DNA of 64,000 bases from Geoalkalibacter halelectricus. Lineage in GTDB: Bacteria; Desulfobacterota; Desulfuromonadia; Desulfuromonadales; Geoalkalibacteraceae. The stretch's first letter is position 1. Every line of letters begins with the position of its first letter. Shown here in pieces: positions 1-64,000 of the stretch. A model generated the notes under the pieces. The model saw nothing but the letters and a program-made list of their open reading frames with translations. It did no database searches and was not told the origin of the DNA. A program made the position numbers and the translations under genes. The stretch is from NCBI RefSeq assembly GCF_025263685.1, contig NZ_CP092109.1:558001-622000 (forward strand). Reading direction: 5' to 3'.

Positions 1-241
1 CGGCGCGCGGCACCCAGCCCTCACGGCCCCGGTAATCACGCACCTGCATGAAATCCCCCTGGGTGGCAAGTACTTGCAGGGGATAGTAGCGCGGCACCTC
101 CACCACCACGTAGGAGCCGCCCACGCTCGGCGAGCTGCGCAGGGCGCTGGTGTGGGCGGTGACGCTGAGGATTTCGGCCGTGGCCGCCTTACCCCAGAAC
201 AGACACAAGACCGCCACGCATACACAAAACAAGACTCTCAT
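1..241 (-). CDS. Exported SH3-domain protein, 3' end beyond left edge
   Basis: The reading frame starts at an ATG at 241 with a Shine-Dalgarno AAAGGAG seven bases upstream, and it is open to the edge of the window (80 codons). The first 22 residues form a signal peptide (MRVLF..., ending near ATA-E). The mature part has the pattern of a bacterial SH3 (SH3b) domain: LRSSPSVGG, then a hydrophobic strand YYPLQVLA, and RGREGWVPR. Such domains usually bind peptidoglycan or cell-wall peptides in the periplasm. It lies just downstream of tadD on the same strand, so it is probably the last gene of the Tad operon. What follows the SH3 domain cannot be seen. Family assignment rests on motif pattern only. 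Confidence 0.75.
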   Translation of the reverse strand, partial: MRVLFCVCVAVLCLFWGKAATAEILSVTAHTSALRSSPSVGGSYVVVEVPRYYPLQVLATQGDFMQVRDYRGREGWVPRA

Positions 242-264
242 GCAAAGGCTCCTTTCAAGACCGA

Positions 265-1203
265 TCAATCAAACAAGCCGCGACCTTCGTTCTCACGAAA
301 CTGAATCTGGTCGAGATTCTGGCGCGCGCGCACATAGAAACGCGGGTTGGCTTCCAGGGCGCGGTTCAGGGCCATCTCGGCGTCCCGGTAAAAACCCTGC
401 ACCATGAGCAGATAGCCCAGGTTGTTGTAGGCCGCGGCACGCCCCATGGAGGTTTCGAAAAGATTCAGGGCGCGGCGGGCATCGCCGTGCAGGGCATAGG
501 CCAGGGCCAGATTGTTCATGAGCAGGCGGTTGTCCGGATCCAGCCGCAGCCCCTGCTCGAACACCGGAACGGCCTCGACGTATTTTTCCTGCAGCAGGAG
601 GTTGAAACCGAGGTTGTTGCAGGCTTCGGCGGAGCGCGGCGTGAGTTGCGCCACCTGCTCGAAATAATCCTGCGCCTGCTCCTGCTCACCCCGGCGCTCA
701 TGAACCATGGCCAACTCGGTGAGCAATGACGGATTGTGCGGTTGCAGTTCCCTGGCACGGTGCAGATAGGTCAAGGCATCGTCATAACGACTCTCATAGC
801 GATAAAGGGTGCCCAGCGCGGCCAGCGCGCGCAGGTTGCCGGCATCCTGCTCCAGCACCCTGGCAAAACTGGTTGCGGCGCCGGACAGGTTTCCTTCGCG
901 AACCAGTACCTGGCCCATGCCCAGATAGGCTTCCGTCAGGCCGGGCTCCTTGGCCAGGGCCATGGCGAAGTGCAGGCGCGCGATGGGCGGATTGCCCTGC
1001 GCCAAGGCGCCGTAGCCGCGCTCCAGGTGCGCGGCGGGGGTGAGCTTTTCCAGGCGCTCGGCCGAGTCGACATCCACGCCAGGATCGAAATCACGGAATT
1101 CGGTGGACAGGGGCAAAGGACGCTTGGTGGTGCTGGAAGCACATCCCACCAGGCCCAGACATAGCAGCACCAGAACCAGCAAAGACAATTTCCTCAGGGT
1201 CAT
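265..1203 (-). CDS. tadD: TadD-like TPR lipoprotein of the Tad pilus
   Basis: A lipoprotein signal peptide ends in a lipobox (LVGC, Cys near residue 21), followed by about six tetratricopeptide repeats (for example the AYLGMGQVL, LAALGTLYRYESRYDDAL and CNNLGFNLLLQEKY segments). This is the architecture of TadD, the pilus assembly lipoprotein thought to help secretin biogenesis at the outer membrane. It follows tadC directly in the same operon. The chosen start is the ATG at 1203, with AGGTG six bases upstream. A GTG three codons earlier (1212), closer to GGAGG, is also possible and would start right after the tadC stop. Confidence 0.85.
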   Translation of the reverse strand: MTLRKLSLLVLVLLCLGLVGCASSTTKRPLPLSTEFRDFDPGVDVDSAERLEKLTPAAHLERGYGALAQGNPPIARLHFAMALAKEPGLTEAYLGMGQVLVREGNLSGAATSFARVLEQDAGNLRALAALGTLYRYESRYDDALTYLHRARELQPHNPSLLTELAMVHERRGEQEQAQDYFEQVAQLTPRSAEACNNLGFNLLLQEKYVEAVPVFEQGLRLDPDNRLLMNNLALAYALHGDARRALNLFETSMGRAAAYNNLGYLLMVQGFYRDAEMALNRALEANPRFYVRARQNLDQIQFRENEGRGLFD

Positions 1204-1212
1204 GATTATCAC

Positions 1213-2202
1213 CTACCCTCCGCCACTTATTGCCGGCAGCAGAACACGATAAATGCGGATGAACGCCGGTCCGCCGATGACGATCATCAGCGCCGGAAAA
1301 ATAAAGAAAATCAGCGGGAAGACCAGCTTGACGGCCACCTTGGCGGCTTTTTCCTCGGCAATCTGGCGGCGCTTGACACGCATGGCGTCGGAATGCACGC
1401 GCAGCGCCTTGGCCATGCTCGTGCCGAAGCGGCTCGACTGCACCAGAATGGTCATGAGGTTGTTGACCTCCTGCACCCCGGTGCGCGCGGCCATGGCGCG
1501 AAAACTGTCGCTGCGCGGCTTGCCGGCGCGGATCTCGCTGGTGGTCAGGCGGAATTCATCGCTCAGCGCCTTGCTCAAGGGGCGCACCTCTTCGCCCACG
1601 CGCTTGAAGGTCATGTCCAGCCCCAGGCCCGATTCGACGCACACCACCATGAGGTCCAGGGCGTCGGGCAGCGCCCGCGAGATGTCGAACTTGCGCCGCG
1701 AAGCGATCAATCCCAGCAGCACCGAGGGCAGCACGAAGCCCAGGGCGGCCAGGCAGAGGCCGATGATGAGCCCCAGGGGCGAGAGCTTGTAGAAGAAAAC
1801 GGTGAAGAGAAATCCCAGAGGGAAAACCAGCATGCACAGGAAACGCAGGGCCATGTAATTGCGATAGGCCGCCTGCGAGCGAAAGCCGGCCTGAATCAGC
1901 AGTTGCCGGTCCTTCTTTTGTTTTTCCGGTTCGGCCGGGGCCATGGCCTTGTAAAGAGGCTCACTGAGCTTGCGGCTCAGGTTGCCGCCTTCGGGCTTCT
2001 TGAGCAAGCCGCCGTCCATAGCCTTGGCGTCGCTTTCGACCGGGACGAAGCGAGTGAAGCGCGCACGCAGCGAATCCCGTTGCATGAACAGCCAGGCAAG
2101 GGCGCCCACGCTCAAGGTCGCGGTGAGAAACACCAGTCCCAGCATAAGCAGGTAGGCGGAATCCCCCAGCAGCTTCGAAAGTTCGCTGAGAATCGCGGCC
2201 AT
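1213..2202 (-). CDS. tadC: TadC, inner-membrane platform protein of the Tad pilus
   Basis: A type II secretion system F-domain protein of 329 residues. It has an N-terminal membrane segment (YLLMLGLVFLTATLSVGAL), a central pair of membrane segments around residues 120-165, the conserved cytoplasmic F domain (LPDALDLMVVCVESGLGLD, with EVNNLMTILVQS further on), and a C-terminal hydrophobic segment. TadB and TadC form the inner-membrane platform on which the TadA ATPase drives pilin assembly. It sits ten bases downstream of tadB, as expected for this conserved pair. Motif, length and order all agree. Confidence 0.93.
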   Translation of the reverse strand: MAAILSELSKLLGDSAYLLMLGLVFLTATLSVGALAWLFMQRDSLRARFTRFVPVESDAKAMDGGLLKKPEGGNLSRKLSEPLYKAMAPAEPEKQKKDRQLLIQAGFRSQAAYRNYMALRFLCMLVFPLGFLFTVFFYKLSPLGLIIGLCLAALGFVLPSVLLGLIASRRKFDISRALPDALDLMVVCVESGLGLDMTFKRVGEEVRPLSKALSDEFRLTTSEIRAGKPRSDSFRAMAARTGVQEVNNLMTILVQSSRFGTSMAKALRVHSDAMRVKRRQIAEEKAAKVAVKLVFPLIFFIFPALMIVIGGPAFIRIYRVLLPAISGGG

Positions 2203-2211
2203 GACGTCCTC

Positions 2212-3189
2212 CTAGATTTCCACCGCGACCATGCGCCGCATGACGAAAAACCCGGCCACCTGCGCGACCAGCGCCGCGCTGATGAGGACTTTTCCGAAGG
2301 GGTCGAGCCACAGCAGCGACAGATAGTCGAAATTGACCACATACAGATACAGCGCCATGGCGATGGGCAGAAAAAACAGAATCGCCGCCGACAGCCGCCC
2401 TTCGGCGGTCAGGGCCTTAATCTGGCGCTGGAACTGCAACCGCTCGCGGATGAGCTTGCTCAGGTTGTCGAAATTCTGGGCGATGTTGCCGCCCGTCTCC
2501 TTGTGAATGATGACGGTGATGGCGAAATATCGCAGCTCGGTCAGGGTCACGCGCTCGCACATATTTTCCAGGGCGTCATCCACCGGAATGCCGAACTTGA
2601 TCTCATCCACCGCCGCCGCGAAATCGGCGCGGATGGGGTCGTCCATTTCCCCCACCACGATTTCCATGGCCGAGGACATGGCATGGCCGGTGCGCACCGC
2701 GCGCGCCATGAGGTCCAGGCAGTCGGGCAACTGCTCGAAGAACAGCCGCCGGGTTTTTTGCATGGCCAGGTTCAACGTCAACGCAGGCAAAGCGGCCATG
2801 CCGCAGCCCAAAAGCAAAGCCGCCAGGCCATGGGGCAGAAATCGCAGGCCCAGCAGCAACCCGCCCAGCCCCAGGGACAGGCTCAGCAGCAGGAAAGTAG
2901 AAGCGTTGAGGGAGGTGCGCGAACCCACCAGCAGGCGGTCCAGGGACGCCCAGCGCGGCAATTGGTAGAACAGGCGCGCCATGGGACTCACGTCGCGCAG
3001 GGCCTTTTCCTTGTACAGATCGAAGCGCTGCTCGCCGTGGCGTCCCCCCGCGGAGATGTTCAGCAGGCGGCGCTTGATCACCTGGCGCTGGGCGAAACGG
3101 CTGTCGGCCCACCACAGGTAAAGATGCGAGATCAGCGAAAAAACGAACAGAAACACCGCCGCCAGTATGAAAATAGTCAGAAAGTCCAT
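2212..3189 (-). CDS. tadB: TadB, inner-membrane platform protein of the Tad pilus
   Basis: A 325-residue type II secretion F-domain protein. It has an N-terminal transmembrane helix (MDFLTIFILAAVFLFVFSL), two central hydrophobic segments around residues 95-140, and an F domain containing LPDCLDLMARAVRTGHAM and later FAITVIIHKETGGN. A C-terminal pair of helices follows. It is the partner of TadC in the platform that transmits TadA-driven movement to the growing Flp pilus. It lies between tadA (15 bases upstream) and tadC, in the standard tadZ-A-B-C-D order. Confidence 0.93.
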   Translation of the reverse strand: MDFLTIFILAAVFLFVFSLISHLYLWWADSRFAQRQVIKRRLLNISAGGRHGEQRFDLYKEKALRDVSPMARLFYQLPRWASLDRLLVGSRTSLNASTFLLLSLSLGLGGLLLGLRFLPHGLAALLLGCGMAALPALTLNLAMQKTRRLFFEQLPDCLDLMARAVRTGHAMSSAMEIVVGEMDDPIRADFAAAVDEIKFGIPVDDALENMCERVTLTELRYFAITVIIHKETGGNIAQNFDNLSKLIRERLQFQRQIKALTAEGRLSAAILFFLPIAMALYLYVVNFDYLSLLWLDPFGKVLISAALVAQVAGFFVMRRMVAVEI

Positions 3190-3204
3190 AGGTCAAAGGC
3201 CCCC

Positions 3205-4587
3205 TCAATCGCGCACGACAAACAGCTCTTCCGACACCTCGATGCCCGCCAGTTCAAGCTTCTCGGCAAACTTCGGGCGAATGCCGGTGGCTTGAAATTG
3301 ACCGATGACCCGGCCGTTTTCGTCGATGCCGCGCTTGTCGAAGACGAAAATATCCTGCAAAGTCACCACCTGCCCCTCCATGCCCACCACCTCGGTGATG
3401 GACTTGACGCGCCTTGTGCCGTCGGTAAAACGTGAGATCTGCACCACGATGTCCAGCGCCGAGGAAATCATGAAGCGCATGGCCTGTTCGGGCAGGTTGA
3501 AGCCGGTGGTGAGAATCATGGATTCCATACGGGTCAGGGAATCACGCGGGCTGTTGGCGTGAATGGTGCTGAGCGAGCCTTCGTGGCCGGTATTCATGGC
3601 TTGCAGCATGTCGAAGGCCTCGGGGCCGCGCACCTCGCCGACCACGATGCGATCCGGGCGCATGCGCAGGCTGTTGCGCACCAGGTCGCGCTGATTGATC
3701 ATGCCGGTGCCCTCGATGCTCGCCGGCCGGGTTTCCAGGCGCACCACATGCGGCTGCTGGAGTTGCAGCTCGGCGGAGTCCTCGATGGTGATGATGCGCT
3801 CGTTCTCCGGGATGAAGCTCGACAGCACGTTGAGCAGGGTCGTTTTGCCCGCGCCGGTGCCGCCGGAAATCAGGATGTTGAGCTTGGCCTTGACGCAGCC
3901 CTCTAGCAGCTTCACGATTTCGGACGTCAGCGAGCGGTTGCGCACCAGATCCTCGGCCTTGAGGGGCTCCACGGCAAAGCGGCGGATGGAAAGCATGGGC
4001 CCGTCCAGGGCCAGTGGCGGTATGATGGCGTTGACGCGCGAGCCGTCGGGAAGGCGCGCGTCCACCATGGGCGAGGATTCATCGATGCGCCGCCCGACCC
4101 GCGAGACGATGCGGTCGATGATGTTCATCAGGTGATTGTCGTCGCGAAACCGCAGCCGCGTTCTTTCCAGCAGGCCGAAGCGCTCGACAAAAATGTCCTT
4201 GTAGGTGTTGCACAGGATATCGGACACCGTGGGGTCCTTCAGCAGCGGCTCTAAAGGCCCCAGGCCTTTGAGTTCGTCGAGGATCTCCTCTGCCAGATCG
4301 TTTTTTTCCTGCTCGTTGAAAACCACCCCTTCCTTTACCAACAGCTTCTGCACCATGGCGTTGATCTCGGGGGCGATCTCCTCCTTGCTCAAGGATTCGA
4401 GAGCGGGCAGGTTGATCTCGTCCACCAGCAGATTGTGGATCTTGTGCTTGAGGTCGTAGAAGGTCTCGTCACGCTCCGGCACCTGCGGCACGAAAAAGCC
4501 GAAGGAATCAGCGTCCTCGACGTTTGTGGCTGTCTCATCGGCCAGGGCGGCCTTTTTATTTCGGGCGAACAGCTCTCTCAGGGCCAC
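3205..4587 (-). CDS. tadA: TadA/CpaF secretion ATPase of the Tad pilus
   Basis: A GspE/VirB11-type assembly ATPase of 460 residues. It has an N-terminal variable domain, the CpaF linker domain ([17 protein letters not shown] near residue 110), Walker [10 protein letters not shown] near residue 250, an Asp box ([10 protein letters not shown]) and a His box ([14 protein letters not shown]). It powers assembly of the Flp pilus on the cytoplasmic face of the inner membrane. The open frame runs further upstream into tadZ. The start was set at GTG 4587 because AAGGAG lies six bases before it and because this leaves a 14-base gap after the tadZ stop. Confidence 0.93.
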
Positions 4588-4601
4588 GCAAGACTCCTTG
4601 A

Positions 4602-5765
4602 TCAGATGGTTTTGCCGAGGAACCCGCGCGCGCCCCGATAGCCGGCGTGCTTGGTGGGGTCCTGCATCTTCTCGACAAATTCCAGAATGTTTTTCGCAAA
4701 AGGCGAACCCGGTTTGCCCTTGACCAGGGGAACACCGGCGTTGATGGAGCTGATCACTTCCTCGAAATCGTTGGGGAACAACCAGAAAACCGTTTTGTTG
4801 AGGGTTTTTTCCACATCCTGCAAAGGCGCGCCGCTCTTGCTGAAGCGGTTGATGACAAATTCGATCTTGCTCGGCGCAATGCGCAGCTTGAGCAGTAGTT
4901 GGTTGAGGCGCGCCGCGTTGCGCACCGCCGGCACCGAAAGATCGGTCAGAATAAAGATCCGGTCCGAGGCCTGAAAGGTTTCCAGCGAACACTCATCGAC
5001 CAGCATGGAGGTGCAGTCGACCACCACCTGGTCATGAAGGCTCTTTGCCAGGTGCAGCACCTTTTTCACCTGCGCGCCGTGCACCGAGCCGCTGTCTTCC
5101 GGTTCGCGCGGCGCGGCCAGATAGTGCAGACCGGTGGAATGGCGCAGCATGGAGGTCTTGAGGAAGGAGAAGTCCAGGCGGTGAAAGTTCTTGCAGATAT
5201 CGGCCAGGGTGGTCTGGGGCAGGGTATCCAGATACACCGAGCTATCCCCAGACTGCAGGCTCATGTCGAGAAGCGCAACATTGCTCTTGGCACGCAGGGC
5301 CAGGGCGGCGGCGACATTGACGGAAATCACCGTGGTGCCCAGGCCGCCCTTGGCGCTGATGAAGCTGTAAAGACGGCCGCGCGTGGGCCGCGCGCTGGTC
5401 AGCAGACGCTGGCGCACTTTTTCCACGGCGGCGGTAAAGGCGTCGGGGTTGAGACGGTTGCTGAAGAATTCCGCCGCGCCCGCTTTCATGACCTCGACGA
5501 TATACTCGGGCCTTTTCTCCGACGAAATGACGAACAGGGATGCCTCGGGCAGCTTTTCCCGCAAATCCGAAATCCGGGCGGCGATTCCTTCCAGGTCGCC
5601 GTTGGCATGCAGCACGACGACACTTGGCGCCGCGAAACCGGTCGCCGGTGCCTGTGGCCAGGGGGCGATGGCCCTGACGCCGTCAAGCTGTCCAAGGCAG
5701 GCCTGGACTTCCCGCAGAAGCGTCGGTTCCTGAATATCGAGACCTATAACCATTTCCTGCGCCAT
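4602..5765 (-). CDS. tadZ: TadZ/CpaE pilus localisation ATPase
   Basis: A 387-residue protein. An N-terminal receiver-like domain (residues 1-120, with FVISSEKRPEYIVEVMKAGA) is fused to a MinD/ParA-type P-loop domain carrying the deviant Walker motif SAKGGLGTT near residue 140 and LLDMSLQSGDSSVYLD. TadZ/CpaE proteins mark the pole or membrane site where the Tad apparatus assembles. The receiver part does not show a clear canonical acidic pocket, as is usual in TadZ. It lies upstream of tadA in the operon. Confidence 0.9.
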   Translation of the reverse strand: MAQEMVIGLDIQEPTLLREVQACLGQLDGVRAIAPWPQAPATGFAAPSVVVLHANGDLEGIAARISDLREKLPEASLFVISSEKRPEYIVEVMKAGAAEFFSNRLNPDAFTAAVEKVRQRLLTSARPTRGRLYSFISAKGGLGTTVISVNVAAALALRAKSNVALLDMSLQSGDSSVYLDTLPQTTLADICKNFHRLDFSFLKTSMLRHSTGLHYLAAPREPEDSGSVHGAQVKKVLHLAKSLHDQVVVDCTSMLVDECSLETFQASDRIFILTDLSVPAVRNAARLNQLLLKLRIAPSKIEFVINRFSKSGAPLQDVEKTLNKTVFWLFPNDFEEVISSINAGVPLVKGKPGSPFAKNILEFVEKMQDPTKHAGYRGARGFLGKTI

Positions 5766-5803
5766 GCATACGTCCTTCGCGATGCGTCGTTAATGCCGAA
5801 TTC

Positions 5804-7060
5804 CTAGCGCACCAGCACGGGAATCTGGGCGAGCAAGCCGAAATTTTTACCGCCGGTGTGCGAGAGGGGCGGTTCCTGGTACTCGCAGGACGGTTTGAAG
5901 TAAATGGACTTGTTGGCATAGGGTGCCGGGCTGCCATCGACATTCTTCAAATTGAAATGCTCGACAAAGCTGGCCCAACGCGCCTGTCCGCTCGAGGCAT
6001 CCGAACTCCAATCCCCCATTTGTGTGGGGACACGATTATATTGGGGATCATTCTGAGCATTGATCCACACGATCTCCACCGTCACAACGCCCACCACCTT
6101 CTGGCAGGTGGAAACATTGTTGCCCGGGCATTCAATAACTGACAGCGTCAGCGTCCAGGGCTGCTCTTTCCCCGTCGCACTCTCCCAGCAGGAGGTCAGA
6201 TTGTTAAAAGCCGACTGTATTTCCCCGCCGCTGGTAGCCATGGGCCGCCCCAAGGCAATGGGCAAGGGGTTACCCTCCCCACAAACCAAGTCCCTGACCG
6301 CATTGGCATTGGTGCCCCCTTGGCAGGGATTTCCTGCCTGGTTGAAATCCGTCCAGCCGGCGGTGTTGCTGCTCACGACATTCTGACCGCTGTTGATCAT
6401 GCGCCCGATATTGCAATCGAAATAGGCATCGGGTTCACCCGCATTCTGCAAGATGCTCTCCTGGCAGATGGCGATGGGCTGGTCGACACCGTAAGGCTCG
6501 ACCTGACCGGCGAAACCGATATAGGCCACCGCTTCCGCCGTGCGGGCAAAGGAACCGAATCCGAAAAACCCTGCGAAAAACGATGGCGCCGGGTCGGCCT
6601 CGCGCCGCGTCACGACGCGCACCGCATTGATGAAATTGGTGTCTGCGTCCAGAACCGCTTCGGAGCGACCTTCCAGATCGGCCTGGACCAGGGAAGCATT
6701 GGGCGTGAAGGTGCGAGTGGCAAAACTCCAGTGCCCGCGCTGCACATCACCTTCGTTGCCCGAAGTCCAATTCACTTCAACGGGCTGATTGACGCTGCTG
6801 TTGAGCAGGGCCGTGTCGTAGGCAATCTGATTGGCATCCGCGCGGATGGCGCCGGTGGAATAATTTATCAGGTTGGCCGCACCGGCCAGGGCGCCGGCAT
6901 CCGCGGCGTTCTGCAACTCGTTGCGCACCACATGAAGATGGCCGAGGTCAATGGCGAGGGCGGTGATACCAATAAAAACCGTCATCAGCACCGCCACCAT
7001 CACCAGCACCGCGCCGCGTTCTTGCCGCATTGTCCTTGTGGCGCCCATCCGCAGATTCAT
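5804..7060 (-). CDS. tadG: TadG-like pilus assembly protein
   Basis: A 418-residue protein with the TadG signature at its N-terminus: a short basic stretch, then RGAVLVMVAVLMTVFIGITA as a pilin-like transmembrane helix, followed by DLGHLHVVRNELQNAADAGA. The remainder is a long periplasmic domain with several Cys residues (CQES, CNIGR, CQGG, CWES), without an obvious von Willebrand A motif. TadG proteins are minor pilin-like or anchor proteins of the Tad system. It begins four bases after the tadE stop, so the two are almost certainly translated together. No recognised C-terminal domain. Confidence 0.82.
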   Translation of the reverse strand: MNLRMGATRTMRQERGAVLVMVAVLMTVFIGITALAIDLGHLHVVRNELQNAADAGALAGAANLINYSTGAIRADANQIAYDTALLNSSVNQPVEVNWTSGNEGDVQRGHWSFATRTFTPNASLVQADLEGRSEAVLDADTNFINAVRVVTRREADPAPSFFAGFFGFGSFARTAEAVAYIGFAGQVEPYGVDQPIAICQESILQNAGEPDAYFDCNIGRMINSGQNVVSSNTAGWTDFNQAGNPCQGGTNANAVRDLVCGEGNPLPIALGRPMATSGGEIQSAFNNLTSCWESATGKEQPWTLTLSVIECPGNNVSTCQKVVGVVTVEIVWINAQNDPQYNRVPTQMGDWSSDASSGQARWASFVEHFNLKNVDGSPAPYANKSIYFKPSCEYQEPPLSHTGGKNFGLLAQIPVLVR

Positions 7061-7063
7061 GGT

Positions 7064-7507
7064 TCACTCCGCCCGCATGGTGGTGTCGGCCACCAGGGTC
7101 GACCCGCCGACCAAAGTCTTTACGAAGGCGGGCAGCAGAATATAGTCGTAGTGATACCTGACGGTAACGGTCAGATTCTCTCCCCTCGGCAGGGTTTCCG
7201 GAGCATTGGGCGACACCTCGATCAGCGGACCCTGGGGGCTGCTGCTGAAGGTGATCAAATAAGCCTCGCAGTAAGCCTTGACGATGTCCTCGAGGGCGGC
7301 CTTATCCAAGCGTGCCAGCTCACCCGTGGTCGGGTCGCTCGCATAAACGATCCCGGCGCGGGCCGCTTCGCGGCTGGCATTGGTGATCATGGCCTTGTTG
7401 TAGATCAGCAGGCCGAATTCGATGATGCCGAACACCAGCATGAGCAGCAGCGGCAGCACCACGGCGAATTCCACGGCCGCCGCGCCTCGATCGTCTCTGA
7501 GGTGCAT
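7064..7507 (-). CDS. tadE: TadE-like minor pseudopilin
   Basis: A 147-residue protein opening with the TadE motif DDRGAAAVEFAVVLPLLLML, a pilin-like processing region plus a transmembrane helix, followed by FGLLIYNKAMITNASREAAR. The Glu at +5 after the short leader is the typical pseudopilin residue recognised by the TadV prepilin peptidase. The rest is a short beta-rich periplasmic domain. It is expected to be processed and to act in pilus assembly or priming. It lies directly before tadG. Confidence 0.87.
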   Translation of the reverse strand: MHLRDDRGAAAVEFAVVLPLLLMLVFGIIEFGLLIYNKAMITNASREAARAGIVYASDPTTGELARLDKAALEDIVKAYCEAYLITFSSSPQGPLIEVSPNAPETLPRGENLTVTVRYHYDYILLPAFVKTLVGGSTLVADTTMRAE

Positions 7508-7521
7508 AATGCCCCCTTGGG

Positions 7522-7794
7522 TTAATTGCCGATGATGCCCAGTTGAAACACCTGGCCGCGCGTCGGTTCCTTGCTGTAAGAGCGGTGGTAAACGCCCATG
7601 GCCGGTTCGGCGTGAATGCCGTCGAGACCTTCAACCTCGCGGTCGGCGTAGCGGCCGTCGGGATAAGCGATCATCTTGTTCCAGCTCTCCATCTGCGCCT
7701 GGCCGAATTCGCGGTCGATGTAATAGGCTTCCTCGAAGGTGGCGCACCCGGCGCACAGCGCCGCCGCCAGAACAATCATCATCAGGGTTTTCAT
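7522..7794 (-). CDS. Small lipoprotein in the Tad operon
   Basis: A 90-residue protein with a lipoprotein signal peptide (MKTLMMIVLAAALCAGC, Cys at 17). The short mature part is rich in Tyr, Glu and Asp and has no family I recognise. Its start overlaps the secretin stop by four bases (ATGA-type overlap), so it is translationally coupled to the secretin gene. By position it could be a pilotin or a secretin-stabilising lipoprotein, since secretins often need one; this is inference from context only. Confidence 0.75.
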   Translation of the reverse strand: MKTLMMIVLAAALCAGCATFEEAYYIDREFGQAQMESWNKMIAYPDGRYADREVEGLDGIHAEPAMGVYHRSYSKEPTRGQVFQLGIIGN

Positions 7795-9359
7795 TGCACG
7801 GCCTCCTTGTGTTGCGTGGCCAGGGGTTGGTAACCGAAAGCCCCTTCCAGGCCGCCGCGGCGTGTCTCCACGGCCGGGGGCGCGAATTCATGACGGCTCA
7901 GGCCCGCGGGCGCGTCCGCCGTGCGGCGCCCTTCCAGGCGGCCCTCGATGTAGAACTCATAGGCGTTGGGCGGCCGGAAGTTCTCACCGGGGAAGCGCAG
8001 CTCGCCCTCCCTGACGGGCTTGACCAGATGCGGGGTGACGGCGATGAGCAGGTCGGTTTTTTGCTGCTGATATGAAGTGCTGCGGAACAACTGGCCGAGG
8101 ATGGGCAGATTGCCCAGGCCGGGAACCTTGTTCACTTGCTCGCGCAGATCGTCCTGCAGCAGACCGGCAAGGGCCAGGGTCTGGCCGTCGTGCAGCTCAA
8201 CGGTGGTGTCGAGCTTGCGCGTGGCCAGGTTGGGCACGATGAAGTTGGTGCCGACGATGCCCGCCGGAATGCTGCTGGTCGAGGCGATCTGGCTGACGCT
8301 CGGCGCCACGCGCAGGCTGATCTTGCCGTCGGCGAGCACGATGGGGGTGAAACGCAGGGCCACGCCGAATTCCTTGAACTCGATGGAAATTTCGTTGAGT
8401 CCGGTGGACACGGGGATCGGGAACTCGCCCCCGGCGAGAAAGCTCGCTTCCTTGCCGCTCTGGGTCACCAGGCGCGGTTCGGCGAGGATGCGCGCGAGGC
8501 CTTCGGTTTCCAGCATGTTCAACGCCATCTTGAAGTTGTTGATCTGCATGAACATGTTGGCCGGATTCCCGGCGAAGTTGACCAGCAGGGAACTGGGATT
8601 CTGGATCAACCCGTCTATTGCGCCTTCGAAAATGCCGGCCTGCTTGGGGGCATTGGGGAAATTGGCAAAAATGAAAGCGTCCTCAATGGGCGTAAAGACA
8701 TTGCCGACGCCAAAGGCGCCCTGGAAATCACTGCCCAGTTTGTCCAGGCCGAAACCGGCCTGCCAGTCCTTGCCAGAGCTGCGCGTCACTTCGGCGAACT
8801 TGACCTCGAGCATGACCTGCTGCACCCCGCCCACGCGCATCAGGTTGGTGATGCCCCCACCCGATACGCCCGTTCCAGGGCCCGCGTCGGCGGCTTCGGC
8901 CAGACGCGGCATGAAGGTTCGCGCAAGGCGCAGCACCTGCTCCACCACCTCGGGCCCGGACACGGTCCCGCTCAGCACCACGCCGGTTTCCGAGCCGTGC
9001 ACTTCGATCTGTTCGTTGGGGAACAGGCCGTGAATGCGCTCCTTGAGGGCGGTGAGGTCCAGGGACACCACCACGTCAAGCAGCGATCTGTCGCGCCCTT
9101 CCTCCCACAGGATCACCGTGGTGTAGCCGGGCTGCTTGCCGTAGGCGTAGAGTTCCTTGGGCGAGATGATGACGATGTCGGCGATCTCGGGGTTGACCAC
9201 CGAGGCGCGCTTGACGGCGTGGGTGGTGTCGAGAAATCCGGTGCCGCCCACCTTGACGTTGAGGGTGCGGCGCGGTCCGTTGTCGGCCCAGGCCGGCGTC
9301 ACCCCCGGCACCAGCAGCAGAACCATGAGTAGTGAGGATAAGAGAAAACGGAAATTCAT
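7791..9359 (-). CDS. rcpA: RcpA/CpaC outer-membrane secretin of the Tad pilus
   Basis: A 522-residue exported protein. It has a signal peptide (MNFRFLLSSLL...PAWA), an N-terminal pilus/secretion N domain (GGTGFLDTTHAVKRASVVNP), a BON-type domain (VHGSETGVVLSGTV near residue 125), and a C-terminal type II/III secretin domain (LMRVGGVQQVMLEVKFAEV, with LAGLLQDDLREQVNKVPGLG). It forms the outer-membrane channel through which the Flp pilus exits. The ATG at 9359 was preferred over an in-frame upstream start because GGAGG lies six bases before it and the signal peptide then begins correctly. The mature C-terminus has a 60-residue tail beyond the secretin core. Confidence 0.92.
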   Translation of the reverse strand: MNFRFLLSSLLMVLLLVPGVTPAWADNGPRRTLNVKVGGTGFLDTTHAVKRASVVNPEIADIVIISPKELYAYGKQPGYTTVILWEEGRDRSLLDVVVSLDLTALKERIHGLFPNEQIEVHGSETGVVLSGTVSGPEVVEQVLRLARTFMPRLAEAADAGPGTGVSGGGITNLMRVGGVQQVMLEVKFAEVTRSSGKDWQAGFGLDKLGSDFQGAFGVGNVFTPIEDAFIFANFPNAPKQAGIFEGAIDGLIQNPSSLLVNFAGNPANMFMQINNFKMALNMLETEGLARILAEPRLVTQSGKEASFLAGGEFPIPVSTGLNEISIEFKEFGVALRFTPIVLADGKISLRVAPSVSQIASTSSIPAGIVGTNFIVPNLATRKLDTTVELHDGQTLALAGLLQDDLREQVNKVPGLGNLPILGQLFRSTSYQQQKTDLLIAVTPHLVKPVREGELRFPGENFRPPNAYEFYIEGRLEGRRTADAPAGLSRHEFAPPAVETRRGGLEGAFGYQPLATQHKEAVQ

Positions 9360-9418
9360 GCCTGCCCTCCAGTGCATGGGAATTGAAACGGGTTCGTGCC
9401 ACCAAAATTCAGAGGCTT

Positions 9419-9514
9419 GGGGTCTCCATGGCGAAGGTGTCTGGCGCCCGGACGGCGCCGGTCAAGCCCCAGGGATGGGTTCATGCGGCCTTCGCCATGG
9501 AGGCCGCGAGCCCC
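9419..9514. repeat. About 96-nt branched inverted-repeat element, copy A
   Basis: Perfect 14-base arms (CTCCATGGCGAAGG at 9424-9437 and its complement at 9489-9502) enclose a second, internal hairpin GGCGCC-CGGAC-GGCGCC followed by GGTCAAGC. The same core (GGTG, Y, CTGGCGCC, short loop, GGCRCC, R, GTCAAGC) recurs in the element at 33341-33447 with different outer arms. It sits in the gap between cpaB and the secretin gene. It could be a structured RNA, a mobile miniature element, or an mRNA processing site. Confidence 0.65.
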
Positions 9515-9522
9515 GTCCGCTC

Positions 9523-10374
9523 TCAACGTCGCTCCTCGGATTCGACGTTCTTGAATTCGATCCGGTCCCAAGCCGAGCGCCGAATCACCTCGACGGCATG
9601 GGGCGGCGCCTGCGGTGTGCGAATGCGCGGCTGCAACACCGGCGTGGCACGCACGGGCTCGGCCTTGGCCACCAGGGGCTGGGGTTCAGGTTGAGGCGGC
9701 GCCTGATCGAGAGGGTTGCGCAGAGCCAACTGCACCTGTCCCTGGCTGGTCTGCAGGGCGAGTTGTTCGGCCTGCTCTGGGGTGAGCTTGAGGGTCACGG
9801 TACGCACGATCTTGGGCTTGCCGTCCTCGGTGTGGGCCTCCTGGGCGATGGCGAGCACTTCGATGCGCTCGAGCAGGGTGCGCGCGCGGGGCGACGGGTT
9901 GCCCTCTTCCTGAATGGCGATGACGTCGACAAAGGTGTTGGGCAGGATAAACCCGCCTACGCCGATGACTTCGTCGACACGAATGGCCATGGCGCGCATG
10001 CCCGGCTCGATGGCGGCCACCAGTCCGGGACCCGAACCGGGAGCCGCCAGATCCGCGGCACGGACGGGCTGACCCGCTCTGAGGCGCGTCACGGCAATGC
10101 GCCCCTCGCAGGCGGCGATTTCGTTGAATGCGCCCTGAGGTACGCTGGCAGTGGGCCACTCGGCGGTGGTCAGGTTCGCCGCGCTCAAGGGGCTGCCGAT
10201 TTCCAGGTCACGAGCGGCGATCACCACCTTGGTCAGAGGGATGCTGTGCTGCTGCTGGATGACCAGCGGCGCTTCGGGCGACTGACGCGTCAACCAGAGG
10301 TTGGCCAGATACACGGCGAACAGACCCGAAATGATGGCGATACCCAGAGCTAGAACGGCACCGTACTTCTTCAT
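9523..10374 (-). CDS. cpaB: CpaB/RcpC Flp pilus assembly protein
   Basis: A 283-residue protein with an N-terminal membrane anchor (MKKYGAVLALGIAIISGLFA). A SAF domain at about residues 48-110 (TKVVIAARDLEIGSPLSAAN, with TRLRAGQPVRAADL) is followed by the RcpC/CpaB domain (GMRAMAIRVDEVIGVGGFIL, DVIAIQEEGN). CpaB is periplasmic and is thought to link the inner-membrane machine with the secretin, possibly contacting peptidoglycan. A strong GGAGG lies six bases before the ATG. It precedes the secretin gene, as in most tad loci. Confidence 0.92.
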   Translation of the reverse strand: MKKYGAVLALGIAIISGLFAVYLANLWLTRQSPEAPLVIQQQHSIPLTKVVIAARDLEIGSPLSAANLTTAEWPTASVPQGAFNEIAACEGRIAVTRLRAGQPVRAADLAAPGSGPGLVAAIEPGMRAMAIRVDEVIGVGGFILPNTFVDVIAIQEEGNPSPRARTLLERIEVLAIAQEAHTEDGKPKIVRTVTLKLTPEQAEQLALQTSQGQVQLALRNPLDQAPPQPEPQPLVAKAEPVRATPVLQPRIRTPQAPPHAVEVIRRSAWDRIEFKNVESEERR

Positions 10375-10408
10375 GGCGTGCCTCCCGCTGAAAAGCGAAG
10401 ATGAGGGG

Positions 10409-11032
10409 TCAAATGGATTTCAGCAGGGAGAAAATACTTCCCCACTGCACATAACTGAAAAAACCGAACGCGATGGCCGAGGCGTAGGGAAAACGAAGTT
10501 TTTCCGTCACCTCGGGACGCAAAACCGCGACATCTCGCGTGCCCGCAAAGGCCATCAGGGCGCGGCCCGCGCCGGCGACCTTTGCCGTAAAATTACGCGA
10601 GAACAAATAATGCAGAATGGAAAAAAGCCCGCCGAAGAGGGCAATGTAGACAAACACATGCAGAATCGTCACCGGCCCCAGCAAAGCCCCCAAGGCCGCC
10701 AGCGCCTTGACATCGCCGCCCCCCATGCCACCCATGAGGTAAGGGATAACAAGAAGCGAGAAGCCAACAAGAAGCCCCAAAGAAACCGTCACAATCCCAT
10801 ATCCTCCCGACAACCAGAGGTTCCAAATTATCGCCCCTGCCAACAAAGAAAGATTGCACAGGTTTGGAATTTTTGAGTAGAAAGTGTCAACAAAGCAGAC
10901 AAGCACCAGATAAGTTGCCGCAATGTGAATCACAGGACTAGCTTGATGCTGAAAAAGCAGGGACAGAGAGATAATCATGGCGGAAATTCCAACCAGTAAT
11001 CTGGGTATATTTGCCATTTGAATTTTCACCAT
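10409..11032 (-). CDS. tadV: TadV/CpaA prepilin peptidase (A24 family)
   Basis: A polytopic inner-membrane aspartic protease of 207 residues that would cleave the Flp, TadE and TadG leaders. The two catalytic Asp are visible: VDTFYSKIPN (first) and GGMGGGDVKALAALG (the GxGD motif). About five or six hydrophobic segments are present. The chosen start is ATG 11032, with AGGGG seven bases upstream; a TTG twelve codons earlier is also in frame. It is shorter than type IV pilus PilD and lacks the N-terminal methylase domain, as TadV proteins do. Confidence 0.9.
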   Translation of the reverse strand: MVKIQMANIPRLLVGISAMIISLSLLFQHQASPVIHIAATYLVLVCFVDTFYSKIPNLCNLSLLAGAIIWNLWLSGGYGIVTVSLGLLVGFSLLVIPYLMGGMGGGDVKALAALGALLGPVTILHVFVYIALFGGLFSILHYLFSRNFTAKVAGAGRALMAFAGTRDVAVLRPEVTEKLRFPYASAIAFGFFSYVQWGSIFSLLKSI

Positions 11033-11079
11033 CTCTCTGCCCCTATAATCACCCATTTCAAAAAGCAAGAAACGAACTA

Positions 11080-11244
11080 TTAGGGGAGGGCTGCTTCTAC
11101 AGTTTCAAACGCCGCAAGAAGTTTGCCACCAATAAGAACGATTGTTCCAATTAGTGCGGCAGAGATCAAAGCAATCATCACACCATACTCAACAGCCGTC
11201 GCACCTTCCTCGTCCTTCCACAGGTTTTTCATTTTTTCCAACAT
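11080..11244 (-). CDS. flp: Flp major pilin
   Basis: A 54-residue Flp-type pilin. The leader is MLEKMKNLWKDEEG; the processing site is G/ATAVEYGVMIAL, with Glu at +5 and Tyr at +6 (the Flp motif), then a hydrophobic helix (ISAALIGTIVLIGGKLL) and a short C-terminus ending AALP. The peptidase TadV is encoded next. A very strong Shine-Dalgarno (AGGAGGAGG) precedes the ATG, fitting a highly expressed pilin. Codon use is less GC-rich than in the neighbours. It is the only flp copy in the window. Confidence 0.93.
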   Translation of the reverse strand: MLEKMKNLWKDEEGATAVEYGVMIALISAALIGTIVLIGGKLLAAFETVEAALP

Positions 11245-11268
11245 GAGATCCTCCTCCTGGAGTTATGT

Positions 11269-11327
11269 GGGCGGGTTTCTACCGCCCGGGGATTGGGTTG
11301 CATTCCCGCAAGACCGTCTTGCGGGAA
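11269..11327 (-). promoter_or_regulatory. Two hairpins in the flp 5' leader
   Basis: Upstream of flp are a near-perfect palindrome with 12-base arms around one base (11303-11327, arms TTCCCGCAAGAC / GTCTTGCGGGAA) and a second hairpin GGGCGG-loop-CCGCCC (11269-11287). They lie between the degenerate GGDEF gene and flp. Neither is followed by a T-run, so they are not classic terminators. They may stabilise or process the flp transcript to boost pilin expression. Confidence 0.5.
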
Positions 11328-11362
11328 ATTCCGTGTCTTGAGTTGTCGAGATCTGTGCGCGC

Positions 11363-11806
11363 CTAGATAAGAATCGAAGCCGCGCCGTGCATTCCCTGGC
11401 CGTTGAACGCCAGGGCCAGCAATTGCTCGGGGGTCGTCGCGTCGTTGGGATAGACGGCCAACCCGAGGTCGTAATCCACGCCCTTGATGCTGCACAGAAA
11501 GGCGAGGCGTTTTTTCACCGTCAGGGCCCCCAGCATATCGGTTTCGGGCAGCAGCACCCCGACCTGGGTTTGCGCCCCCGCTTCTCTCTCCAGGGGAAAG
11601 ACATAGTCGGAGGCTCTGATTTCCGCGCGAATCTCCGCGGCCATATCGACCAGGTACAGGCCCGTCACACTCAGCCCGAACACCGAAAAAAACCGGTTGT
11701 GGCGTTCGCTGCGCTCTTTTTCGTAGGTCAGGAGATCCCGGAAATCCCAATAATCGTTTCGCGGTGGATTTTCCTGTGACCTGCGTCGACATCGCCACAT
11801 ACGCAC
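11363..11806 (-). CDS. Degenerate GGDEF-like protein, first gene of the Tad operon
   Basis: About 147 residues with the pattern of a diguanylate cyclase core: RHNRFFSVFGLSVTGL resembles the first beta strand and helix, IRASDYVFPL the D-x-v-R region, GVLLPETD the strand after the signature, and LGLAVYPNDATTPEQLLALA the C-terminal part. The signature itself is lost: AGAQT stands where GGDEF should be, so no cyclase activity is expected. It may bind nucleotide or partner proteins. Start chosen at GTG 11806, six bases after AGGGGA; ATG 11812 is an alternative. A sigma-54 type promoter lies about 50 bases upstream. The family call is from pattern only. Confidence 0.65.
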   Translation of the reverse strand: MRMWRCRRRSQENPPRNDYWDFRDLLTYEKERSERHNRFFSVFGLSVTGLYLVDMAAEIRAEIRASDYVFPLEREAGAQTQVGVLLPETDMLGALTVKKRLAFLCSIKGVDYDLGLAVYPNDATTPEQLLALAFNGQGMHGAASILI

Positions 11807-11857
11807 CTGCATTCCCCTGGGGTGATTTGAGCTGTCGAGCTCATGGCCCTCTTAATT

Positions 11858-11873
11858 AGCAACGCGCGTGCCC
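11858..11873 (-). promoter_or_regulatory. Sigma-54 promoter of the Tad operon
   Basis: On the minus strand the sequence reads GGGCACG-CGCG-TTGCT. The GG of the -24 element and the GC of the -12 element are separated by the canonical 12 bases (consensus TGGCACG-N4-TTGC). Transcription would start near 11847 and read into the GGDEF-like gene and flp. The gene immediately upstream encodes a sigma-54 activator, which supports the call. Confidence 0.75.
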
Positions 11874-11974
11874 ATGGGGAAACTTTTTTAAAATTACTTG
11901 TAAACCATTATTTTTATTGTTTTTTTCAGAACAGAAGGAACTTCAGGTTCGCGCATGACCGCGATGCTCGACCC

Positions 11975-12011
11975 TGACACCGGACAACCCTGTCATGACA
12001 GGCTTGTCACA
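11975..12011. promoter_or_regulatory. Palindromic upstream activator sites
   Basis: A perfect 14-bp palindrome CCTGTCATGACAGG (11989-12002) is flanked by the related half-sites TGACACCGGACA (11975-11986) and TTGTCACA (12004-12011). They lie about 100-150 bp upstream of the sigma-54 promoter, the usual distance for enhancer binding by NtrC-family activators. The likely binder is the PilZ-AAA+-Fis protein encoded next door; this is inference. Confidence 0.55.
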
Positions 12012-12028
12012 GTGGGCCCGATCAGCCC

Positions 12029-12062
12029 AAAAAAAAGCGCCTCACCCCGTAGGGGCAGGCGC
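12029..12062 (-). terminator. Rho-independent terminator of the activator gene
   Basis: On the minus strand a GC-rich hairpin GCGCCT-g-CCCC-tac-GGGG-tg-AGGCGC is followed by eight T. It is located 27 bases after the stop of the sigma-54 activator gene and separates it from the Tad promoter. Confidence 0.9.
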
Positions 12063-12088
12063 GCTGGAGCGGGTCGCGAGTGGTCGGT

Positions 12089-13399
12089 TCAGTCTTGGGG
12101 TGTGGCAGACACGGAAAGAGGCAGAGCGGCCTTGTTCTGATCAAGCTTTCTCAGCAGGGTGCGGTAGGAGATGCCGAGCTGACCGGCGGCACGGGTGCGG
12201 TTGTGACCGCACATCTCGAGAGTCTTGTTGATCAGCATCTGCTCGATATGCGTCGTGAGCAGGTTGGTGATCTCCGGAAGGGTGGCCTGGCCGTCGCACA
12301 GGTCGGCGGGCAGCCCCATGGCCTCGAGCACCCCGTCAACCTTGCCGTCGGCGGAGGCCAAGGTTGACGCGGCGGACGGGCCGACGAACCTGCCCATCAG
12401 GGCGGTCTGCTTCATGTAGTTTTCCATCTCGCGAACATTGCCCGGCCAGGAATAGCTTCTCAGCAGGTCGAGATCGGACCTGCTCAATTTTTGCAGGGGG
12501 CGGCGGAACTGCTCGCTAAAGGCGAGAAGGAAATAATTGGCAAGCAGGGTCAGGTCTTCGGTGCGCTCGCGCAGGGGCGGCAGATGGATGGGCATCTCGC
12601 AGATGCGATAGAACAGGTCGCGGCGAAAACGACCCGCGTTGACCTCTTTTTCCAGATCGCGGTTGGTGGTGGCGATGATGGCGGCGCGCACCGGCACAAG
12701 GCTGGAGCCACCGACGGGCATGAACTGCTTGTCCTCGAGAACGCTGAGCAGCTTGGCCTGCAGGTGCGGGCGGATCTCGGTGATCTCGTCGAGGAGAATA
12801 GTGCCCTCACCGGCCAGACGAAAGTAGCCCGGCGCGGACGCCTTGGCGTCGGTGAAGGCGCCCTTTTCATGGCCGAAAAGTTCGCTCTCGAACAGCGATT
12901 CGGGAATGCTTGGGCAATTTACCCGGATGAAGGGAAGCTGCGCGCCGCGGCAGACGTCATGAATGAGCTTGGCGAGAACGTTTTTCCCGGTGCCCGTTTC
13001 ACCTCGGATGAGGACATTGAGGCCGGACATGCACACCTGGGCCAGAAGGGATTTGATCTCGAGGATCGGCGGCGAGACGCCGACCATTGGCGGGCCGCAC
13101 AGCAGCAGGGTTTTTTCCTCCAACTCGATACCCAGGGTCTGACCGCCCTGGCGCACCGCCCTGCGGCGGATCATGCCGCGGCCGAGTTCGTAGATCTGAT
13201 CGTCGTTGAAGCGCAGACTGAGATTGAGGTGGGTTTGGGAGGCGAGGTCGAGCCCGTCGGGCAATTTCAGCAAAAGCCCGGCCGGGCTGGCATCGAGGAT
13301 CCGCGCGGGAAAGGTGTCCGCGGGCTTGTCGGCAAGACTGACGTACAGCGGGAGGCGCAATGGCTCCCTGCGGTAGCAACGTCGATCATCCTGGCTCAT
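12089..13399 (-). CDS. PilZ-AAA+-Fis sigma-54-dependent activator
   Basis: A 436-residue enhancer-binding protein. The N-terminal PilZ domain has the c-di-GMP motifs (YRREPLR near residues 9-15, DASPAGL near 37). The central AAA+ domain has Walker A GETGTGKN, LFGHEKGAFTDA and GTILLDE. The C-terminal Fis-type helix-turn-helix is GHNRTRAAGQLGISYRTLLR. The sigma-54 contact loop reads GAFTDA instead of GAFTGA. There is no receiver domain, so the input is probably c-di-GMP binding to PilZ. It most likely activates the sigma-54 promoter of the adjacent Tad operon. Start set at ATG 13399 by homology; an in-frame TTG lies at 13417 and the ribosome site is weak. Confidence 0.85.
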   Translation of the reverse strand: MSQDDRRCYRREPLRLPLYVSLADKPADTFPARILDASPAGLLLKLPDGLDLASQTHLNLSLRFNDDQIYELGRGMIRRRAVRQGGQTLGIELEEKTLLLCGPPMVGVSPPILEIKSLLAQVCMSGLNVLIRGETGTGKNVLAKLIHDVCRGAQLPFIRVNCPSIPESLFESELFGHEKGAFTDAKASAPGYFRLAGEGTILLDEITEIRPHLQAKLLSVLEDKQFMPVGGSSLVPVRAAIIATTNRDLEKEVNAGRFRRDLFYRICEMPIHLPPLRERTEDLTLLANYFLLAFSEQFRRPLQKLSRSDLDLLRSYSWPGNVREMENYMKQTALMGRFVGPSAASTLASADGKVDGVLEAMGLPADLCDGQATLPEITNLLTTHIEQMLINKTLEMCGHNRTRAAGQLGISYRTLLRKLDQNKAALPLSVSATPQD

Positions 13400-14056
13400 A
13401 ATGGTGGCCGCCCCCAACCTGAAACAAAAAATGAAATCTCACTAATTTAAGGAAATTCTAACCGCATTGCGGAATAAATGTAAACGGTTTTTTTTCGCTA
13501 CGATCCGGCGCCCAGCCCCAACTGCAGGGCTTTTCCCACCTTGTCCCGGGTCCAATGGCAATCTCCGCCGGATGAAAAACAGATTAGCTACAAGATCCTT
13601 GCCTATTTTCATTGTGACTCTAGCCAGTTATCTTTCAAATGAGTGGCGCTTTCCTGAAACCTGCTGGCTTCTGACGTATACGTGGCATATCAAATCAGGG
13701 AGTTAGATTCCAAACGTAAAGACATATTTAATTATTGAATTAAAATACTCTTTATAAGTTTCAGGCCTGTCTGGATCGTCATTTGGCTGAATCAGCCTTC
13801 ATTCACCGTGAAGGTGTAAAAATAACCGACATTTCTTGGACGTTTTATGTTCGCTAACGAAAACCAACCACAGAGAAAGACTCCCGAGCAGGGAAAGGTT
13901 CCGACGCTCTTTCAGTGCCTTGCAAAAGCGTTAGGCTCTTTTCTTTACCTCCCCCCACCTGTCGAAATACCTTACACGGTCGAGCAGACGCAAAAAGGCC
14001 TGGCGCGGGGCCAGGCCTTTCGGTTTAAGCAGATAGGTGTCGAAACGGTGGAGAAG
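13400..14056. other. Gene-poor AT-rich region
   Basis: About 650 bases without a convincing gene. The first part holds the leader and promoter of the PilZ activator. It contains a perfect ACGTATACGT palindrome (13674-13683) and several short inverted repeats (GGCTGAATCAGCC near 13780, CTTCATTCACCGTGAAG near 13797). Short plus-strand open frames at 13467 and 13847 have no Shine-Dalgarno and no recognisable product. The right part holds the terminator at 13992-14020. The lower GC content suggests regulatory or small-RNA use. Confidence 0.4.
13992..14020 (-). terminator. Rho-independent terminator after the small selenoprotein gene
   Basis: On the minus strand AAAGGCCTGG-CCCCGCG-CCAGGCCTTTTT forms a perfect stem followed by a T-run. 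It lies 36 bases after the TAA of the 49-codon frame. The TGA of the shorter reading would lie about 96 bases away. Confidence 0.88.
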
Positions 14057-14206
14057 TTATTCGTCCTCGGGTGCCTTCTTCTTGTCCCTCCCGCCGGGAG
14101 AGCAACTATCGGCGATTCAGGTCGAGACTCCGAGGCGCGGAAGAATCCAGCGGTTCACCACGAACCAGACGGCCACGATGGCCAGGATGATCCAGAGATC
14201 TCGCAT
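14057..14206 (-). CDS. Putative small membrane selenoprotein (in-frame TGA as Sec)
   Basis: From ATG 14206 (AAAGGA seven bases upstream) the frame encodes one transmembrane helix (LWIILAIVAVWFVV) and then NRWILPRLGVST before a TGA at 14119-14117. Read through, it continues for 19 codons: IADSC, a Ser/Gly-rich turn and a charged tail DKKKAPEDE, ending in TAA, 36 bases before a terminator. Downstream of the TGA a hairpin CTCTCCC-GGC-GGGAGGG (14102-14086) begins 14 bases after the codon, the position of a bacterial SECIS element with G in the loop. A U-x4-C pair would form a redox motif. From memory, Geobacter relatives have small proteins with the same PRLGV motif followed by Cys; I cannot verify this here. 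If TGA is a stop, the product has 29 residues. Confidence 0.6.
14086..14102 (-). promoter_or_regulatory. Candidate SECIS hairpin
   Basis: A seven-base-pair stem (CTCTCCC / GGGAGGG, one G-T pair) with loop GGC starts 14 bases 3' of the in-frame TGA at 14119-14117. Bacterial SECIS elements are short stem-loops directly after UGA with a G in the first loop positions, read by SelB. Placement and loop fit; the exact structure would need folding. Confidence 0.5.
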
Positions 14207-14289
14207 AGGCTAGTCCTTTCTTTTTCATGCAAACATATCAATTTTTGCATGTTTGGTCAAGGAGCAAACCCAACCACAGGAACTCGGCC

Positions 14290-14715
14290 TTAAATGAGCA
14301 GGACGGGGCAGCGCGCCTGGTGCAGGGCGTAATTGGCCACCGAACCGAACAGCACGTCGCGAATTTCACCCATATGGCTGCGGCCAATCACCAGCAGGCT
14401 GAAGTTTTCGCTGTTGGCGATGCGCGGAATCACCTCGCGTGGATTGCCGAACTCCAGGCGCGGCTGCACCGATAAACCCGCCTCGGTAAAGCGCGCCGTC
14501 TGCTTGCTGAGAAACTGCTCGCCGGCCTCGCGGGCGCGATCCTTGACCATGTTCATCTGAAAGTCGGGAATCATGCGATAAGCGAGTCGGTCGATATTGA
14601 CGACATGCAGCAGGGTCAGGGGCGCGGAAAAACGCGCCTGGTTGGCGAGGACGAAATCCACCGTGCGCCGCGAGGTTTCCGAATCGTCCAGGGGCAGTAG
14701 GATTTTCACATCCAT
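14290..14715 (-). CDS. Universal stress protein, UspA family
   Basis: A 141-residue UspA-fold protein. It has MDVKILLPLDDSETSRRTVDF at the start and LVIGRSHMGEIRDVLFGSVANYAL (the G-x2-G-x9-G-S ATP-binding pattern) near the C-terminus, ending CPVLLI. Start set at ATG 14715, seven bases after GGAGG; an upstream in-frame start is less likely. It follows the TRAP large permease on the same strand. UspA proteins are known as partners of TRAP transporters (for example TeaD with TeaABC), where they bind ATP and modulate uptake, so a similar role is likely here. Confidence 0.9.
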   Translation of the reverse strand: MDVKILLPLDDSETSRRTVDFVLANQARFSAPLTLLHVVNIDRLAYRMIPDFQMNMVKDRAREAGEQFLSKQTARFTEAGLSVQPRLEFGNPREVIPRIANSENFSLLVIGRSHMGEIRDVLFGSVANYALHQARCPVLLI

Positions 14716-14812
14716 GCGCGATCCTCCATTGATTAAAACCTGATTCACCGCGGAGAGCGCAAAGAGCGCGGAGAAACCTCAGCGATCTCGGCGTTCTCGG
14801 CGGTGAAAAAAA

Positions 14813-16108
14813 TTAGCCGCCGTGGCCGTAGAACAAGCGCGGCAGGAACAAAGCCAGATCGGGCCAGAAGGTCAAGAGCAGCAGAATGGCGAGCTGAATC
14901 AGAATAAACGGCAGCACCGCGCGCGAAACGTAAAGAACCCCCTTGTCGACCATGGCCCCGGAGATATAGAGACTCACCCCCAGGGGCGGCGTGCAATAGC
15001 CGATGCCGAGGTTGATGGTCATGATCAGGCCGAAATGCAGGGTGTCGACCTCGAACTGCGAGAGCAAGGGCAAAAAGATCGGGGTGAGGATCAGGGTCGC
15101 GGAAATGATGTCCATGAACATGCCGATGACCAGCAGAAGAATGTTCACCGCGAGCAGAAACACCCACTGGGATTGGATGTTCGATACCACCGCGTCGGCG
15201 ATCTGGGTGGGAATCTGCTCAAAGGCCAGGTACTCGCCGAACACCGAGGCCCCGGCGACGATGACCAGCAGGGTGGCCGAGGTGACCGCCGAGGAGACGA
15301 CGACTTTTTTGACGTCGCGCACCTTCATGTCGCGATGGATCACCAGCTCGACGAAAAAGGCGTAGAAGCAGGCCACCACCGCCGCCTCGTTGGCGGTGAA
15401 AAAGCCCGAGTAGATGCCGCCGAAGATCAGCACCGGCAGCAGCAACGCCCAGATGCTCTCACGCAGCACCGCCGCGACCTCGCGCAGGGTCGGCTTGGGC
15501 TGCACGGGCACGCCCTGCTTGCGGCACACAACATAGGCGTAGAGGGACATGGCGGCGATGATGAGAAAGCCGGGGATAAAGCCGGTGAGAAACAGCGCCT
15601 CCAGGGAGTCGTTGGTCACCATGGCGTAGAGGATCATGGCGATGGAGGGCGGGATGATGACCCCGAGGATCGGCGCGGTGGTCATGACCCCGACGCTGAA
15701 ACGCTCCTGGTAGCCGTGCCGCACCAGGGCCGGAATCATGAAGCCTCCGATGGCGACCACGGTGGCCACCGTGGAGCCGGAGATGGCGCCGAAGAAGCCG
15801 CAGGCGAGAATGCCGGCCATGGCCAGGCCGCCGGGCAGAAATCCGACCACCACGTTGGCGGTTTTCACCAGCTTGCTCACGATGGAGCCGGTGGTCATGA
15901 TGTTGCCGCACAGCACGAAGAACAGCACCACGATCAGGGCGAACTTGTCCATGCTGCGGTAGAGCACCTCGACGACGATCAGCGGGTCGATGCCGGCGAC
16001 CACGGTCAGGCCGAAGAGCCCGGTGAAGAACAGGGCCATGAACACCGGGACGGTGGCGGCCAGGGAACCAAGAAGCAGGGCAAGTATGATGAAATGGGAG
16101 GCTTCCAT
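14813..16108 (-). CDS. dctM: TRAP transporter large permease, DctM
   Basis: A 431-residue membrane protein with about twelve hydrophobic segments and the DctM signature (GFLPGGLAMAGILACGFFGAISGSTVATV near residue 90). It is the channel subunit of a tripartite ATP-independent transporter that uses the sodium or proton gradient. It starts six bases downstream of dctQ. The substrate class (dicarboxylate, other organic acid) cannot be told from the permease. Confidence 0.93.
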   Translation of the reverse strand: MEASHFIILALLLGSLAATVPVFMALFFTGLFGLTVVAGIDPLIVVEVLYRSMDKFALIVVLFFVLCGNIMTTGSIVSKLVKTANVVVGFLPGGLAMAGILACGFFGAISGSTVATVVAIGGFMIPALVRHGYQERFSVGVMTTAPILGVIIPPSIAMILYAMVTNDSLEALFLTGFIPGFLIIAAMSLYAYVVCRKQGVPVQPKPTLREVAAVLRESIWALLLPVLIFGGIYSGFFTANEAAVVACFYAFFVELVIHRDMKVRDVKKVVVSSAVTSATLLVIVAGASVFGEYLAFEQIPTQIADAVVSNIQSQWVFLLAVNILLLVIGMFMDIISATLILTPIFLPLLSQFEVDTLHFGLIMTINLGIGYCTPPLGVSLYISGAMVDKGVLYVSRAVLPFILIQLAILLLLTFWPDLALFLPRLFYGHGG

Positions 16109-16114
16109 GCTGGC

Positions 16115-16612
16115 TTATTCCCCGGCGGGGCCTCCTTTCCAGTCCTCGACCATGACGATGATGCTGCGAATGAACATCATCACCCCGACCGCCGGCAGCA
16201 CCGCATAGAACTTCCATTCGGCGATCTGCAAGGTGGAGGTGCGGGCGAATTCGTCCTGGTAGGCCATGGCCGTCATCTGCCAGCCGAGCCACACCATGAT
16301 GCCGGCGAAAAACAGCGCCGCCAGGTGGCTGAGCAGGGTCACGCCGCGCTTGAGCACCGGAAAGAGCTGCGGCAGGGCGTCGACGCGGATCAGGGAGCGG
16401 CTGCGCACGGCGGCGCTGGCGCCGACGTAGGTGGTGAAGAAGATGACCTTGCGCACCACCTCGTCGGACCAGTAGAGGCTGATGGGGGTGAATTTGCGCA
16501 GGAACACGTTGGCGAGGGCGACGATCAGGGCCGTCATGACGGCGATGAACAGGCTCCACTCCTCGACGAAGGCGAGAGTTTTGTCAATGGCGCGGGCGGT
16601 TTTTTTCCACAT
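16115..16612 (-). CDS. dctQ: TRAP transporter small permease, DctQ
   Basis: A 165-residue protein with four transmembrane segments and the DctQ pattern (an SLFIAVMTALIVALANVFLRK segment, FTTYVGASAAVRSRSLIRVD). It pairs with DctM in the inner membrane. It is preceded by a terminator-like hairpin after the binding-protein gene, which would lower permease expression relative to the binding protein. Confidence 0.9.
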   Translation of the reverse strand: MWKKTARAIDKTLAFVEEWSLFIAVMTALIVALANVFLRKFTPISLYWSDEVVRKVIFFTTYVGASAAVRSRSLIRVDALPQLFPVLKRGVTLLSHLAALFFAGIMVWLGWQMTAMAYQDEFARTSTLQIAEWKFYAVLPAVGVMMFIRSIIVMVEDWKGGPAGE

Positions 16613-16621
16613 GGCTTTCGC

Positions 16622-16655
16622 AAAAAAGGGCCGGTCGCCGATGGCGGCCGGCCTT
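16622..16655 (-). terminator. Intra-operon attenuating terminator between dctP and dctQ
   Basis: On the minus strand the stem GGCCGG-c-CGC-catc-GGCG-a-CCGGCC is followed by six T. It lies between the stop of the first dctP gene and dctQ. Such partial terminators commonly keep soluble binding protein in excess over the permease. Confidence 0.75.
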
Positions 16656-16733
16656 GGTTGAAAAATTTACTGGAGCGGAGAAGCTTAGCCCGGATTATTC
16701 ATGAGGCTTGTCACGGCGCACTGATTAATTCGG

Positions 16734-17777
16734 CTAGGGCTCCAGGGTGGTGCGCACTTTCTCCAGGTAATCGGCGCCCATGCGCGCCCCCCAGCGCTCG
16801 AACACCGGCGCGGCCAGCTCGATCAAGCGGGCGCGCTCCTCGTCGGAGAGGGAGTAGAATTCGACGCCCGCGGCCTTGGCGGCGGCGATTTGCTCCTCGT
16901 GCTGACGCCGGGTGGCGTCACGCGAGCCGGCGCTTTCCTCGGCGATGGTCTCCAGCAGGATCTCTTGCAGATCGGCGGGCAGACGGTCGAACCAGCGCTT
17001 GTTGATCAGATGCACGAACAGCCCCTGGGCGTAATTGACCTCGGTGAAGGATTTGGCGATCTCGAATTTACGCGTCAGGCTACAGACGATGGGGGTGTGG
17101 TCGAGGCCGTTGATGACCCCGGTCTGCAGGGCCTGGGGCACGTCGGGCCAGGGCATGACGGTGAAACGCAGGCCCCAGGCGCGATAGATGTCGGTGTTGA
17201 CCGGCGCCTCGGCGATACGGAAATTGACCCGCGCCGCCTCCTCGAGGCTGCGCACCGGGGTGGTCGTCGCCCAGCCGTAGGGGCCGTAACCGGTGATGTC
17301 GGCAACCATGACGCCCTGGCGCAGGGCGCTGTCGCGAAACGGCTCCCAGAGCTCGGGCGTGTCACGGAACTTGTCGAGCTTATCGAAGGTATCGACGACG
17401 AAGGGCAGGTTGACCACGCCGAGCTGATCGGAGAGATTGGCCGCCGCCACCGAGGAACTCATCATGCCCTGGACGGCACCCAGGCGCAGCTTCTGCAGCA
17501 CGTCACGCTCGCCGCCGAGCTGCGCCAGGGGACGGAAATCCACATAGAGACGCCCCTCGGAGCGCTCCCACACCTTGTCGCGGATGCGAAAGCCCACGCC
17601 GATGCCGTCGATGGCGGGATGCGACACATTGGAGAGAATGTAGGTGAACTGGGCGCCCGAGGGGTCAAAGGCCGGACGCCAGGAAGCCAGGGGATCAGCG
17701 GGCTCCTGAGCCGAAACCGAGAGCGAAGCCGACACAACCATCACCAGGGCCAATATGAGAGCAGAAATTTTTTTCAC
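16734..17777 (-). CDS. dctP: TRAP substrate-binding protein DctP, copy 1
   Basis: A 347-residue periplasmic binding protein with a Sec signal peptide (KKISALILALVMVVSASLSVSA). It has the DctP features RIRDKVWERSEGRLYVDFRP, the substrate-binding Arg region VNFRIAEAPVN, and TGVINGLDHTPIVC. Start set at GTG 17777 because GGAAGGAG lies six bases upstream. It is closely similar over its whole length to the adjacent copy at 17923-18975, showing a tandem duplication. Differences cluster near the C-terminus and around residues 150-170, so the two may differ in specificity or affinity. Confidence 0.92.
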   Translation of the reverse strand: MKKISALILALVMVVSASLSVSAQEPADPLASWRPAFDPSGAQFTYILSNVSHPAIDGIGVGFRIRDKVWERSEGRLYVDFRPLAQLGGERDVLQKLRLGAVQGMMSSSVAAANLSDQLGVVNLPFVVDTFDKLDKFRDTPELWEPFRDSALRQGVMVADITGYGPYGWATTTPVRSLEEAARVNFRIAEAPVNTDIYRAWGLRFTVMPWPDVPQALQTGVINGLDHTPIVCSLTRKFEIAKSFTEVNYAQGLFVHLINKRWFDRLPADLQEILLETIAEESAGSRDATRRQHEEQIAAAKAAGVEFYSLSDEERARLIELAAPVFERWGARMGADYLEKVRTTLEP

Positions 17778-17922
17778 CGCGTTACTCCTTCCAAGGGTTG
17801 TTGACCTGCCGCGGCAGGGCCGCAACAGAATAAAACAAACCCCGTTTTAAAAAAAGCGTTTTTTCTTCCGCCACCTGCGCCGCCCCTGACGCCGGGAGGG
17901 ATCCCCGGTCACGGCACGCGGC

Positions 17923-18975
17923 TTAGTTCTCGTCCGCCAGGCGGGTGCGCACCAACTCCAGATACTCCGGGCCGATGCGCTCGGCCCAGCGCTCATAGAC
18001 CGGCTCGGCCAGAGTGCGCAGCCGCGCGCGATCTTCCTCGGGCAGCTCCAGGAAGGTCACTCCGGCGGCCTTGACCCGGGCGATTTCGGCTTCGTACTGG
18101 ACACGGCCGCGCTCGCGGGCGGCGGCACTCTCCTCCTGGATGGTTTCGAGCAGAATGGCGCGCAGGTCGGCGGGCAGCCGCTCGAGCCAGCGGGTGTTGA
18201 TCATGTGAATATACAGGCCCTGGGCGTAGTCGAGGGGGGTGAAGTAACGGGCCACATCAAACTTGCGCGTGATGCTGCACACGATGAGCGTGTGGTCGAG
18301 GCCGTTGATGACCCCGGTCTGCAGGGCCTGGTGAACATCGGGCCAGGGCATGACGGTGAAACGCAGCCCCCAGGCGCGGTACAGGTCGGTATTGACCGGC
18401 GCTTCGGCGATGCGGAAGTTGACCCGCGCGGCATCCTCGAGATTGGCCACGGGCGTGGTGGTCGCCCAGCCGTAACCGCCGTAGGTGGTGAAATCCACCA
18501 CCGACACGCCCTGCGGGCGCGCCGCCTCGGAGAAGGGCTCGAACAGTTCGGGGGTGTTGCGGAAGGTTTCAAGCTTCTCGAAGGAGTCGACGACGAAAGG
18601 CAGATTGACGATGCCCAGGCGCGGGCTGAGGTTGGCGGCCGCCACCGACGAACACATCATGCCGTGGATGGCCCCGAGACGCAGCTTTTGCAGCACGTCG
18701 CGCTCGCCGCCCAATTGGGCCAGGGGCCGGAAATCGACATAAAGCCGACCCTCGGAGCGCTCCCACACCTTGTCGCGGATGCGAAAACCCACGCCGATGC
18801 CCTCGATGGAGGGATGGTCGATGTTGGAGAGCAGGTAGGTATGTTGCGCACCGCTGGGATCGAAGGCAGGCCGCCAGGAGGCCAGGGGATCGTCCTGGGC
18901 ATGAACGGTGGTCGAAAAGAGCAAAAACAGGGACGCCAGGAGGGCGAGACCCAGGGCCGCGGATTTCTTCGCCAT
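17923..18975 (-). CDS. dctP: TRAP substrate-binding protein DctP, copy 2
   Basis: A 350-residue paralogue of the neighbouring DctP with its own signal peptide (MAKKSAALGLALLASLFLLF) and the same core motifs (DPLASWRPAFDPSGAQ, FRIRDKVWERSEGRLYVDF, FRIAEAPVNTDLYRAWGLRF, QTGVINGLDHTLIVC). It is the first gene of the transporter operon. About 145 bases separate it from copy 1. Both copies keep the residues expected for ligand binding, so neither looks decayed. Ligand unknown. Confidence 0.92.
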   Translation of the reverse strand: MAKKSAALGLALLASLFLLFSTTVHAQDDPLASWRPAFDPSGAQHTYLLSNIDHPSIEGIGVGFRIRDKVWERSEGRLYVDFRPLAQLGGERDVLQKLRLGAIHGMMCSSVAAANLSPRLGIVNLPFVVDSFEKLETFRNTPELFEPFSEAARPQGVSVVDFTTYGGYGWATTTPVANLEDAARVNFRIAEAPVNTDLYRAWGLRFTVMPWPDVHQALQTGVINGLDHTLIVCSITRKFDVARYFTPLDYAQGLYIHMINTRWLERLPADLRAILLETIQEESAAARERGRVQYEAEIARVKAAGVTFLELPEEDRARLRTLAEPVYERWAERIGPEYLELVRTRLADEN

Positions 18976-19097
18976 GATCTAACTCCTTTGCCGACGGGTT
19001 GGAGACAGGTGTGGTGCGGAGGGGAATCGTCGCAAATTCAATGGGAAAACATAATCCTGAACGCGGGCGGGGTCAAGGCAATTCGCACGGGGCGGCG

Positions 19098-19125
19098 TTG
19101 CCGGCGGGATGGGTCATGATATATT
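19098..19125 (+). promoter_or_regulatory. Sigma-70-like promoter of the DUF2892 gene
   Basis: TTGCCG (19098-19103) and TATATT (19120-19125) are separated by 16 bases, about 30 bases before the ATG at 19156. A fair match, with no other support. Confidence 0.4.
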
Positions 19126-19155
19126 GATTACCGAATGTTTTTGAGGAGGTGCTCT

Positions 19156-19350
19156 ATGACCGTCAATCGCTACTTAAGGCTGATCGCGGGATTCTTCGTC
19201 ATGCTCAGCGTGCTGCTGGCCGCGCTTTACTCCCTGCACTGGTTGTGGTTTACCGCCTTTGTCGGTCTCAACCTGTTTCAGAGCGCGTTCAGCGACTGGT
19301 GCCCGATGATGACGCTGCTCAGGCGCCTGGGGGTGCGCGATGACGCCTGA
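19156..19350 (+). CDS. DUF2892 small inner-membrane protein
   Basis: A 64-residue protein with two hydrophobic helices (LRLIAGFFVMLSVLLAAL and HWLWFTAFVGLNLFQSAF) and the family's Cys-containing SDWCPM motif followed by LLRRLGV. This is the DUF2892 pattern, found alone or fused to rhodanese domains (YgaP). The single Cys facing the membrane surface may relate to sulfur or redox handling, but the function is unknown. ATG 19156 is preceded by GAGGAGG. It is convergent with the chemoreceptor gene nine bases away. Confidence 0.85.
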   Translation: MTVNRYLRLIAGFFVMLSVLLAALYSLHWLWFTAFVGLNLFQSAFSDWCPMMTLLRRLGVRDDA

Positions 19351-19359
19351 ACCCCCAAA

Positions 19360-21036
19360 TTAACGGCGAAAATCCTCGGCCAGGGCGCGCAGCGCGCCGG
19401 TGAGGCGCTCCATTTCACTGATGCCGCGGATGACCTGCTCGGCCTTCTCGGCGTTGGAGCGCAGGCGCTTCTCGGACTTGGCGAAATGGCTGGCGACCCG
19501 CTTGGCGGCTTCCATCTGGAAGCGCGTCGCCTCGTTGACGGCCCGCACCTGGGTGTCGCGCTCGTTGAGGCTGCGGTCGAATTCCTGATTGGCGCGCACC
19601 TGCTCCTCCATGCCGCGCACCATCTGGTCGGAGCCGGTCTTCATCTGCGCCACCCCCTCCTGAATGCGTGAGAGGTCGTGCTGCTGCTCCTGCATGGCGC
19701 CGGTGATGGACTTGACCGCGTTGAGGCTGCCGCCGGCCTGTTCGAGCAGACCCTGGGCGCGCGCGCCCTGCTCGCCGGTCAGACGCGCGATTTGCTCGGA
19801 GGCATCGGCGGCTTCCACGGCGCTGGCGACAATTTTGTGCAGCGCCTCGCCGGTGGAGAGGGACAGCTTCTTGCCCGTGGCGATGCGCTTGGCGGTCGCC
19901 TCGACGGCGCCGGTCACCTCGTTGGTATCCACGGAAATCTTCTTGACGATGTGATGGATGTCCTGGGCGCTGGCGGTGGTGCGGTCGGCCAGATCCCGAA
20001 TCTCCTCGGCCACCACCGAAAATCCCTTGCCTTCCTCGCCCGCCTTGGCGGCGATGATGGCGGCGTTGAAGGCCAGCAATTCCGTGTCGCTGACCAACTC
20101 TTTAATCACCTCGATGATCTTGGCCACCTCGCCGGTCTGGGCCGAGAGGCGCTTCATGGCGGCGGTGGCGCGGCGGCTCTCCTCCTCGATGCGTTCCATC
20201 TCGTCGATGGAACTCTTCACTACCTCCAGGCCGTTGGTGGCGTCGCGCTTGACGCGCTCGGAGGCCTCGGCGCTCGACGAAGCCCCCCAGCGGATCTTCT
20301 CCAGGGAATCGCCGATGGTATCGAGATCGCGGGTGGTGTTGCCCACCGCCTTGATGACTTCGTCGGCCTGGCGGCGCACCTTCTCGACGCTGGCGGTCAT
20401 TTGCTCGGCGATGCGCGAGGTCTCCTGAAACTTGGCCCGGGTGCGGTTCATGGCCCCGGCCATCTCCTCCAGGGAGGCGGACAGTTCCCGGGAAATCGAC
20501 GCTTCTTCCTGGGAGCGGTGACTGAGGTTTTCGAGCTGCTCCATGACCGCGCGCTGCTTTTCCTCCATGGCCGCCACATCCTTGCCGGTGAGCAGGGCCG
20601 CCGCCAGCCCTTCACGGGCCCGGTCGGCGAGGTAGCGGATCGCGTCGGAGAAGGAATGAAACTTGGGCAGCAACTCGTCAATGGTGTGGTAGGTGCCGTC
20701 GACCAACTGGCGCACCCGCCCCACCGCCTCTTCCATGGCCCGCATAAGCCCCTCGACGCTTTCCTCGGACACCTCCATCTTGCCCGAGAGCCCCTGCAGG
20801 AGCTGCAACTGGACGCGCAACTGCTTTTTCAGGGTGGCGCGCACATAAAAAAAACTCAAGGCCCCGACCACATAGCCCATGGCCAGACACACCAGCCAGA
20901 AGCTCGCGGTGAACACCTGCGCGCCCAGCAGCGGCCGCACCAGGACGGGAAAAATCAGCCCCGCGCCCAGGCCGGTCAAATGAGTGAAAAGGAATACTTT
21001 TTTGATATAGCTGAGATCTTGGGTGGTGGCGGTCAT
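19360..21036 (-). CDS. Methyl-accepting chemotaxis protein with unusual hairpin tip
   Basis: A 558-residue chemoreceptor. Two or three N-terminal transmembrane helices (LIFPVLVRPLLG, FWLVCLAMGYVVGALSFF) are followed directly by a long cytoplasmic coiled coil, without a sizeable periplasmic sensor domain. The signalling tip reads ELLAFNAAIIAAKAGEEGKG, where canonical receptors have NLLALNAAIEAARAG. Sensing is therefore likely cytoplasmic or membrane-based. It stands alone, away from the che operon at 43-49 kb. Confidence 0.88.
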   Translation of the reverse strand: MTATTQDLSYIKKVFLFTHLTGLGAGLIFPVLVRPLLGAQVFTASFWLVCLAMGYVVGALSFFYVRATLKKQLRVQLQLLQGLSGKMEVSEESVEGLMRAMEEAVGRVRQLVDGTYHTIDELLPKFHSFSDAIRYLADRAREGLAAALLTGKDVAAMEEKQRAVMEQLENLSHRSQEEASISRELSASLEEMAGAMNRTRAKFQETSRIAEQMTASVEKVRRQADEVIKAVGNTTRDLDTIGDSLEKIRWGASSSAEASERVKRDATNGLEVVKSSIDEMERIEEESRRATAAMKRLSAQTGEVAKIIEVIKELVSDTELLAFNAAIIAAKAGEEGKGFSVVAEEIRDLADRTTASAQDIHHIVKKISVDTNEVTGAVEATAKRIATGKKLSLSTGEALHKIVASAVEAADASEQIARLTGEQGARAQGLLEQAGGSLNAVKSITGAMQEQQHDLSRIQEGVAQMKTGSDQMVRGMEEQVRANQEFDRSLNERDTQVRAVNEATRFQMEAAKRVASHFAKSEKRLRSNAEKAEQVIRGISEMERLTGALRALAEDFRR

Positions 21037-21190
21037 GGGGATATTCCTGGCATCTGGCTAGTTAGCCTGAGTTAATTATCTAGTTTTTTAACATATTTAT
21101 ATCGCGCGTGCAACAAGAAGTGCGCCCGGTCAAGGGCGGTGCAGCACCTGGCGCTTTCCCGCGCCCGGCAGCCATGCTAGGATGCTCGCC

Positions 21191-22000
21191 ATGAGCCTGC
21201 TCTTCGACACCCACGTGCACCTCGACTGCCCGCCCCTGGCGACGCACCTCGACACTGAGGTCGAGGCTGCCCGCGCCCAGGGGGTCGGGGGCTTTGTGGT
21301 GCCCGGCGTGTCCGCGGCGGCCTGGCCGCAGCTTCTGGCGACGGTGGCGCGAATTCCCGAGGCCTGGGCCGCGCCCGGAGTCCATCCCCAAAGGGCGCAA
21401 GAGTGGACCGAGGAAAGGGCCGCCCACCTGGCCGCGCTTTTGGATCATCCCCGGGTGGTCGCGGTCGGCGAGATCGGCCTCGACGGGTTGTTGCCCGCGC
21501 CCGGCCTCGCCATCCAGGAGCGGGTCCTGCGCGCGCAGTTGCGCCTGGCGCGCGCCGCCGGCCTGCCGGTGCTGATCCATTGCCGCAAGGCCGTGGGGCG
21601 CCTGCTCGCCATCCTGCGCGAGGAGCAGGCGCAGGCCGTGGGCGGCATCCTGCATGCCTTCTCCGGCAGCATCGAATCGGCCCGCCAGGCCGTGGAGTTG
21701 GGCTTTGCCATCGGCTTCGGCGGTCCCCTCACCTATGCCAATGCGCGCCGCGCTCCCGAGGTTCTAAGTGCCCTGCCGGCCGAATGGATCGTGCTCGAAA
21801 CCGACGCGCCCGACCTGGCCCCGCACCCCCATCGCGGCCGGGACAACCGACCCGCCTGGCTACCCCTGATCGCCGCCGAAGTCGCCCGCATCCGCAACTG
21901 GACCTTAGAAGAAACCGCCCGCATCACCACCGAAAACGCCTACCGGGTGCTGAAATTAGCTGGAAGGCGAGATATGGGACACGAAACAAATGACAAATGA
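21191..22000 (+). CDS. tatD: TatD-family metal-dependent hydrolase
   Basis: A TIM-barrel hydrolase. The metal-binding motifs are FDTHVHLD at the start, GEIGLDGL, LIHCRKAV, and ETDAPDLAP near residue 205. TatD proteins act as DNases or on related phosphoesters. The start at ATG 21191 (MSLLFDTHVH) was preferred to the ATG three codons earlier. The C-terminus (GRRDMGHETNDK) runs into a heptanucleotide repeat tract that supplies its last codons and the stop, so the original end was probably altered by repeat growth. Confidence 0.9.
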   Translation: MSLLFDTHVHLDCPPLATHLDTEVEAARAQGVGGFVVPGVSAAAWPQLLATVARIPEAWAAPGVHPQRAQEWTEERAAHLAALLDHPRVVAVGEIGLDGLLPAPGLAIQERVLRAQLRLARAAGLPVLIHCRKAVGRLLAILREEQAQAVGGILHAFSGSIESARQAVELGFAIGFGGPLTYANARRAPEVLSALPAEWIVLETDAPDLAPHPHRGRDNRPAWLPLIAAEVARIRNWTLEETARITTENAYRVLKLAGRRDMGHETNDK

Positions 22001-22051
22001 CAAAGGACAAATGACAAAGGACAAATGACAAAGGACAAATGACAAAGGACA
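21986..22051. repeat. Heptanucleotide tandem repeat tract
   Basis: Alternating ACAAATG and ACAAAGG units, mostly as the 14-mer ACAAATGACAAAGG repeated about four times. The tract provides the end and stop codon of tatD on the left and the AAAGGACA ribosome-site-like sequence for tcdA on the right. The same units recur at 49709-49739. Confidence 0.9.
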
Positions 22052-22061
22052 GCCCCTAACA

Positions 22062-22847
22062 ATGGACAACAAACTCGATCAGCATCGCTTCTCGCGCATG
22101 GAACTGCTCGTCGGCAAGGAGGGTCTTGCCCGCCTCCACGACGCCTCGGTGGCCGTGTTCGGCCTCGGCGGCGTCGGCGGCTATGCCGCCGAGGCCCTGG
22201 CGCGCGCCGGGGTGGGACGCCTGACCCTCGTCGACTTCGACGAGATCTGCCTGACCAACGTCAATCGCCAGATCCACGCCCTCGACGGCACCATCGGCAA
22301 GCCCAAGGTACAGGTCATGGCCGAGCGCTGCCGCGCCATCAACCCGCGCAGCGTCGTGGAACCCCTGCAGGCGTTCTATGAAGCGGCCGCCGATGAGGAT
22401 CTTTTGGGGCGCGGCTACGATTACGTGCTCGACTGCATCGACCACATCACCGCCAAACTGCACCTGATTCAGAGCTGCCATGAACGCGGGCTGCCCATCA
22501 TCGCCTCCATGGGCGCGGCCAACAAGCTCGATCCCACCAAGATCAAGGTCGGCGACCTGTTCCACACCCAGAAATGCCGCCTGGCGCGCATTCTGCGCAA
22601 GAATCTACGCAAGCGCGGCATCACCCAGGGCGTCAAGGTGGTCTATTCCACCGAGGAATACCGCCCCTTGTCCCAGGAAACGGTGGTCTGCGCCGAGAAC
22701 TGCATCTGCCCCAACCAGGAGGATCAGCGCTGGAGCTGCACAGACCGCCGGGTGATTCTCGGCAGCTCATCCTACATTCCACCGATCTTCGGTCTGACCA
22801 TGGCCGGCGAGGTGATCCGCTCCCTGTTGGGCGAGGGGTTACCGTAG
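22062..22847 (+). CDS. tcdA: TcdA-type tRNA threonylcarbamoyladenosine dehydratase
   Basis: A 261-residue ThiF/MoeB/HesA-fold E1-like enzyme. It has RFSRMELLVG at the N-terminus, the nucleotide motif VFGLGGVGGYAAEALARAGVG, the NRQIHAL motif and a conserved SMGAANKLDPTKI. It has the family's C-terminal Cys region (CICPNQ). TcdA (formerly CsdL/YgdL) cyclises t6A to ct6A in tRNAs. Its start lies just after a heptanucleotide repeat whose last unit gives the Shine-Dalgarno AAAGGA. Its TAG stop is the TAG inside the GTAGGGGC edge of the palindromic element that follows. Confidence 0.93.
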   Translation: MDNKLDQHRFSRMELLVGKEGLARLHDASVAVFGLGGVGGYAAEALARAGVGRLTLVDFDEICLTNVNRQIHALDGTIGKPKVQVMAERCRAINPRSVVEPLQAFYEAAADEDLLGRGYDYVLDCIDHITAKLHLIQSCHERGLPIIASMGAANKLDPTKIKVGDLFHTQKCRLARILRKNLRKRGITQGVKVVYSTEEYRPLSQETVVCAENCICPNQEDQRWSCTDRRVILGSSSYIPPIFGLTMAGEVIRSLLGEGLP

Positions 22848-22891
22848 GGGCGGACGGCGTCCGCCCTGGGCGCACCTCGGTGCGCCCCTAC
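22844..22891. repeat. GTAGGGGC double-hairpin element
   Basis: 48 bases: GTAGGGGCGGACG-GCGTCCGCCC, a TGGG linker, then GCGCACC-TC-GGTGCGC and CCCTAC. Two stems lie between complementary ends GTAGGGGC and GCCCCTAC. Its left TAG stops tcdA and, read from the other strand, its right edge TAG stops the dodecin gene. Confidence 0.88.
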
Positions 22892-23106
22892 CGGAGTTCG
22901 AAGGAGACCTTGAGGACCACCTGGTACTCGGTGACCTTGCCTTCGGGCCCCACATGGCCGCGTACTTCCTGCACCTCGAACCAGGAAATACGCTCCAGGG
23001 ACTGGCTGGCGCGGTGAATGGCGGCCTGAATGGCATCCTCGATGCTTTGGGACGAAATTCCGATGACTTCGATTTTTTTGTAAATGCGTCCTTCTCCGTA
23101 AGTCAT
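22888..23106 (-). CDS. Dodecin family flavin-binding protein
   Basis: A 72-residue protein matching dodecin: YKKIEVIGISSQSIEDAIQ, ISWFEVQEVRGHV, and a strand-rich end QVVLKVSFEL. Dodecins form hollow dodecamers that store or buffer flavins (FMN, riboflavin). The start is ATG 23106 with GGAGG five bases upstream; earlier in-frame codons lack a signal. Its stop TAG is contributed by the edge of the palindromic element on its 3' side. Confidence 0.9.
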   Translation of the reverse strand: MTYGEGRIYKKIEVIGISSQSIEDAIQAAIHRASQSLERISWFEVQEVRGHVGPEGKVTEYQVVLKVSFELR

Positions 23107-23195
23107 GACGGCCTCCTTGCAGGGGGGTTGTCCTGCAAGCTTAGCAACCCCGGCGATTCTGTAAAGCATATCGCCCACTTAATAGGTCGGCTTCG

Positions 23196-23224
23196 TTGAC
23201 AGAAATGTCACAGTCGAGTAAATT
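23196..23224 (+). promoter_or_regulatory. Sigma-70 promoter of the ferritin-like gene
   Basis: TTGACA (23196-23201) and TAAATT (23219-23224) with the ideal 17-base spacer, about 60 bases before the start codon. Confidence 0.65.
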
Positions 23225-23284
23225 TATGCGTATACGGTGCCGCCCAGCGGCACCGCAATCTTTTTCCGGAGGAGGGCACCACCG

Positions 23285-23782
23285 ATGCCGCAGGAATTCA
23301 ACCTGAAAGAAGCTATTCGAGTCGCCGTACAAACCGAAAAGGACGTCATGGACTTCTACAGCCGCGCGGCTCAGATCACCAAGAACGAGCGGGGCCGCAA
23401 GGTTTTTGAACAACTCGCCAAGGAAGAAAAGGAGCATTGCAGCCATTTCTTCAAGATCTACCCCGGCGATGACCTGGGCACCTTCGAGCAGTTCATCCAG
23501 TCTCCGCCGCGCAAGGAATCGGCCATGCTCCACAACCTGGAGAAAGCCATCGACGAGAACGTCCATGAGCGCCGCGCCATGGAAATCGCCCTCAAGGAGG
23601 AGGAAGATTTGGCGCGCGTCCTCGAGGCCACCGCGGCCAACATCATCGACCCGGCGGCGCGCGCCGTGTTCGATCGCATGGCCAAGGAAACCCGCGATCA
23701 TTTCGCCGTAATCGAGTCCGAGTACGCGCACCTGATGGGCATGGTCCACGAGACCGACATCGACACCTATGTGCGTGAATAG
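23285..23782 (+). CDS. Ferritin-like/rubrerythrin-domain protein
   Basis: A 165-residue four-helix-bundle protein with diiron-type Glu/His patterns: QTEKDVMDFYSRAA, AKEEKEHCSHF, EIALKEEEDLARV and AKETRDHFAVIES. It resembles the ferritin-like half of rubrerythrin without the rubredoxin domain. Likely roles are peroxide reduction or iron handling. Start at ATG 23285 after GGAGGAG. It has its own promoter and terminator, so it is monocistronic. Confidence 0.87.
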   Translation: MPQEFNLKEAIRVAVQTEKDVMDFYSRAAQITKNERGRKVFEQLAKEEKEHCSHFFKIYPGDDLGTFEQFIQSPPRKESAMLHNLEKAIDENVHERRAMEIALKEEEDLARVLEATAANIIDPAARAVFDRMAKETRDHFAVIESEYAHLMGMVHETDIDTYVRE

Positions 23783-23818
23783 GCGAATGCGCCCGGGCGC
23801 TCGCGCCTGATCGACCCC

Positions 23819-23853
23819 AAGGGACCGGCTCCGAAGAGTCGGTCCCTTTTTTT
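23819..23853 (+). terminator. Rho-independent terminator of the ferritin-like gene
   Basis: Stem AAGGGACCGGCTC-cgaa-GAGTCGGTCCCTT (one internal mismatch) followed by seven T, 37 bases after the stop codon. Confidence 0.92.
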
Positions 23854-23952
23854 ATCGGCAAAGTTTCTTGACCAGGGACGGGGACTGTTTTTTAATGAGC
23901 GCTCGTCCCCAGGGACCTGCCATGCCATGCACCGCACAAGGAGGGGATCTTT

Positions 23953-24648
23953 ATGTCCGACACCAGCCGCCGCATCAAGGACTGGCCCGAGGAGGAACGG
24001 CCGCGGGAAAAACTGCTCGCACGCGGCGCCGAAGCCTTGAGCGACGCCGAGCTTCTCGCCCTGATACTGCGCACCGGCGACGCCACCACCCGCACCAGCG
24101 CCCTGGATCATGCCCGCCTGCTGCTGGCACGCTTCGGCGGCCTGCGCCAGTTGGCCGCGGCGAGCATCGCCGAGTTATGCCTGATCAAGGGCATCGGTCC
24201 GGCGAAGGCCGTGGAAATTCAGGCAGTGTTCCAGATCGCGCGGCGCTTCGCCGATGCCCGCCTGCGCCCCGGCGACCGCTTCACCAGTTCCGAGGAGGTG
24301 TTTCGCTCCTACCATGAACGGCTGCGCGACCACAAACGCGAGGTGTTCTACACTCTGCTCCTCGACAGCAAGAACCGCCTGATTCGCGAAGTGCCCATCT
24401 CCGAGGGCAGCCTCACCGCCAGCATCGTGCATCCGCGCGAGGTCTTCGCGCCGGTGATCCGCGAATCGGCCTCGGCGGTGCTCTTTGTCCACAACCACCC
24501 ATCGGGCGATCCCACCCCCAGCCGCGAGGATCTCGACATCACCCGCCGCCTCAAGGATGTGGGCGAATTGGTCGGCGTGCGGGTTCTCGACCACATCGTG
24601 GTCGGCGACGGACGCTACGTCTCCTTCGCCGACCGGGGATTGCTGTGA
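23953..24648 (+). CDS. radC: RadC/JAB-domain protein
   Basis: A 231-residue RadC protein. It has an N-terminal helix-hairpin-helix region (LCLIKGIGPAKAVEIQAVFQ) and a C-terminal MPN+/JAB metalloprotease-like domain with E...HNHPSGDPTPSREDLDIT and a final DHIVVGDGRYVSF. The zinc ligands (His-x-His, Ser, Asp) are all present. Its role in DNA repair is disputed; RadC is common near mobile elements. An imperfect inverted repeat (GGGACG...CGTCCC) lies upstream at about 23875-23917. Confidence 0.93.
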   Translation: MSDTSRRIKDWPEEERPREKLLARGAEALSDAELLALILRTGDATTRTSALDHARLLLARFGGLRQLAAASIAELCLIKGIGPAKAVEIQAVFQIARRFADARLRPGDRFTSSEEVFRSYHERLRDHKREVFYTLLLDSKNRLIREVPISEGSLTASIVHPREVFAPVIRESASAVLFVHNHPSGDPTPSREDLDITRRLKDVGELVGVRVLDHIVVGDGRYVSFADRGLL

Positions 24649-24771
24649 GGCGGATAGTGGAATGTGGTATCAAATAGTCTGGCCTGTTGTGATAGGCTAT
24701 CAAAAAAGAGCGCCGCGCCAACTCGGACCTGTCTTTGGCCCACATCTCACCCCGCGCACCGAGGAGAGCCG

Positions 24772-24990
24772 ATGAGCATGCCCCTGGAACTGGAAAAAAT
24801 GACGGTTAAGGAAAAACTGCGAGCGTTGGAGCTGCTGTGGGACGATCTGTGCCGCCACGCCGAAGGCGTGCCCTCCCCGAAATGGCACGAAGAAATCCTT
24901 GCCGACCGTGTCATCCGCCATGAGGCGGGAGAGGATCCGGCTCTGGACTGGAGGGCGGCAAAAGAACGCATCCGCAACAACCTGCCGTGA
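24772..24990 (+). CDS. Addiction-module antitoxin (TIGR02574-type)
   Basis: A 72-residue protein with the pattern of the short 'addiction module component' family: KLRALELLWDDLCRHAEGVPSP, EEILADR, and EDPALDWRAAKERIR. The start at ATG 24772 follows GAGGAGA. It overlaps the toxin gene by four bases. It would neutralise the toxin and repress the pair; its DNA-binding region is not obvious. Confidence 0.82.
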   Translation: MSMPLELEKMTVKEKLRALELLWDDLCRHAEGVPSPKWHEEILADRVIRHEAGEDPALDWRAAKERIRNNLP

Positions 24991-25280
24991 GGATTGAAAT
25001 CCTTGCCTCGGCCCAGCAAGATCTGATCGAGGGATATGGATTCTACGAGAAGCAGGAACAAGGGCTGGGCGGCTATTTTCTCGATTCCCTGTTTTCCGAC
25101 ATCGACTCCCTGCAAATTCACGCCGGCGTTCATCCCCTGCATTTTCGCTTTCACCGTTTGCTATCGAAACGGTTTCCGTTCGCAATCTACTACCGAATGC
25201 GCGGCGACTCCGCCCTGGTATTTGCCGTATTGGACTGTCGCCGCAATCCAGCCTGGGTGCGCGAAAAACTTCGCGGATAA
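24987..25280 (+). CDS. RelE/ParE-type toxin
   Basis: A 97-residue RelE/ParE-fold protein starting at GTG inside the antitoxin stop (GTGA overlap). It has the pattern ILASAQQDLIEGYGFYEKQE, then LQIHAGVHPLHFRFHRLLSKRFPFAIYYR and LDCRRNP. Arg residues near the end resemble those of the RelE family. The target (mRNA on ribosomes or gyrase) cannot be told. A complete module with the gene before it. Confidence 0.85.
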   Translation: MRIEILASAQQDLIEGYGFYEKQEQGLGGYFLDSLFSDIDSLQIHAGVHPLHFRFHRLLSKRFPFAIYYRMRGDSALVFAVLDCRRNPAWVREKLRG

Positions 25281-25415
25281 GCGGCCGATGACGACGGAGC
25301 CTGGGACCGTCTAGGGTCCTTGGCGATTTTTGTGAAAACTGGTATGCTTGGACCTTGTTTGCCCTGATTCGGCGGTCGCGACCGCCCAGACCATTCGCTC
25401 CGGGGAGAGCCTTCC

Positions 25416-26150
25416 ATGAAAAAGATTCTGCTCAGCTTTGCCGCCCTGTCCCTGCTGCTGGCCGGCGTGCCGATCCAGGCACCGGCGGCCGCTAAAAACG
25501 ACGGCGGCGCCGGCGCCGCGGCGGCGACCCTCAAGATGACCTTTCCGCGGCTGGAATTCGACGCCGTGCACCCCACCCCCGTCGAGGGCATCTACGAGGT
25601 GGTCAGCGGCGAACGCATCATCTACTTCGTGCCGCGCTCCCAGCACCTGATCTACGGCGAGATCTGGGATGCCCAGGGCCAGAGCCTCACCCGCGCCCGC
25701 CAGGCGCAGATGATGGCCGACCGCATCAAGGATCTGCCCCTGGAAAAAGCGCTTAAAATCGGCGCGGGCAAAAACGAGGTCATCGAAATCACCGATCCCG
25801 ACTGCCCCTTCTGCCGCAAGGCCAGCGAATTTTTGAGCCAGCGCGACGACATCACACGCTACATCTTTTTCTATCCTCTGACCCGCATTCATCCCGAGGC
25901 CGAGGCCAAGGTGCGCTACATCCTGTCCTCGGAGAATCCCGAGGACGCCTACGAGGACGTGATGCGCGGCCGCTACGACGGGCGACCCCTGCCGGATTTT
26001 CAGGACAACAAGCAACTGGAAATCCACCAGGAGATCGTCACCGGTCTCGGCGTGCGCGGCACGCCGAAGTTCTGGGTCAACGGCACCTATCTCTCCGGCG
26101 CCGACCTTCAGGCCATGGAGCAGCTACTCGACGCCGGCCCCAAACGCTGA
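25416..26150 (+). CDS. DsbC/DsbG-like thiol:disulfide interchange protein
   Basis: A 244-residue exported thioredoxin-fold protein with a signal peptide (MKKILLSFAALSLLLAGVPI), an N-terminal dimerisation-like domain (FDAVHPTPVEGIYEVV, IIYFVPRSQHLIYGEIWDA) and a catalytic domain with DCPFC, plus the cis-Pro loop GTPKFWVNG. It resembles the periplasmic isomerases DsbC/DsbG. The active site CPFC is a variant of CGYC. A clear terminator follows 26 bases downstream. Confidence 0.88.
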   Translation: MKKILLSFAALSLLLAGVPIQAPAAAKNDGGAGAAAATLKMTFPRLEFDAVHPTPVEGIYEVVSGERIIYFVPRSQHLIYGEIWDAQGQSLTRARQAQMMADRIKDLPLEKALKIGAGKNEVIEITDPDCPFCRKASEFLSQRDDITRYIFFYPLTRIHPEAEAKVRYILSSENPEDAYEDVMRGRYDGRPLPDFQDNKQLEIHQEIVTGLGVRGTPKFWVNGTYLSGADLQAMEQLLDAGPKR

Positions 26151-26176
26151 ACCCTTTGTGCCCGGGGTAAATTCAG

Positions 26177-26209
26177 CCGGAAGGGCGGCATGCGCCCTTC
26201 CGGTTTTTT
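26177..26209 (+). terminator. Rho-independent terminator after the DsbC-like gene
   Basis: CCGGAAGGGCG-gcatg-CGCCCTTCCGG followed by six T; perfect 11-base stem. Confidence 0.93.
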
Positions 26210-26254
26210 CGTTGCCCCTTGATACCCGGCCGCCCCTAACCTCCCCAGGACCTC

Positions 26255-28630
26255 ATGACCGCGCCACTCAAACCCGAACTTCTCGCCCCCGCCGGCAGCC
26301 TCGAGGCCTTTTTCGCCGCCATGGAAAACGGCGCCGACGCCGTCTACTGCGGCCTGCGCGACTTCAGCGCCCGCGCCAAGGCGAAAAATTTCACCACCGC
26401 CGATCTCGAGGGCATGCTCAACCACGCCCACGGCCAGGGCCGCAAGGTCTACCTGACCCTCAACACCCTGGTCAAGGAAGCCGAGCTGCCCCAGCTGGTG
26501 GACACTCTCGCCACCTTGGAGGCGTTGCGCGTCGACGGGGTGATCCTGCAGGATTTGGCGGTCTGGCGCCTGGCGCGGCGGCATTTTCCCGGCCTTGAGC
26601 TGCACGCCTCAACGCAGATGACTGTCCACAATGCCGCCGGGGTGCGGCAACTCGAACGCATGGGCTTTACCCGCGCGGTTCTGGCGCGGGAGCTGTCCCT
26701 GACAGAGATCGCCGCCATTCGCCGCGAGACGCGTCTGGAACTTGAGCACTTCATCCACGGCGCGCTGTGCTTTGGCTTCTCCGGGCAGTGCTACTTTTCT
26801 TCCTGGCTCGGCGGCAAGAGCGGCAATCGCGGACGCTGTGCCCAACCCTGCCGACGCCGCTACCGCTACCACCAGCAGGAGGGCTACTTCTTTTCGCCCA
26901 ACGATCTCTCGGCCATCGACCTGCTGCCCGAGCTGGCCGCGGCCGGGGTGTGCAGCTTCAAGATCGAGGGGCGCATGAAGAGCGCCGAGTACGTGGCCTC
27001 GGTGGTCGGTGCCTACCGCCGGGTTCTCGATGCCCCGCCCCCAGGGCGCAAGGAGGCGCTACGCGCCGCCAAGGAGCAGCTCAAGCTCTCCTTCGGCCGC
27101 CTGCCGACGCGCGGGTTTCTCACCGGGCCCAATCCCACCGACATCGCCGTGCCTTCCGTGAAGGGCTCCACGGGACGCTTTCTCGGCGAAATCACCGCGG
27201 TGCGCGGCGGCGAGATCAGCTTCAAGACCCGTGATCGCCTGCATTTGGGAGATCGCCTGCGGGTGCAGCCCAAAAGCGATCAGGCCGGCACCGCCTTTAC
27301 CGTCAAGGCCCTGCAGCTCGGGCGCAAACCCGCCAAGCTGGCCCCGCCGGACGCCCTGGTGACGGTGCCGAGCCCCTTCGTCAACCGCTTCCGCAAGGGT
27401 GACGCAGTGTTCAAGGTCTCCTCCGAGCAGGCCTTCACCCTGAGCGACGCGGCCTGCCGCCGCCGCCTGGCCGCGGCCGCGCCGCGCGCCGAAACCATTA
27501 ATCTGAGCGCCCGTCTCGCAGGCGAGCACCTGCATCTGCACGCCCGGTGGAACGAACTGGCCGTGGAGCGCGCCTATCCCGTCACCACCTATCCCGCGCA
27601 AAACAACCCCCTCTCCCCGGACACCCTGCGCGAGGTTTTCGGCCGCAGCGGCGAGGCCCCCCTGCTGCTGGGCGAACTTCATGCCGAGGCCCTGCCGCCG
27701 GTGGTCATTCCGCCCAAGCAGCTCAAGGAAATCCGCCGCGAATTTTATCAGGAGGTGGCCCGCGCCATCGCCGCGAGTCGCGCCGCTTACCGGCGCGAGC
27801 ATCAGCGCGCCGCCCTGGCCGAGCTGCTTCCCGCCGGCGCGCCCCAGGCTGCGGTCGCCAGGGAACTGAGCGTTCTCATCGGCGATCCGCGCGAGGCGCA
27901 TCTGCTCAACGATCCATCCGTGGAGAGACTGTTCATCCCCCTCAGCACCCGCCTGGCGCGTCAGATCGCCCTCGGGGCGCGCAAGCTGCGCAACCGTCGC
28001 GAGCAGATCGTCTGGGATCTGCCCTTTATCCTTTTCGAGCCGGACTGGCAGATTCTCAAACAGGCCGTGGCGGAACTCGTCGCCGCCGGATTTTGCGCCT
28101 TTCGCCTCAACAACCTGGGCCACTTCGAGCTATTCGAAGGCCTTGAGGGGCTGCGCCTGAGCAGCGGCTATCGGCTGTTTTCCCTCAACTCCCAGGCGGT
28201 GCTGGCCTGGCGCGAACTGGGCCTGGGCGAAGTCGGCCTCTACCTGGAGGACGACCGCGACAACCTCGCCGACCTGCTGCGCCGCGACACCGGGGTGCCG
28301 ACCAGCCTCACGATTCACGCGCGGGTGCCGCTGATCACCTCGCGCATCCGCATCAAGGGCGTGCGCTCGGATCGTTCCCTGGTCTCGGATCGCGGCGAGA
28401 AATACAGCGTCGACGATCGCAGCGGCCTTACGGTGCTCACCTCGGAAACGGAGTTCTCCCTGCTCGGCCACCTCCAGGAGCTGCAACGCCTCGGCGCCGC
28501 GCACTTCGTGGTGGAACTCGATCATTGCGGCGCGTTCAGCGAACGCGGCAAGCAGATTCTGGCCGCCGCCAAGGATGACCGGCCCCTGGCGGGAACCTCC
28601 AAATTCAATTTTGAAATGGGGATGGAGTGA
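26255..28630 (+). CDS. U32-family peptidase/RlhA-type protein
   Basis: A 791-residue protein. The N-terminal U32 domain has the family motif (ELLAPAGSLEAFFAAMENGADAVYCG), ASTQMTVHNAAG and the Cys-rich motif FIHGALCFGFSGQCYFSS...GNRGRCAQPCR, which can carry an iron-sulfur cluster. A long C-terminal part (about residues 300-790) resembles the DUF3656 region of RlhA/YdcP. Members of this family hydroxylate 23S rRNA (RlhA) or ubiquinone precursors. Precise substrate not deducible. It converges on the DUF445 gene with only one base between stops. Confidence 0.85.
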   Translation: MTAPLKPELLAPAGSLEAFFAAMENGADAVYCGLRDFSARAKAKNFTTADLEGMLNHAHGQGRKVYLTLNTLVKEAELPQLVDTLATLEALRVDGVILQDLAVWRLARRHFPGLELHASTQMTVHNAAGVRQLERMGFTRAVLARELSLTEIAAIRRETRLELEHFIHGALCFGFSGQCYFSSWLGGKSGNRGRCAQPCRRRYRYHQQEGYFFSPNDLSAIDLLPELAAAGVCSFKIEGRMKSAEYVASVVGAYRRVLDAPPPGRKEALRAAKEQLKLSFGRLPTRGFLTGPNPTDIAVPSVKGSTGRFLGEITAVRGGEISFKTRDRLHLGDRLRVQPKSDQAGTAFTVKALQLGRKPAKLAPPDALVTVPSPFVNRFRKGDAVFKVSSEQAFTLSDAACRRRLAAAAPRAETINLSARLAGEHLHLHARWNELAVERAYPVTTYPAQNNPLSPDTLREVFGRSGEAPLLLGELHAEALPPVVIPPKQLKEIRREFYQEVARAIAASRAAYRREHQRAALAELLPAGAPQAAVARELSVLIGDPREAHLLNDPSVERLFIPLSTRLARQIALGARKLRNRREQIVWDLPFILFEPDWQILKQAVAELVAAGFCAFRLNNLGHFELFEGLEGLRLSSGYRLFSLNSQAVLAWRELGLGEVGLYLEDDRDNLADLLRRDTGVPTSLTIHARVPLITSRIRIKGVRSDRSLVSDRGEKYSVDDRSGLTVLTSETEFSLLGHLQELQRLGAAHFVVELDHCGAFSERGKQILAAAKDDRPLAGTSKFNFEMGME

Positions 28631-28631
28631 C

Positions 28632-30230
28632 TTAGAGCAGGCCCAGAATCAGCAGATTGAGCATACCGATGAAAAATCCCAGCAGGGCGCCGAACAGATT
28701 GATGTACTTGAACTGCTCGCGCATGATGCCCATGAGCAATCCCTCCAGCTTGAGCAGATCCAGGGAATTGACCTTCTCCTCGACCATGCGCTGCACATTG
28801 AGGGTTTCAACCAGGGGCGGCACCTCCTTTTTCAGCAGCTCGCCCAGCTGACGGCACAGTCCTTCCTCAAGCTCCTCGCGCACATCGGCCGGCACCCGCG
28901 CCGAAAGCCGCCCCAGGGGCTTGCGAAACAGCCACTCCTCGAATTTCTCCTCCAGCACCCGCAAGAGCACCTCGCGCGCCGCCGGGGCACGCAGGGCCGC
29001 CAAAATCCGGTCGCAGAGCACCTCGCGCCCCTGGTCCACCCCGCCATCGGGCAACGCCTTGGCGAGCAGCGAGGCGAAACTGCGGTCCTTGAGCCGCTCG
29101 ATGCCGCGCTCGGTCAGGGTCAACGCCGCTTCGCCGGCGCGGCGGCTACGCACGTACTCCACCGCCTTGCCGCGCATGAAACGGCGCACGCCGGCAACCT
29201 TCTCGTAGGGCACTCTTTCCAGATAACTCGCCAGGGAGCGATCCAGCAGCGCATCGATGCGCTCGCGCAGCAGCTGCGCCACCTGGGCCTGGGTCTTTTC
29301 CTCCCGCAGCCAGCGGGCGATCTCGTCGCCGGCCTTGTCGAGAAACTCCGGAATGCGCGCGTAGAGTTTTTCCAGGTTGATAAAGCCGCTCAACAGACCC
29401 GACAGGCCGCCCAGGGAATCGAGAAAGCCCTCGATGGCCTGGCGGCCCTTGATCACCAGGCGGGTGCGAAAGTCGGGATCGTAGAGCATGCCGCCGAATT
29501 TCTCCAGCAGCGGCGGCACCTCTTTTTCCGCCTGCGCCACCAGCACCTCGATGAGGTCGGCGGGCAGCAGCTCGCGCAGGGTGCGCTGCGAGCCGACCCA
29601 CTCATCGGTCTTGGCGTCGATGAACTGCTCGACGGCACGCGCCACGCCCGGTGAGTGCAGAAATCCGCTGATGCGATCATCGAGATGGTCGCGCAGTTGA
29701 CCGTAGCGCTCGGGGGTGAGAAAGCTCTCAAGGTCGCGCGCCAACCATTCATTGCCCTTGCGCCGCACGAATTGCCGAAGCCGACCCTCGAACTCCTCGC
29801 TGTCGAGATAGGCAAACGTCGCCTTGACCAGCTTCCAGCGCAGCACCTCGACCAGTTCACGGAAACGGCCGCGAAAATCGGCGGGCACCAATTGCTCCAG
29901 CGGCCCCAGTTCCTGATCGAGAAACCGCCCGAGCTTATCGGCCACCGCGCCCTTGATCTCACGGCGAAAGCGGTCCTTTTCCAGCGCCCGGCCCACATCG
30001 TCACCGGTCAGCAGATGGCTGCCGACCATCTCCCCCATGCGCGCGGCCAGTTCATGGCGCTTGGCCGGAATGATACCCGGGGTCATGGGAATGCGCACCC
30101 CCAGCAGCCGCCAGGCGCACAGGGGACGAAACAGCATGCGGATGGCGATGTAATTGGTCACGTAACCAATGAACGCCCCCAGCAAGGGGGGCAAAAAATA
30201 AGGCAGAATAGATGTAAAGCCGCTGTCCAT
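28632..30230 (-). CDS. DUF445 membrane protein
   Basis: A 532-residue protein of the DUF445 (YheB/YtfH-like) family. It has an N-terminal hydrophobic helix with FLPPLLGAFIGYVTNYIAIRMLFRP, a long, charged alpha-helical central part, and a C-terminal hydrophobic segment (INLFGALLGFFIGMLNLLIL) that mirrors the first. Function unknown. The internal symmetry of the two ends fits a membrane-anchored long coiled structure, possibly bridging in the periplasm. Confidence 0.83.
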   Translation of the reverse strand: MDSGFTSILPYFLPPLLGAFIGYVTNYIAIRMLFRPLCAWRLLGVRIPMTPGIIPAKRHELAARMGEMVGSHLLTGDDVGRALEKDRFRREIKGAVADKLGRFLDQELGPLEQLVPADFRGRFRELVEVLRWKLVKATFAYLDSEEFEGRLRQFVRRKGNEWLARDLESFLTPERYGQLRDHLDDRISGFLHSPGVARAVEQFIDAKTDEWVGSQRTLRELLPADLIEVLVAQAEKEVPPLLEKFGGMLYDPDFRTRLVIKGRQAIEGFLDSLGGLSGLLSGFINLEKLYARIPEFLDKAGDEIARWLREEKTQAQVAQLLRERIDALLDRSLASYLERVPYEKVAGVRRFMRGKAVEYVRSRRAGEAALTLTERGIERLKDRSFASLLAKALPDGGVDQGREVLCDRILAALRAPAAREVLLRVLEEKFEEWLFRKPLGRLSARVPADVREELEEGLCRQLGELLKKEVPPLVETLNVQRMVEEKVNSLDLLKLEGLLMGIMREQFKYINLFGALLGFFIGMLNLLILGLL

Positions 30231-30367
30231 GAAAAAACCCTCGCGAACCCGGTGGTTGGAAAAGATCAGGGCATCATAGCGCCCCTGCCCGCGCGGGACA
30301 AGTGCGGGAAGTGTGCCGGCAATCTGCTAAAGTTATTTTAAAAAGCTCTCGCGAAAGGATTTGCCCC

Positions 30368-30889
30368 ATGGCCGATGAACCCGTTGTGCCCCAGAAAAAG
30401 CGCCTGCGCATTCGGGATATGAGCATCGACGATTTCTCCACCGTGTTTCATCTGGGAGAAGACATCTTCACCGCCGAATATTCCCCCAGCCTCTATCGCA
30501 CCTGGGATGAATACGAAATCACCACCCTGTTCAACAGCGACAGCGACCTGTGCCTGGTCGCCGAAGTCGAGGGGCAGATCGTCGGTTTTGCCTTGGGAAC
30601 GACGGTGGAGAAGCATCACTCGGCGTGGAAATACGGCTATCTGGTCTGGCTGGGCGTGCGCCCTTACATGCAGAAGCTGCAAATCGGCGCGCGGCTGTTT
30701 CGCGAAATCAAGCGGCGCATGCGCGAGCAGGGGGTGCGCATGATCATCATCGACACCGACGCCGAAAACGAGGCGGCGATCCGCTTTTTCACCAAGCAGG
30801 GCTTCGGCAACATCCAGAAGCACGTCTACATGACCCTGAACCTGGGCCGCAAACGGAAGGGAAAAAAACGCGATGCCGCTGAATCTTGA
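30368..30889 (+). CDS. GNAT family N-acetyltransferase
   Basis: A 173-residue GCN5-related acetyltransferase with VGFALGTTVE, VWLGVRPYMQKLQIGARLFREI (acetyl-CoA binding, with a variant Q/RxxGxG/A motif) and DTDAENEAAIRFFTKQGFG. The start at ATG 30368 follows AAAGGAT. It could modify a protein N-terminus or a small molecule. It overlaps the next gene by 17 bases, implying translational coupling and possibly linked function. Confidence 0.87.
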   Translation: MADEPVVPQKKRLRIRDMSIDDFSTVFHLGEDIFTAEYSPSLYRTWDEYEITTLFNSDSDLCLVAEVEGQIVGFALGTTVEKHHSAWKYGYLVWLGVRPYMQKLQIGARLFREIKRRMREQGVRMIIIDTDAENEAAIRFFTKQGFGNIQKHVYMTLNLGRKRKGKKRDAAES

Positions 30890-32009
30890 AGACCTCTGGA
30901 AGGCCGTTGATCCCGAGCGCCTGCGCCGCCTGCTGGTGGAGATGGTCGATATCTACTCGCCCTCGGGCAAGGAAGAGGACATTCAGCTTTTTCTGGAGGA
31001 GCAGCTGCACGGCGCGGGCTTTGCCGTGCGCCGGCAAGAGGTCGAGGAGGAGCGCTACAACCTGGTCGTGCCCCTGGGCTGGCGGGAGCCGCGCCTCTAC
31101 CTGGTCGGCCATGTGGACACCATCGCCGCCTGGGATCTGGAGGATTACGGGGCGCGCGACGCGCAAGGGCTGATCCACGGCCTGGGCAGCGCCGACATGA
31201 AGGGCGGCTGCGCGGCCATGGTCGAGACCTTTCTCGCCCTGGCGACGGCCCTGCCGCCCGAACAGCGGCCGCCTGTGGGCCTGTTGCTGGTGGTGGGCGA
31301 GGAAGAAAACGGCGACGGCAGCGCGACGTTTCTTGAAAGCACCCGCCCCCCCTGGGTGGTGATCGGCGAACCCACCGGGCTTAATCCCTGCTTCGCCCAT
31401 TACGGCTATCTCGAGGCGGGATTCGTCACCAGCGGGCGGCGCACCCATTCGTCCCTGCCCGAACTCGGCCACAACGCCGTCGAGTCCATGCTGCGCGTGC
31501 TGCTGCACCTGGGGCGCGACCCGCTGTTCGAGCGCTCCAGTTCGGAGATCGCCTATTCCATCCGCGAGCTGACCTCGTCGCGGGCCGGATTCGTGGTACC
31601 CGACCGCTGCGAGGCCTGGATCGATCTGCACCTGCCGCCCACGGGCGACCCGGCCGAGGTGGAAGCGGCCATCCGCGCGCGCGCCGAGACCGCCGAGCGG
31701 TTGATCCCCGACCTCGATCTCGAACTGCAGTTCAACTTTGCCGCGCGAGGCTATGACCTGGGCACGAACAATCCCCTCGCCCGCACCCTCGCCGCCCTCT
31801 ATCCGGAGTTGGGGCTCAAGGGCGGAACCGACGCCTTTCGCTCGCACTCGGACGGCAACCTGTTTTTCGAAGCCGGGGTCAAGCCCCTGATCCTCGGCCC
31901 CGGCGCCCTCGAGGTCGCCCACACCCCCGACGAACACACCCCCTTCGCCGAGGTGCTGGCGGCGGCCAAGATCTACGCGGCCCTGTGCATGCAGGCGGAT
32001 TCCCTGTAG
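30873..32009 (+). CDS. M20-family metallopeptidase/deacylase
   Basis: A 378-residue ArgE/DapE/M20-type zinc hydrolase with the first metal motif LYLVGHVDTI, the second GSADMKGG, the Glu pair VVGEEENGDGS, and C-terminal HTPDEHTPF. The dimerisation domain lies around residues 170-285. The substrate could be an acyl amino acid or a dipeptide. The last codon runs into a palindromic element, which supplies the TAG stop. Coupled to the upstream acetyltransferase by overlap. Confidence 0.88.
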   Translation: MPLNLEDLWKAVDPERLRRLLVEMVDIYSPSGKEEDIQLFLEEQLHGAGFAVRRQEVEEERYNLVVPLGWREPRLYLVGHVDTIAAWDLEDYGARDAQGLIHGLGSADMKGGCAAMVETFLALATALPPEQRPPVGLLLVVGEEENGDGSATFLESTRPPWVVIGEPTGLNPCFAHYGYLEAGFVTSGRRTHSSLPELGHNAVESMLRVLLHLGRDPLFERSSSEIAYSIRELTSSRAGFVVPDRCEAWIDLHLPPTGDPAEVEAAIRARAETAERLIPDLDLELQFNFAARGYDLGTNNPLARTLAALYPELGLKGGTDAFRSHSDGNLFFEAGVKPLILGPGALEVAHTPDEHTPFAEVLAAAKIYAALCMQADSL

Positions 32010-32267
32010 GGGCGCAGCGTGCTGCGCCCTGGGCGGCGGTCATCGGCCCGACCCGAGGTGACACACCCAGGGCGACGCATGCGTCGCCCCTACAAAAACA
32101 CCCCTGGGCGACCCGGCGGGTCGCCCCTACGTCACCCCGAAAGGCGCACATCGGTGCGCCCCTACCGGAAAATCAACCCGGATCGTTGTAGGGGCGCACC
32201 GACGTGCGCCCTGGGCGGACGCAGTCCGCCCCTACGACGGCATGGGCGCAGCATGCTGCGCCCCTAC
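32006..32267. repeat. Cluster of GTAGGGGC palindromic elements
   Basis: About eight short hairpins fill the gap between two convergent genes. Stem words include GCGCAGC/GCTGCGC, GCGACGC/GCGTCGC, GCGACCC/GGGTCGC, GCGCAC/GTGCGC, GCGGAC/GTCCGC, each joined by CCCTGGG and bounded by GTAGGGGC or GCCCCTAC. The left edge supplies the M20 stop and the right edge supplies the nucleotidyltransferase stop. Copies seem nested or partly deleted (around 32030-32070). Confidence 0.88.
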
Positions 32268-33262
32268 GTCATCTCCACCAGGGAATGGTCGCCGATGTTC
32301 ATGCGCCGGGCGCTGCCCACCAGCCGCGCCGAATCGCCGATGATCGACCCGTCGAGGATCATGGCGCGCACCTCGCTGTCGGCATTGATGATGGAGTCGC
32401 GCACGATGCTCTCGGTGATGACGCTGCCGGCGGCGACGCTGACGTTGGGGCCGAGGATGGCGTTGCGCACCACCGCGCCCTTCTCGATGTGCACCGGTTC
32501 GATGAGCACCGTGTCGGTGGCCTCGCCGTGGACATGATGGCGATCGCGCAACAGGTAGCGGTTGGTCTCCAGCAGGGTCTCGGGCTTGCCGCAATCGAGC
32601 CAGGCGTCGATGGTGGGGGCCTTGAGCTTGAGACCCGCGCGGATCATGTTCATGAACACCGCCGGCAGGTAGTACTCGCCCTTGACGGTTTCGCCGGCCT
32701 GAATGGTCTTTTCGAGAAAGTCCATGAAACCGCGGCCGTCCTTGAGGTAATAAAGCCCCACCTGGGCCAGGCGAGAAACCGGCGTGTCGGGCTTCTCCAC
32801 CATATCGACGATCAACCCCTGATCGTCGACCACGTTGACGCCGAAGCGCTGATAATCCTCGACTTCCTTGGAGTAGATGAGCCCGTCGCAGTCGGCGCAG
32901 AGTTGCGGAATGCGGTCGAGGTCGGTGACGAAGATGGTGTCGTTGAACACCACCAGCACGTCGTCGCCCTTGTTGATGCGCGGCGCGGCCAGGGACACCG
33001 CATGGGCCGGGCCGAGGCGCTCCTGCTGCACGGTGGCCCAGCAGTTGAGTTGGGGGAATTTTTCGGCCATGAAGGCCATGACCTGCGGGCCGTTTTCGTC
33101 ATCGTTGATGAAAATGTATTCGTCGGCATCGAGGGACGCGAGGCGCGAGACGATGTGCTCGAGCACCGTCTTGCCCGCCACGTGCACCAGGGATTTGGCC
33201 TTGGTATGGGTGTGGGGGCGCAACCGCGTGCCCTTGCCGGCGGTGGGAAGAACTATCTTCAT
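32264..33262 (-). CDS. Sugar-phosphate nucleotidyltransferase
   Basis: A 332-residue enzyme. The N-terminal Rossmann-like pyrophosphorylase domain has the signature LPTAGKGTRLRPHTHTKAKSL, DDVLVVFNDTIF and GEYYLPAVF. The C-terminal left-handed beta-helix is made of hexapeptide repeats (AVVRNAILGPNVSVAAGSVI). It fits glucose-1-phosphate thymidylyl/uridylyltransferase-type enzymes. The exact sugar and nucleotide are not evident. ATG 33262 follows AGGAGG by eight bases. Its stop TAG comes from the palindromic repeat edge at 32264-32266. Confidence 0.85.
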   Translation of the reverse strand: MKIVLPTAGKGTRLRPHTHTKAKSLVHVAGKTVLEHIVSRLASLDADEYIFINDDENGPQVMAFMAEKFPQLNCWATVQQERLGPAHAVSLAAPRINKGDDVLVVFNDTIFVTDLDRIPQLCADCDGLIYSKEVEDYQRFGVNVVDDQGLIVDMVEKPDTPVSRLAQVGLYYLKDGRGFMDFLEKTIQAGETVKGEYYLPAVFMNMIRAGLKLKAPTIDAWLDCGKPETLLETNRYLLRDRHHVHGEATDTVLIEPVHIEKGAVVRNAILGPNVSVAAGSVITESIVRDSIINADSEVRAMILDGSIIGDSARLVGSARRMNIGDHSLVEMT

Positions 33263-33340
33263 CTGTCGAATCCTCCTTTGGGTCTTGCCAGGGAAACAGG
33301 AAATCCGCTAACCTTCGCCCGCGGATGGTAAAAACCCGGT

Positions 33341-33447
33341 ATGGGGTCGCAGCCCCCGTGGCGCGGGTGCCTGGCGCCATGAATGGCACCAGTCAAGCGG
33401 CCCGGGACGGCGAACAGCGCCCCTCGCCATGGGGGTTGCGACCCCAT
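33341..33447. repeat. 107-nt branched inverted-repeat element, copy B
   Basis: Outer arms of 23 bases (33341-33363 and 33425-33447) pair with two G-T wobbles, both of which stay paired only in a plus-strand transcript. Inside is GGTGCC-loop-GGCACC, then AGTCAAGC, and a third possible hairpin GGCG-AACAG-CGCC. The core matches the element at 9419-9514. It lies between the nucleotidyltransferase start and hslO (33545), upstream of both. Confidence 0.65.
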
Positions 33448-33544
33448 GATGAACAGTTAGGGAAAAACACTGTCAGAATAACACAGGCGCGCGGCCAGTC
33501 AAACCCGCCCCGGCCCCACACCTTCGTCATTTCAAGGAGTTGCC

Positions 33545-34408
33545 ATGAAGGATCAGCTCATTCGCATACTCACCCGCGACGGCAGCCTGCGCGGCCTGGC
33601 GGCGGTGACCACCGACCTGGTCGAGGAATGCCGGCGGCGCCAGGATGCCGACCCCACGGCGACCCTGGCCCTGGGCCGCCTGGCGACGGGCGCGGCGCTC
33701 ATGGGCGGGCTGCTCAAGGGCGATCAGCGTCTCAACCTGACCGTGGAGGGCAACGGCCCCTTGCTGCGTATGAGCGCCGAAACCGACGCTCGGGGGCGGG
33801 TGCGGGCCACGGTCAAGAATCCGCATCCCGGCGTACCCCTCAGGGAGGGTCGCCTCGACGTGGTGGGCGCCGTGGGCAAGGCCGGTTTTCTCCACGTCAG
33901 CAAGGATCTCGGCCTGCGCGAACCCTATCGCGGCACCGTGCAGTTGGTGAGCAGCGAAATCGGCGAGGACCTGGCCTATTATCTGACCACCTCGGAACAA
34001 ATCCCCTCGGCGGTGTCCCTCGGCGTGTACATCAACACCGACGGCAGCGTCGGCGCGGCGGGCGGCTTCATCATCCAGGCCATGCCGCCGGGCGACGAAA
34101 ACCGTATCGCCCAGCTCGAAGAACGCCTGCGCAGCCTGCCGCCCGTGACCAGCCTGTTGTGCGAAGGCCAGGACGCCGAGGCCATTCTCGCCCACCTGCT
34201 CGCCGACATCCCCTACGAGGTCAAGGAGCGCACGCCGCTGTGCTTTCGCTGCACCTGCAACCGCCGCCAGATCCTGCAAATGCTCGCCGGGCTCGGCCGC
34301 AGCGACCTCGAGGAGTTGATCGCCAAGGACGAAGCGGTCCAGGTCACCTGCGAATTCTGCAAGGAGGTTTACACCCTTTCCCCCACCGAAATCCGCGCCA
34401 CCCTGTAG
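33545..34408 (+). CDS. hslO: Hsp33 redox-regulated chaperone
   Basis: A 287-residue Hsp33 protein. It has the N-terminal Hsp33 fold (LGRLATGAALMGGLLKG, with LTVEGNGPLLRMSAETDARG) and the C-terminal zinc/disulfide switch CxC...CxxC (CFRCTC at 248 and CEFC near the end). Oxidation releases zinc and activates holdase function in oxidative stress. ATG after AAGGAG. The stop TAG belongs to a GTAGGGGC element. Confidence 0.94.
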   Translation: MKDQLIRILTRDGSLRGLAAVTTDLVEECRRRQDADPTATLALGRLATGAALMGGLLKGDQRLNLTVEGNGPLLRMSAETDARGRVRATVKNPHPGVPLREGRLDVVGAVGKAGFLHVSKDLGLREPYRGTVQLVSSEIGEDLAYYLTTSEQIPSAVSLGVYINTDGSVGAAGGFIIQAMPPGDENRIAQLEERLRSLPPVTSLLCEGQDAEAILAHLLADIPYEVKERTPLCFRCTCNRRQILQMLAGLGRSDLEELIAKDEAVQVTCEFCKEVYTLSPTEIRATL

Positions 34409-34432
34409 GGGCGCACCGCCGTGCGCCCTCGG
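34405..34432. repeat. Single-hairpin GTAGGGGC element
   Basis: GTAGGGGCGCACC-GCC-GTGCGCCC, half of the usual double hairpin, directly after hslO, and giving its TAG stop. The right half is missing or degraded. Confidence 0.8.
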
Positions 34433-34452
34433 CGGATGCCCAACCGCTCTCT

Positions 34453-34911
34453 CTAGGGCGCCGGTCGAACCTCCAGCGGCGCGCCCTCCCCTGTCTCAAT
34501 CCGCCATTCCAGCCGCTCCGCCGCCACGCCGCGGCGGGTCAGATAGCGTGCGAGAATCTCCGCGCGTTCCGCCGCCAGGCGCTCGTCGTAGGCATCGCCC
34601 AATTCCGTGGCGGCGCGCACCCGCAGAAGCCAGCGGCTGCCGGGATGGGCGGCGAGCAACTCCGCGAGGGGATCGAGGAGATCCGGGCCTCCGGGCAAGG
34701 GCAGCACGGCGCCCGACCCGAACAGAATCTCGCCGGGATAGCGGATGCCCACCGCCTCGTCGTCGAGGGGTTCGGCCCCGGGAAGCGCCGCCAGGGCCTG
34801 CGCCGGCGTCTGCACCACGGGCGGCGGGGGCGGCGCGGCCGGGCGCTCCGGCACGGGCGCCGCGCAGGCGGCAAGCAAAGCGAGCAGCAGTAGCACTAAG
34901 GCCGGTTTCAT
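34453..34911 (-). CDS. OmpA-like domain lipoprotein
   Basis: A 152-residue lipoprotein with lipobox LLAAC (Cys near residue 16), a Pro-rich linker (PAAPPPPPVV) and a short OmpA/MotB-like C-terminal region (ILFGSGAVLPLPGGPDLLDP, RAERAEILARYL-like motif). It would tether the outer membrane to peptidoglycan. ATG 34911 follows GGGAGA; a longer frame running upstream into the ABC gene was rejected. Last gene of the ABC transporter block. Confidence 0.8.
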   Translation of the reverse strand: MKPALVLLLLALLAACAAPVPERPAAPPPPPVVQTPAQALAALPGAEPLDDEAVGIRYPGEILFGSGAVLPLPGGPDLLDPLAELLAAHPGSRWLLRVRAATELGDAYDERLAAERAEILARYLTRRGVAAERLEWRIETGEGAPLEVRPAP

Positions 34912-34930
34912 GGCGGATTTCTCCCAGGTC

Positions 34931-36700
34931 TCAGGGTCCATTCTCCAGGGCCTGCAGGCGCCACAGGCGGGCGTAGAGCCCCGCGGCGGCCAGCAATTCA
35001 CGATGGCTGCCCTGCTCGACGATGCGCCCGCGCCGCAGCACCAGGATGCGATCGGCCTGCACGACGGAGCGCAGGCGATGAGCGATGAGCAGGGCCCCGC
35101 GCCCACGGCGCGCCGCCTCCATGCCGAGGCGGATCTGCTCCTCGGTCTCGGCGTCGAGGCGGCTGGTCGCCTCATCGAGAATCAGCCATTGCGGATCGGG
35201 CACCAGGGCGCGCGCCAGGCATAAAAGTTGGCGTTCGCCAGCGGATAGGTTGCGGCCGCGCTCGCTGATATGGGCGTCGAGTCCGCCGAGGCGCGCCACC
35301 ACCGCGTCGGCCCCGGTGCGGCGCAGGATCTCCTTCAGCTCGACGACGTCGCGGCGCCGCTCGCTGTCGAGATTGTCATGCACGCTGCCGTCGAAGAGAA
35401 ACGGCTCCTGCGCGACCCAGCCGATGCGGCGGCGGACTTCGGCCGGGTCCATGGCCGCCAGTTCGCACCCGTCGAGCAGAATCCGCCCCGCCGTCGGTTC
35501 GTAAAAACGCAGCAACAAACGCGCCAGAGTCGTTTTACCGCTGCCCGTGTCGCCGACCAGGGCCAGGGTTTCGCCCGGTCGCAGGTGCAGGGAAATATCA
35601 CGCAGCACCGGCGCCTGCTCATCATAGGCAAACGCGACGCCCTCCAGGCGGATCTCACCCGATCCCTCGGGGCAGGCACCCACGCCGCCCGGCTCGGGCG
35701 CACGGTCGAGGATCTCGAAAATGCGCTCCAGGGAGGCATTACTCGCCTGGATCACCGAATATTTGGCGGAGAGATCGCGCAGGGGCGCGAAAAACTTCTG
35801 CACGTACTCGATGAAAGCCACCAGCACACCGAAACTGGTCAGTCCGGCAATCACCTCGCCGCCGCCCTGCCACAGAATGGCGGCGATGGCCACCGCGCCC
35901 AGGGCCTCGACCCCGGCGTAGAGGCAGGCATCCCAGTTGATGACGCGCAGCGAGGCGCGCTGATAGTCGTCCTGCAACCGGTCGAATTGCTTGAGGGTGC
36001 GTTCTTCCTGGACGAACAGGCGCACCTCGTCGGCCCCGGCGATGCGCTCGGCGACAAAGGCGTTGAGTCCGGCCAGGCGGGCGCGCACCTGGCGGTTGGC
36101 GTGGCGGATATAGTGACGAAACAGCAGACCGAGAATCAGCAAGAAGGGGATGACCGCAAAGGCCACCAGGGAGAGGCTGGGATTGATCCACAGCATGATG
36201 ACCACAATGGCCGCCAGGGTCAGCAGATCGCCGAGGGCCGAGACCACCCCGGCGCCGAAGAGTTCCCCGACGTTTTCCACGTCCGAGGTCAGGCGCGTCA
36301 CCAGCCGCCCCGAGGGCTGGCGGTCGAAGTAGGCCACCGGCAGACGCAGCAGGCGCGCGAAGCCCTCGCGGCGCAGATCGGCCATGATGCGCTGGCCGAC
36401 CCACTGCACGGCATAGGCCTGGGCATAGGTGAGCAGGCTCTCGGCGGCCAGGGCGAGCAGGAACAGCAGGGCGATCAGCCACAGCCCGGCGATGTCGCCG
36501 GGGATGATGTAGGAGTCGATGGCCACCATCAGCAGATAGGGCTGCACCAACTTGGCCGCGGCCACCGCCGGCAGCAGCAGCAGCGCCGCCAGCGCCGCGC
36601 CGCGATAGGCGAGCAGATAGCCGAGGAAGCGACGCAGCAGGGCCCAATCCAAATGGCGCCCGGTGATCTCGTCGCTGTCGTGGTGGTGTCCGTGGGGCAT
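34931..36700 (-). CDS. ABC exporter half-transporter (MsbA/LmrA-like), B
   Basis: A 589-residue fusion of a six-helix membrane domain (residues 20-320) and an ATPase domain with Walker A GDTGSGKTT, signature LSAGERQLL, Walker B LILDEATS and the His loop LIAHRL. His-rich N-terminus (MPHGHHHDSDE). It is downstream of a second half-transporter of equal size, so the two probably form a heterodimeric exporter. Substrate unknown (lipid, drug or peptide). Confidence 0.9.
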   Translation of the reverse strand: MPHGHHHDSDEITGRHLDWALLRRFLGYLLAYRGAALAALLLLPAVAAAKLVQPYLLMVAIDSYIIPGDIAGLWLIALLFLLALAAESLLTYAQAYAVQWVGQRIMADLRREGFARLLRLPVAYFDRQPSGRLVTRLTSDVENVGELFGAGVVSALGDLLTLAAIVVIMLWINPSLSLVAFAVIPFLLILGLLFRHYIRHANRQVRARLAGLNAFVAERIAGADEVRLFVQEERTLKQFDRLQDDYQRASLRVINWDACLYAGVEALGAVAIAAILWQGGGEVIAGLTSFGVLVAFIEYVQKFFAPLRDLSAKYSVIQASNASLERIFEILDRAPEPGGVGACPEGSGEIRLEGVAFAYDEQAPVLRDISLHLRPGETLALVGDTGSGKTTLARLLLRFYEPTAGRILLDGCELAAMDPAEVRRRIGWVAQEPFLFDGSVHDNLDSERRRDVVELKEILRRTGADAVVARLGGLDAHISERGRNLSAGERQLLCLARALVPDPQWLILDEATSRLDAETEEQIRLGMEAARRGRGALLIAHRLRSVVQADRILVLRRGRIVEQGSHRELLAAAGLYARLWRLQALENGP

Positions 36701-36711
36701 GAAGAAAACCG

Positions 36712-38481
36712 TCAGTTCTTCGGGGTTCCTGGTCCGTGGTTGGAGGCACTTCCCGCTTCCAGTTCGTCCTGCAATTGCTCGCGGTGGTAGAGTCGGGCGT
36801 AGAGACCCTGCTCCGCGATCAGGTCTTCATGGCGGCCCTGCTCGGCGATGCGGCCGCGGTCGAAAACCAGAATCCGGTCGGCGCTCCGCAGCAGGGACAC
36901 CCGCCCCGATACGAGAAACACCGTGTGGCCACTCAGCAAGGGGCGCAGTTCCTCCCAGAGGGCACGCGCGGTGGCGGCGTCGAGGTGACTGAAAGGATCG
37001 TCGAGCAGCCACAGCCCCGCGTCGCGCGCCAGGGCGCGGCCGATGGCGACGCGCTGGCGCTGACCGCCGGAGAGGCTCATGCCCCCTTCGCCGACCCGTG
37101 TGTCGAACCCTTGGGAAAATTCCGCGACTTCGCCCTGCAACTGAACCCGCGCGGCAAGATCGGCCAGCGCCTCCCGCGAAGCTTCAGGCGCCGCATAAAG
37201 CAGGTTTTCCCCCAGGGTTCCGGAAAACAGGCGCCCTTCCTGGGGCACCGCCGCAACGCGCAGACGATGGCAACGCCCATCCACCCTGGCCAGATCCTGC
37301 CCGTCCACGAACAGCGTGCCGGGCGGCGGGGGATAGAGCGCGGCGAGCAGCCGCAACAGGGTGGATTTGCCGCTGCCGGCGGGTCCGGCCAGGCCGATCA
37401 GGCTCCCGGCGGGCACCTCCAGGGACAGATCGCGCAGCGCCGGCTGGTCGGCGTAGGCAAAAGTCAGGTCGCGCACCCGCACCTCGGGGGCGGCTCCGGG
37501 CACGTCCGGCAGGGCGGCAGGGGGCGCAACCGGCGGCAGGGCCAACAGCAGTTGCAGCCGCTCCATGCTCGCCGAGGCGCGCTGCAGCAGGGTCAGCACC
37601 CAGCCCAGCAGCAAGGTCGGCCAGGCCAGTTGCACCAGATAGGCGTTGAAGGCCACGAAATCGCCCAGGGAGAGGCTGCCCGCCGCCACCTGGCGGCCGC
37701 CGAAGTAGAGCACCAGCAGGGTGCCCAGCGGTCCCACCAGGGTCATGATCGGCAACACCAGGGCGCGCAGACGCGCCAGCACCAGGTTGCGCCGCAGGTA
37801 CTCGCCGTTGATCTCGGCAAAACGCGCCTTGCGTCCGGCGCCCAGGCCGTAGGCCCTTATTACCGCCTGGCCGCTCACCCCCTCCTCCACGGCCTCGCTC
37901 AGCCGCCCCATGCCCTCCTGCACCTGGGCGGAATGGTGGAGCAGATGGCGGCTGAGCCATTTGACCGCCAGCAGCATGAGGGGATAGGGCAGCACCGCCA
38001 CCAGGGTCAGGGTCGGCGAGAGCATGAGCATCACCGCCAGGGTCAGAATGTAGACCGTTACGGCGTTGACGATGGTCAACAGCCCAAAGCCGGCGAACAT
38101 GCGCACATTGGCGAGATCGCCGGTGAAGCGCGCCAGCAGATCGCCGGTGCGGTGCCGATCGAAGAAAAAGCCGCTCTGATGCAGCAGCCGCGCCAGCAGA
38201 TCGCGGCGCAAATCGACCTCGAGGCGCCGCGCGCTGTGCAGATAGTAGAACCGCGAGGCGATGCGCGTGGCGCAGCGCACCAGGGCGGCCGCGGCCAGCA
38301 CCGCCACCGCCGTGGTCAGGGCCGCGGAGTGCCCGTCCTCGACGGCCTCGATGCCGAGCTTGAGCATCCAGGGAATGACCATGGCCAGCAGGGTGGTCGC
38401 CAGCAGCCACAGCGATCCCAGCAGCAGCGACCGGTGGTAGGGACGCAGATATGGGCGCAGGGCCGCGGCGAAGCCCCTCAT
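36712..38481 (-). CDS. ABC exporter half-transporter, A
   Basis: A 589-residue ABC exporter half: membrane domain (LLLGSLWLLATTLLAMVIPW onward) and ATPase with Walker A GPAGSGKST, signature LSGGQRQRV and Walker B LWLLDDPFSHLD. In the Walker B region the catalytic Glu is replaced by Asp (LLDDP), a mark of a degenerate catalytic site common in heterodimeric exporters. Start at ATG 38481 overlaps the stop of the upstream gene (ATGA); a longer open frame upstream was rejected. It starts 11 bases before the partner transporter gene on the transcript. Confidence 0.9.
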   Translation of the reverse strand: MRGFAAALRPYLRPYHRSLLLGSLWLLATTLLAMVIPWMLKLGIEAVEDGHSAALTTAVAVLAAAALVRCATRIASRFYYLHSARRLEVDLRRDLLARLLHQSGFFFDRHRTGDLLARFTGDLANVRMFAGFGLLTIVNAVTVYILTLAVMLMLSPTLTLVAVLPYPLMLLAVKWLSRHLLHHSAQVQEGMGRLSEAVEEGVSGQAVIRAYGLGAGRKARFAEINGEYLRRNLVLARLRALVLPIMTLVGPLGTLLVLYFGGRQVAAGSLSLGDFVAFNAYLVQLAWPTLLLGWVLTLLQRASASMERLQLLLALPPVAPPAALPDVPGAAPEVRVRDLTFAYADQPALRDLSLEVPAGSLIGLAGPAGSGKSTLLRLLAALYPPPPGTLFVDGQDLARVDGRCHRLRVAAVPQEGRLFSGTLGENLLYAAPEASREALADLAARVQLQGEVAEFSQGFDTRVGEGGMSLSGGQRQRVAIGRALARDAGLWLLDDPFSHLDAATARALWEELRPLLSGHTVFLVSGRVSLLRSADRILVFDRGRIAEQGRHEDLIAEQGLYARLYHREQLQDELEAGSASNHGPGTPKN

Positions 38482-39053
38482 GGCAGGCGCGCTCCCCGCG
38501 CCGCGTCCGCGGGGGAAAAGGCGCGATGGCCGCGCAGCGCCTCGATGAGCAGCGACGCGACGAAGCCGTTGACCAGACCGGTGAGCAGGGAAATCAACAG
38601 AAAAAACGGCAGCAGCAGCCACAGACCGTCGTGGCGCACCAGCAGCGCCCAGGCAATCAGCATCTGCCCGCAGGCATGCCCCATGGCGCCCAGGACCGAG
38701 GCGCCCACCGGACCGAGCCGCGCCCCGGCCAGGGCCTTGGCGCCGGTCATCAGGGACACGGCCGCCACCGCGCCGCCCAGGGACAGAAAAAACCCCGGCG
38801 CGAACAGATTGCCCAGGATCAGGGAACCGACCACCACGCGCGCCAGACTCAGGGTCCAGGCGGCGCGGGCGTCGAAGAGATACAGCGCGCAGAGGGTGAG
38901 AATGTTGGCGAACCCGAAGCGAAACCAGGGTGCCGGGGCGGGCAAAAGATATTCCAGGGTGTGCAGGGCCACCGCCAGGGCGGTGAACAGGGCGAGAAAC
39001 ACCCGCCGCCGGCAGCGCGCCAACTCCATCGGATCAATGGCTGAGGAGGTCAT
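38478..39053 (-). CDS. Gx family membrane protein (heptaprenyl synthase component I-like)
   Basis: A 191-residue membrane protein with about five or six helices (RVFLALFTALAVALHTLEYLL, FGFANILTLCALYLF, GSLILGNLFAPGFFLSLGGA), matching the Gx/HepS component I family of small transport-like proteins. Such proteins occur beside ApbE and NusG-II proteins in flavinylation gene sets. It overlaps the NusG-II gene by 20 bases and the ABC gene by four. Function unknown. Confidence 0.8.
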   Translation of the reverse strand: MTSSAIDPMELARCRRRVFLALFTALAVALHTLEYLLPAPAPWFRFGFANILTLCALYLFDARAAWTLSLARVVVGSLILGNLFAPGFFLSLGGAVAAVSLMTGAKALAGARLGPVGASVLGAMGHACGQMLIAWALLVRHDGLWLLLPFFLLISLLTGLVNGFVASLLIEALRGHRAFSPADAARGARLP

Positions 39054-39426
39054 AGGCCGGGGCTCCTTCCTCGCCCTGTCCCTCGATGTGCACGATCAGG
39101 CGATTGGGCACACAGGCGATGAGGGCGCCGCGGCGAAACACCCCGCCCATGCCGACGCACACCTTGTGGGCGCAGGGTGAGGCGAGGATGCGGGCCTGGC
39201 CGTCGGCGATCTCAAGCAAGGTATCGCCCAGGGGGCCGGGCAGGCTGACGCGGCGTGCCTCGTCGAGGGGGGCGCTGAACAACAAACGCCCGTCGCGCTC
39301 CACCAACACCCGTTCACCCGCCTCGCGCTGGCCGAGCAGGGCGAAGGAGGCCGCCACCGCGGCCAGCAGCAGCGCCGTGATGAGCCGGTCGAGACCGGTC
39401 ATGCGCCGCCACAGGGGGGCGATCAT
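39034..39426 (-). CDS. NusG domain II-containing protein
   Basis: A 130-residue protein with one N-terminal membrane helix (LITALLLAAVAASFALL) and a small beta domain ending in SPCAHKVCVGMGGVFRRGALIACVPNRLIV, the signature of the NusG-II family seen beside ApbE. Two conserved Cys in PCAHKVC may hold a redox or metal site. It is periplasmic by prediction. It overlaps apbE by four bases and the Gx gene by 20. Confidence 0.87.
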   Translation of the reverse strand: MIAPLWRRMTGLDRLITALLLAAVAASFALLGQREAGERVLVERDGRLLFSAPLDEARRVSLPGPLGDTLLEIADGQARILASPCAHKVCVGMGGVFRRGALIACVPNRLIVHIEGQGEEGAPAYDLLSH

Positions 39427-40415
39427 CGTTGCAGCTCCGCCATGCCGGCGCTGGCGTGCAGGGCGCCGGCGGCATCCACGATCAACACCTCGACGCCGGG
39501 GAATTCGCCCACCAGGTCAAGACCCTGGCGCGGCCCGAGGACGAACACCGCGGTCGCCAGGGCATCGGCGAGCATGGCGCTGTCAGCCACCAGGGTGACG
39601 CTCTGCACGGCGTCGGCGGGAAAGCCGGTGCGCGGGTCGAAAATATGATGATAGCGGCGGCCGTCCTGCTCGAAATAGCGCTCGTAATCACCCGAGGTCA
39701 CCACCGCGCGGTCGCTCAATTCGAGGATGGTGAGAACTTCGCCGGCTTCGCGGGGATGCTGGATGCCGATGCGCCAGGGCCGCTCGCCTCGGCCTCCGAG
39801 CAGACGCAGGTCGCCGCCGGCGTTGACGGACGCCGAGGCGATTCCGGCCTGCTCCAGCACCGCGACGGCCCGATCCACGGCGTAGCCCTTGGCGATGCCG
39901 CCGAGATCCACGACCAGCTCGGGGTGCGCCTTATAAACTCGCAGCCCCTCCAGGCGCAGGGCCTGGGGACCGATGCCTTCGAGGGCCGCGGCAATGGCCG
40001 CCTGCTCGGGAATGCGCGGGGCGTCGCCCTCCAGATCCCAGAGTGCTTTGAGCCTGCCGAGGCTGGGGTCGAAGGCCCCGGCGCTGCGCCGCGCGATCTC
40101 CAGGCCCAGGGCCAGAACCTCGGCGGTTTCAGTGCTGACGGCGAGGCTTTGCTCCGCGCGGCCGAGGCGCGCCACCTCCGAGTCCGGCCGCTGCACGCTC
40201 ATCAGCTCCTCGATGCGCGCCATTTCCGCGAAGGCGGCCTCGACCGCGGCCTGCGCGCGGCGCGCGTCCTGATCGAGGACGTTGATCTCCACCACCGTGC
40301 CCATGAGAATGCGGCTTTGGCGCACCTGCTGCTCCCGCGCGTCGCCGCGCAGGAAATACGCCAGGGTCGCCGCCAGCACCAGCAGCACCAGGATGAGCGG
40401 ACGATTCAGCGCCAA
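39423..40415 (-). CDS. apbE: ApbE, FAD:protein FMN transferase
   Basis: A 330-residue ApbE protein with an N-terminal signal/anchor. It has the catalytic motifs AFDPSLGRL, VDLGGIAKGYAVDRAV, SASVNAGGDLRLLG and DPRTGFPA, ending in SATLVADSAMLADALATAVF-like sequence. It flavinylates Ser/Thr in periplasmic proteins with FMN. No flavinylation target (D-x2-T/S-GA-T type) was noticed in the window. The start could be TTG 40415 (GAGG nine bases upstream) or TTG 40433, overlapping rimO. Confidence 0.88.
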   Translation of the reverse strand: MALNRPLILVLLVLAATLAYFLRGDAREQQVRQSRILMGTVVEINVLDQDARRAQAAVEAAFAEMARIEELMSVQRPDSEVARLGRAEQSLAVSTETAEVLALGLEIARRSAGAFDPSLGRLKALWDLEGDAPRIPEQAAIAAALEGIGPQALRLEGLRVYKAHPELVVDLGGIAKGYAVDRAVAVLEQAGIASASVNAGGDLRLLGGRGERPWRIGIQHPREAGEVLTILELSDRAVVTSGDYERYFEQDGRRYHHIFDPRTGFPADAVQSVTLVADSAMLADALATAVFVLGPRQGLDLVGEFPGVEVLIVDAAGALHASAGMAELQR

Positions 40416-40419
40416 GGGA

Positions 40420-41760
40420 CTAATCCTCGGCAATCGCGCCGATCAGATCGTACTCCGACGAGTCGGTGATGCGCAGGCACACGATCTGGCCGATGTCGGC
40501 CTGGCCGGCGGTGATGTAGACCTGGCCATCCACGTCGGGGGCCTGGCGCACCGAACGGCCACGCAGCAGCAGCTCGGTTTCCTCGCTCAGCCCCTCGACC
40601 AGCACCGCTTCGGTGCGACCCACCAGGGCGCGGTTCTTGCGAAAGGAAATACGCGCCTGGGCCTTCATCAGCCGCTTGTAGCGCTCGCTCTTGACCCGCT
40701 CGCTGATCTGTCCGGGCAGGGTGGCGGCCGCCGTGCCCTCCTCGCGCGAGTAGCGAAACACGCCGAGGCGATCAAAATGACCTTCCTCGACAAAGCGCAG
40801 CAGCTTGTCGAACTGCTCGGGAGTCTCGCCGGGAAAGCCGACGATGAAGGAGGTGCGCAGGGTCAGATCGGGAATGCGCGCGCGCAGCCGGGCGATGAGA
40901 TCGCGCACCTCGGCCTCGCCCACCCGGCGGTTCATGGCGCCGAGCAGCTGATCGTCGATGTGCTGCAGGGGGATGTCGAGGTAGTTGCAGATCTTCTCCT
41001 CGGCGGCGATGAGCTCGATGAGTTCCTCGCTGACTCCGTCGGGATAGGCGTAGAGCAGGCGGATCCAGCGCAGCCCGTCGATTTTCACCAGCCGCCGCAG
41101 CAGTTCGGGCAGGTTGGCCCCGTCGTCGCGGTCGGCGCCGTAGGCGGTGATGTCCTGGGCGATGAGATTGATCTCCACCACCCCCTGGCCCGCCATGCGC
41201 TCGGCCTCGGCGACCACCGACTCCATGGCGCGCGAGCGCAGGGTGCCACGCAACTTGGGAATGATGCAGTAGGAGCAGTGGTTGGCGCAGCCGTCGGCGA
41301 TCTTGATGTAGGTGCTGTAGAAGGGCGAGGACTGCACGCGCGGGGTGGTGTGGTCGTAGAGAAAATCGGGCGTGCCGATGGCCTCGCGCACCTGTCCGCC
41401 GCCAAGCTTCTCGTCGAGCAGTCCGACCAGGCGCGCGGCGTCCCCGGTGCCGAGGAACAGATCGACCTCGGGCAGTTCGCTGCTCAGCTCGTCGCGGTAG
41501 CGCTGCGGCAGGCAGCCGGTCACCACCAGCAGCCGGCAGCGGCCGGTTTTCTTGTGGTCGGCCACCTCGAGGATGGTGTCGACCGACTCTTCCTGGGCAT
41601 CCTGAATAAAGGAGCAGGTGTTGACGATGATGATGTCGGCGCTCGCCTCGTCGGTGACGATCTCAAAGCGCTCCGGGGGCAGATGGCCGAGCATGACCTC
41701 GGCATCCACCAGGTTTTTCGGGCAGCCGAGGCTGACCAGGCTGACTTTGTGCTTGTTCAA
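40420..41760 (-). CDS. rimO: RimO, ribosomal protein S12 methylthiotransferase
   Basis: A 446-residue radical SAM protein. The N-terminal methylthiotransferase domain has three cluster Cys ([19 protein letters not shown]). The radical SAM motif is [14 protein letters not shown], and there is a C-terminal TRAM-like part. It methylthiolates an Asp of S12. The order yajQ-rimO-apbE suggests one operon. No frameshift or missing motif. Confidence 0.94.
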
Positions 41761-41814
41761 GGGGAAAGTACCTGCCTTTGGGTTTGAAGTGTGAAACGCG
41801 GCGCGGATGGGTTC

Positions 41815-42306
41815 TCAGGAGCGCATGTTGACGAACTGAAGCTCGACGTCGAAATCGGATCCTTTGAGCAATTGAATGACCTCCTGGAGATCGTCGATCT
41901 TCTTGCCGGACACCCGCACCTGATCGTCCATGATCTGCGCCTGGACCTTGAGCTTGGAGTCCTTGATCAGCTTGGCCAGCTCCTTGCCCTTTTCCTTGGA
42001 GATTCCCTGGACGATGGAGATCCGCTGACGCACCGCCATGTGCGAGGCCGGCTCCTTCTTGCCGAAATCAAGACACTTGGTGGACAGGCTGCGACGCACC
42101 AGCTTGCCTTTGAGAATATCGACGATGGCCTGCAGTTTGTAATCGTCGGCGGCCTCGATGAGGATCACGGCATTGCCCTTATCCAGGCTGATTTCGTTCT
42201 GGGTGCCCTTGAAGTCGAAGCGCTGCTCGACCTCCTTGACCGTCTGGTTGACGGCGTTGTCCACTTCCTGCAGGTCGACCTTGGAGACAATGTCGAAGCT
42301 GGGCAT
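41815..42306 (-). CDS. yajQ: YajQ family nucleotide-binding protein
   Basis: A 163-residue protein of the UPF0234/YajQ family: [35 protein letters not shown], and [27 protein letters not shown] at the end. In Xanthomonas a YajQ protein binds c-di-GMP and acts as an effector, so this gene may add to the c-di-GMP network of the window. ATG 42306 follows GGAGG. Palindromic repeats separate it from lolA. Confidence 0.93.
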
Positions 42307-42327
42307 GATATCCGATCCTCCGTTGGT

Positions 42328-42377
42328 GTAGGGGCGGCACATGCGCCGCCCTGGGCGAGGCCCCGCCTCGCCCCTAC
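42328..42377. repeat. GTAGGGGC double-hairpin element between lolA and yajQ
   Basis: GTAGGGGCGGC-ACATGC-GCCGCCC, TGGG, then GCGAGGC-CCC-GCCTCGC and CCCTAC. Here the neighbouring lolA stop is a TAA 11 bases away, so this copy does not supply a stop. Confidence 0.85.
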
Positions 42378-42387
42378 AAGAAAACCA

Positions 42388-43176
42388 TTAAAATCCCGGC
42401 AGGCCGGAAGGACGCACAACTTCCACATCCGCCGGGCGGATGAATTGAAAGAGGCTGTCGGGCAGGCCGCGGTTGACGCGCATGGAGCTGAATTCGATGA
42501 TCGTCGAGTTGCCGTTGGGGTCGGTCACCGTCGTGGACAGAATGGGAAATACGGCATTCTGGGCGCCGCGCAGTGCGGGGCGCAGGTCAGAGTCAAAGGC
42601 CAGCACGGCATTTTGGTCGACGACGATGAGCAGGCGCGCGATGAGTTGCGAGGTGCGCCGCGGCTGCAACTCGAGTATGTAATTGCCGGCCGGGTCGCGG
42701 TTGGGCGCCGCCCAGCGGATGGAGAAATCGCGCGAGAGGTTGCCCAGACCGGTGAGGAAGGTCACCGGGTTGTCGGGCTGCTCGCGCAGGGCGAATTCGA
42801 TATCCGACTCGATCACCTGATTGTTCTCCGGCAGGTAGACCCACAGCGTCCGGCCGTCGGAAACGATTTCCTGCTCGGTGGGTTGGCGGTATTCCCAGCG
42901 GAACTTGGCCTGGGGCACGCGATCGCCCAGGGCGCGATCAAACTTGAACCACACCTGGCCGCGCCCGCGCTGGGCGCGATCCAGGGCGAGGATGCGCGAC
43001 TCCTGAAAGAATTCGGCTTCAAAATCGACGATCCCCGCATCGGGGCGTCCGGGTTGAAAGGGGCTTTCCAGGGCTTGGATCACATCGGCCAAACCCACCT
43101 CGACCTGACGCGGCGCGGCCCCCACGCTCAGGGGCCAGAGCAGGCACAGAAAAACGAAAAAACTCAGCTTGCGCAT
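42388..43176 (-). CDS. lolA: LolA-like outer-membrane lipoprotein carrier
   Basis: A 262-residue exported protein: signal peptide MRKLSFFVFLCLLWPLSVGA, then the LolA-like fold with DFEAEFFQESRIL, FKFDRALGDRVPQAKFRWEY, and IEFSSMRVNRGLPDSLFQF (C-terminal loop). LolA ferries lipoproteins across the periplasm to the outer membrane. Start set at ATG 43176 after GAGGAG; longer frames were rejected. First gene of the yajQ-rimO-apbE run. Confidence 0.9.
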   Translation of the reverse strand: MRKLSFFVFLCLLWPLSVGAAPRQVEVGLADVIQALESPFQPGRPDAGIVDFEAEFFQESRILALDRAQRGRGQVWFKFDRALGDRVPQAKFRWEYRQPTEQEIVSDGRTLWVYLPENNQVIESDIEFALREQPDNPVTFLTGLGNLSRDFSIRWAAPNRDPAGNYILELQPRRTSQLIARLLIVVDQNAVLAFDSDLRPALRGAQNAVFPILSTTVTDPNGNSTIIEFSSMRVNRGLPDSLFQFIRPADVEVVRPSGLPGF

Positions 43177-43354
43177 AAGCGATCTCTCCTCGGTTGAAAA
43201 TCTCTTGATATTAAACGGATTGCGGCGAAAATTCGAGTCTTTTTTCATCGGGAAGGTACAAGGGGGGTGGGGGCGGCGGCGGGCGGGCCCAGGTTGGCCC
43301 GGATTTTTTGGGGCGGTTTGCCGGCCAAGGGTACCGGCGACCTTGGGAGCATTT

Positions 43355-43846
43355 CTAGAGAATCAGGAACTTGCTGGGTCCGCGCACGGACTTCACCCGC
43401 ACCTCGCCGCTGTTCAGCACCAGCTCGGCGGTACGGCCGTAATTTCCTCCCACATCCTCGGCCACCAGGGCGATGCCGAGCCCACCGAGGATCTCGCGGG
43501 CGGTCTCGGTGTTGCGCTCGCCGATGAGATCGCCGTTGGGCGTCAGCAGATTCTCGAACATGTTGGCGCCGCCCACCAGTTTGGCCTGCAACCGCTCACG
43601 CCGCGCGCCCAGGGCGAGCAGTTCGGCGAGCAGGCCTTGCACGGCGGTGGCGACGAACTTGCCGGGGCGCGCTTCGCCACGGCCCGGGCGCGGCGCGGGC
43701 AGCAGGGTGTGCGCCATGCCCCCGCAGCGAATCAGGGGATCATAGAGGGTGATGCTCAAACATGAGCCCAGCCCGTAGGTCACCAGGGTGTCCGGTGCAT
43801 GCGCCACGTGCAGCTCGGAGATACCCACCCGCCGCCGCTCGCTCAC
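43355..43846 (-). CDS. cheD: CheD, chemoreceptor glutamine deamidase
   Basis: A 163-residue CheD protein with the catalytic Cys in VTYGLGSCLSI, the His in GGMAHTLLP, and KLVGGANMF (Thr/Asn site). It deamidates receptor glutamines and binds CheC. It ends the che operon, overlapping cheC by four bases. It may act on the two chemoreceptors found in the window. Confidence 0.93.
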   Translation of the reverse strand: MSERRRVGISELHVAHAPDTLVTYGLGSCLSITLYDPLIRCGGMAHTLLPAPRPGRGEARPGKFVATAVQGLLAELLALGARRERLQAKLVGGANMFENLLTPNGDLIGERNTETAREILGGLGIALVAEDVGGNYGRTAELVLNSGEVRVKSVRGPSKFLIL

Positions 43847-44463
43847 ACCACACCCCCAAGGCCGCGCAGCAGGGTCTGGATGGAATCCGGATCGGGCAGC
43901 AGGAAAAAATGCCCCTTGAGCAGGCGGCCCTCCCCGGCGCGGCTGTGAAACTCGGTTTCCAGCATCAGCGCCTCATCCCCGGCGCGGCCCAGGTCGATGA
44001 GGATGTGATCGACCACGGCCCCGGCCATGTCGCGGGCCAGGGCGGGCACCGAGGGCAGCAGGCTGAGCCGCAGCATGCCACCGAGGGTGGAAAGATAGGC
44101 CGAGGCGAGGATGTTGCCGACCTCCTTGAGGGTGGAGGCGGCCATTTCGTCCAGGTCCTCCTCCACCGAGCGCGGCCCGAGCAGACTTTCCAGCAATTGC
44201 AGGGCGCTGGCGCAGGGAAAAATCAGCAGCATGCTGCCCTGGGCGTCGCCGTGCATGCGCAGACTGACCCCCACCACCTCCTGCTCGGGACCGCCGAGCA
44301 GTTCGGGCACCTGGCCGAGGTCGGCGACGCTGACCCGTGGCACCTTGAGCAGGATCGTTTCGCCCAGCAGCCTGGAGAGGGCTCCGGCGGCATGGCCCAT
44401 GCCGATGTTGCTGATCTCTCTGAGGGCGTCGCGCTGTGCGTCCGTCAAATGCGCAAAACTCAT
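43843..44463 (-). CDS. cheC: CheC, CheY-phosphate phosphatase
   Basis: A 206-residue CheC protein with two copies of the phosphatase helix motif: DALREISNIGMGHAAGALS near the start and STLKEVGNILASAYLSTLGG around residue 115. CheC dephosphorylates CheY-P and is stimulated by CheD. ATG 44463 overlaps the cheA stop (ATGA). No CheB gene is present, so adaptation probably relies on CheR, CheC and CheD. Confidence 0.92.
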   Translation of the reverse strand: MSFAHLTDAQRDALREISNIGMGHAAGALSRLLGETILLKVPRVSVADLGQVPELLGGPEQEVVGVSLRMHGDAQGSMLLIFPCASALQLLESLLGPRSVEEDLDEMAASTLKEVGNILASAYLSTLGGMLRLSLLPSVPALARDMAGAVVDHILIDLGRAGDEALMLETEFHSRAGEGRLLKGHFFLLPDPDSIQTLLRGLGGVV

Positions 44464-46349
44464 GACGAAACTCCCGCCGGATGCGTGGCCGGCCTGTGGT
44501 GCTCCTGAAGAAGCAGTTGCGGGTCGACGATGAACAGCAGACGACCGTCGCCGAGGATGCTGGCGCCGGCCACTCCGACCAGTTGATTGAGGGGGAAATC
44601 CAGGGCCTTGACAAACACCTGGCGCTGACCGCACAGGGTATCGACCACCAGGCCGACCCGCCGCCCCTGCACCTCGCACACCACCACGGGGATGGTTTTG
44701 GCCAAAGCCGCCGCGGGGCGCTGGAGAATCTTGCGCAGGGACAGCAGCGGCAGCATCTCTTCATCCAGGGGCGTGACCAGCCGCCGTCCGCTGGTTAGAA
44801 TTTCGCGGCGGGTCAGATTGAGCAGACGCAGCACCCGGGTCAGGGGAATCCCCAGCAGACAGCCGTCGCATTCTACCAGAAGCACCTGGATGATCGCCAC
44901 CGACAGGGGCAGGCGCAGCGCCAGGCGGGTGCCCGCCCCCGGCCGCGAGGTGATTTCGAGGCTGCCGCCGAGACTCTCGACCACGGTCTTGACCACATCC
45001 ATGCCCACGCCGCGCCCGGAAATGTCCGTCACCGTCGCGGCGGTGGAGAAGCCCGGGCGACACACCAAAAGCAGGGCTTCGGCGTCACGCAGGGAGCGTG
45101 CCTGCGCTTCGCTCAGCAATCCGGCGCTCACCGCCTTGCTCCGCAGGGCGTCGGGATCCATGCCGCGCCCGTCGTCGATCACCTCGATCAGGGCCATGTC
45201 CTTTTCGCGCGAAGCGCGCAACTCGATGCGCCCGCGCTTCTCGATGCCGTGGTCCACCGCGTTGCGCAGCATGTGCAGGAGCGGATCGGCGAGCTTCTCG
45301 ATGATCGCGCGATCCAGCTCCAAATCCTCGCCCTGGATGGCAAAGCTTACCTCCTTGCCGTTTCTGCGCGCCAGGTCGCGCACCAGGCGCGGCAGATGTC
45401 CGGTCACGCTGCCCAGGGGCATCATGCGCACCTTGAGCACCTGGTGGTGCAGATCGGTCACCAGGCGCGCCATACCGTCGATGCCGTCACGCAAATTGCG
45501 CCAGTCGCGGCCGCGGTGCGCCGCCTGCAGGCGGTGGCGGCTGGTGATCATTTCCCCGGCCAGATTGATGAACTGATCGAGCAGCTCGGTGCGCACCCGC
45601 ACCGTGCGCGGCTGCTCCTCGGGTTGCGGGCGGGTCGGCGCAGCCTTGCGCGGTCGCGGGCGCTCGACGCGCAGGGCGGCCAAATGACCCTGGCGCCGTA
45701 GCAGTTCCTCGAGATCCGGCCCCTCCCGTTCGCTGAGCAGGCGCGCCTGCAAGGACAGCCCGCCGCGGCCGGCCTTGAGATCCTCGGCGCCGGGAGTGCT
45801 GTCCAGTATCCGCCCGAGACCGGCGAGATGGTTGTAGATCAGCAGCAGCCGCGCCGCGGGCGCCGGCGTCGCGGCAGCCAATTCGAGCTCAACCTGCCAT
45901 TCGCGCATTGGCGCCGCCCGCGCGTCGGCGGCCGGCGGAGCAACCGGAGCAACCGGAGCAACCGGAGCAACCGCGACGGGTGCGGCCTGGTGCTGGTCGG
46001 CGTCGAGAAAGGTGCCCAGGTCACGCTCCGGGCGCTGGGCTTCGAGATCCGCCACCAGTTCACCGAGCAGGTCGACACCGGCCAGCAGCCGGTCGACGGC
46101 CTGCGGCGACAAGTTTTGCCCGCGGCGCGAGCCATCGAGCAGATCTTCCAGGTAATGGGCGAGTTCCGCCGTGCGCTCAAAGCCCATAGACGCCGCCATG
46201 CCCTTGAGGGAATGGGCCTGGCGGAACAGGGCGTCAAGAGTTTCGCCGTCGGCGCTGTCGTCTTCCAGGGCGACCAGCAGCCGCCCCATGGCGGCGAGGT
46301 GCTCGCGGGCCTCGGAAAAGAACAGGGAACGGTAGCGGGACATATCCAT
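44460..46349 (-). CDS. cheA: CheA histidine kinase
   Basis: A 629-residue CheA: Hpt domain with the phosphorylated His in QAHSLKGMAAS (about residue 44), a Pro/Ala linker with VAP repeats (45937-45972, the 9-base unit GGAGCAACC four times), a dimerisation domain, the HATPase domain (DPLLHMLRNAVDHGIE, DDGRGMD, ISGRGVGMDVV) and a C-terminal CheW-like domain (QVLLVECDGCLLGIPL). No receiver domain and no obvious P2 CheY-binding domain. Start at ATG 46349; weak ribosome site. Core kinase of the operon. Confidence 0.94.
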   Translation of the reverse strand: MDMSRYRSLFFSEAREHLAAMGRLLVALEDDSADGETLDALFRQAHSLKGMAASMGFERTAELAHYLEDLLDGSRRGQNLSPQAVDRLLAGVDLLGELVADLEAQRPERDLGTFLDADQHQAAPVAVAPVAPVAPVAPPAADARAAPMREWQVELELAAATPAPAARLLLIYNHLAGLGRILDSTPGAEDLKAGRGGLSLQARLLSEREGPDLEELLRRQGHLAALRVERPRPRKAAPTRPQPEEQPRTVRVRTELLDQFINLAGEMITSRHRLQAAHRGRDWRNLRDGIDGMARLVTDLHHQVLKVRMMPLGSVTGHLPRLVRDLARRNGKEVSFAIQGEDLELDRAIIEKLADPLLHMLRNAVDHGIEKRGRIELRASREKDMALIEVIDDGRGMDPDALRSKAVSAGLLSEAQARSLRDAEALLLVCRPGFSTAATVTDISGRGVGMDVVKTVVESLGGSLEITSRPGAGTRLALRLPLSVAIIQVLLVECDGCLLGIPLTRVLRLLNLTRREILTSGRRLVTPLDEEMLPLLSLRKILQRPAAALAKTIPVVVCEVQGRRVGLVVDTLCGQRQVFVKALDFPLNQLVGVAGASILGDGRLLFIVDPQLLLQEHHRPATHPAGVSS

Positions 46350-46429
46350 GGACGGCACCCGGATCAGGCCTTCTCATCCCGTGCGCTTGCCGCGCGGGGC
46401 AAGGGGCGTGCGTCGCGATGGAGCATACC

Positions 46430-46798
46430 TCAGCCCTCCCCGGCCACGCGCGCCACGACCTCCAGAACCTGCTCGTCCTTGAAAGGCTTGACGATGAAAT
46501 CGCGCGCGCCGCCCTGAACCGCTTCCATGACCAGGGCGTCCTGACCCAGGGCGCTGCACATGACCACGCGCGCGCCGGGATCCTCGGCCATGATCTCGCG
46601 CAGGGCCTCGATGCCGGTCTTATCCGGCATCACGATGTCCATCATGACCAGATCCGGCCGCAGGCTGCGGTAACGCGCCACGGCCGCGGCACCGTCGCCG
46701 GCCTCGCCGACCACCTGGTGGCCGGCGCCCTCGAGCACGCCGCGCAACAGGTTGCGCATGAACAGGGCGTCATCGACGATAAGAATTTTCAAGGACAT
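46430..46798 (-). CDS. cheY: CheY-like response regulator
   Basis: A 122-residue single receiver domain: KILIVDDALFMRN (acidic pair), phospho-Asp in LVMMDIVMPDKTG (residue 53), Thr/Ser region VVMCSALG, and Lys in FIVKPFK. It receives phosphate from CheA and its phosphate is removed by CheC. The gene overlaps cheW by ten bases. Confidence 0.94.
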   Translation of the reverse strand: MSLKILIVDDALFMRNLLRGVLEGAGHQVVGEAGDGAAAVARYRSLRPDLVMMDIVMPDKTGIEALREIMAEDPGARVVMCSALGQDALVMEAVQGGARDFIVKPFKDEQVLEVVARVAGEG

Positions 46799-47286
46799 GC
46801 CTGCCCTCCTTGGATGGCTTCTTGGTGTGATTGCCGGGAATCGCCTTCCCGGAAAAAGGTGCCGCCGCTCGCCAGAAACCCAAGACTTGCGATCAGCCGG
46901 TCGACATCAAGCAGATTGACCACCTCGCCCCGCCAGAGAAAATGCGCGCCGATGCAGTCCGTGGCGACGTCAGCATCCGCGCAGGGGAAAAAGTCCTCGG
47001 CCGCCGGGGCGAAGATACGGTGTATGCGATCCACCGCCAGGGCCAGGCTCAGGGCCTCGCCCTCCAGCACGATGATGCGGGCATCGCGAGCGCCGCGCGC
47101 AAATCCCAGCCAGGCGCCCAGATCCAGCACCGGCACCACGCTGCCGTGAAAGTTGACGGCGCCGAGCAGCGCCGCCGGGGCACGCGGCACCGGATGCAGG
47201 GTGTCGGCCAGGACCACCTCCCGAACCCGGCAGATCTCGATAGCATACCATTCGGCGCCGAGGCCGAAAATCAATACCTGCGCCAT
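46789..47286 (-). CDS. cheW: CheW coupling protein
   Basis: A 165-residue CheW: LIFGLGAEWYAIEICRVREVV, then PAALLGAVNFHGSVVPVLDL, and DFFPCADADVATDCIGAHF near the end. Links the chemoreceptors to CheA. Second Cys-rich stretch is unusual. Gene order mcp-cheW-cheY-cheA. Confidence 0.92.
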   Translation of the reverse strand: MAQVLIFGLGAEWYAIEICRVREVVLADTLHPVPRAPAALLGAVNFHGSVVPVLDLGAWLGFARGARDARIIVLEGEALSLALAVDRIHRIFAPAAEDFFPCADADVATDCIGAHFLWRGEVVNLLDVDRLIASLGFLASGGTFFREGDSRQSHQEAIQGGQACP

Positions 47287-47291
47287 GGGCT

Positions 47292-48572
47292 TCAGCTCTC
47301 GCGGCGCGCCTCGTCGCCGAGGCGAAAGCGGCTGACCAGGGCGATGAGTTCCTCGGAAAGGGCCGAGAGATCCTGCGCGGCATGCGCCATCTCCTCCATG
47401 GAGGCCGATTGCTCCTGGGTGGCGGCGGAGACCTGCTCGGTGGAGGCGGCGTTATCCTCGGTCACCTTGGCGATTTCCTCGATGATCCGCACCATGTGGC
47501 GCGCGCCCTCGGTCTGCAGCGCCACCAGTTCGGCAATGTTCACCGCGCGATCCTGACTGTTGAGTGCCGTGCTGATAATTTCCTCGAACGCACCCGTCGT
47601 CGTGCCGATCGCCTTTTGTCCCGCATCGATACGTTTCAGGCTCTCGCGCATGGAGTCCTGAACCCGCGCGCCCTCCTCGCGGATGGTCGCGATCAGGTCA
47701 CTGATTTCCTTGGCCGAGGCGCCGGTGGAATCGGCCAATTTGCTGACCTCCTCGGCGACCACGGCGAACCCGCGCCCGTACTCGCCAGCGCGCGCCGCCT
47801 CGATGGTGGCGTTAAGAGCCAGCAGATTGGTCTTTTCGGCGATGCCGGTGATGACCTCGGTGATGTTGCCGATCTTCTGCACCAGGGCGCTGAAGCCCAG
47901 GATCTGGTCACCGTTGCTCGCCACCTCGCCGAGCACCTGCTGCATGTGGCCCAGGGCGCTGCGGCTCATCTCGCCGCCGTGCTGGGCGGTCAGGGAGGTG
48001 TCGTTGGCCGCCGCCGCCACCTTCTGCGCCGAGGCGGCGACTTCCTCGATGGACGCGGCCATCTCGCGGATCACCTGGGTGGCCTTTTCCACCATCTCGG
48101 CCTGAGTCTCGGCGCCGCGGCTGATCTGTTCGGTGGTGCCCGCCACCTGATGGGCGCTGGCGCTCATCTGCTGCGAGGAGGCCGACAGCCCCTGGGCCGA
48201 ATCGGAGACCTGCAAGGCCGAGGAGCGGATGCGACCGACCAATTCGCGCAGGTTCGCGCTCACCAGGTTAAGAGATTGGGCAAAGTCATGGGTTTCGTCG
48301 GGGAGCAGGTTGCGGTTGAGCTCCACCGGGCGGCTCAGATCCCCCTTGCTGATCCGCTGCGCGGCCGCTGTGATCACACCGATGTTGGCGGTGAATGCCC
48401 GCGAGAACGCCCAGCCCAGAACCAGGCCGATGGTCAGGGCGCCGGCCGCCGAAACCAGCCGCTGCCATTCCGTCGGCACGCCCAGCAGGGGAACCAGGAA
48501 TTCGAGCACCACGATGGTGCCGACCACGATGATAAAGCCGATGATGAACTTGTTGGCAATTTCGATGCGCAT
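47292..48572 (-). CDS. Methyl-accepting chemotaxis protein of the che operon
   Basis: A 426-residue receptor: two N-terminal transmembrane helices ([17 protein letters not shown] and [18 protein letters not shown]) with only a dozen residues between, then HAMP ([15 protein letters not shown]), a coiled-coil signalling domain with the canonical tip [19 protein letters not shown], and a C-terminus ending GDEARRES without the CheR-binding pentapeptide. It lacks a periplasmic ligand domain, so it likely senses cytoplasmic or membrane state. Its start overlaps the cheR stop (TAATG). Confidence 0.92.
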
Positions 48573-49477
48573 TACCAGGCTCCTTGCAAATGGCCCGCGT
48601 CCTTATGGCCCGTGGCGGTCCGCAAAAAGATCCGCTCGGCGGGACTGAGGATGGAAAACAGCGCGCGGCTCTCGCCGATGAGGGTTTCGGCGCGGCCCAG
48701 CACCAGAACGCCCCCGGGCGCCAGACCCTCGGCCAGATCCCGCAAAACCCGCTCTTGTTCACCGCGGGAAAAATAGATCAGCACGTTGCGGCATAAAATC
48801 AGATCCGCCTCGCCCCAGGCCAAACCGCCAAGAACATTGCACTCCTCGAATTGCACCAGGGCGCGAATGCGTTCATTCAAGCGCAGGCGCGTCCTTTCGC
48901 GGCTGAAATACTTATCGCGCCAGTCCTGGGGCAGAGCGCCGAGTCGCGCCGGTTCATAGAGGCCCTCGCGCGCCCGCGCCAGCACGGACGGGGAAATGTC
49001 GCCGGCGCGAATGCTGAACGTCATGCGCGGCGGCACCAACTGATCGAGCAGGATCGCCAGGGAATAGGGCTCCTCACCGCCCGCGCAACCCAGACTCCAG
49101 ACCCGCAGCTCGCGCCGCCCCTCTCTGCGCAGGCGCCGAAACAGATCCGGCAGAACCTGGTCGTGCAGCAGCTCGAAGGTGCTGGGATTGCGGAAGAACT
49201 GCGACACCTGAATGCTCAGCGCCGCCATCAGGGCATCCACCTCGGCGTCGTCGCGCACCAGCAACTCCAGGTAGGGGCGCGGCTCCCGAAAGCCGTGCGC
49301 GCGCACCCGGGCGGCGATGCGCCGGCGGATGCAGCCGTCCTTGTACATGCCCAGGTCGAAACCGCGCCGGTGCAAAAGGATCTGGCGCACCTCCTCAAAG
49401 GCCGCCGCGTCCACATCCTCGCCCAAAAAATGCGACAGGGCCCCGCCGCCGGGGGCCTCCTCAAAAAATAGGCTCAT
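48572..49477 (-). CDS. cheR: CheR chemoreceptor methyltransferase
   Basis: A 301-residue CheR: N-terminal helical domain ([22 protein letters not shown]), SAM motif [31 protein letters not shown], and CRNVLIYF. It methylates receptor glutamates. First gene of the operon; upstream it meets the heptanucleotide repeat tract (49536-49740). Confidence 0.93.
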
Positions 49478-49535
49478 AGGCTCACTGAAAATGGATTCGT
49501 TATAAGCAACCCATTTTCAAGCAATTTTCAGGCCG

Positions 49536-49740
49536 AAAAGACTGAAGACTGAAGACTGAAGACTGAAGACTGAAGACTGAAGACTGAAGACTGAAGACTG
49601 AAGACTGAGGACTGAGGACTGAAGGCTGAGGGCTGAGGGCTGAAGGCTGGGAACTGAGGAACAACGGACAACGGACAACGGACAACGGACAACGGACAAC
49701 GGACCACAAACAAATGACAAATGACAAATGACAAAGGACG
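49536..49740. repeat. Long heptanucleotide tandem-repeat tract
   Basis: Three blocks of 7-base units: GAAGACT (with GAGGACT, GAAGGCT, GAGGGCT variants; 49536-49650), then GGACAAC (about five copies, 49661-49704), then ACAAATG/ACAAAGG (49709-49739). The 267-base gap between cheR and thiL is almost entirely repeat. Three frames of the minus strand are open across it simply because of the 7-base period, so no gene is inferred. Confidence 0.92.
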
Positions 49741-49744
49741 ATTT

Positions 49745-50728
49745 TCAATAAAAATGATCAAACCCGCCGCGCGGCGGGGCGCAGGGACGGCCCTGGGCAT
49801 CGACGAGGCGCACTCCGTGGTCTTGCGGCAGGACGCAGCCGATTTGCGTCACCGGCACGCCCTCGATGGCGAGAGCGGCGACGGCGGCGGCCTTTTCGGG
49901 GGGGGAGGTGAACAGCAGCTCGTAATCCTCGCCGCCACAGAGGGCCAGATCCAGCAGGGCGGGTTCGGCTTGCAGGGCGGCGCGAAATGCGGGACTCAGG
50001 GGCAGGACGTCGCGCTCGACCAGGGCGCCGACGGCGGAACTGTCAAGAATATGACCCAGATCCGCCAACAGACCGTCGGAGACATCGATCATGGCCGTGG
50101 CCAGTCCCTGGACCGCCAGGACGCGGCCCAGGTCGAGACGCGCGCAAGGGTCATGATGGCGCGCCGCCAGCAGTGCTGGGGGCCGGCGGCCGGCGAGCAG
50201 CTCGCGCAAAGCCAGGGCGCTGTCGCCGAGCGTGCCGGACACCCAGAGCAGATCGCCGGGGCGCGCTCCGGCGCGAGTCACCAACTGCGCCTCGGGCACG
50301 CTGCCTTCCACGGTGACGCTGATGAACAAGGGACCAGGCGAGCGGCAGGTATCGCCGCCGGCGAGCACCGCGCCGTAGGCCGCGCAGGCATCGAGAACGC
50401 CGTTGGCGAAGGCGTCCAGATCCTCGACGCTCGTGTCGGCGGGAATCCCCAAACCCAAATAGAGGTTCAGGGCCCGCCCGCCCATGGCGGCCAGGTCACT
50501 GACGTTGACGCTCACGCTCTTGCGCCCCAGGGTGTGCATGTCACTCCAGCCCCGGCGGAAATGGATGTCCTCGATGAGCAGGTCGGTGCTGGCGAGCAGC
50601 AACTCGCCGGGCGCGACACGACTCACGGCGCAGTCGTCGCCGATGCCCAGCAGCAGATGCGACGCGGCCGCGGCACGCTTGCGGATGCGCTCGATAAAGC
50701 CGAACTCGCCGATGTCGCCGAGCTTCAT
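49745..50728 (-). CDS. thiL: Thiamine-monophosphate kinase
   Basis: A 327-residue Thi[15 protein letters not shown] near residue 27, [30 protein letters not shown], and [13 protein letters not shown]. It makes thiamine pyrophosphate from thiamine monophosphate. Its start overlaps the lon stop by four bases (ATGA), so lon and thiL form an operon. Its end lies against the repeat tract. Confidence 0.94.
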
Positions 50729-53073
50729 GGCTTCTCGACCAGGGCCGCCTTGAGCACATCGTCCATGGTGCGCACCGAGATCAGTTTGACCTTTTTGCGC
50801 AGGTGCGCGGGGATATCCTCGAGATCCTTTTCATTGCGCCAGGGCATAAGCACCGTGCCGACGTGGTGGCGTACCGCGGCGAGCACCTTTTCCTTGAGCC
50901 CGCCGATGGGCAGCACCTTGCCGCGCAGGGTCAGCTCGCCGGTCATGGCCACGTCCTTGCTCACCGGCCGCTTGGTCAGGGCGGAGATCAGGGCGGTGGC
51001 CATGGTCACGCCGGCCGAGGGGCCGTCCTTGGGAATGGCGCCGGCGGGCACGTGCACGTGAATGTCATGGGTTTCGAAAAAGGCGGGGTCGATGCCCAAC
51101 TCCTCGGCCCGCGCGCGGGCAAAGGAGAGCGCCGCCTGGGCGCTTTCCTTCATCACGTCGCCCAGATGCCCGGTGAGGGTCAAGCCGCCCTTGCCCTTCA
51201 TGGTGTTGACCTCGACGTAGAGCACGTCGCCGCCGACCTCGGTCCAGGCCAGGCCGGTGGCCACGCCCACCTCGTGCTCGGCGCGCTCCTCCTCGGGCAA
51301 AAAGCGCGGCGGCCCCAGATAGCGCGCCACGGCGGTTTCCGTGACCGTGACCGCCTTTTTTTGCCGGCCTTCGGCAAAGCGGCGCGCCACCTTGCGGCAG
51401 ATGCTGCCGATTTCGCGCTCGAGGTTGCGCAGCCCGGCCTCGGCGGTGTACTCGGTGATCAGCCGCAGCAGGGCGTTGGCGGAGAAGCGGATCTGGCCCT
51501 CCTTGAGGCCGTTGGCCTCGCGCTGGCGCGGGATCAGGTAGCGCTCGGCGATGTGCAGCTTCTCCTCGGCGGTGTAGCCCGAGAGACGGATCACCTCCAT
51601 GCGGTCCTTGAGGGCCGAGGGCACCGGGTCCATGATGTTGGCCGTGGCAATGAACATCACGTTGGACAGATCGAAGGCCAGGTTGATGTAGTGGTCGGAA
51701 AAGGCGTGGTTCTGCTCGGGATCGAGCACTTCGAGGAGCGCCGAGGAAGGGTCGCCGCGAAAATCCATGCCCAGCTTGTCGATCTCGTCGAGCATGAACA
51801 CCGGGTTGTTGGTACCGGCCTGCTTGAGCCCCTGAATGATGCGCCCGGGCAAGGCGCCCACGTAGGTGCGCCGGTGGCCGCGAATTTCCGCCTCGTCGCG
51901 CATGCCGCCCAGGGAGATGCGCACGAACTTGCGTCCCAGGGCGCGGGCGATGGACTTGCCGAGACTGGTTTTGCCCACCCCGGGGGGGCCGACGAAGCAC
52001 AGAATCGGCCCCTTCATCTCTTTCTTGAGCTTGCGCACGGCGAGAAACTCGAGGATGCGCTCCTTGATCTTCTCCAGGTTGTAGTGGTCCTCCTCGAGCA
52101 CCTCATGGGCCTTGGCCAGGTTGAGGTTGTCGCGGGTGCTTTTTTTCCACGGCAGATCCACCAGCCAGTCGAGGTAGGTGCGCTGCATGGAGTATTCGGC
52201 CGATTCGGCGTGCATGGTTTCCAGACGCCGCAACTGCTTGTCGGCCTCCTCGCGCGCCTCCTTGGGCAGGCCGGCCTTTTCGAGTTTCTCGCGCAGTTCG
52301 GCGACGTCCTGGGCGCGCGGGTCGGCATCGCCCAATTCGCTCTGGATAGCGCGCAACTGCTCGCGCAGGAAATACTCGCGCTGACTCTTGCCCATCTCCT
52401 CCTTGGCCTGGGTCTGGATGTCGGCCTGCATGGCGAGCAGCTCGAGTTCGCGGGCCAGCAGATCCTTGACGCGCCGCAGGCGCTCCAGGGGATCGAGGAT
52501 TTCAATGACTTCCTGGGCCTCGGCCACCTTGAGGCCGATGTTGCTGGCGATGACGTCGGCCAGGCTGCCGGCGTCCTCCATGTTCTCCACCACCACCAGC
52601 ACCTCGGGCGAGATGGCTTTGCCGAGGCTCACCGCCTGACCGAGCTGGTTGCGCACCGTGCGCATCAGCGCCTCGACCTCCAGGGCCGGATCGATGGGCG
52701 GTTCATGCAGGCGCTCGACGCCCACGCGGAAATAGGGATCGGCGGTGACAAAGCCGGTCAGTTGCGCCTTGGCCAAGCCCTGCACGAGAATTTTCACCCG
52801 TCCGTCGGGCATCTTGAGCATGCGCATGATCATCGCCACGGTGCCGACGGTATAGATGTCGTCGACCCCCGGCTCTTCCTCGCCGAACTCCTTCTGCGCG
52901 GCGAGCATGATCAGGCGATCGCCGGCCAGGGCCGCCTCCACGGCGGCAACGGATTTTTCGCGCCCCACGAACAGGGGCAGAATCATATAGGGAAACACCA
53001 CCACGTCGCGCACCGGCAGCAACGGCAAGCTCTCGGGGATGGTCAGATCCTGGTTGGGCAGCGTATTGTTCAA
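50725..53073 (-). CDS. lon: Lon ATP-dependent protease
   Basis: A 782-residue Lon: N-terminal substrate-recognition domain ([19 protein letters not shown]), AAA+ domain with [15 protein letters not shown] (about residue 355), and a C-terminal protease domain with catalytic Ser in DGPSAGVT and Lys in ALTKRP...[13 protein letters not shown]. It degrades misfolded and regulatory proteins. The start ATG 53073 follows a fair GGAACC-type site. A promoter is visible at 53175-53202. Confidence 0.96.
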
Positions 53074-53174
53074 AAGGTTCCTCCAGGCGGCCGTGGAGCC
53101 GCGGAAAGGCCATGATCGGGGTGCAAAAACAAGTGCGGGTCAGTGGCGCCCCGGCGCCGGCCCGTCGACTTCTC

Positions 53175-53202
53175 AAGATAATCCTTGATCGGTCCCTGTC
53201 AA
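53175..53202 (-). promoter_or_regulatory. Sigma-70 promoter of lon
   Basis: On the minus strand TTGACA (53202-53197) and TATCTT (53180-53175) with a 16-base spacer, 102 bases before the lon start. No heat-shock sigma-32 sequence was convincing. Confidence 0.6.
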
Positions 53203-53266
53203 GACGGCGATTTTGCTCGCACCATACCCGAGAACGCGCGCGCCTGTCCAGATAGCTCAAGGTGGG

Positions 53267-54034
53267 CTAGGCCAAATGCCAGTTAAATCCACGCTCGAAG
53301 GCCAGGGTGCCCTCTTCGAAGGTGCGTTCACGGAAATCCAACCCGCCGTGGGCATCCAGACGCAGGAGCGTCGCGCAGCGCGTGCCGTAGTCGGCACTCT
53401 CGATGAAGCGTGACCCCAAGACGCGCTCCCACGCCAAACCAACGCCCGTATCGGGCAGTTCGGCGTCGGGCGGGCGGCGCCGGTCGGCCAACAGGGCGAA
53501 AAGAGCCGCACTCGACGGTGGCTCGCGCTTCTGGAGCAAGGCGCTGAGGTCCGCGCGGGCGTCGCGCACCTTGGGCCAGGGCGTATCGAGCAGGGCATTG
53601 CTCAGGCCGTAGACTCCCGGCGCCAGGCGGCGCGGCGGACCGGCGCCGCGATTGGAAAAATACCAGACCTCGCGGCCCGCGCCCAGCAACAGGTTGAAGC
53701 CGGGAAAACGCGCGGCATGCGGCGCCAGGGCATGCAGAAAGGCACCGGGATCGGCGGCCCCGCACAGATAGGCGCGCACCAACCGCCCCCGCGAATGCCG
53801 ACCCGGTTGGATGTCCTGGGGATTGCGCACATTGGTCACCGCCGCCCAGCGCCCCGCGCGGGTCACTCCCATCCAGGTGCCGCCGGCCTGCAAATCGCGG
53901 CCCGCCAGGACCGCGGGGCAGATATCCCAAAAATCCGCCGCCGCCGTCGGGCGACGATAGAATTCATCGCGATTGGCGGCCAGAATCAGGGGCAGATCAG
54001 CACGCGCCGCGACGCCCAGAACGATCAGGCACAT
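53267..54034 (-). CDS. NRDE-domain (TANGO2-like) protein
   Basis: A 255-residue protein starting MCLIVLGVAARADLPLILAANRDEFY, the NRDE signature, followed by GRDLQAGGTWMGVTRAGRWAAVTN and TRPGRHSRG-like patterns. The N-terminal Cys suggests the Ntn-hydrolase-type fold. TANGO2 homologues are tied to heme or lipid handling. Overlaps the methyltransferase by ten bases. Confidence 0.88.
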   Translation of the reverse strand: MCLIVLGVAARADLPLILAANRDEFYRRPTAAADFWDICPAVLAGRDLQAGGTWMGVTRAGRWAAVTNVRNPQDIQPGRHSRGRLVRAYLCGAADPGAFLHALAPHAARFPGFNLLLGAGREVWYFSNRGAGPPRRLAPGVYGLSNALLDTPWPKVRDARADLSALLQKREPPSSAALFALLADRRRPPDAELPDTGVGLAWERVLGSRFIESADYGTRCATLLRLDAHGGLDFRERTFEEGTLAFERGFNWHLA

Positions 54035-54606
54035 GGGGTCTGGGGCTTGCGGGCGACGATGCCGGCCAAGCTGCCGCCTTTGCTGGAGGGCTCCAGCCCC
54101 TCTTCATGAAGCAGTACCTCCCAGCCGGCGAAAATGCGCGGCAATTCACCCGACTCCAAAACAAAATCGGCATTGGGCGCCTTGCCGGGGAAATCTCCGG
54201 CATGGCTGAAGGTGCGCAGCACCACGACTCCGCCGGGGCGTACCGCCTCCCGCAGCGCCGGCAGCAGCGAGCGCTGCAGAAAGAAAAAGTCCAGCACCAC
54301 GTCGAAAGTTCCCCTCCCCAGATCGGGCAGGGTTTCCAAATCGCAGTGGCGGGTTTGGAGCGCATAGCCGCGGCGGCGCGCCTCGTCCGCCAGTTGCTTG
54401 AGGCCCTCGGCGGCGATATCCACCGCCGTCACCGCATAGCCGCGCTCGGCCATGAACAAGGCGTTGCGGCCCCGCCCGCAGGCCACATCGAGCAGGCTCC
54501 CGGCGGGCAGCAGGGGCAATACGTGCACCAGCCAGGGGTCGGGCACCCAGGGATTTTGCGCACGCTCCTGCCAGCGCGCGTTCCATTTACCGGCATCGTC
54601 GTTCAT
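54025..54606 (-). CDS. SAM-dependent methyltransferase (TehB-like)
   Basis: A 193-residue class I methyltransferase: WVPDPWLVHVLP, motif I LLDVACGRGRNALFM, AVDIAAEGLKQLAD, and VVLDFFFLQRSLLPAL. The start at ATG 54606 has a weak site; an upstream in-frame ATG is possible. Related to tellurite resistance TehB enzymes, substrate unknown. Confidence 0.87.
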   Translation of the reverse strand: MNDDAGKWNARWQERAQNPWVPDPWLVHVLPLLPAGSLLDVACGRGRNALFMAERGYAVTAVDIAAEGLKQLADEARRRGYALQTRHCDLETLPDLGRGTFDVVLDFFFLQRSLLPALREAVRPGGVVVLRTFSHAGDFPGKAPNADFVLESGELPRIFAGWEVLLHEEGLEPSSKGGSLAGIVARKPQTPCA

Positions 54607-54782
54607 CGTTCGTTTCTCGCTCTTGAGGATAGGCATGCCGCAAAACGGATCGGTTTCATAGTCCACCTTCTCCAAGCGTCCGTCAAGGGCGGCGTTGGCC
54701 AAGGTGCGCGGATTGGGTCGCGCCCGCACAGCGCTTCTGCTAAGCTAACGACCAATCCATACTTCCTTGCCAGGGTATCGCC

Positions 54783-56138
54783 ATGGTCCGCCGCTCAAGA
54801 TTTTATCTTCTCCTCTCCCTGCTTTTGCTGCTGCTCAGCGCCTGCGCCCCGCGGACGCAGGGCGTGGCCGATCTTGAACGCTATGCGCAGACGGCCGCCG
54901 CCTACCTCGACGGCGTCGCCGCCGACGCCGCCCTTCTCGCCCCGGGCGTGCAACAAAACCTGGATGACGATTTCGACCGGCGCTTTTTCGCCCCCTGGCA
55001 CCAGCAAGGCGCCACCCTCGGCGCCCAGGAGGCCTTCTGGGGGCTGACCTCCTACGGCAAGCGCCAGGGCTTCGCCGAAAACCTTCAGCCACTCTCGGCG
55101 GAGCGCTGGGAGGATCTGGTCGCATCTCTCAATCAGGACGCCTATCCCAGCCTGGCGCGGCCGGCGATCAGCGTGCGCAACACCGCCCTGCGGATTTTCC
55201 CCACCGCCCGGCCCTTTTTTCTCGACCCTAAACTGCCGGGCGAGGGCTACCCCTTCGACTATTTCCAGAATTCCGCCCTGTGGGTCGGCACACCGGTCCT
55301 GGTGACCCATGTCTCCGCCGACGGCGCCTGGTACTTCGTCGAGGCGGGCTTGGCCTCCGGTTGGCTGCCGGCCCTGGATCTGGCCTGGACCGACGAGGAT
55401 TTTCGGCGGGATTATGAAACCGGGCGCTACGCGGTTCTGCTGCGCGATGACCTGAGCTTGCACGACGAGCAGGGGGATTTCCTGGTGCGGACGCACATCG
55501 GAGCGGTCTTTCCCCTGCTCGAGCAAAGCCCGGAGGAACTGCGCCTGCTGATCCCGCTACGCACCGTCGACGGCCGGGCGCAGGCGCGCAGCGTCCGCGT
55601 CCCCGTCCAGGATGCCGCCCCCAAGCCCCTGCCCCTGACGCCCCGGCGCATCGCCGCCATCGCCGACGCCATGGCCGGACAGCTCTACGGCTGGGGTGGG
55701 CTGTATGAAAACCGCGACTGCTCGGCGTTTCTACGCGATCTGTTCACCCCCTTCGGGGTCTGGCTGCCGCGCAATTCCGGCGCCCAGGCCCAGACCGGAA
55801 CCTTTGTCGATCTGCAAGACCTCTCCCCCGCCGCCAAAAAGGCGGCCCTGCAAGACTCGGGCATCCCCTTCTACAGCCTGGTGTGGCTCAGGGGCCACAC
55901 CGCGTTGTACCTCGGCGTCGACCCGCGCAGCGGCGAACCCCTGCTGCTGCACAATCTCTGGGCGGCGCGCACTCACGACTGGCGCGGGCGCGAAGGCCGC
56001 GCCCTGATCGGCCGCCTGGCGGTCACCAGCCTGCACCCCGGCGAGGAACGCCGCGACGTCAGGCGCAACGGTTTTCTGGAACGAATTCTTGGGGTGACCC
56101 TGCTACCGGGTGTGGAGGGGAAATCATCGGAGCATTGA
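54783..56138 (+). CDS. NlpC/P60 endopeptidase lipoprotein with SH3-like domain
   Basis: A 451-residue lipoprotein: lipobox LLSAC (Cys near 20), N-terminal alpha domain, an SH3-like middle (ISVRNTALRIFPTARPFF, with VSADGAWYFVEAGLASGWLPALDLAW) and a C-terminal NlpC/P60 domain. Catalytic Cys in YENRDCSAFLRDLF and His in RGHTALYLG. It would cut peptidoglycan stem peptides at the outer membrane. A rare plus-strand gene among minus-strand ones. Confidence 0.88.
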   Translation: MVRRSRFYLLLSLLLLLLSACAPRTQGVADLERYAQTAAAYLDGVAADAALLAPGVQQNLDDDFDRRFFAPWHQQGATLGAQEAFWGLTSYGKRQGFAENLQPLSAERWEDLVASLNQDAYPSLARPAISVRNTALRIFPTARPFFLDPKLPGEGYPFDYFQNSALWVGTPVLVTHVSADGAWYFVEAGLASGWLPALDLAWTDEDFRRDYETGRYAVLLRDDLSLHDEQGDFLVRTHIGAVFPLLEQSPEELRLLIPLRTVDGRAQARSVRVPVQDAAPKPLPLTPRRIAAIADAMAGQLYGWGGLYENRDCSAFLRDLFTPFGVWLPRNSGAQAQTGTFVDLQDLSPAAKKAALQDSGIPFYSLVWLRGHTALYLGVDPRSGEPLLLHNLWAARTHDWRGREGRALIGRLAVTSLHPGEERRDVRRNGFLERILGVTLLPGVEGKSSEH

Positions 56139-56155
56139 TGATGTGTGAGGTCTGC

Positions 56156-56476
56156 TCAGGCCGCCAGGGTTTTTAGCCTTTGCAGGGTATCTGGATATTT
56201 TCTGACCAGCAAAATCAGCGCCGCCGCTTGATCATTGGGCTTGGACCGACCCTGTTCCCATTTTTCCAGGGTGCGCGGCGAAATGTGCAATTCACGGGCA
56301 AAGACGGCCCGTGACAGGTTCAACTCCTCCCGGGTTTGCCGGATCAACGCGGGGGTGATCTCCAATGGGGCCGGTTCCTGAACCTCATAATGGCGCAGGG
56401 TGATCTTCCCCCTTTGATGTTGCTGAATCTCGCTGATGGATTCGGACAACTCTTGGAAAAGATTTCGCTTCTTCAT
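56156..56476 (-). CDS. HigA-type antitoxin with helix-turn-helix
   Basis: A 106-residue protein with a central XRE-type helix-turn-helix (LIRQTREELNLSRAVFARELHISPRTLEKWEQG). It would bind the operator and neutralise the toxin. Start ATG 56476 overlaps the toxin stop (ATGA). Toxin-first order is that of higBA and relBE-like loci with an inverted order. Confidence 0.9.
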   Translation of the reverse strand: MKKRNLFQELSESISEIQQHQRGKITLRHYEVQEPAPLEITPALIRQTREELNLSRAVFARELHISPRTLEKWEQGRSKPNDQAAALILLVRKYPDTLQRLKTLAA

Positions 56477-56790
56477 TGGTTCCACACCTCCACCATTTTC
56501 CGCAATGCCGCCACTTCCTCCGGACTCAAATCCGTAACCTCGTTTTTTGCATAGAGGGTCAACAGGTAAATCTGCTTCTCCCGAACCTGCCAGTAATAAA
56601 TGACTCTCAGCCCTCCTCTTTTTCCCTGGCCGGACGCGCGCCATCTAAGCTTTCGCAGGCCCCCACTTCCCTTGACAATCGCGCCGGCTTCGGGATTCTC
56701 CGCAAGAAACAGTTGCAGTCCGCGAAACTCATCCTCGGTGAGATAATTCGCCAGGTAGCGGCGAAAGATGCTGGATTCAATGAACAACAC
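56473..56790 (-). CDS. RelE/HigB-type toxin
   Basis: A 105-residue toxin: FIESSIFRRYLANYLTEDEF, LRKLRWRASGQGKRGGLRVIYYW and LLTLYAKNEVTDLS. This is the RelE/HigB pattern for mRNA cleavage on ribosomes. The start was set at GTG 56790, ten bases after GGGGAG; an upstream in-frame TTG is less likely. An operator-like inverted repeat sits just before it. Confidence 0.88.
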   Translation of the reverse strand: MLFIESSIFRRYLANYLTEDEFRGLQLFLAENPEAGAIVKGSGGLRKLRWRASGQGKRGGLRVIYYWQVREKQIYLLTLYAKNEVTDLSPEEVAALRKMVEVWNQ

Positions 56791-56793
56791 CCT

Positions 56794-56818
56794 AAGTATA
56801 CTCCCCTGGCGTACACTT
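56794..56818. promoter_or_regulatory. Operator-like inverted repeat of the toxin-antitoxin pair
   Basis: AAGTATAC-N9-GTACACTT (one mismatch between arms) directly upstream of the toxin start. A suitable site for the antitoxin helix-turn-helix. Confidence 0.6.
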
Positions 56819-56915
56819 TTCAAACCTCAAGAACAACCCATCCTCAAAAAACACCAGCGGGAGATCCTCCGCGGACCTCCCGCTGCAATGCAATCGGACA
56901 CCAACAACTAAAATA

Positions 56916-58490
<1,575 letters not shown>

Positions 58491-58893
58491 GACTCCGCTT
58501 CACCTCTTTAAATGGATTGGCCGCCGGGCGACGAGCGCCCGCGCGGCAAGCCTTCCTTTAACAAATTTACTCAAAATAAAAAAGAAAAAACCGGCCCCGA
58601 AGCCAATCATTTTGCCGACAAAAATCGGCCGCGGCAAAAAAAATCGGGTAAAATACGATGGTATCGACGGGCCGCAAAGTTGCGGCGGCGGTTACCTTTG
58701 CGCTTTAAAACAGGAGTTCCTTATTGTATAGTTAAATTTTTAATGTGCTAAACAGGACGGGGTGTCCCGTCGTCATTGCCATGGAGTTGTTGTGCTTGGC
58801 TCCTCCGCATGAAAAAAAGTCTTGCGGAATTGATAGCCTTCACAGCGCCAACCACACCGATGCGACCCTTAAACCACGGAGGAGGCCAAAAGC
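58491..58893. other. Divergent promoter region between two PEP carboxykinases
   Basis: A 400-base region with AT-rich stretches and several hairpins: GCCGA-CAAAAA-TCGGC (58614-58629, inside a larger TTTTGCCG/CGGCAAAA repeat), GCCGCAA-AG-TTGCGGC flanked by GGTA and TACC (about 58658-58696), and GACGGG-GTGT-CCCGTC (about 58757-58772). They sit between pckA and pckG and could be operators or leader structures. No gene is seen. Confidence 0.55.
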
Positions 58894-60747
58894 ATGAGCT
58901 ACCAGGTGCCGAGGAACGACAAGCTGCTCAAATGGGTAGAGGAGATGAGCGCCCTGTGCCAGCCGGACAACATCCACTGGTGCGACGGCTCCCAGGAAGA
59001 ATACGACCACTTCTGCGAACTTCTGGTCAAGGCCGGAACCTTCCGCAAGCTCAACCCCGAAAAGCGTCCCAACAGCTACCTGGCCTGGTCTGATCCCATC
59101 GACGTGGCGCGCGTCGAGGACCGCACCTTCATCTGCAGCATCTCCAAGAACGACGCCGGGCCCACCAACAACTGGATGAATCCCAAGGAGATGAAGGAGA
59201 AACTCCGCGGCCTGTTCAAGGGTTGCATGAAGGGCCGCACCATGTACGTCATTCCCTTCAGCATGGGGCCGCTGGGCTCGCCCATCGCCAAGATCGGCGT
59301 CGAGATCTCCGACTCGCCCTATGTGGCCGTCAACATGCGCATCATGGCGCGCATGGGCAAGGCGGTGCTCGACGTGCTCGGCAACGGCGAGTTCATCCCC
59401 TGCATGCACTCCATCGGCGCGCCCCTTGAGCCCGGGCAGCAGGACAGCCCCTGGCCCTGCAACCCGGAGAAATACATCGTGCATTTCCCCGAGGAACGCG
59501 CCATTTGGTCCTTCGGCTCGGGCTACGGCGGCAACGCCCTGCTCGGCAAAAAATGCCTGGCCCTGCGCATCGCCTCCAAAATCGGCAAGGACGAAGGCTG
59601 GCTGGCCGAACACATGCTGATTCTCGGCGTGGAATCACCCGAGGGCGACAAGACCTATGTCGGCGCCGCCTTCCCCAGCGCCTGCGGCAAGACCAACTTC
59701 GCCATGCTCATTCCGCCCAAGAACTTCACCGACAAGGGCTGGAAAGTGACCACCATCGGCGACGACATCGCCTGGATCAAGCCCGGCCCCGACGGCAAGA
59801 TCTACGCCATCAACCCCGAATACGGCTACTTCGGCGTGGCGCCGGGCACCAACGCCAAGACCAATCCCAACGCCATGGCCTCCTGCGCCGCCAACAGCAT
59901 CTTCACCAACGTGGCCCTCACCCCCGACGGCGATGTCTGGTGGGAAGGCATGACCGACGAGCCGCCGGAAAAACTCATCGACTGGCAGGGCAAGGAGTGG
60001 ACGCCCGGCTGCGGCCGTCCCGCCGCGCACCCCAACGCGCGCTTCACCGCGCCGGCCTCCCAGTGCCCCTCCATCGATCCGGACTGGGAAAACCCCAAGG
60101 GCGTACCCATTTCCGCCTTTATCTTCGGCGGCCGGCGCAAGAACACCATTCCCCTGGTCTACCAGTCCTTCAACTGGAGCTACGGCGTCTATCTGGCCGC
60201 CACCATGGGCTCGGAGACCACGGCGGCCGCTGTCGGCGCCACCGGCAACGTGCGCCGCGACCCCTTCGCCATGCTGCCCTTCTGCGGCTACCACATGGCC
60301 GACTACTTCAGCCACTGGCTGCAGTTCGGCCGCACCATTCCGCGCCCGCCGCGCATCTTCAGCGTCAACTGGTTCCAGAAAGATGCCGACGGCAAGTTCG
60401 TCTGGCCCGGCTACGGCGAGAACATGCGCGTGCTCAAGTGGATCGTCGAGCGGGTCACCGGCCGCACCGGCGCCGTGGAAAGCCCGCTGGGCTGGATGCC
60501 GCGCTACCAGGACATCGACTGGGAAGGGCTTAACATCAGCCGCGAGAAATTCCACGAGATGATGGCCGTGGATCGCGACCAGTGGAACGATGAGCTGGTG
60601 GCCCACGAAGAGCTGTTCATGAAACTCTTCGATCGCATGCCCAAGGAGTTCCTGCACATCCGTGAGCTGATCACATCGAGCCTGTGGCGTTCGCCCGAGC
60701 ACTGGGAGCAGATCGGCGACGTGCATCCCGAGGGCTGGAACGAGTAA
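58894..60747 (+). CDS. pckG: PEP carboxykinase (GTP)
   Basis: A 617-residue GTP-dependent enzyme: [42 protein letters not shown], the P-loop with the hyperreactive Cys ([15 protein letters not shown], about residue 265) and the metal site [13 protein letters not shown] 58894 follows GGAGGAGG. It is not related in sequence to the ATP type next door, although it does the same reaction with GTP. The pair could allow direction control of the PEP-oxaloacetate node. Confidence 0.96.
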
Positions 60748-60763
60748 TCAGCCACAAGATCCG

Positions 60764-60812
60764 ACAAAACAAAGCGGGGCGGCTCTCCTGGGGCCGTCCC
60801 GCTTTGTTTTGT
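60764..60812. terminator. Bidirectional terminator between pckG and the cytochrome gene
   Basis: Long stem ACAAAACAAAGCGGGGCGGC / GCCGTCCCGCTTTGTTTTGT with A-rich and T-rich ends; serves pckG and the convergent cytochrome gene. Confidence 0.85.
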
Positions 60813-60827
60813 CCGTCGCTGAAACCC

Positions 60828-61223
60828 TCAGCCGCCGGCGCGGGCGCGGATGTGGGCCACCAGTTGCCAGATCTGCTCCTCGCTCAAATGCGGCCCCCAG
60901 GCCGGCATCACCGAGCCGCGCGCGGCAAAGGGTTCGACGTTCTTGCCCGTTTCGATGCGCCAGTAGAGGTAGGCCGAATCCAGGCTGCGGTAGATCGCGG
61001 CGCTGAAATCCATGGCCGGCGGCTGGAAGAAATCGGCGCGCCCGCTGCGCCCCTCGGCGGGCGTGCCATGGCAGGCAACGCAGTGCCGGCGAAACAGCGC
61101 GGCGCCCGCGGCGCGCTGGGCGGGATCTTCAAGGAAACCCCGCGGCGCCTGGCGCTCGGGATAGGCCGGCGGACGCTCGGTGCAGGCGCCAAGGAGCAGG
61201 ACGCAAAGCAGCAGCGCCGTCAC
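60828..61223 (-). CDS. Cytochrome c lipoprotein
   Basis: A 131-residue exported c-type cytochrome: lipobox LLGAC after a short hydrophobic region (VTALLLCVLLLGAC), one heme motif RHCVACHG, and a distal Met candidate in GSVMPAWGPHLSEEQIWQL. The start is uncertain: GTG 61223 comes directly after a palindromic repeat and has no clear Shine-Dalgarno; a longer frame would translate the repeat. It follows the hydrogenase genes and may take electrons from them. Confidence 0.78.
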   Translation of the reverse strand: MTALLLCVLLLGACTERPPAYPERQAPRGFLEDPAQRAAGAALFRRHCVACHGTPAEGRSGRADFFQPPAMDFSAAIYRSLDSAYLYWRIETGKNVEPFAARGSVMPAWGPHLSEEQIWQLVAHIRARAGG

Positions 61224-61225
61224 CC

Positions 61226-61273
61226 GTAGGGGCGGATTGCATCCGCCCCGGGCGCACATCGGTGCGCCCCTAC
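61226..61273. repeat. GTAGGGGC double-hairpin element upstream of the cytochrome
   Basis: GTAGGGGCGGAT-TGC-ATCCGCCCC, GGG linker, then GCGCACA-TCG-GTGCGC and CCCTAC. It abuts the cytochrome start codon, where a ribosome site is expected. Confidence 0.85.
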
Positions 61274-61321
61274 GGCGGGCGGGATTGGTAGAAGGCGAGG
61301 AATTTAAAACCACACATCCAT

Positions 61322-61372
61322 GTAGGGGCGAGGCACTGCCTCGCCCTGGGCGACCCAGCGGGTCGCCCCTAC
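61322..61372. repeat. GTAGGGGC double-hairpin element near hyaD
   Basis: GTAGGGGCGAGGC-ACT-GCCTCGCCC, TGGG, then GCGACCC-AGC-GGGTCGC and CCCTAC. Lies between the cytochrome gene and hyaD, 50 bases from the previous copy. Confidence 0.85.
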
Positions 61373-61399
61373 GCCGGTCGGCATCGTGGATTTTGCCCA

Positions 61400-61879
61400 T
61401 CAGGCCGCCTTGCGCCATGCCACCCCCCAGCGCCGCAACTCCTCCAGCACCGCCTCGACCACCCGCGGCAGGACCTCGGCAACCGGTTCGGTCATCTCCA
61501 GACACATCTCGATGCAACCCGGCTGCACGCCCCAGAACACGATTTCTCCGGGCAGACAGCCCTGCAGCTCGGCCACCGCCAGCAGATCCTTGAGACCCAT
61601 CTGATGCACCGAGAGTTTTTCGGCGAAGGCGCGCGGCACCTCCTCGCCTTCCAGGCGAAAGACGCTGCCCGGCCGCGCCTGCATGTCCACCGCATCCACC
61701 AGCAGCAGCCGCGCGACACCCTCCAGACGCGGCAACAGATCCAACCCCAGGGTGCCGCCGTCGAGCACGCTCACCCCTTGCGGGAACACATAATGCTCCT
61801 GCAAATGCTCGACCACCCGCCCACCGAAGGCGTCGTCGCTCATGAGCAGGTTGCCTAGGCCCAGGACCAGAATCGCCAT
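61400..61879 (-). CDS. hyaD: HyaD-type hydrogenase maturation protease
   Basis: A 159-residue endopeptidase: LVLGLGNLLMSDDAFGGRVV (nickel-binding Glu/Asp region), DGGTLGLDLLPRLEGVARLLLVDAVD, and SVHQMGLKDLL with a His ligand. It cleaves the C-terminal extension of the large subunit after nickel insertion. Start overlaps the cytochrome b stop by one base. Confidence 0.93.
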   Translation of the reverse strand: MAILVLGLGNLLMSDDAFGGRVVEHLQEHYVFPQGVSVLDGGTLGLDLLPRLEGVARLLLVDAVDMQARPGSVFRLEGEEVPRAFAEKLSVHQMGLKDLLAVAELQGCLPGEIVFWGVQPGCIEMCLEMTEPVAEVLPRVVEAVLEELRRWGVAWRKAA

Positions 61880-62529
61880 TACAGATCCTTGGGATTGATG
61901 TACTTGTAGCCGCTGAACATGCTGCTCACGGTGCCGTTCATCTCTTTAACGTCCATCAGCCAGGCGCTGTAGATGTGGTTGATGACGAAACCGATGATCA
62001 GCCACATACCCAGGTGGTGCGTCAGGCGCAGCCACTGCGAGTCGATGGGCACCAGCAGCCACCCCAGCAGCACATCCCAGAAGCCGCCCGGCTGGTACAT
62101 GCCGTAAAGGGTAAAGCCGCTCACGATCATCACCAGGTAGAGAAAGAAGATCACCGCGTAGGCCAGGCAGGCCAGGGCGTTGTGCCCCACCTCGTAGGGA
62201 ATCTTCTTGCCGGTGAAGGTGTAATAGCGAAAAAAGCTCAGGGCGTTGGCGCGCCCTTTTTGCGTCGCCCAGGGAAAGAACATGCGCCAGGAGCCGTATT
62301 CGTTGCCGATGAGAAACCAGATGGAGCGGATGATGAAGCTCATCAGAAACACATAGGCCGCGACGAAATGAACGAAGCGCACCCAACCCATGACGTAGGC
62401 TCCGTCGCCGCCGGGAAAGAAGGGGTTGCCGATATAAAAGCCGGTCAAGGAGAGCACCAGGATGCTCACCGCCGTGACCCAATGGGTCAAACGGACGGGG
62501 AACTCCCACACGTAGCGAATTTCAAGCAT
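61879..62529 (-). CDS. hyaC: [NiFe]-hydrogenase b-type cytochrome subunit
   Basis: A 216-residue membrane protein with four transmembrane helices and heme His residues: FPVRLTHWVTAVSILVLSLT, RFVHFVAAYVFLMSFI, GHNALACLAYAVIFF and RLTHHLGMWLIIGFVINH. It anchors the periplasmic hydrogenase and passes electrons to the quinone pool. ATG 62529 follows GGAGG. Confidence 0.93.
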   Translation of the reverse strand: MLEIRYVWEFPVRLTHWVTAVSILVLSLTGFYIGNPFFPGGDGAYVMGWVRFVHFVAAYVFLMSFIIRSIWFLIGNEYGSWRMFFPWATQKGRANALSFFRYYTFTGKKIPYEVGHNALACLAYAVIFFLYLVMIVSGFTLYGMYQPGGFWDVLLGWLLVPIDSQWLRLTHHLGMWLIIGFVINHIYSAWLMDVKEMNGTVSSMFSGYKYINPKDL

Positions 62530-62559
62530 ATATCCTCCGCGAGGCCGAAAACCAATCCC

Positions 62560-64000
62560 TTAGAGCGCCTTCACCCGGATGATCTCATTGCCCTTGGCGT
62601 CGAGCACGTGAACCGCGCAGGCCAGGCAGGGGTCGAAGGAGTGGATGGTACGCAGAATCTCCAGGGGCTGCTTTTCATCGGCGACGGGCGTGCCGATCAG
62701 CGCCTCCTCGTAGGGCCCGCGATGGTTGTTGGCGCACCGCGGTCCGGCGTTCCAGGTCGAGGGAACCACCGCCTGGAAATTGGCGATGGCGCCGCGTTCG
62801 ATGCGAATCCAGTGCCCCAGCGCCCCGCGCGGCGCCTCGTGATAGCCAAAGCCCTGCGCCTCGCGCGGCCAACTGGCCGGATCCCACTTCTCGCCGTTGT
62901 GCACCTCGTAGATGCCGCGCCCCATGTTGTCCGTCAGCTGATCGAGCCAGGTTTCGGCCTTCTGCGCCAGCAGCAGGGTCTCGAGGCCGCGCGCCGCGGT
63001 GCGCCCCAGGGTCGAGAACAGCACCTCGGGGCCGACCCCGAGCTTGTTCAGCGCGAAATGCGCCACCGCCTGCACTTCCTGGTGGCCCGAAGCGTAGGCC
63101 ACCAGAATGCGCGCCAGGGGGCCCACCTCCATGGGCTGATCCTCATAGCGCGGCGCCTTGACCCAGGAATACTTGGCGTCGGTGTCGAGCCACTCGTAGG
63201 GCGGCTTGGGCCCGGTGTAGCGGTGGCTGGTCTCGCCCTGCCAGGGGTGCAGGCCGCGCGCGTCGCCGCCGGCGTAGGTGTACCAGGAGCGGCTCACGTA
63301 TTCGGTGATCTTCTGCTGATCCACGGGCAGCACCCGGCTCAGGTCACGGCCCAGGATGATGCCCTGCGGGAAGTAGTAGCTCTCCTTGCCGCCGCCCTCG
63401 TAGAGGGGAAAATCACCGAAGCACAGGTAGTTGCCCACCCCGGCGCCGATGCCCGCCCAATCGGTGTAGAAAGAGGCCACCGCCAGCAGATCGGGGATGT
63501 AGACCTGCTCGGTGAAGGTGCGCGCCAGGCGGAACAGGCGGCGCAACTGCGCGATGCGGTCGGCGTTGATGGCGTTCTGGCTGTCGGGATCGACGGGGAT
63601 CGCCATGCCGCCCACCAGAAAGGTCTGGGGATGGGGATTCTTCGAGCCGAGAATGGCGTGGATCTTGATGATCTCGCGCTGGATGTCGAGGGCCTCCAGG
63701 TAATGGGCCACCGCCATGAGGTTGGCCTCGGGCGGCAGCTTGTAGGCGCTGTGCCCCCAGTAGGCGTTCTGAAATGGCCCCAGGCGCCCGGTGCCGGCAA
63801 ACGCCTTGACCCGCTCCTGAATGCCGCGGAAGTAGTCGGTGCTCGACTTTGGATAGTCGGAGATGGACTGGGCGAGCTTGCTGGTCGCCGCCGGGTCGGC
63901 CTCCAGGGCACTGACGATGTCCACCCAATCCAGAGCGTGCAGATGATAGAAATGGATGATGTGATCCTGCACGTTCTGCGCGGCCATGATCAGGTTGCGG
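62560..64000 (-). CDS. hyaB: [NiFe]-hydrogenase large subunit, 5' end beyond right edge
   Basis: At least 479 residues of the catalytic subunit are visible; the frame runs off the right edge with RNLIMAAQN upstream of the apparent ATG at 63987, so that ATG is internal. The C-terminal nickel motif DPCLACAVH is present (medial parts such as FHLHALDW also fit). After the His comes a 15-residue extension (VLDAKGNEIIRVKAL) for HyaD cleavage. The N-terminal CxxC motif is outside the window. It belongs to a group 1 uptake hydrogenase with hyaC, hyaD. Confidence 0.94.
   Translation of the reverse strand, partial: RNLIMAAQNVQDHIIHFYHLHALDWVDIVSALEADPAATSKLAQSISDYPKSSTDYFRGIQERVKAFAGTGRLGPFQNAYWGHSAYKLPPEANLMAVAHYLEALDIQREIIKIHAILGSKNPHPQTFLVGGMAIPVDPDSQNAINADRIAQLRRLFRLARTFTEQVYIPDLLAVASFYTDWAGIGAGVGNYLCFGDFPLYEGGGKESYYFPQGIILGRDLSRVLPVDQQKITEYVSRSWYTYAGGDARGLHPWQGETSHRYTGPKPPYEWLDTDAKYSWVKAPRYEDQPMEVGPLARILVAYASGHQEVQAVAHFALNKLGVGPEVLFSTLGRTAARGLETLLLAQKAETWLDQLTDNMGRGIYEVHNGEKWDPASWPREAQGFGYHEAPRGALGHWIRIERGAIANFQAVVPSTWNAGPRCANNHRGPYEEALIGTPVADEKQPLEILRTIHSFDPCLACAVHVLDAKGNEIIRVKAL

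Follow-up and report, generated by a model that had tools for sequence, protein, structure and literature searches.

A predicted family of small membrane selenoproteins found from Geoalkalibacter halelectricus and several bacterial phyla

We investigated whether an in-frame TGA in a short open reading frame (ORF) of Geoalkalibacter halelectricus is read as a stop or as selenocysteine (Sec, U), and what the resulting protein might do. The ORF lies in a 64,000-nucleotide stretch, hereafter the window. A first-pass annotation, made from the letters of the window, had proposed a new small membrane selenoprotein.

The reading frame and its surroundings

The ORF, its ribosome site, the TGA and the 19 codons behind it are all present as first described; they lie on the minus strand, which the first-pass annotation had left unstated. 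The start codon ATG occupies 14206-14204 and the final stop TAA 14059-14057. The 29 codons before the TGA are MRDLWIILAIVAVWFVVNRWILPRLGVST, and the 19 codons between TGA and TAA are IADSCSPGGRDKKKAPEDE. With TGA as U, the protein begins with MRDLW, continues past the helix as GVSTUIADSC and ends in PEDE. A standard ORF call stops at residue 29, as had been anticipated for gene finders. The features of the region are as follows.

14057..14206, minus: predicted small selenoprotein gene, 49 residues with U30, TAA included (ORF read and homologues)
14117..14119, minus: TGA, probable Sec codon (U30); a single in-frame TGA per homologue in 79 genomes, and Cys at this place in four genomes that lack SelB over cut-off
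14214..14219, minus: ribosome binding site AAAGGA, read from the sequence
14082..14105, minus: SECIS-like hairpin, loop GGC at 14095-14093 (folding, synonymous recodings and family covariation)
14135..14203, minus: single helix, residues 2-24, taken as the membrane anchor (AlphaFold model)
13992..14020, minus: probable intrinsic terminator, GC-rich stem, loop and T-run (by eye), starting 36 bases past the TAA
14290..14748, minus: presumed universal stress protein (Usp) gene, ending about 84 bases upstream of the selenoprotein gene
14813..16612, minus: two genes that we take to encode DctM-like and DctQ-like membrane subunits of a TRAP transporter
16734-17825, minus: TRAP solute-binding protein gene, first tandem copy (NF037995, over cut-off)
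17923-18975, minus: TRAP solute-binding protein gene, second tandem copy (blastp cluster)
19135-19350, plus: small YgaP-like transmembrane protein gene (PF11127, 51 bits)

The stem and T-run of the terminator were seen by eye where the first-pass annotation had placed them, and a terminator scan of the region reported nothing at 13992-14020, we think because some of the T's pair into the stem. The plus-strand reading of 14057-14206 gave no such protein, and a plus-strand ORF of 148 codons (13847-14293) was taken for a shadow ORF. In addition, the two tandem TRAP solute-binding genes belong to one cluster, as they do in loci L032 and L051, and the YgaP-like kind is also found, by cluster, next to the family member in L103 and L174.

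Decoding of the TGA

The 49-residue query matched 79 of 98 genomes (its own included) at E ≤ 7.4e-6, and in every one of the 79 the homologue contains a single in-frame TGA. Among 30 of these that were aligned, W14, W20, L22, P23, G26, T29, U30 and C35 were invariant, and a family profile built from the 30 matched 223 of 277 genomes of the host's class, Desulfuromonadia (E ≤ 0.01), and 167 of 395 genomes of the host's phylum (E ≤ 0.001). In both searches, every row among the matches listed contained a TGA inside the match. A contig collection yielded 435 stretches that encode a relative; the best 80 of the 435 all carry the TGA, and their titles include Planctomycetes, Acidobacteria, Verrucomicrobia and Spirochaetes. 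Matches were also found in samples of Planctomycetota (the phylum of L052, Singulisphaera; 26 of 294 genomes), Acidobacteriota (that of L061; 60 of 247) and the phylum of L042, which is titled Verrucomicrobiia (4 of 194, with strong matches in only one genome), the weakest matches in each of these lists being doubtful.

The family motif is [NQ][RK]W[IV]LP[RK]xG[VI]xTU[LMI]xxxC, which places Sec just past the helix. We gathered 99 distinct sequences with a search pattern in which W, LP, G, T and U are fixed; conservation can therefore be gauged from the other columns only. Cys occurs at +5 after U in 97 of the 99; the homologues thus do not end at the TGA. The codons behind it are conserved as well, with pN/pS of 0.32 after the TGA versus 0.22 before, while pS itself was 0.54 before and 0.32 after (111 close pairs, not independent); a lower pS after the TGA is expected if the RNA is also under selection. 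Neither TAA nor TAG stood at the TGA position in any of the homologues read (the best 80 of 435 and places from two phylum samples described below). As judged from these comparisons, conservation among homologues exceeds chance.

The host genome carries the Sec machinery that the first-pass annotation had suggested looking for. SelD (G000:C1:692433-693356, with an in-frame TGA inside the match), SelB (G000:C1:693443-695311) and SelA (G000:C1:695403-696500) are encoded in one cluster, and a tRNA-Sec with anticodon TCA scored 75.6 bits against a gathering score of 47. Across the class, the family was matched in 209 of the 236 genomes with SelB (missing in 27) and in 14 of the 41 without SelB over cut-off (Fisher p 6e-13, a value that ignores kinship). 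Eleven of those 14 genomes are 63-87% complete, and one of the 14, G081, had a weak match (E 0.004). The genomes G042, G083 and G241 are 96-99% complete and combine a family match with no SelB over cut-off, which may reflect an assembly gap, a recent loss or something else.

Homologues with Cys in place of the TGA were also found. We read 19 places in the planctomycete and acidobacterial samples, comprising 13 rows without a stop and six divergent rows with TGA; across the three phylum samples, three further rows without a stop, all weak, were left out (the second match of G656, G905 and G846). Cys occupies the U position at four places, L174, L176 and L177 from the planctomycete sample and L179 from the acidobacterial one, and U at 13; L178 and L186 were judged not homologous. 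The Cys form of L176 reads PRLGMQTCLSGMCG. SelB over the curated cut-off was absent from all four Cys-form genomes, three of which are single contigs of 4.8 to 8.3 Mb. Conversely, SelB was present in 15 of the 16 other genomes of that search (13 read as TGA forms, three known only from match rows), G304, a 2.1 Mb assembly, being the one that lacks it over cut-off. Among 20 additional TGA-form genomes that contain named loci, 19 have SelB, and the genome of L058 has none over cut-off. Eight divergent forms from the two samples (L175, L180, L181, L183, L184, L185, L188 and L190) keep U and have no Cys at +5. The U-Cys pair is therefore not required everywhere, and Sec looks more essential than that Cys.

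A bacterial SECIS element is a hairpin just 3' of the UGA with a G in its apical loop. The window hairpin starts 11 nt after the TGA (14 counted from its T, the figure first given) and has 10 pairs, one bulge and the loop GGC, which bears out the earlier description. On its own, its folding energy of −12.2 kcal/mol does not stand out (z −0.61, matched by 54 of 200 dinucleotide shuffles); against synonymous recodings with the codon usage of L032, p was 0.035. In the family, the main loop begins 17-28 nt after the TGA in 91 of 98 distinct sequences, and G is among the first two loop bases in 78 of those 91. The codon usage of neighbouring genes was applied to 66 of the 99 sequences, the other 33 being without a gene table. 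At these 66 loci, the mean hairpin energy was −7.3 kcal/mol versus −2.1 for synonymous recodings, with p < 0.05 at 36 loci and a combined p of 5e-27 (related loci treated as independent); 60 loci had a hairpin at the tested place and six lacked one. Applied to the 42 bases preceding the TGA, this test gave nothing (mean z 0.02, 5 of 66), and with the family's own codon usage the excess was weaker (mean z −1.2, 30 of 98 below 0.05). Among 54 aligned sequences with C at +5 and P at +8, 81% of stem cells were paired versus 52-63% when the stem was slid, and 27 cells had changed on both sides of a pair versus 4.3 in shuffles, the structure having been derived from the same sequences. The number of further pair types in the stem was not unusual (7, reached by 151 of 500 shuffles). 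The post-TGA hairpin is stronger than the protein sequence requires.

Homologues, Cys forms, hairpin and machinery together support the first-pass reading of a 49-residue protein with Sec at the TGA, and we consider it very probable that the TGA is decoded as Sec and that the gene belongs to a family of membrane selenoproteins. Each of the three observations that the first-pass annotation had named as refuting its reading was looked for and turned out otherwise. One alternative is that translation simply stops at the TGA, which would yield a membrane peptide of 29 residues and leave the downstream conservation as a coincidence. The codons before the TGA would make a plausible peptide, and UGA does terminate in these genomes, since 34 of the 99 members use TGA as their final stop as well. 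However, the selection on the residues after the TGA, the lack of TAA or TAG at that position in the homologues read, the Cys homologues that run straight through, the selected hairpin and the co-occurrence with SelB all argue against this alternative, which we regard as very unlikely. Insertion of an ordinary amino acid by a near-cognate tRNA, which the three near-complete class genomes without SelB over cut-off would allow, is scarcely credible in view of the co-occurrence with SelB, of the four Cys forms, whose genomes lack SelB over cut-off, and of a hairpin positioned as is typical of bacterial SECIS elements.

Topology, gene neighbourhoods and possible roles

The single transmembrane helix of the first-pass annotation is consistent with the AlphaFold model, in which residues 2-24 form a helix and the tail has no confident structure (mean pLDDT 66.5). 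Over the 99 sequences, the mean net charge is −0.6 ahead of the helix, +1.9 across the 13 residues preceding U and −0.9 in the tail. Under the positive-inside rule for membrane topology, the Sec-bearing tail most likely faces the cytoplasm, because the positive residues follow the helix. We infer a function as a membrane-anchored selenol; the redox protein of the first-pass annotation is a putative role.

The gene neighbourhoods were surveyed at 85 loci (80 named loci, the window and the four Cys forms). Neighbours were clustered by blastp, and a GC-position score was applied against antisense ORFs, some of which remain. Cluster labels come from tested members of L176, L109, L064, L174, L179, L088, L060 and L049, while the RND, TRAP-subunit and Usp names are ones that we presume. 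Neighbours vary by lineage, and no cluster occurs at more than 19 of the 85 loci. The first-pass placement after a TRAP/Usp operon holds at the window and does not extend to the family, in which TRAP or Usp genes lie near only 11 of the 85 loci. Within the host's class, the neighbours noted were TRAP/Usp genes, a CpxRA-like pair, RND-type efflux genes or nothing recurrent.

Sulfur genes lie within about 5 kb of only 14 of the 85 loci, and nine of the 14 are planctomycete. Six of the nine loci titled as planctomycetes have them (L052, L064, L088, L094, L103 and L109, but not L047, L081 or L086), as do the Cys forms L174, L176 and L177 from the planctomycete sample; the remaining five comprise L042, L179, the window and two loci with no title beyond 'bacterium', L080 and L089. 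Besides L042, three of the 14 (L103, L174 and the window) were counted for a YgaP-like membrane gene alone, and in the host's class the sole sulfur sign is this YgaP-like gene of the window, 5 kb away from the selenoprotein gene. The gene order in L176 and L177 is TauE/SafE, MBL-rhodanese (these two overlapping by four bases), the small Cys gene and a flavoprotein resembling sulfide:quinone reductase (SQR). The small gene starts 10 bases after the MBL-rhodanese gene in L176 and overlaps it by four bases in L177, and the flavoprotein ORF overlaps the small gene in both. In NCBIfam, this flavoprotein scored best against type III sulfide quinone reductase, at 259 bits and thus short of the cut-off of 525. 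Two YeeE/YedE proteins are encoded at L109 and a SulP permease at L064, each locus also having an MBL-rhodanese gene by cluster; about 400 bases upstream of the Cys form L179 lies the gene of a flavoprotein that contains a rhodanese domain.

Because planctomycete Cys and Sec forms sit in operons with a TauE/SafE exporter, MBL-rhodanese and an SQR-like flavoprotein, or with YeeE/YedE sulfur transporters, a role in handling reactive sulfur at the membrane is possible, and we put it forward tentatively. In the explanation that we favor, SelB and tRNA-Sec, directed by the hairpin 11 nt downstream, very probably decode the TGA as Sec; the N-terminal helix would anchor the 49-residue protein in the inner membrane; the selenolate could, in most members, bond through Se-S to the Cys at +5; and the leading candidate for the task is that reactive sulfur such as persulfide or polysulfide is captured or handed on there. 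More speculative is a broader reading, which we doubt more than we favor, that this is a founding family of membrane-tethered selenol microproteins, in which the selenolate would take sulfane sulfur from sulfide oxidation and hand it to rhodanese or persulfide-dioxygenase partners, with Sec kept in nearly all lineages and Cys used only where the Sec machinery was lost.

Two other functions were weighed against reactive-sulfur handling. It seems rather unlikely that the selenoprotein acts as a peroxide or thiol switch bound to the membrane, or as a small subunit within a larger complex there: a presumed rubrerythrin is encoded downstream on the opposite strand at 12 of the 85 loci (within 1.5 kb at 10), and the conservation of WILP next to the membrane hints at a surface for a partner, but no neighbour cluster goes beyond 19 of the 85 loci, as noted above. 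A selenoprotein that uses its Sec and Cys to bind a metal or metalloid at the membrane appears improbable. It would suit the genes that we take to encode RND-type efflux or outer-membrane factors near 10 of the 85 loci, the CpxA-like kinase near eight and the ArsR-type genes that adjoin L040, L046 and L049, whereas the family has one widely conserved Cys besides U, and even this is missing in some forms. The L049 regulator scored over the cut-off of NF033788, a metalloregulator, but it also weakly resembles the sulfur sensor BigR (42 bits, cut-off 155), so the ArsR-type regulators do not settle metal versus sulfur.

Relation to known families

None of the 30 aligned members or four Cys forms had a Pfam or NCBIfam model near its cut-off. 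Matches to EmbC/Arabinose_trans and to ATP synthase b' were far below cut-off and were taken as chance helix matches; searches of PHROGs and the PDB gave weak matches only, and the best in PHROGs (E 0.005) was likewise taken as chance. In the available part of a 2026 inventory of 119 prokaryotic selenoprotein families (PMC13188914), none fits by model, name or motif, the comparison being limited to name and motif for entries that are listed with a cd or PTHR identifier or with no model at all. The family was also not found in the accessible main-text portions of PMC12013277, PMC1794560, PMC1914089, PMC1242214, PMC4807772, PMC5029168 and PMC9312934. The literature on selenoproteins and sulfide operons yielded no description, although a report in subscription journals is possible. 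Thus, the family appears to be in no catalogue consulted, yet widespread.

Among the families in the available part of the inventory, TsoA (NF045695) has the motif LULAxC, with U and a nearby Cys (PMC13188914). TsoA and similar listed families share with ours a UGA-encoded Sec with a close downstream Cys; in contrast, the spacing here is U-x4-C, the protein is a single-helix microprotein, and no NCBIfam model fits the 30 members. The eukaryotic SelK and SelS are small, cross the membrane once and carry Sec in a charged tail. They resemble the protein described here in this respect, but they are longer as well as eukaryotic.

The cst and bigR sulfide-detoxification operons contain a persulfide dioxygenase or rhodanese, TauE, sulfide quinone reductase and an ArsR-type regulator. 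To our knowledge, they hold no small Sec or Cys membrane protein, and in lineages other than the planctomycetes the small selenoprotein gene lies elsewhere. The gene content of these operons, cst of Staphylococcus (PMC5480029) and bigR (PMC5823870), resembles the neighbours of several planctomycete members.

The family may be among the commonest selenoproteins of Desulfuromonadia, because it was matched in 209 of the 236 class genomes with SelB. According to the part of its description available, deep-Sep keeps only those candidates that have a known Sec homologue or enough Cys homologues (PMC12013277). One likely reason why the family was overlooked is that deep-Sep needs such homologues and Cys forms are rare (four found). 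This suggests that selenoproteomes miss microproteins, and the family offers a concrete target for studying what selenium does at the membrane in bacteria that reduce metals and sulfur.

The FeoB-associated Cys-rich membrane protein is short, with one helix and a Cys tail. The likeness lies in the one-helix shape and in the genes directly downstream of the small selenoprotein gene at one locus (L047:6303-8873), which we take to be FeoA/FeoB-like; no Pfam match to this protein came near cut-off. In addition, L048, L055, L057, L066 and L067 all have a methyltransferase-like gene upstream on the opposite strand and a small Cys-rich protein gene downstream on the same strand.
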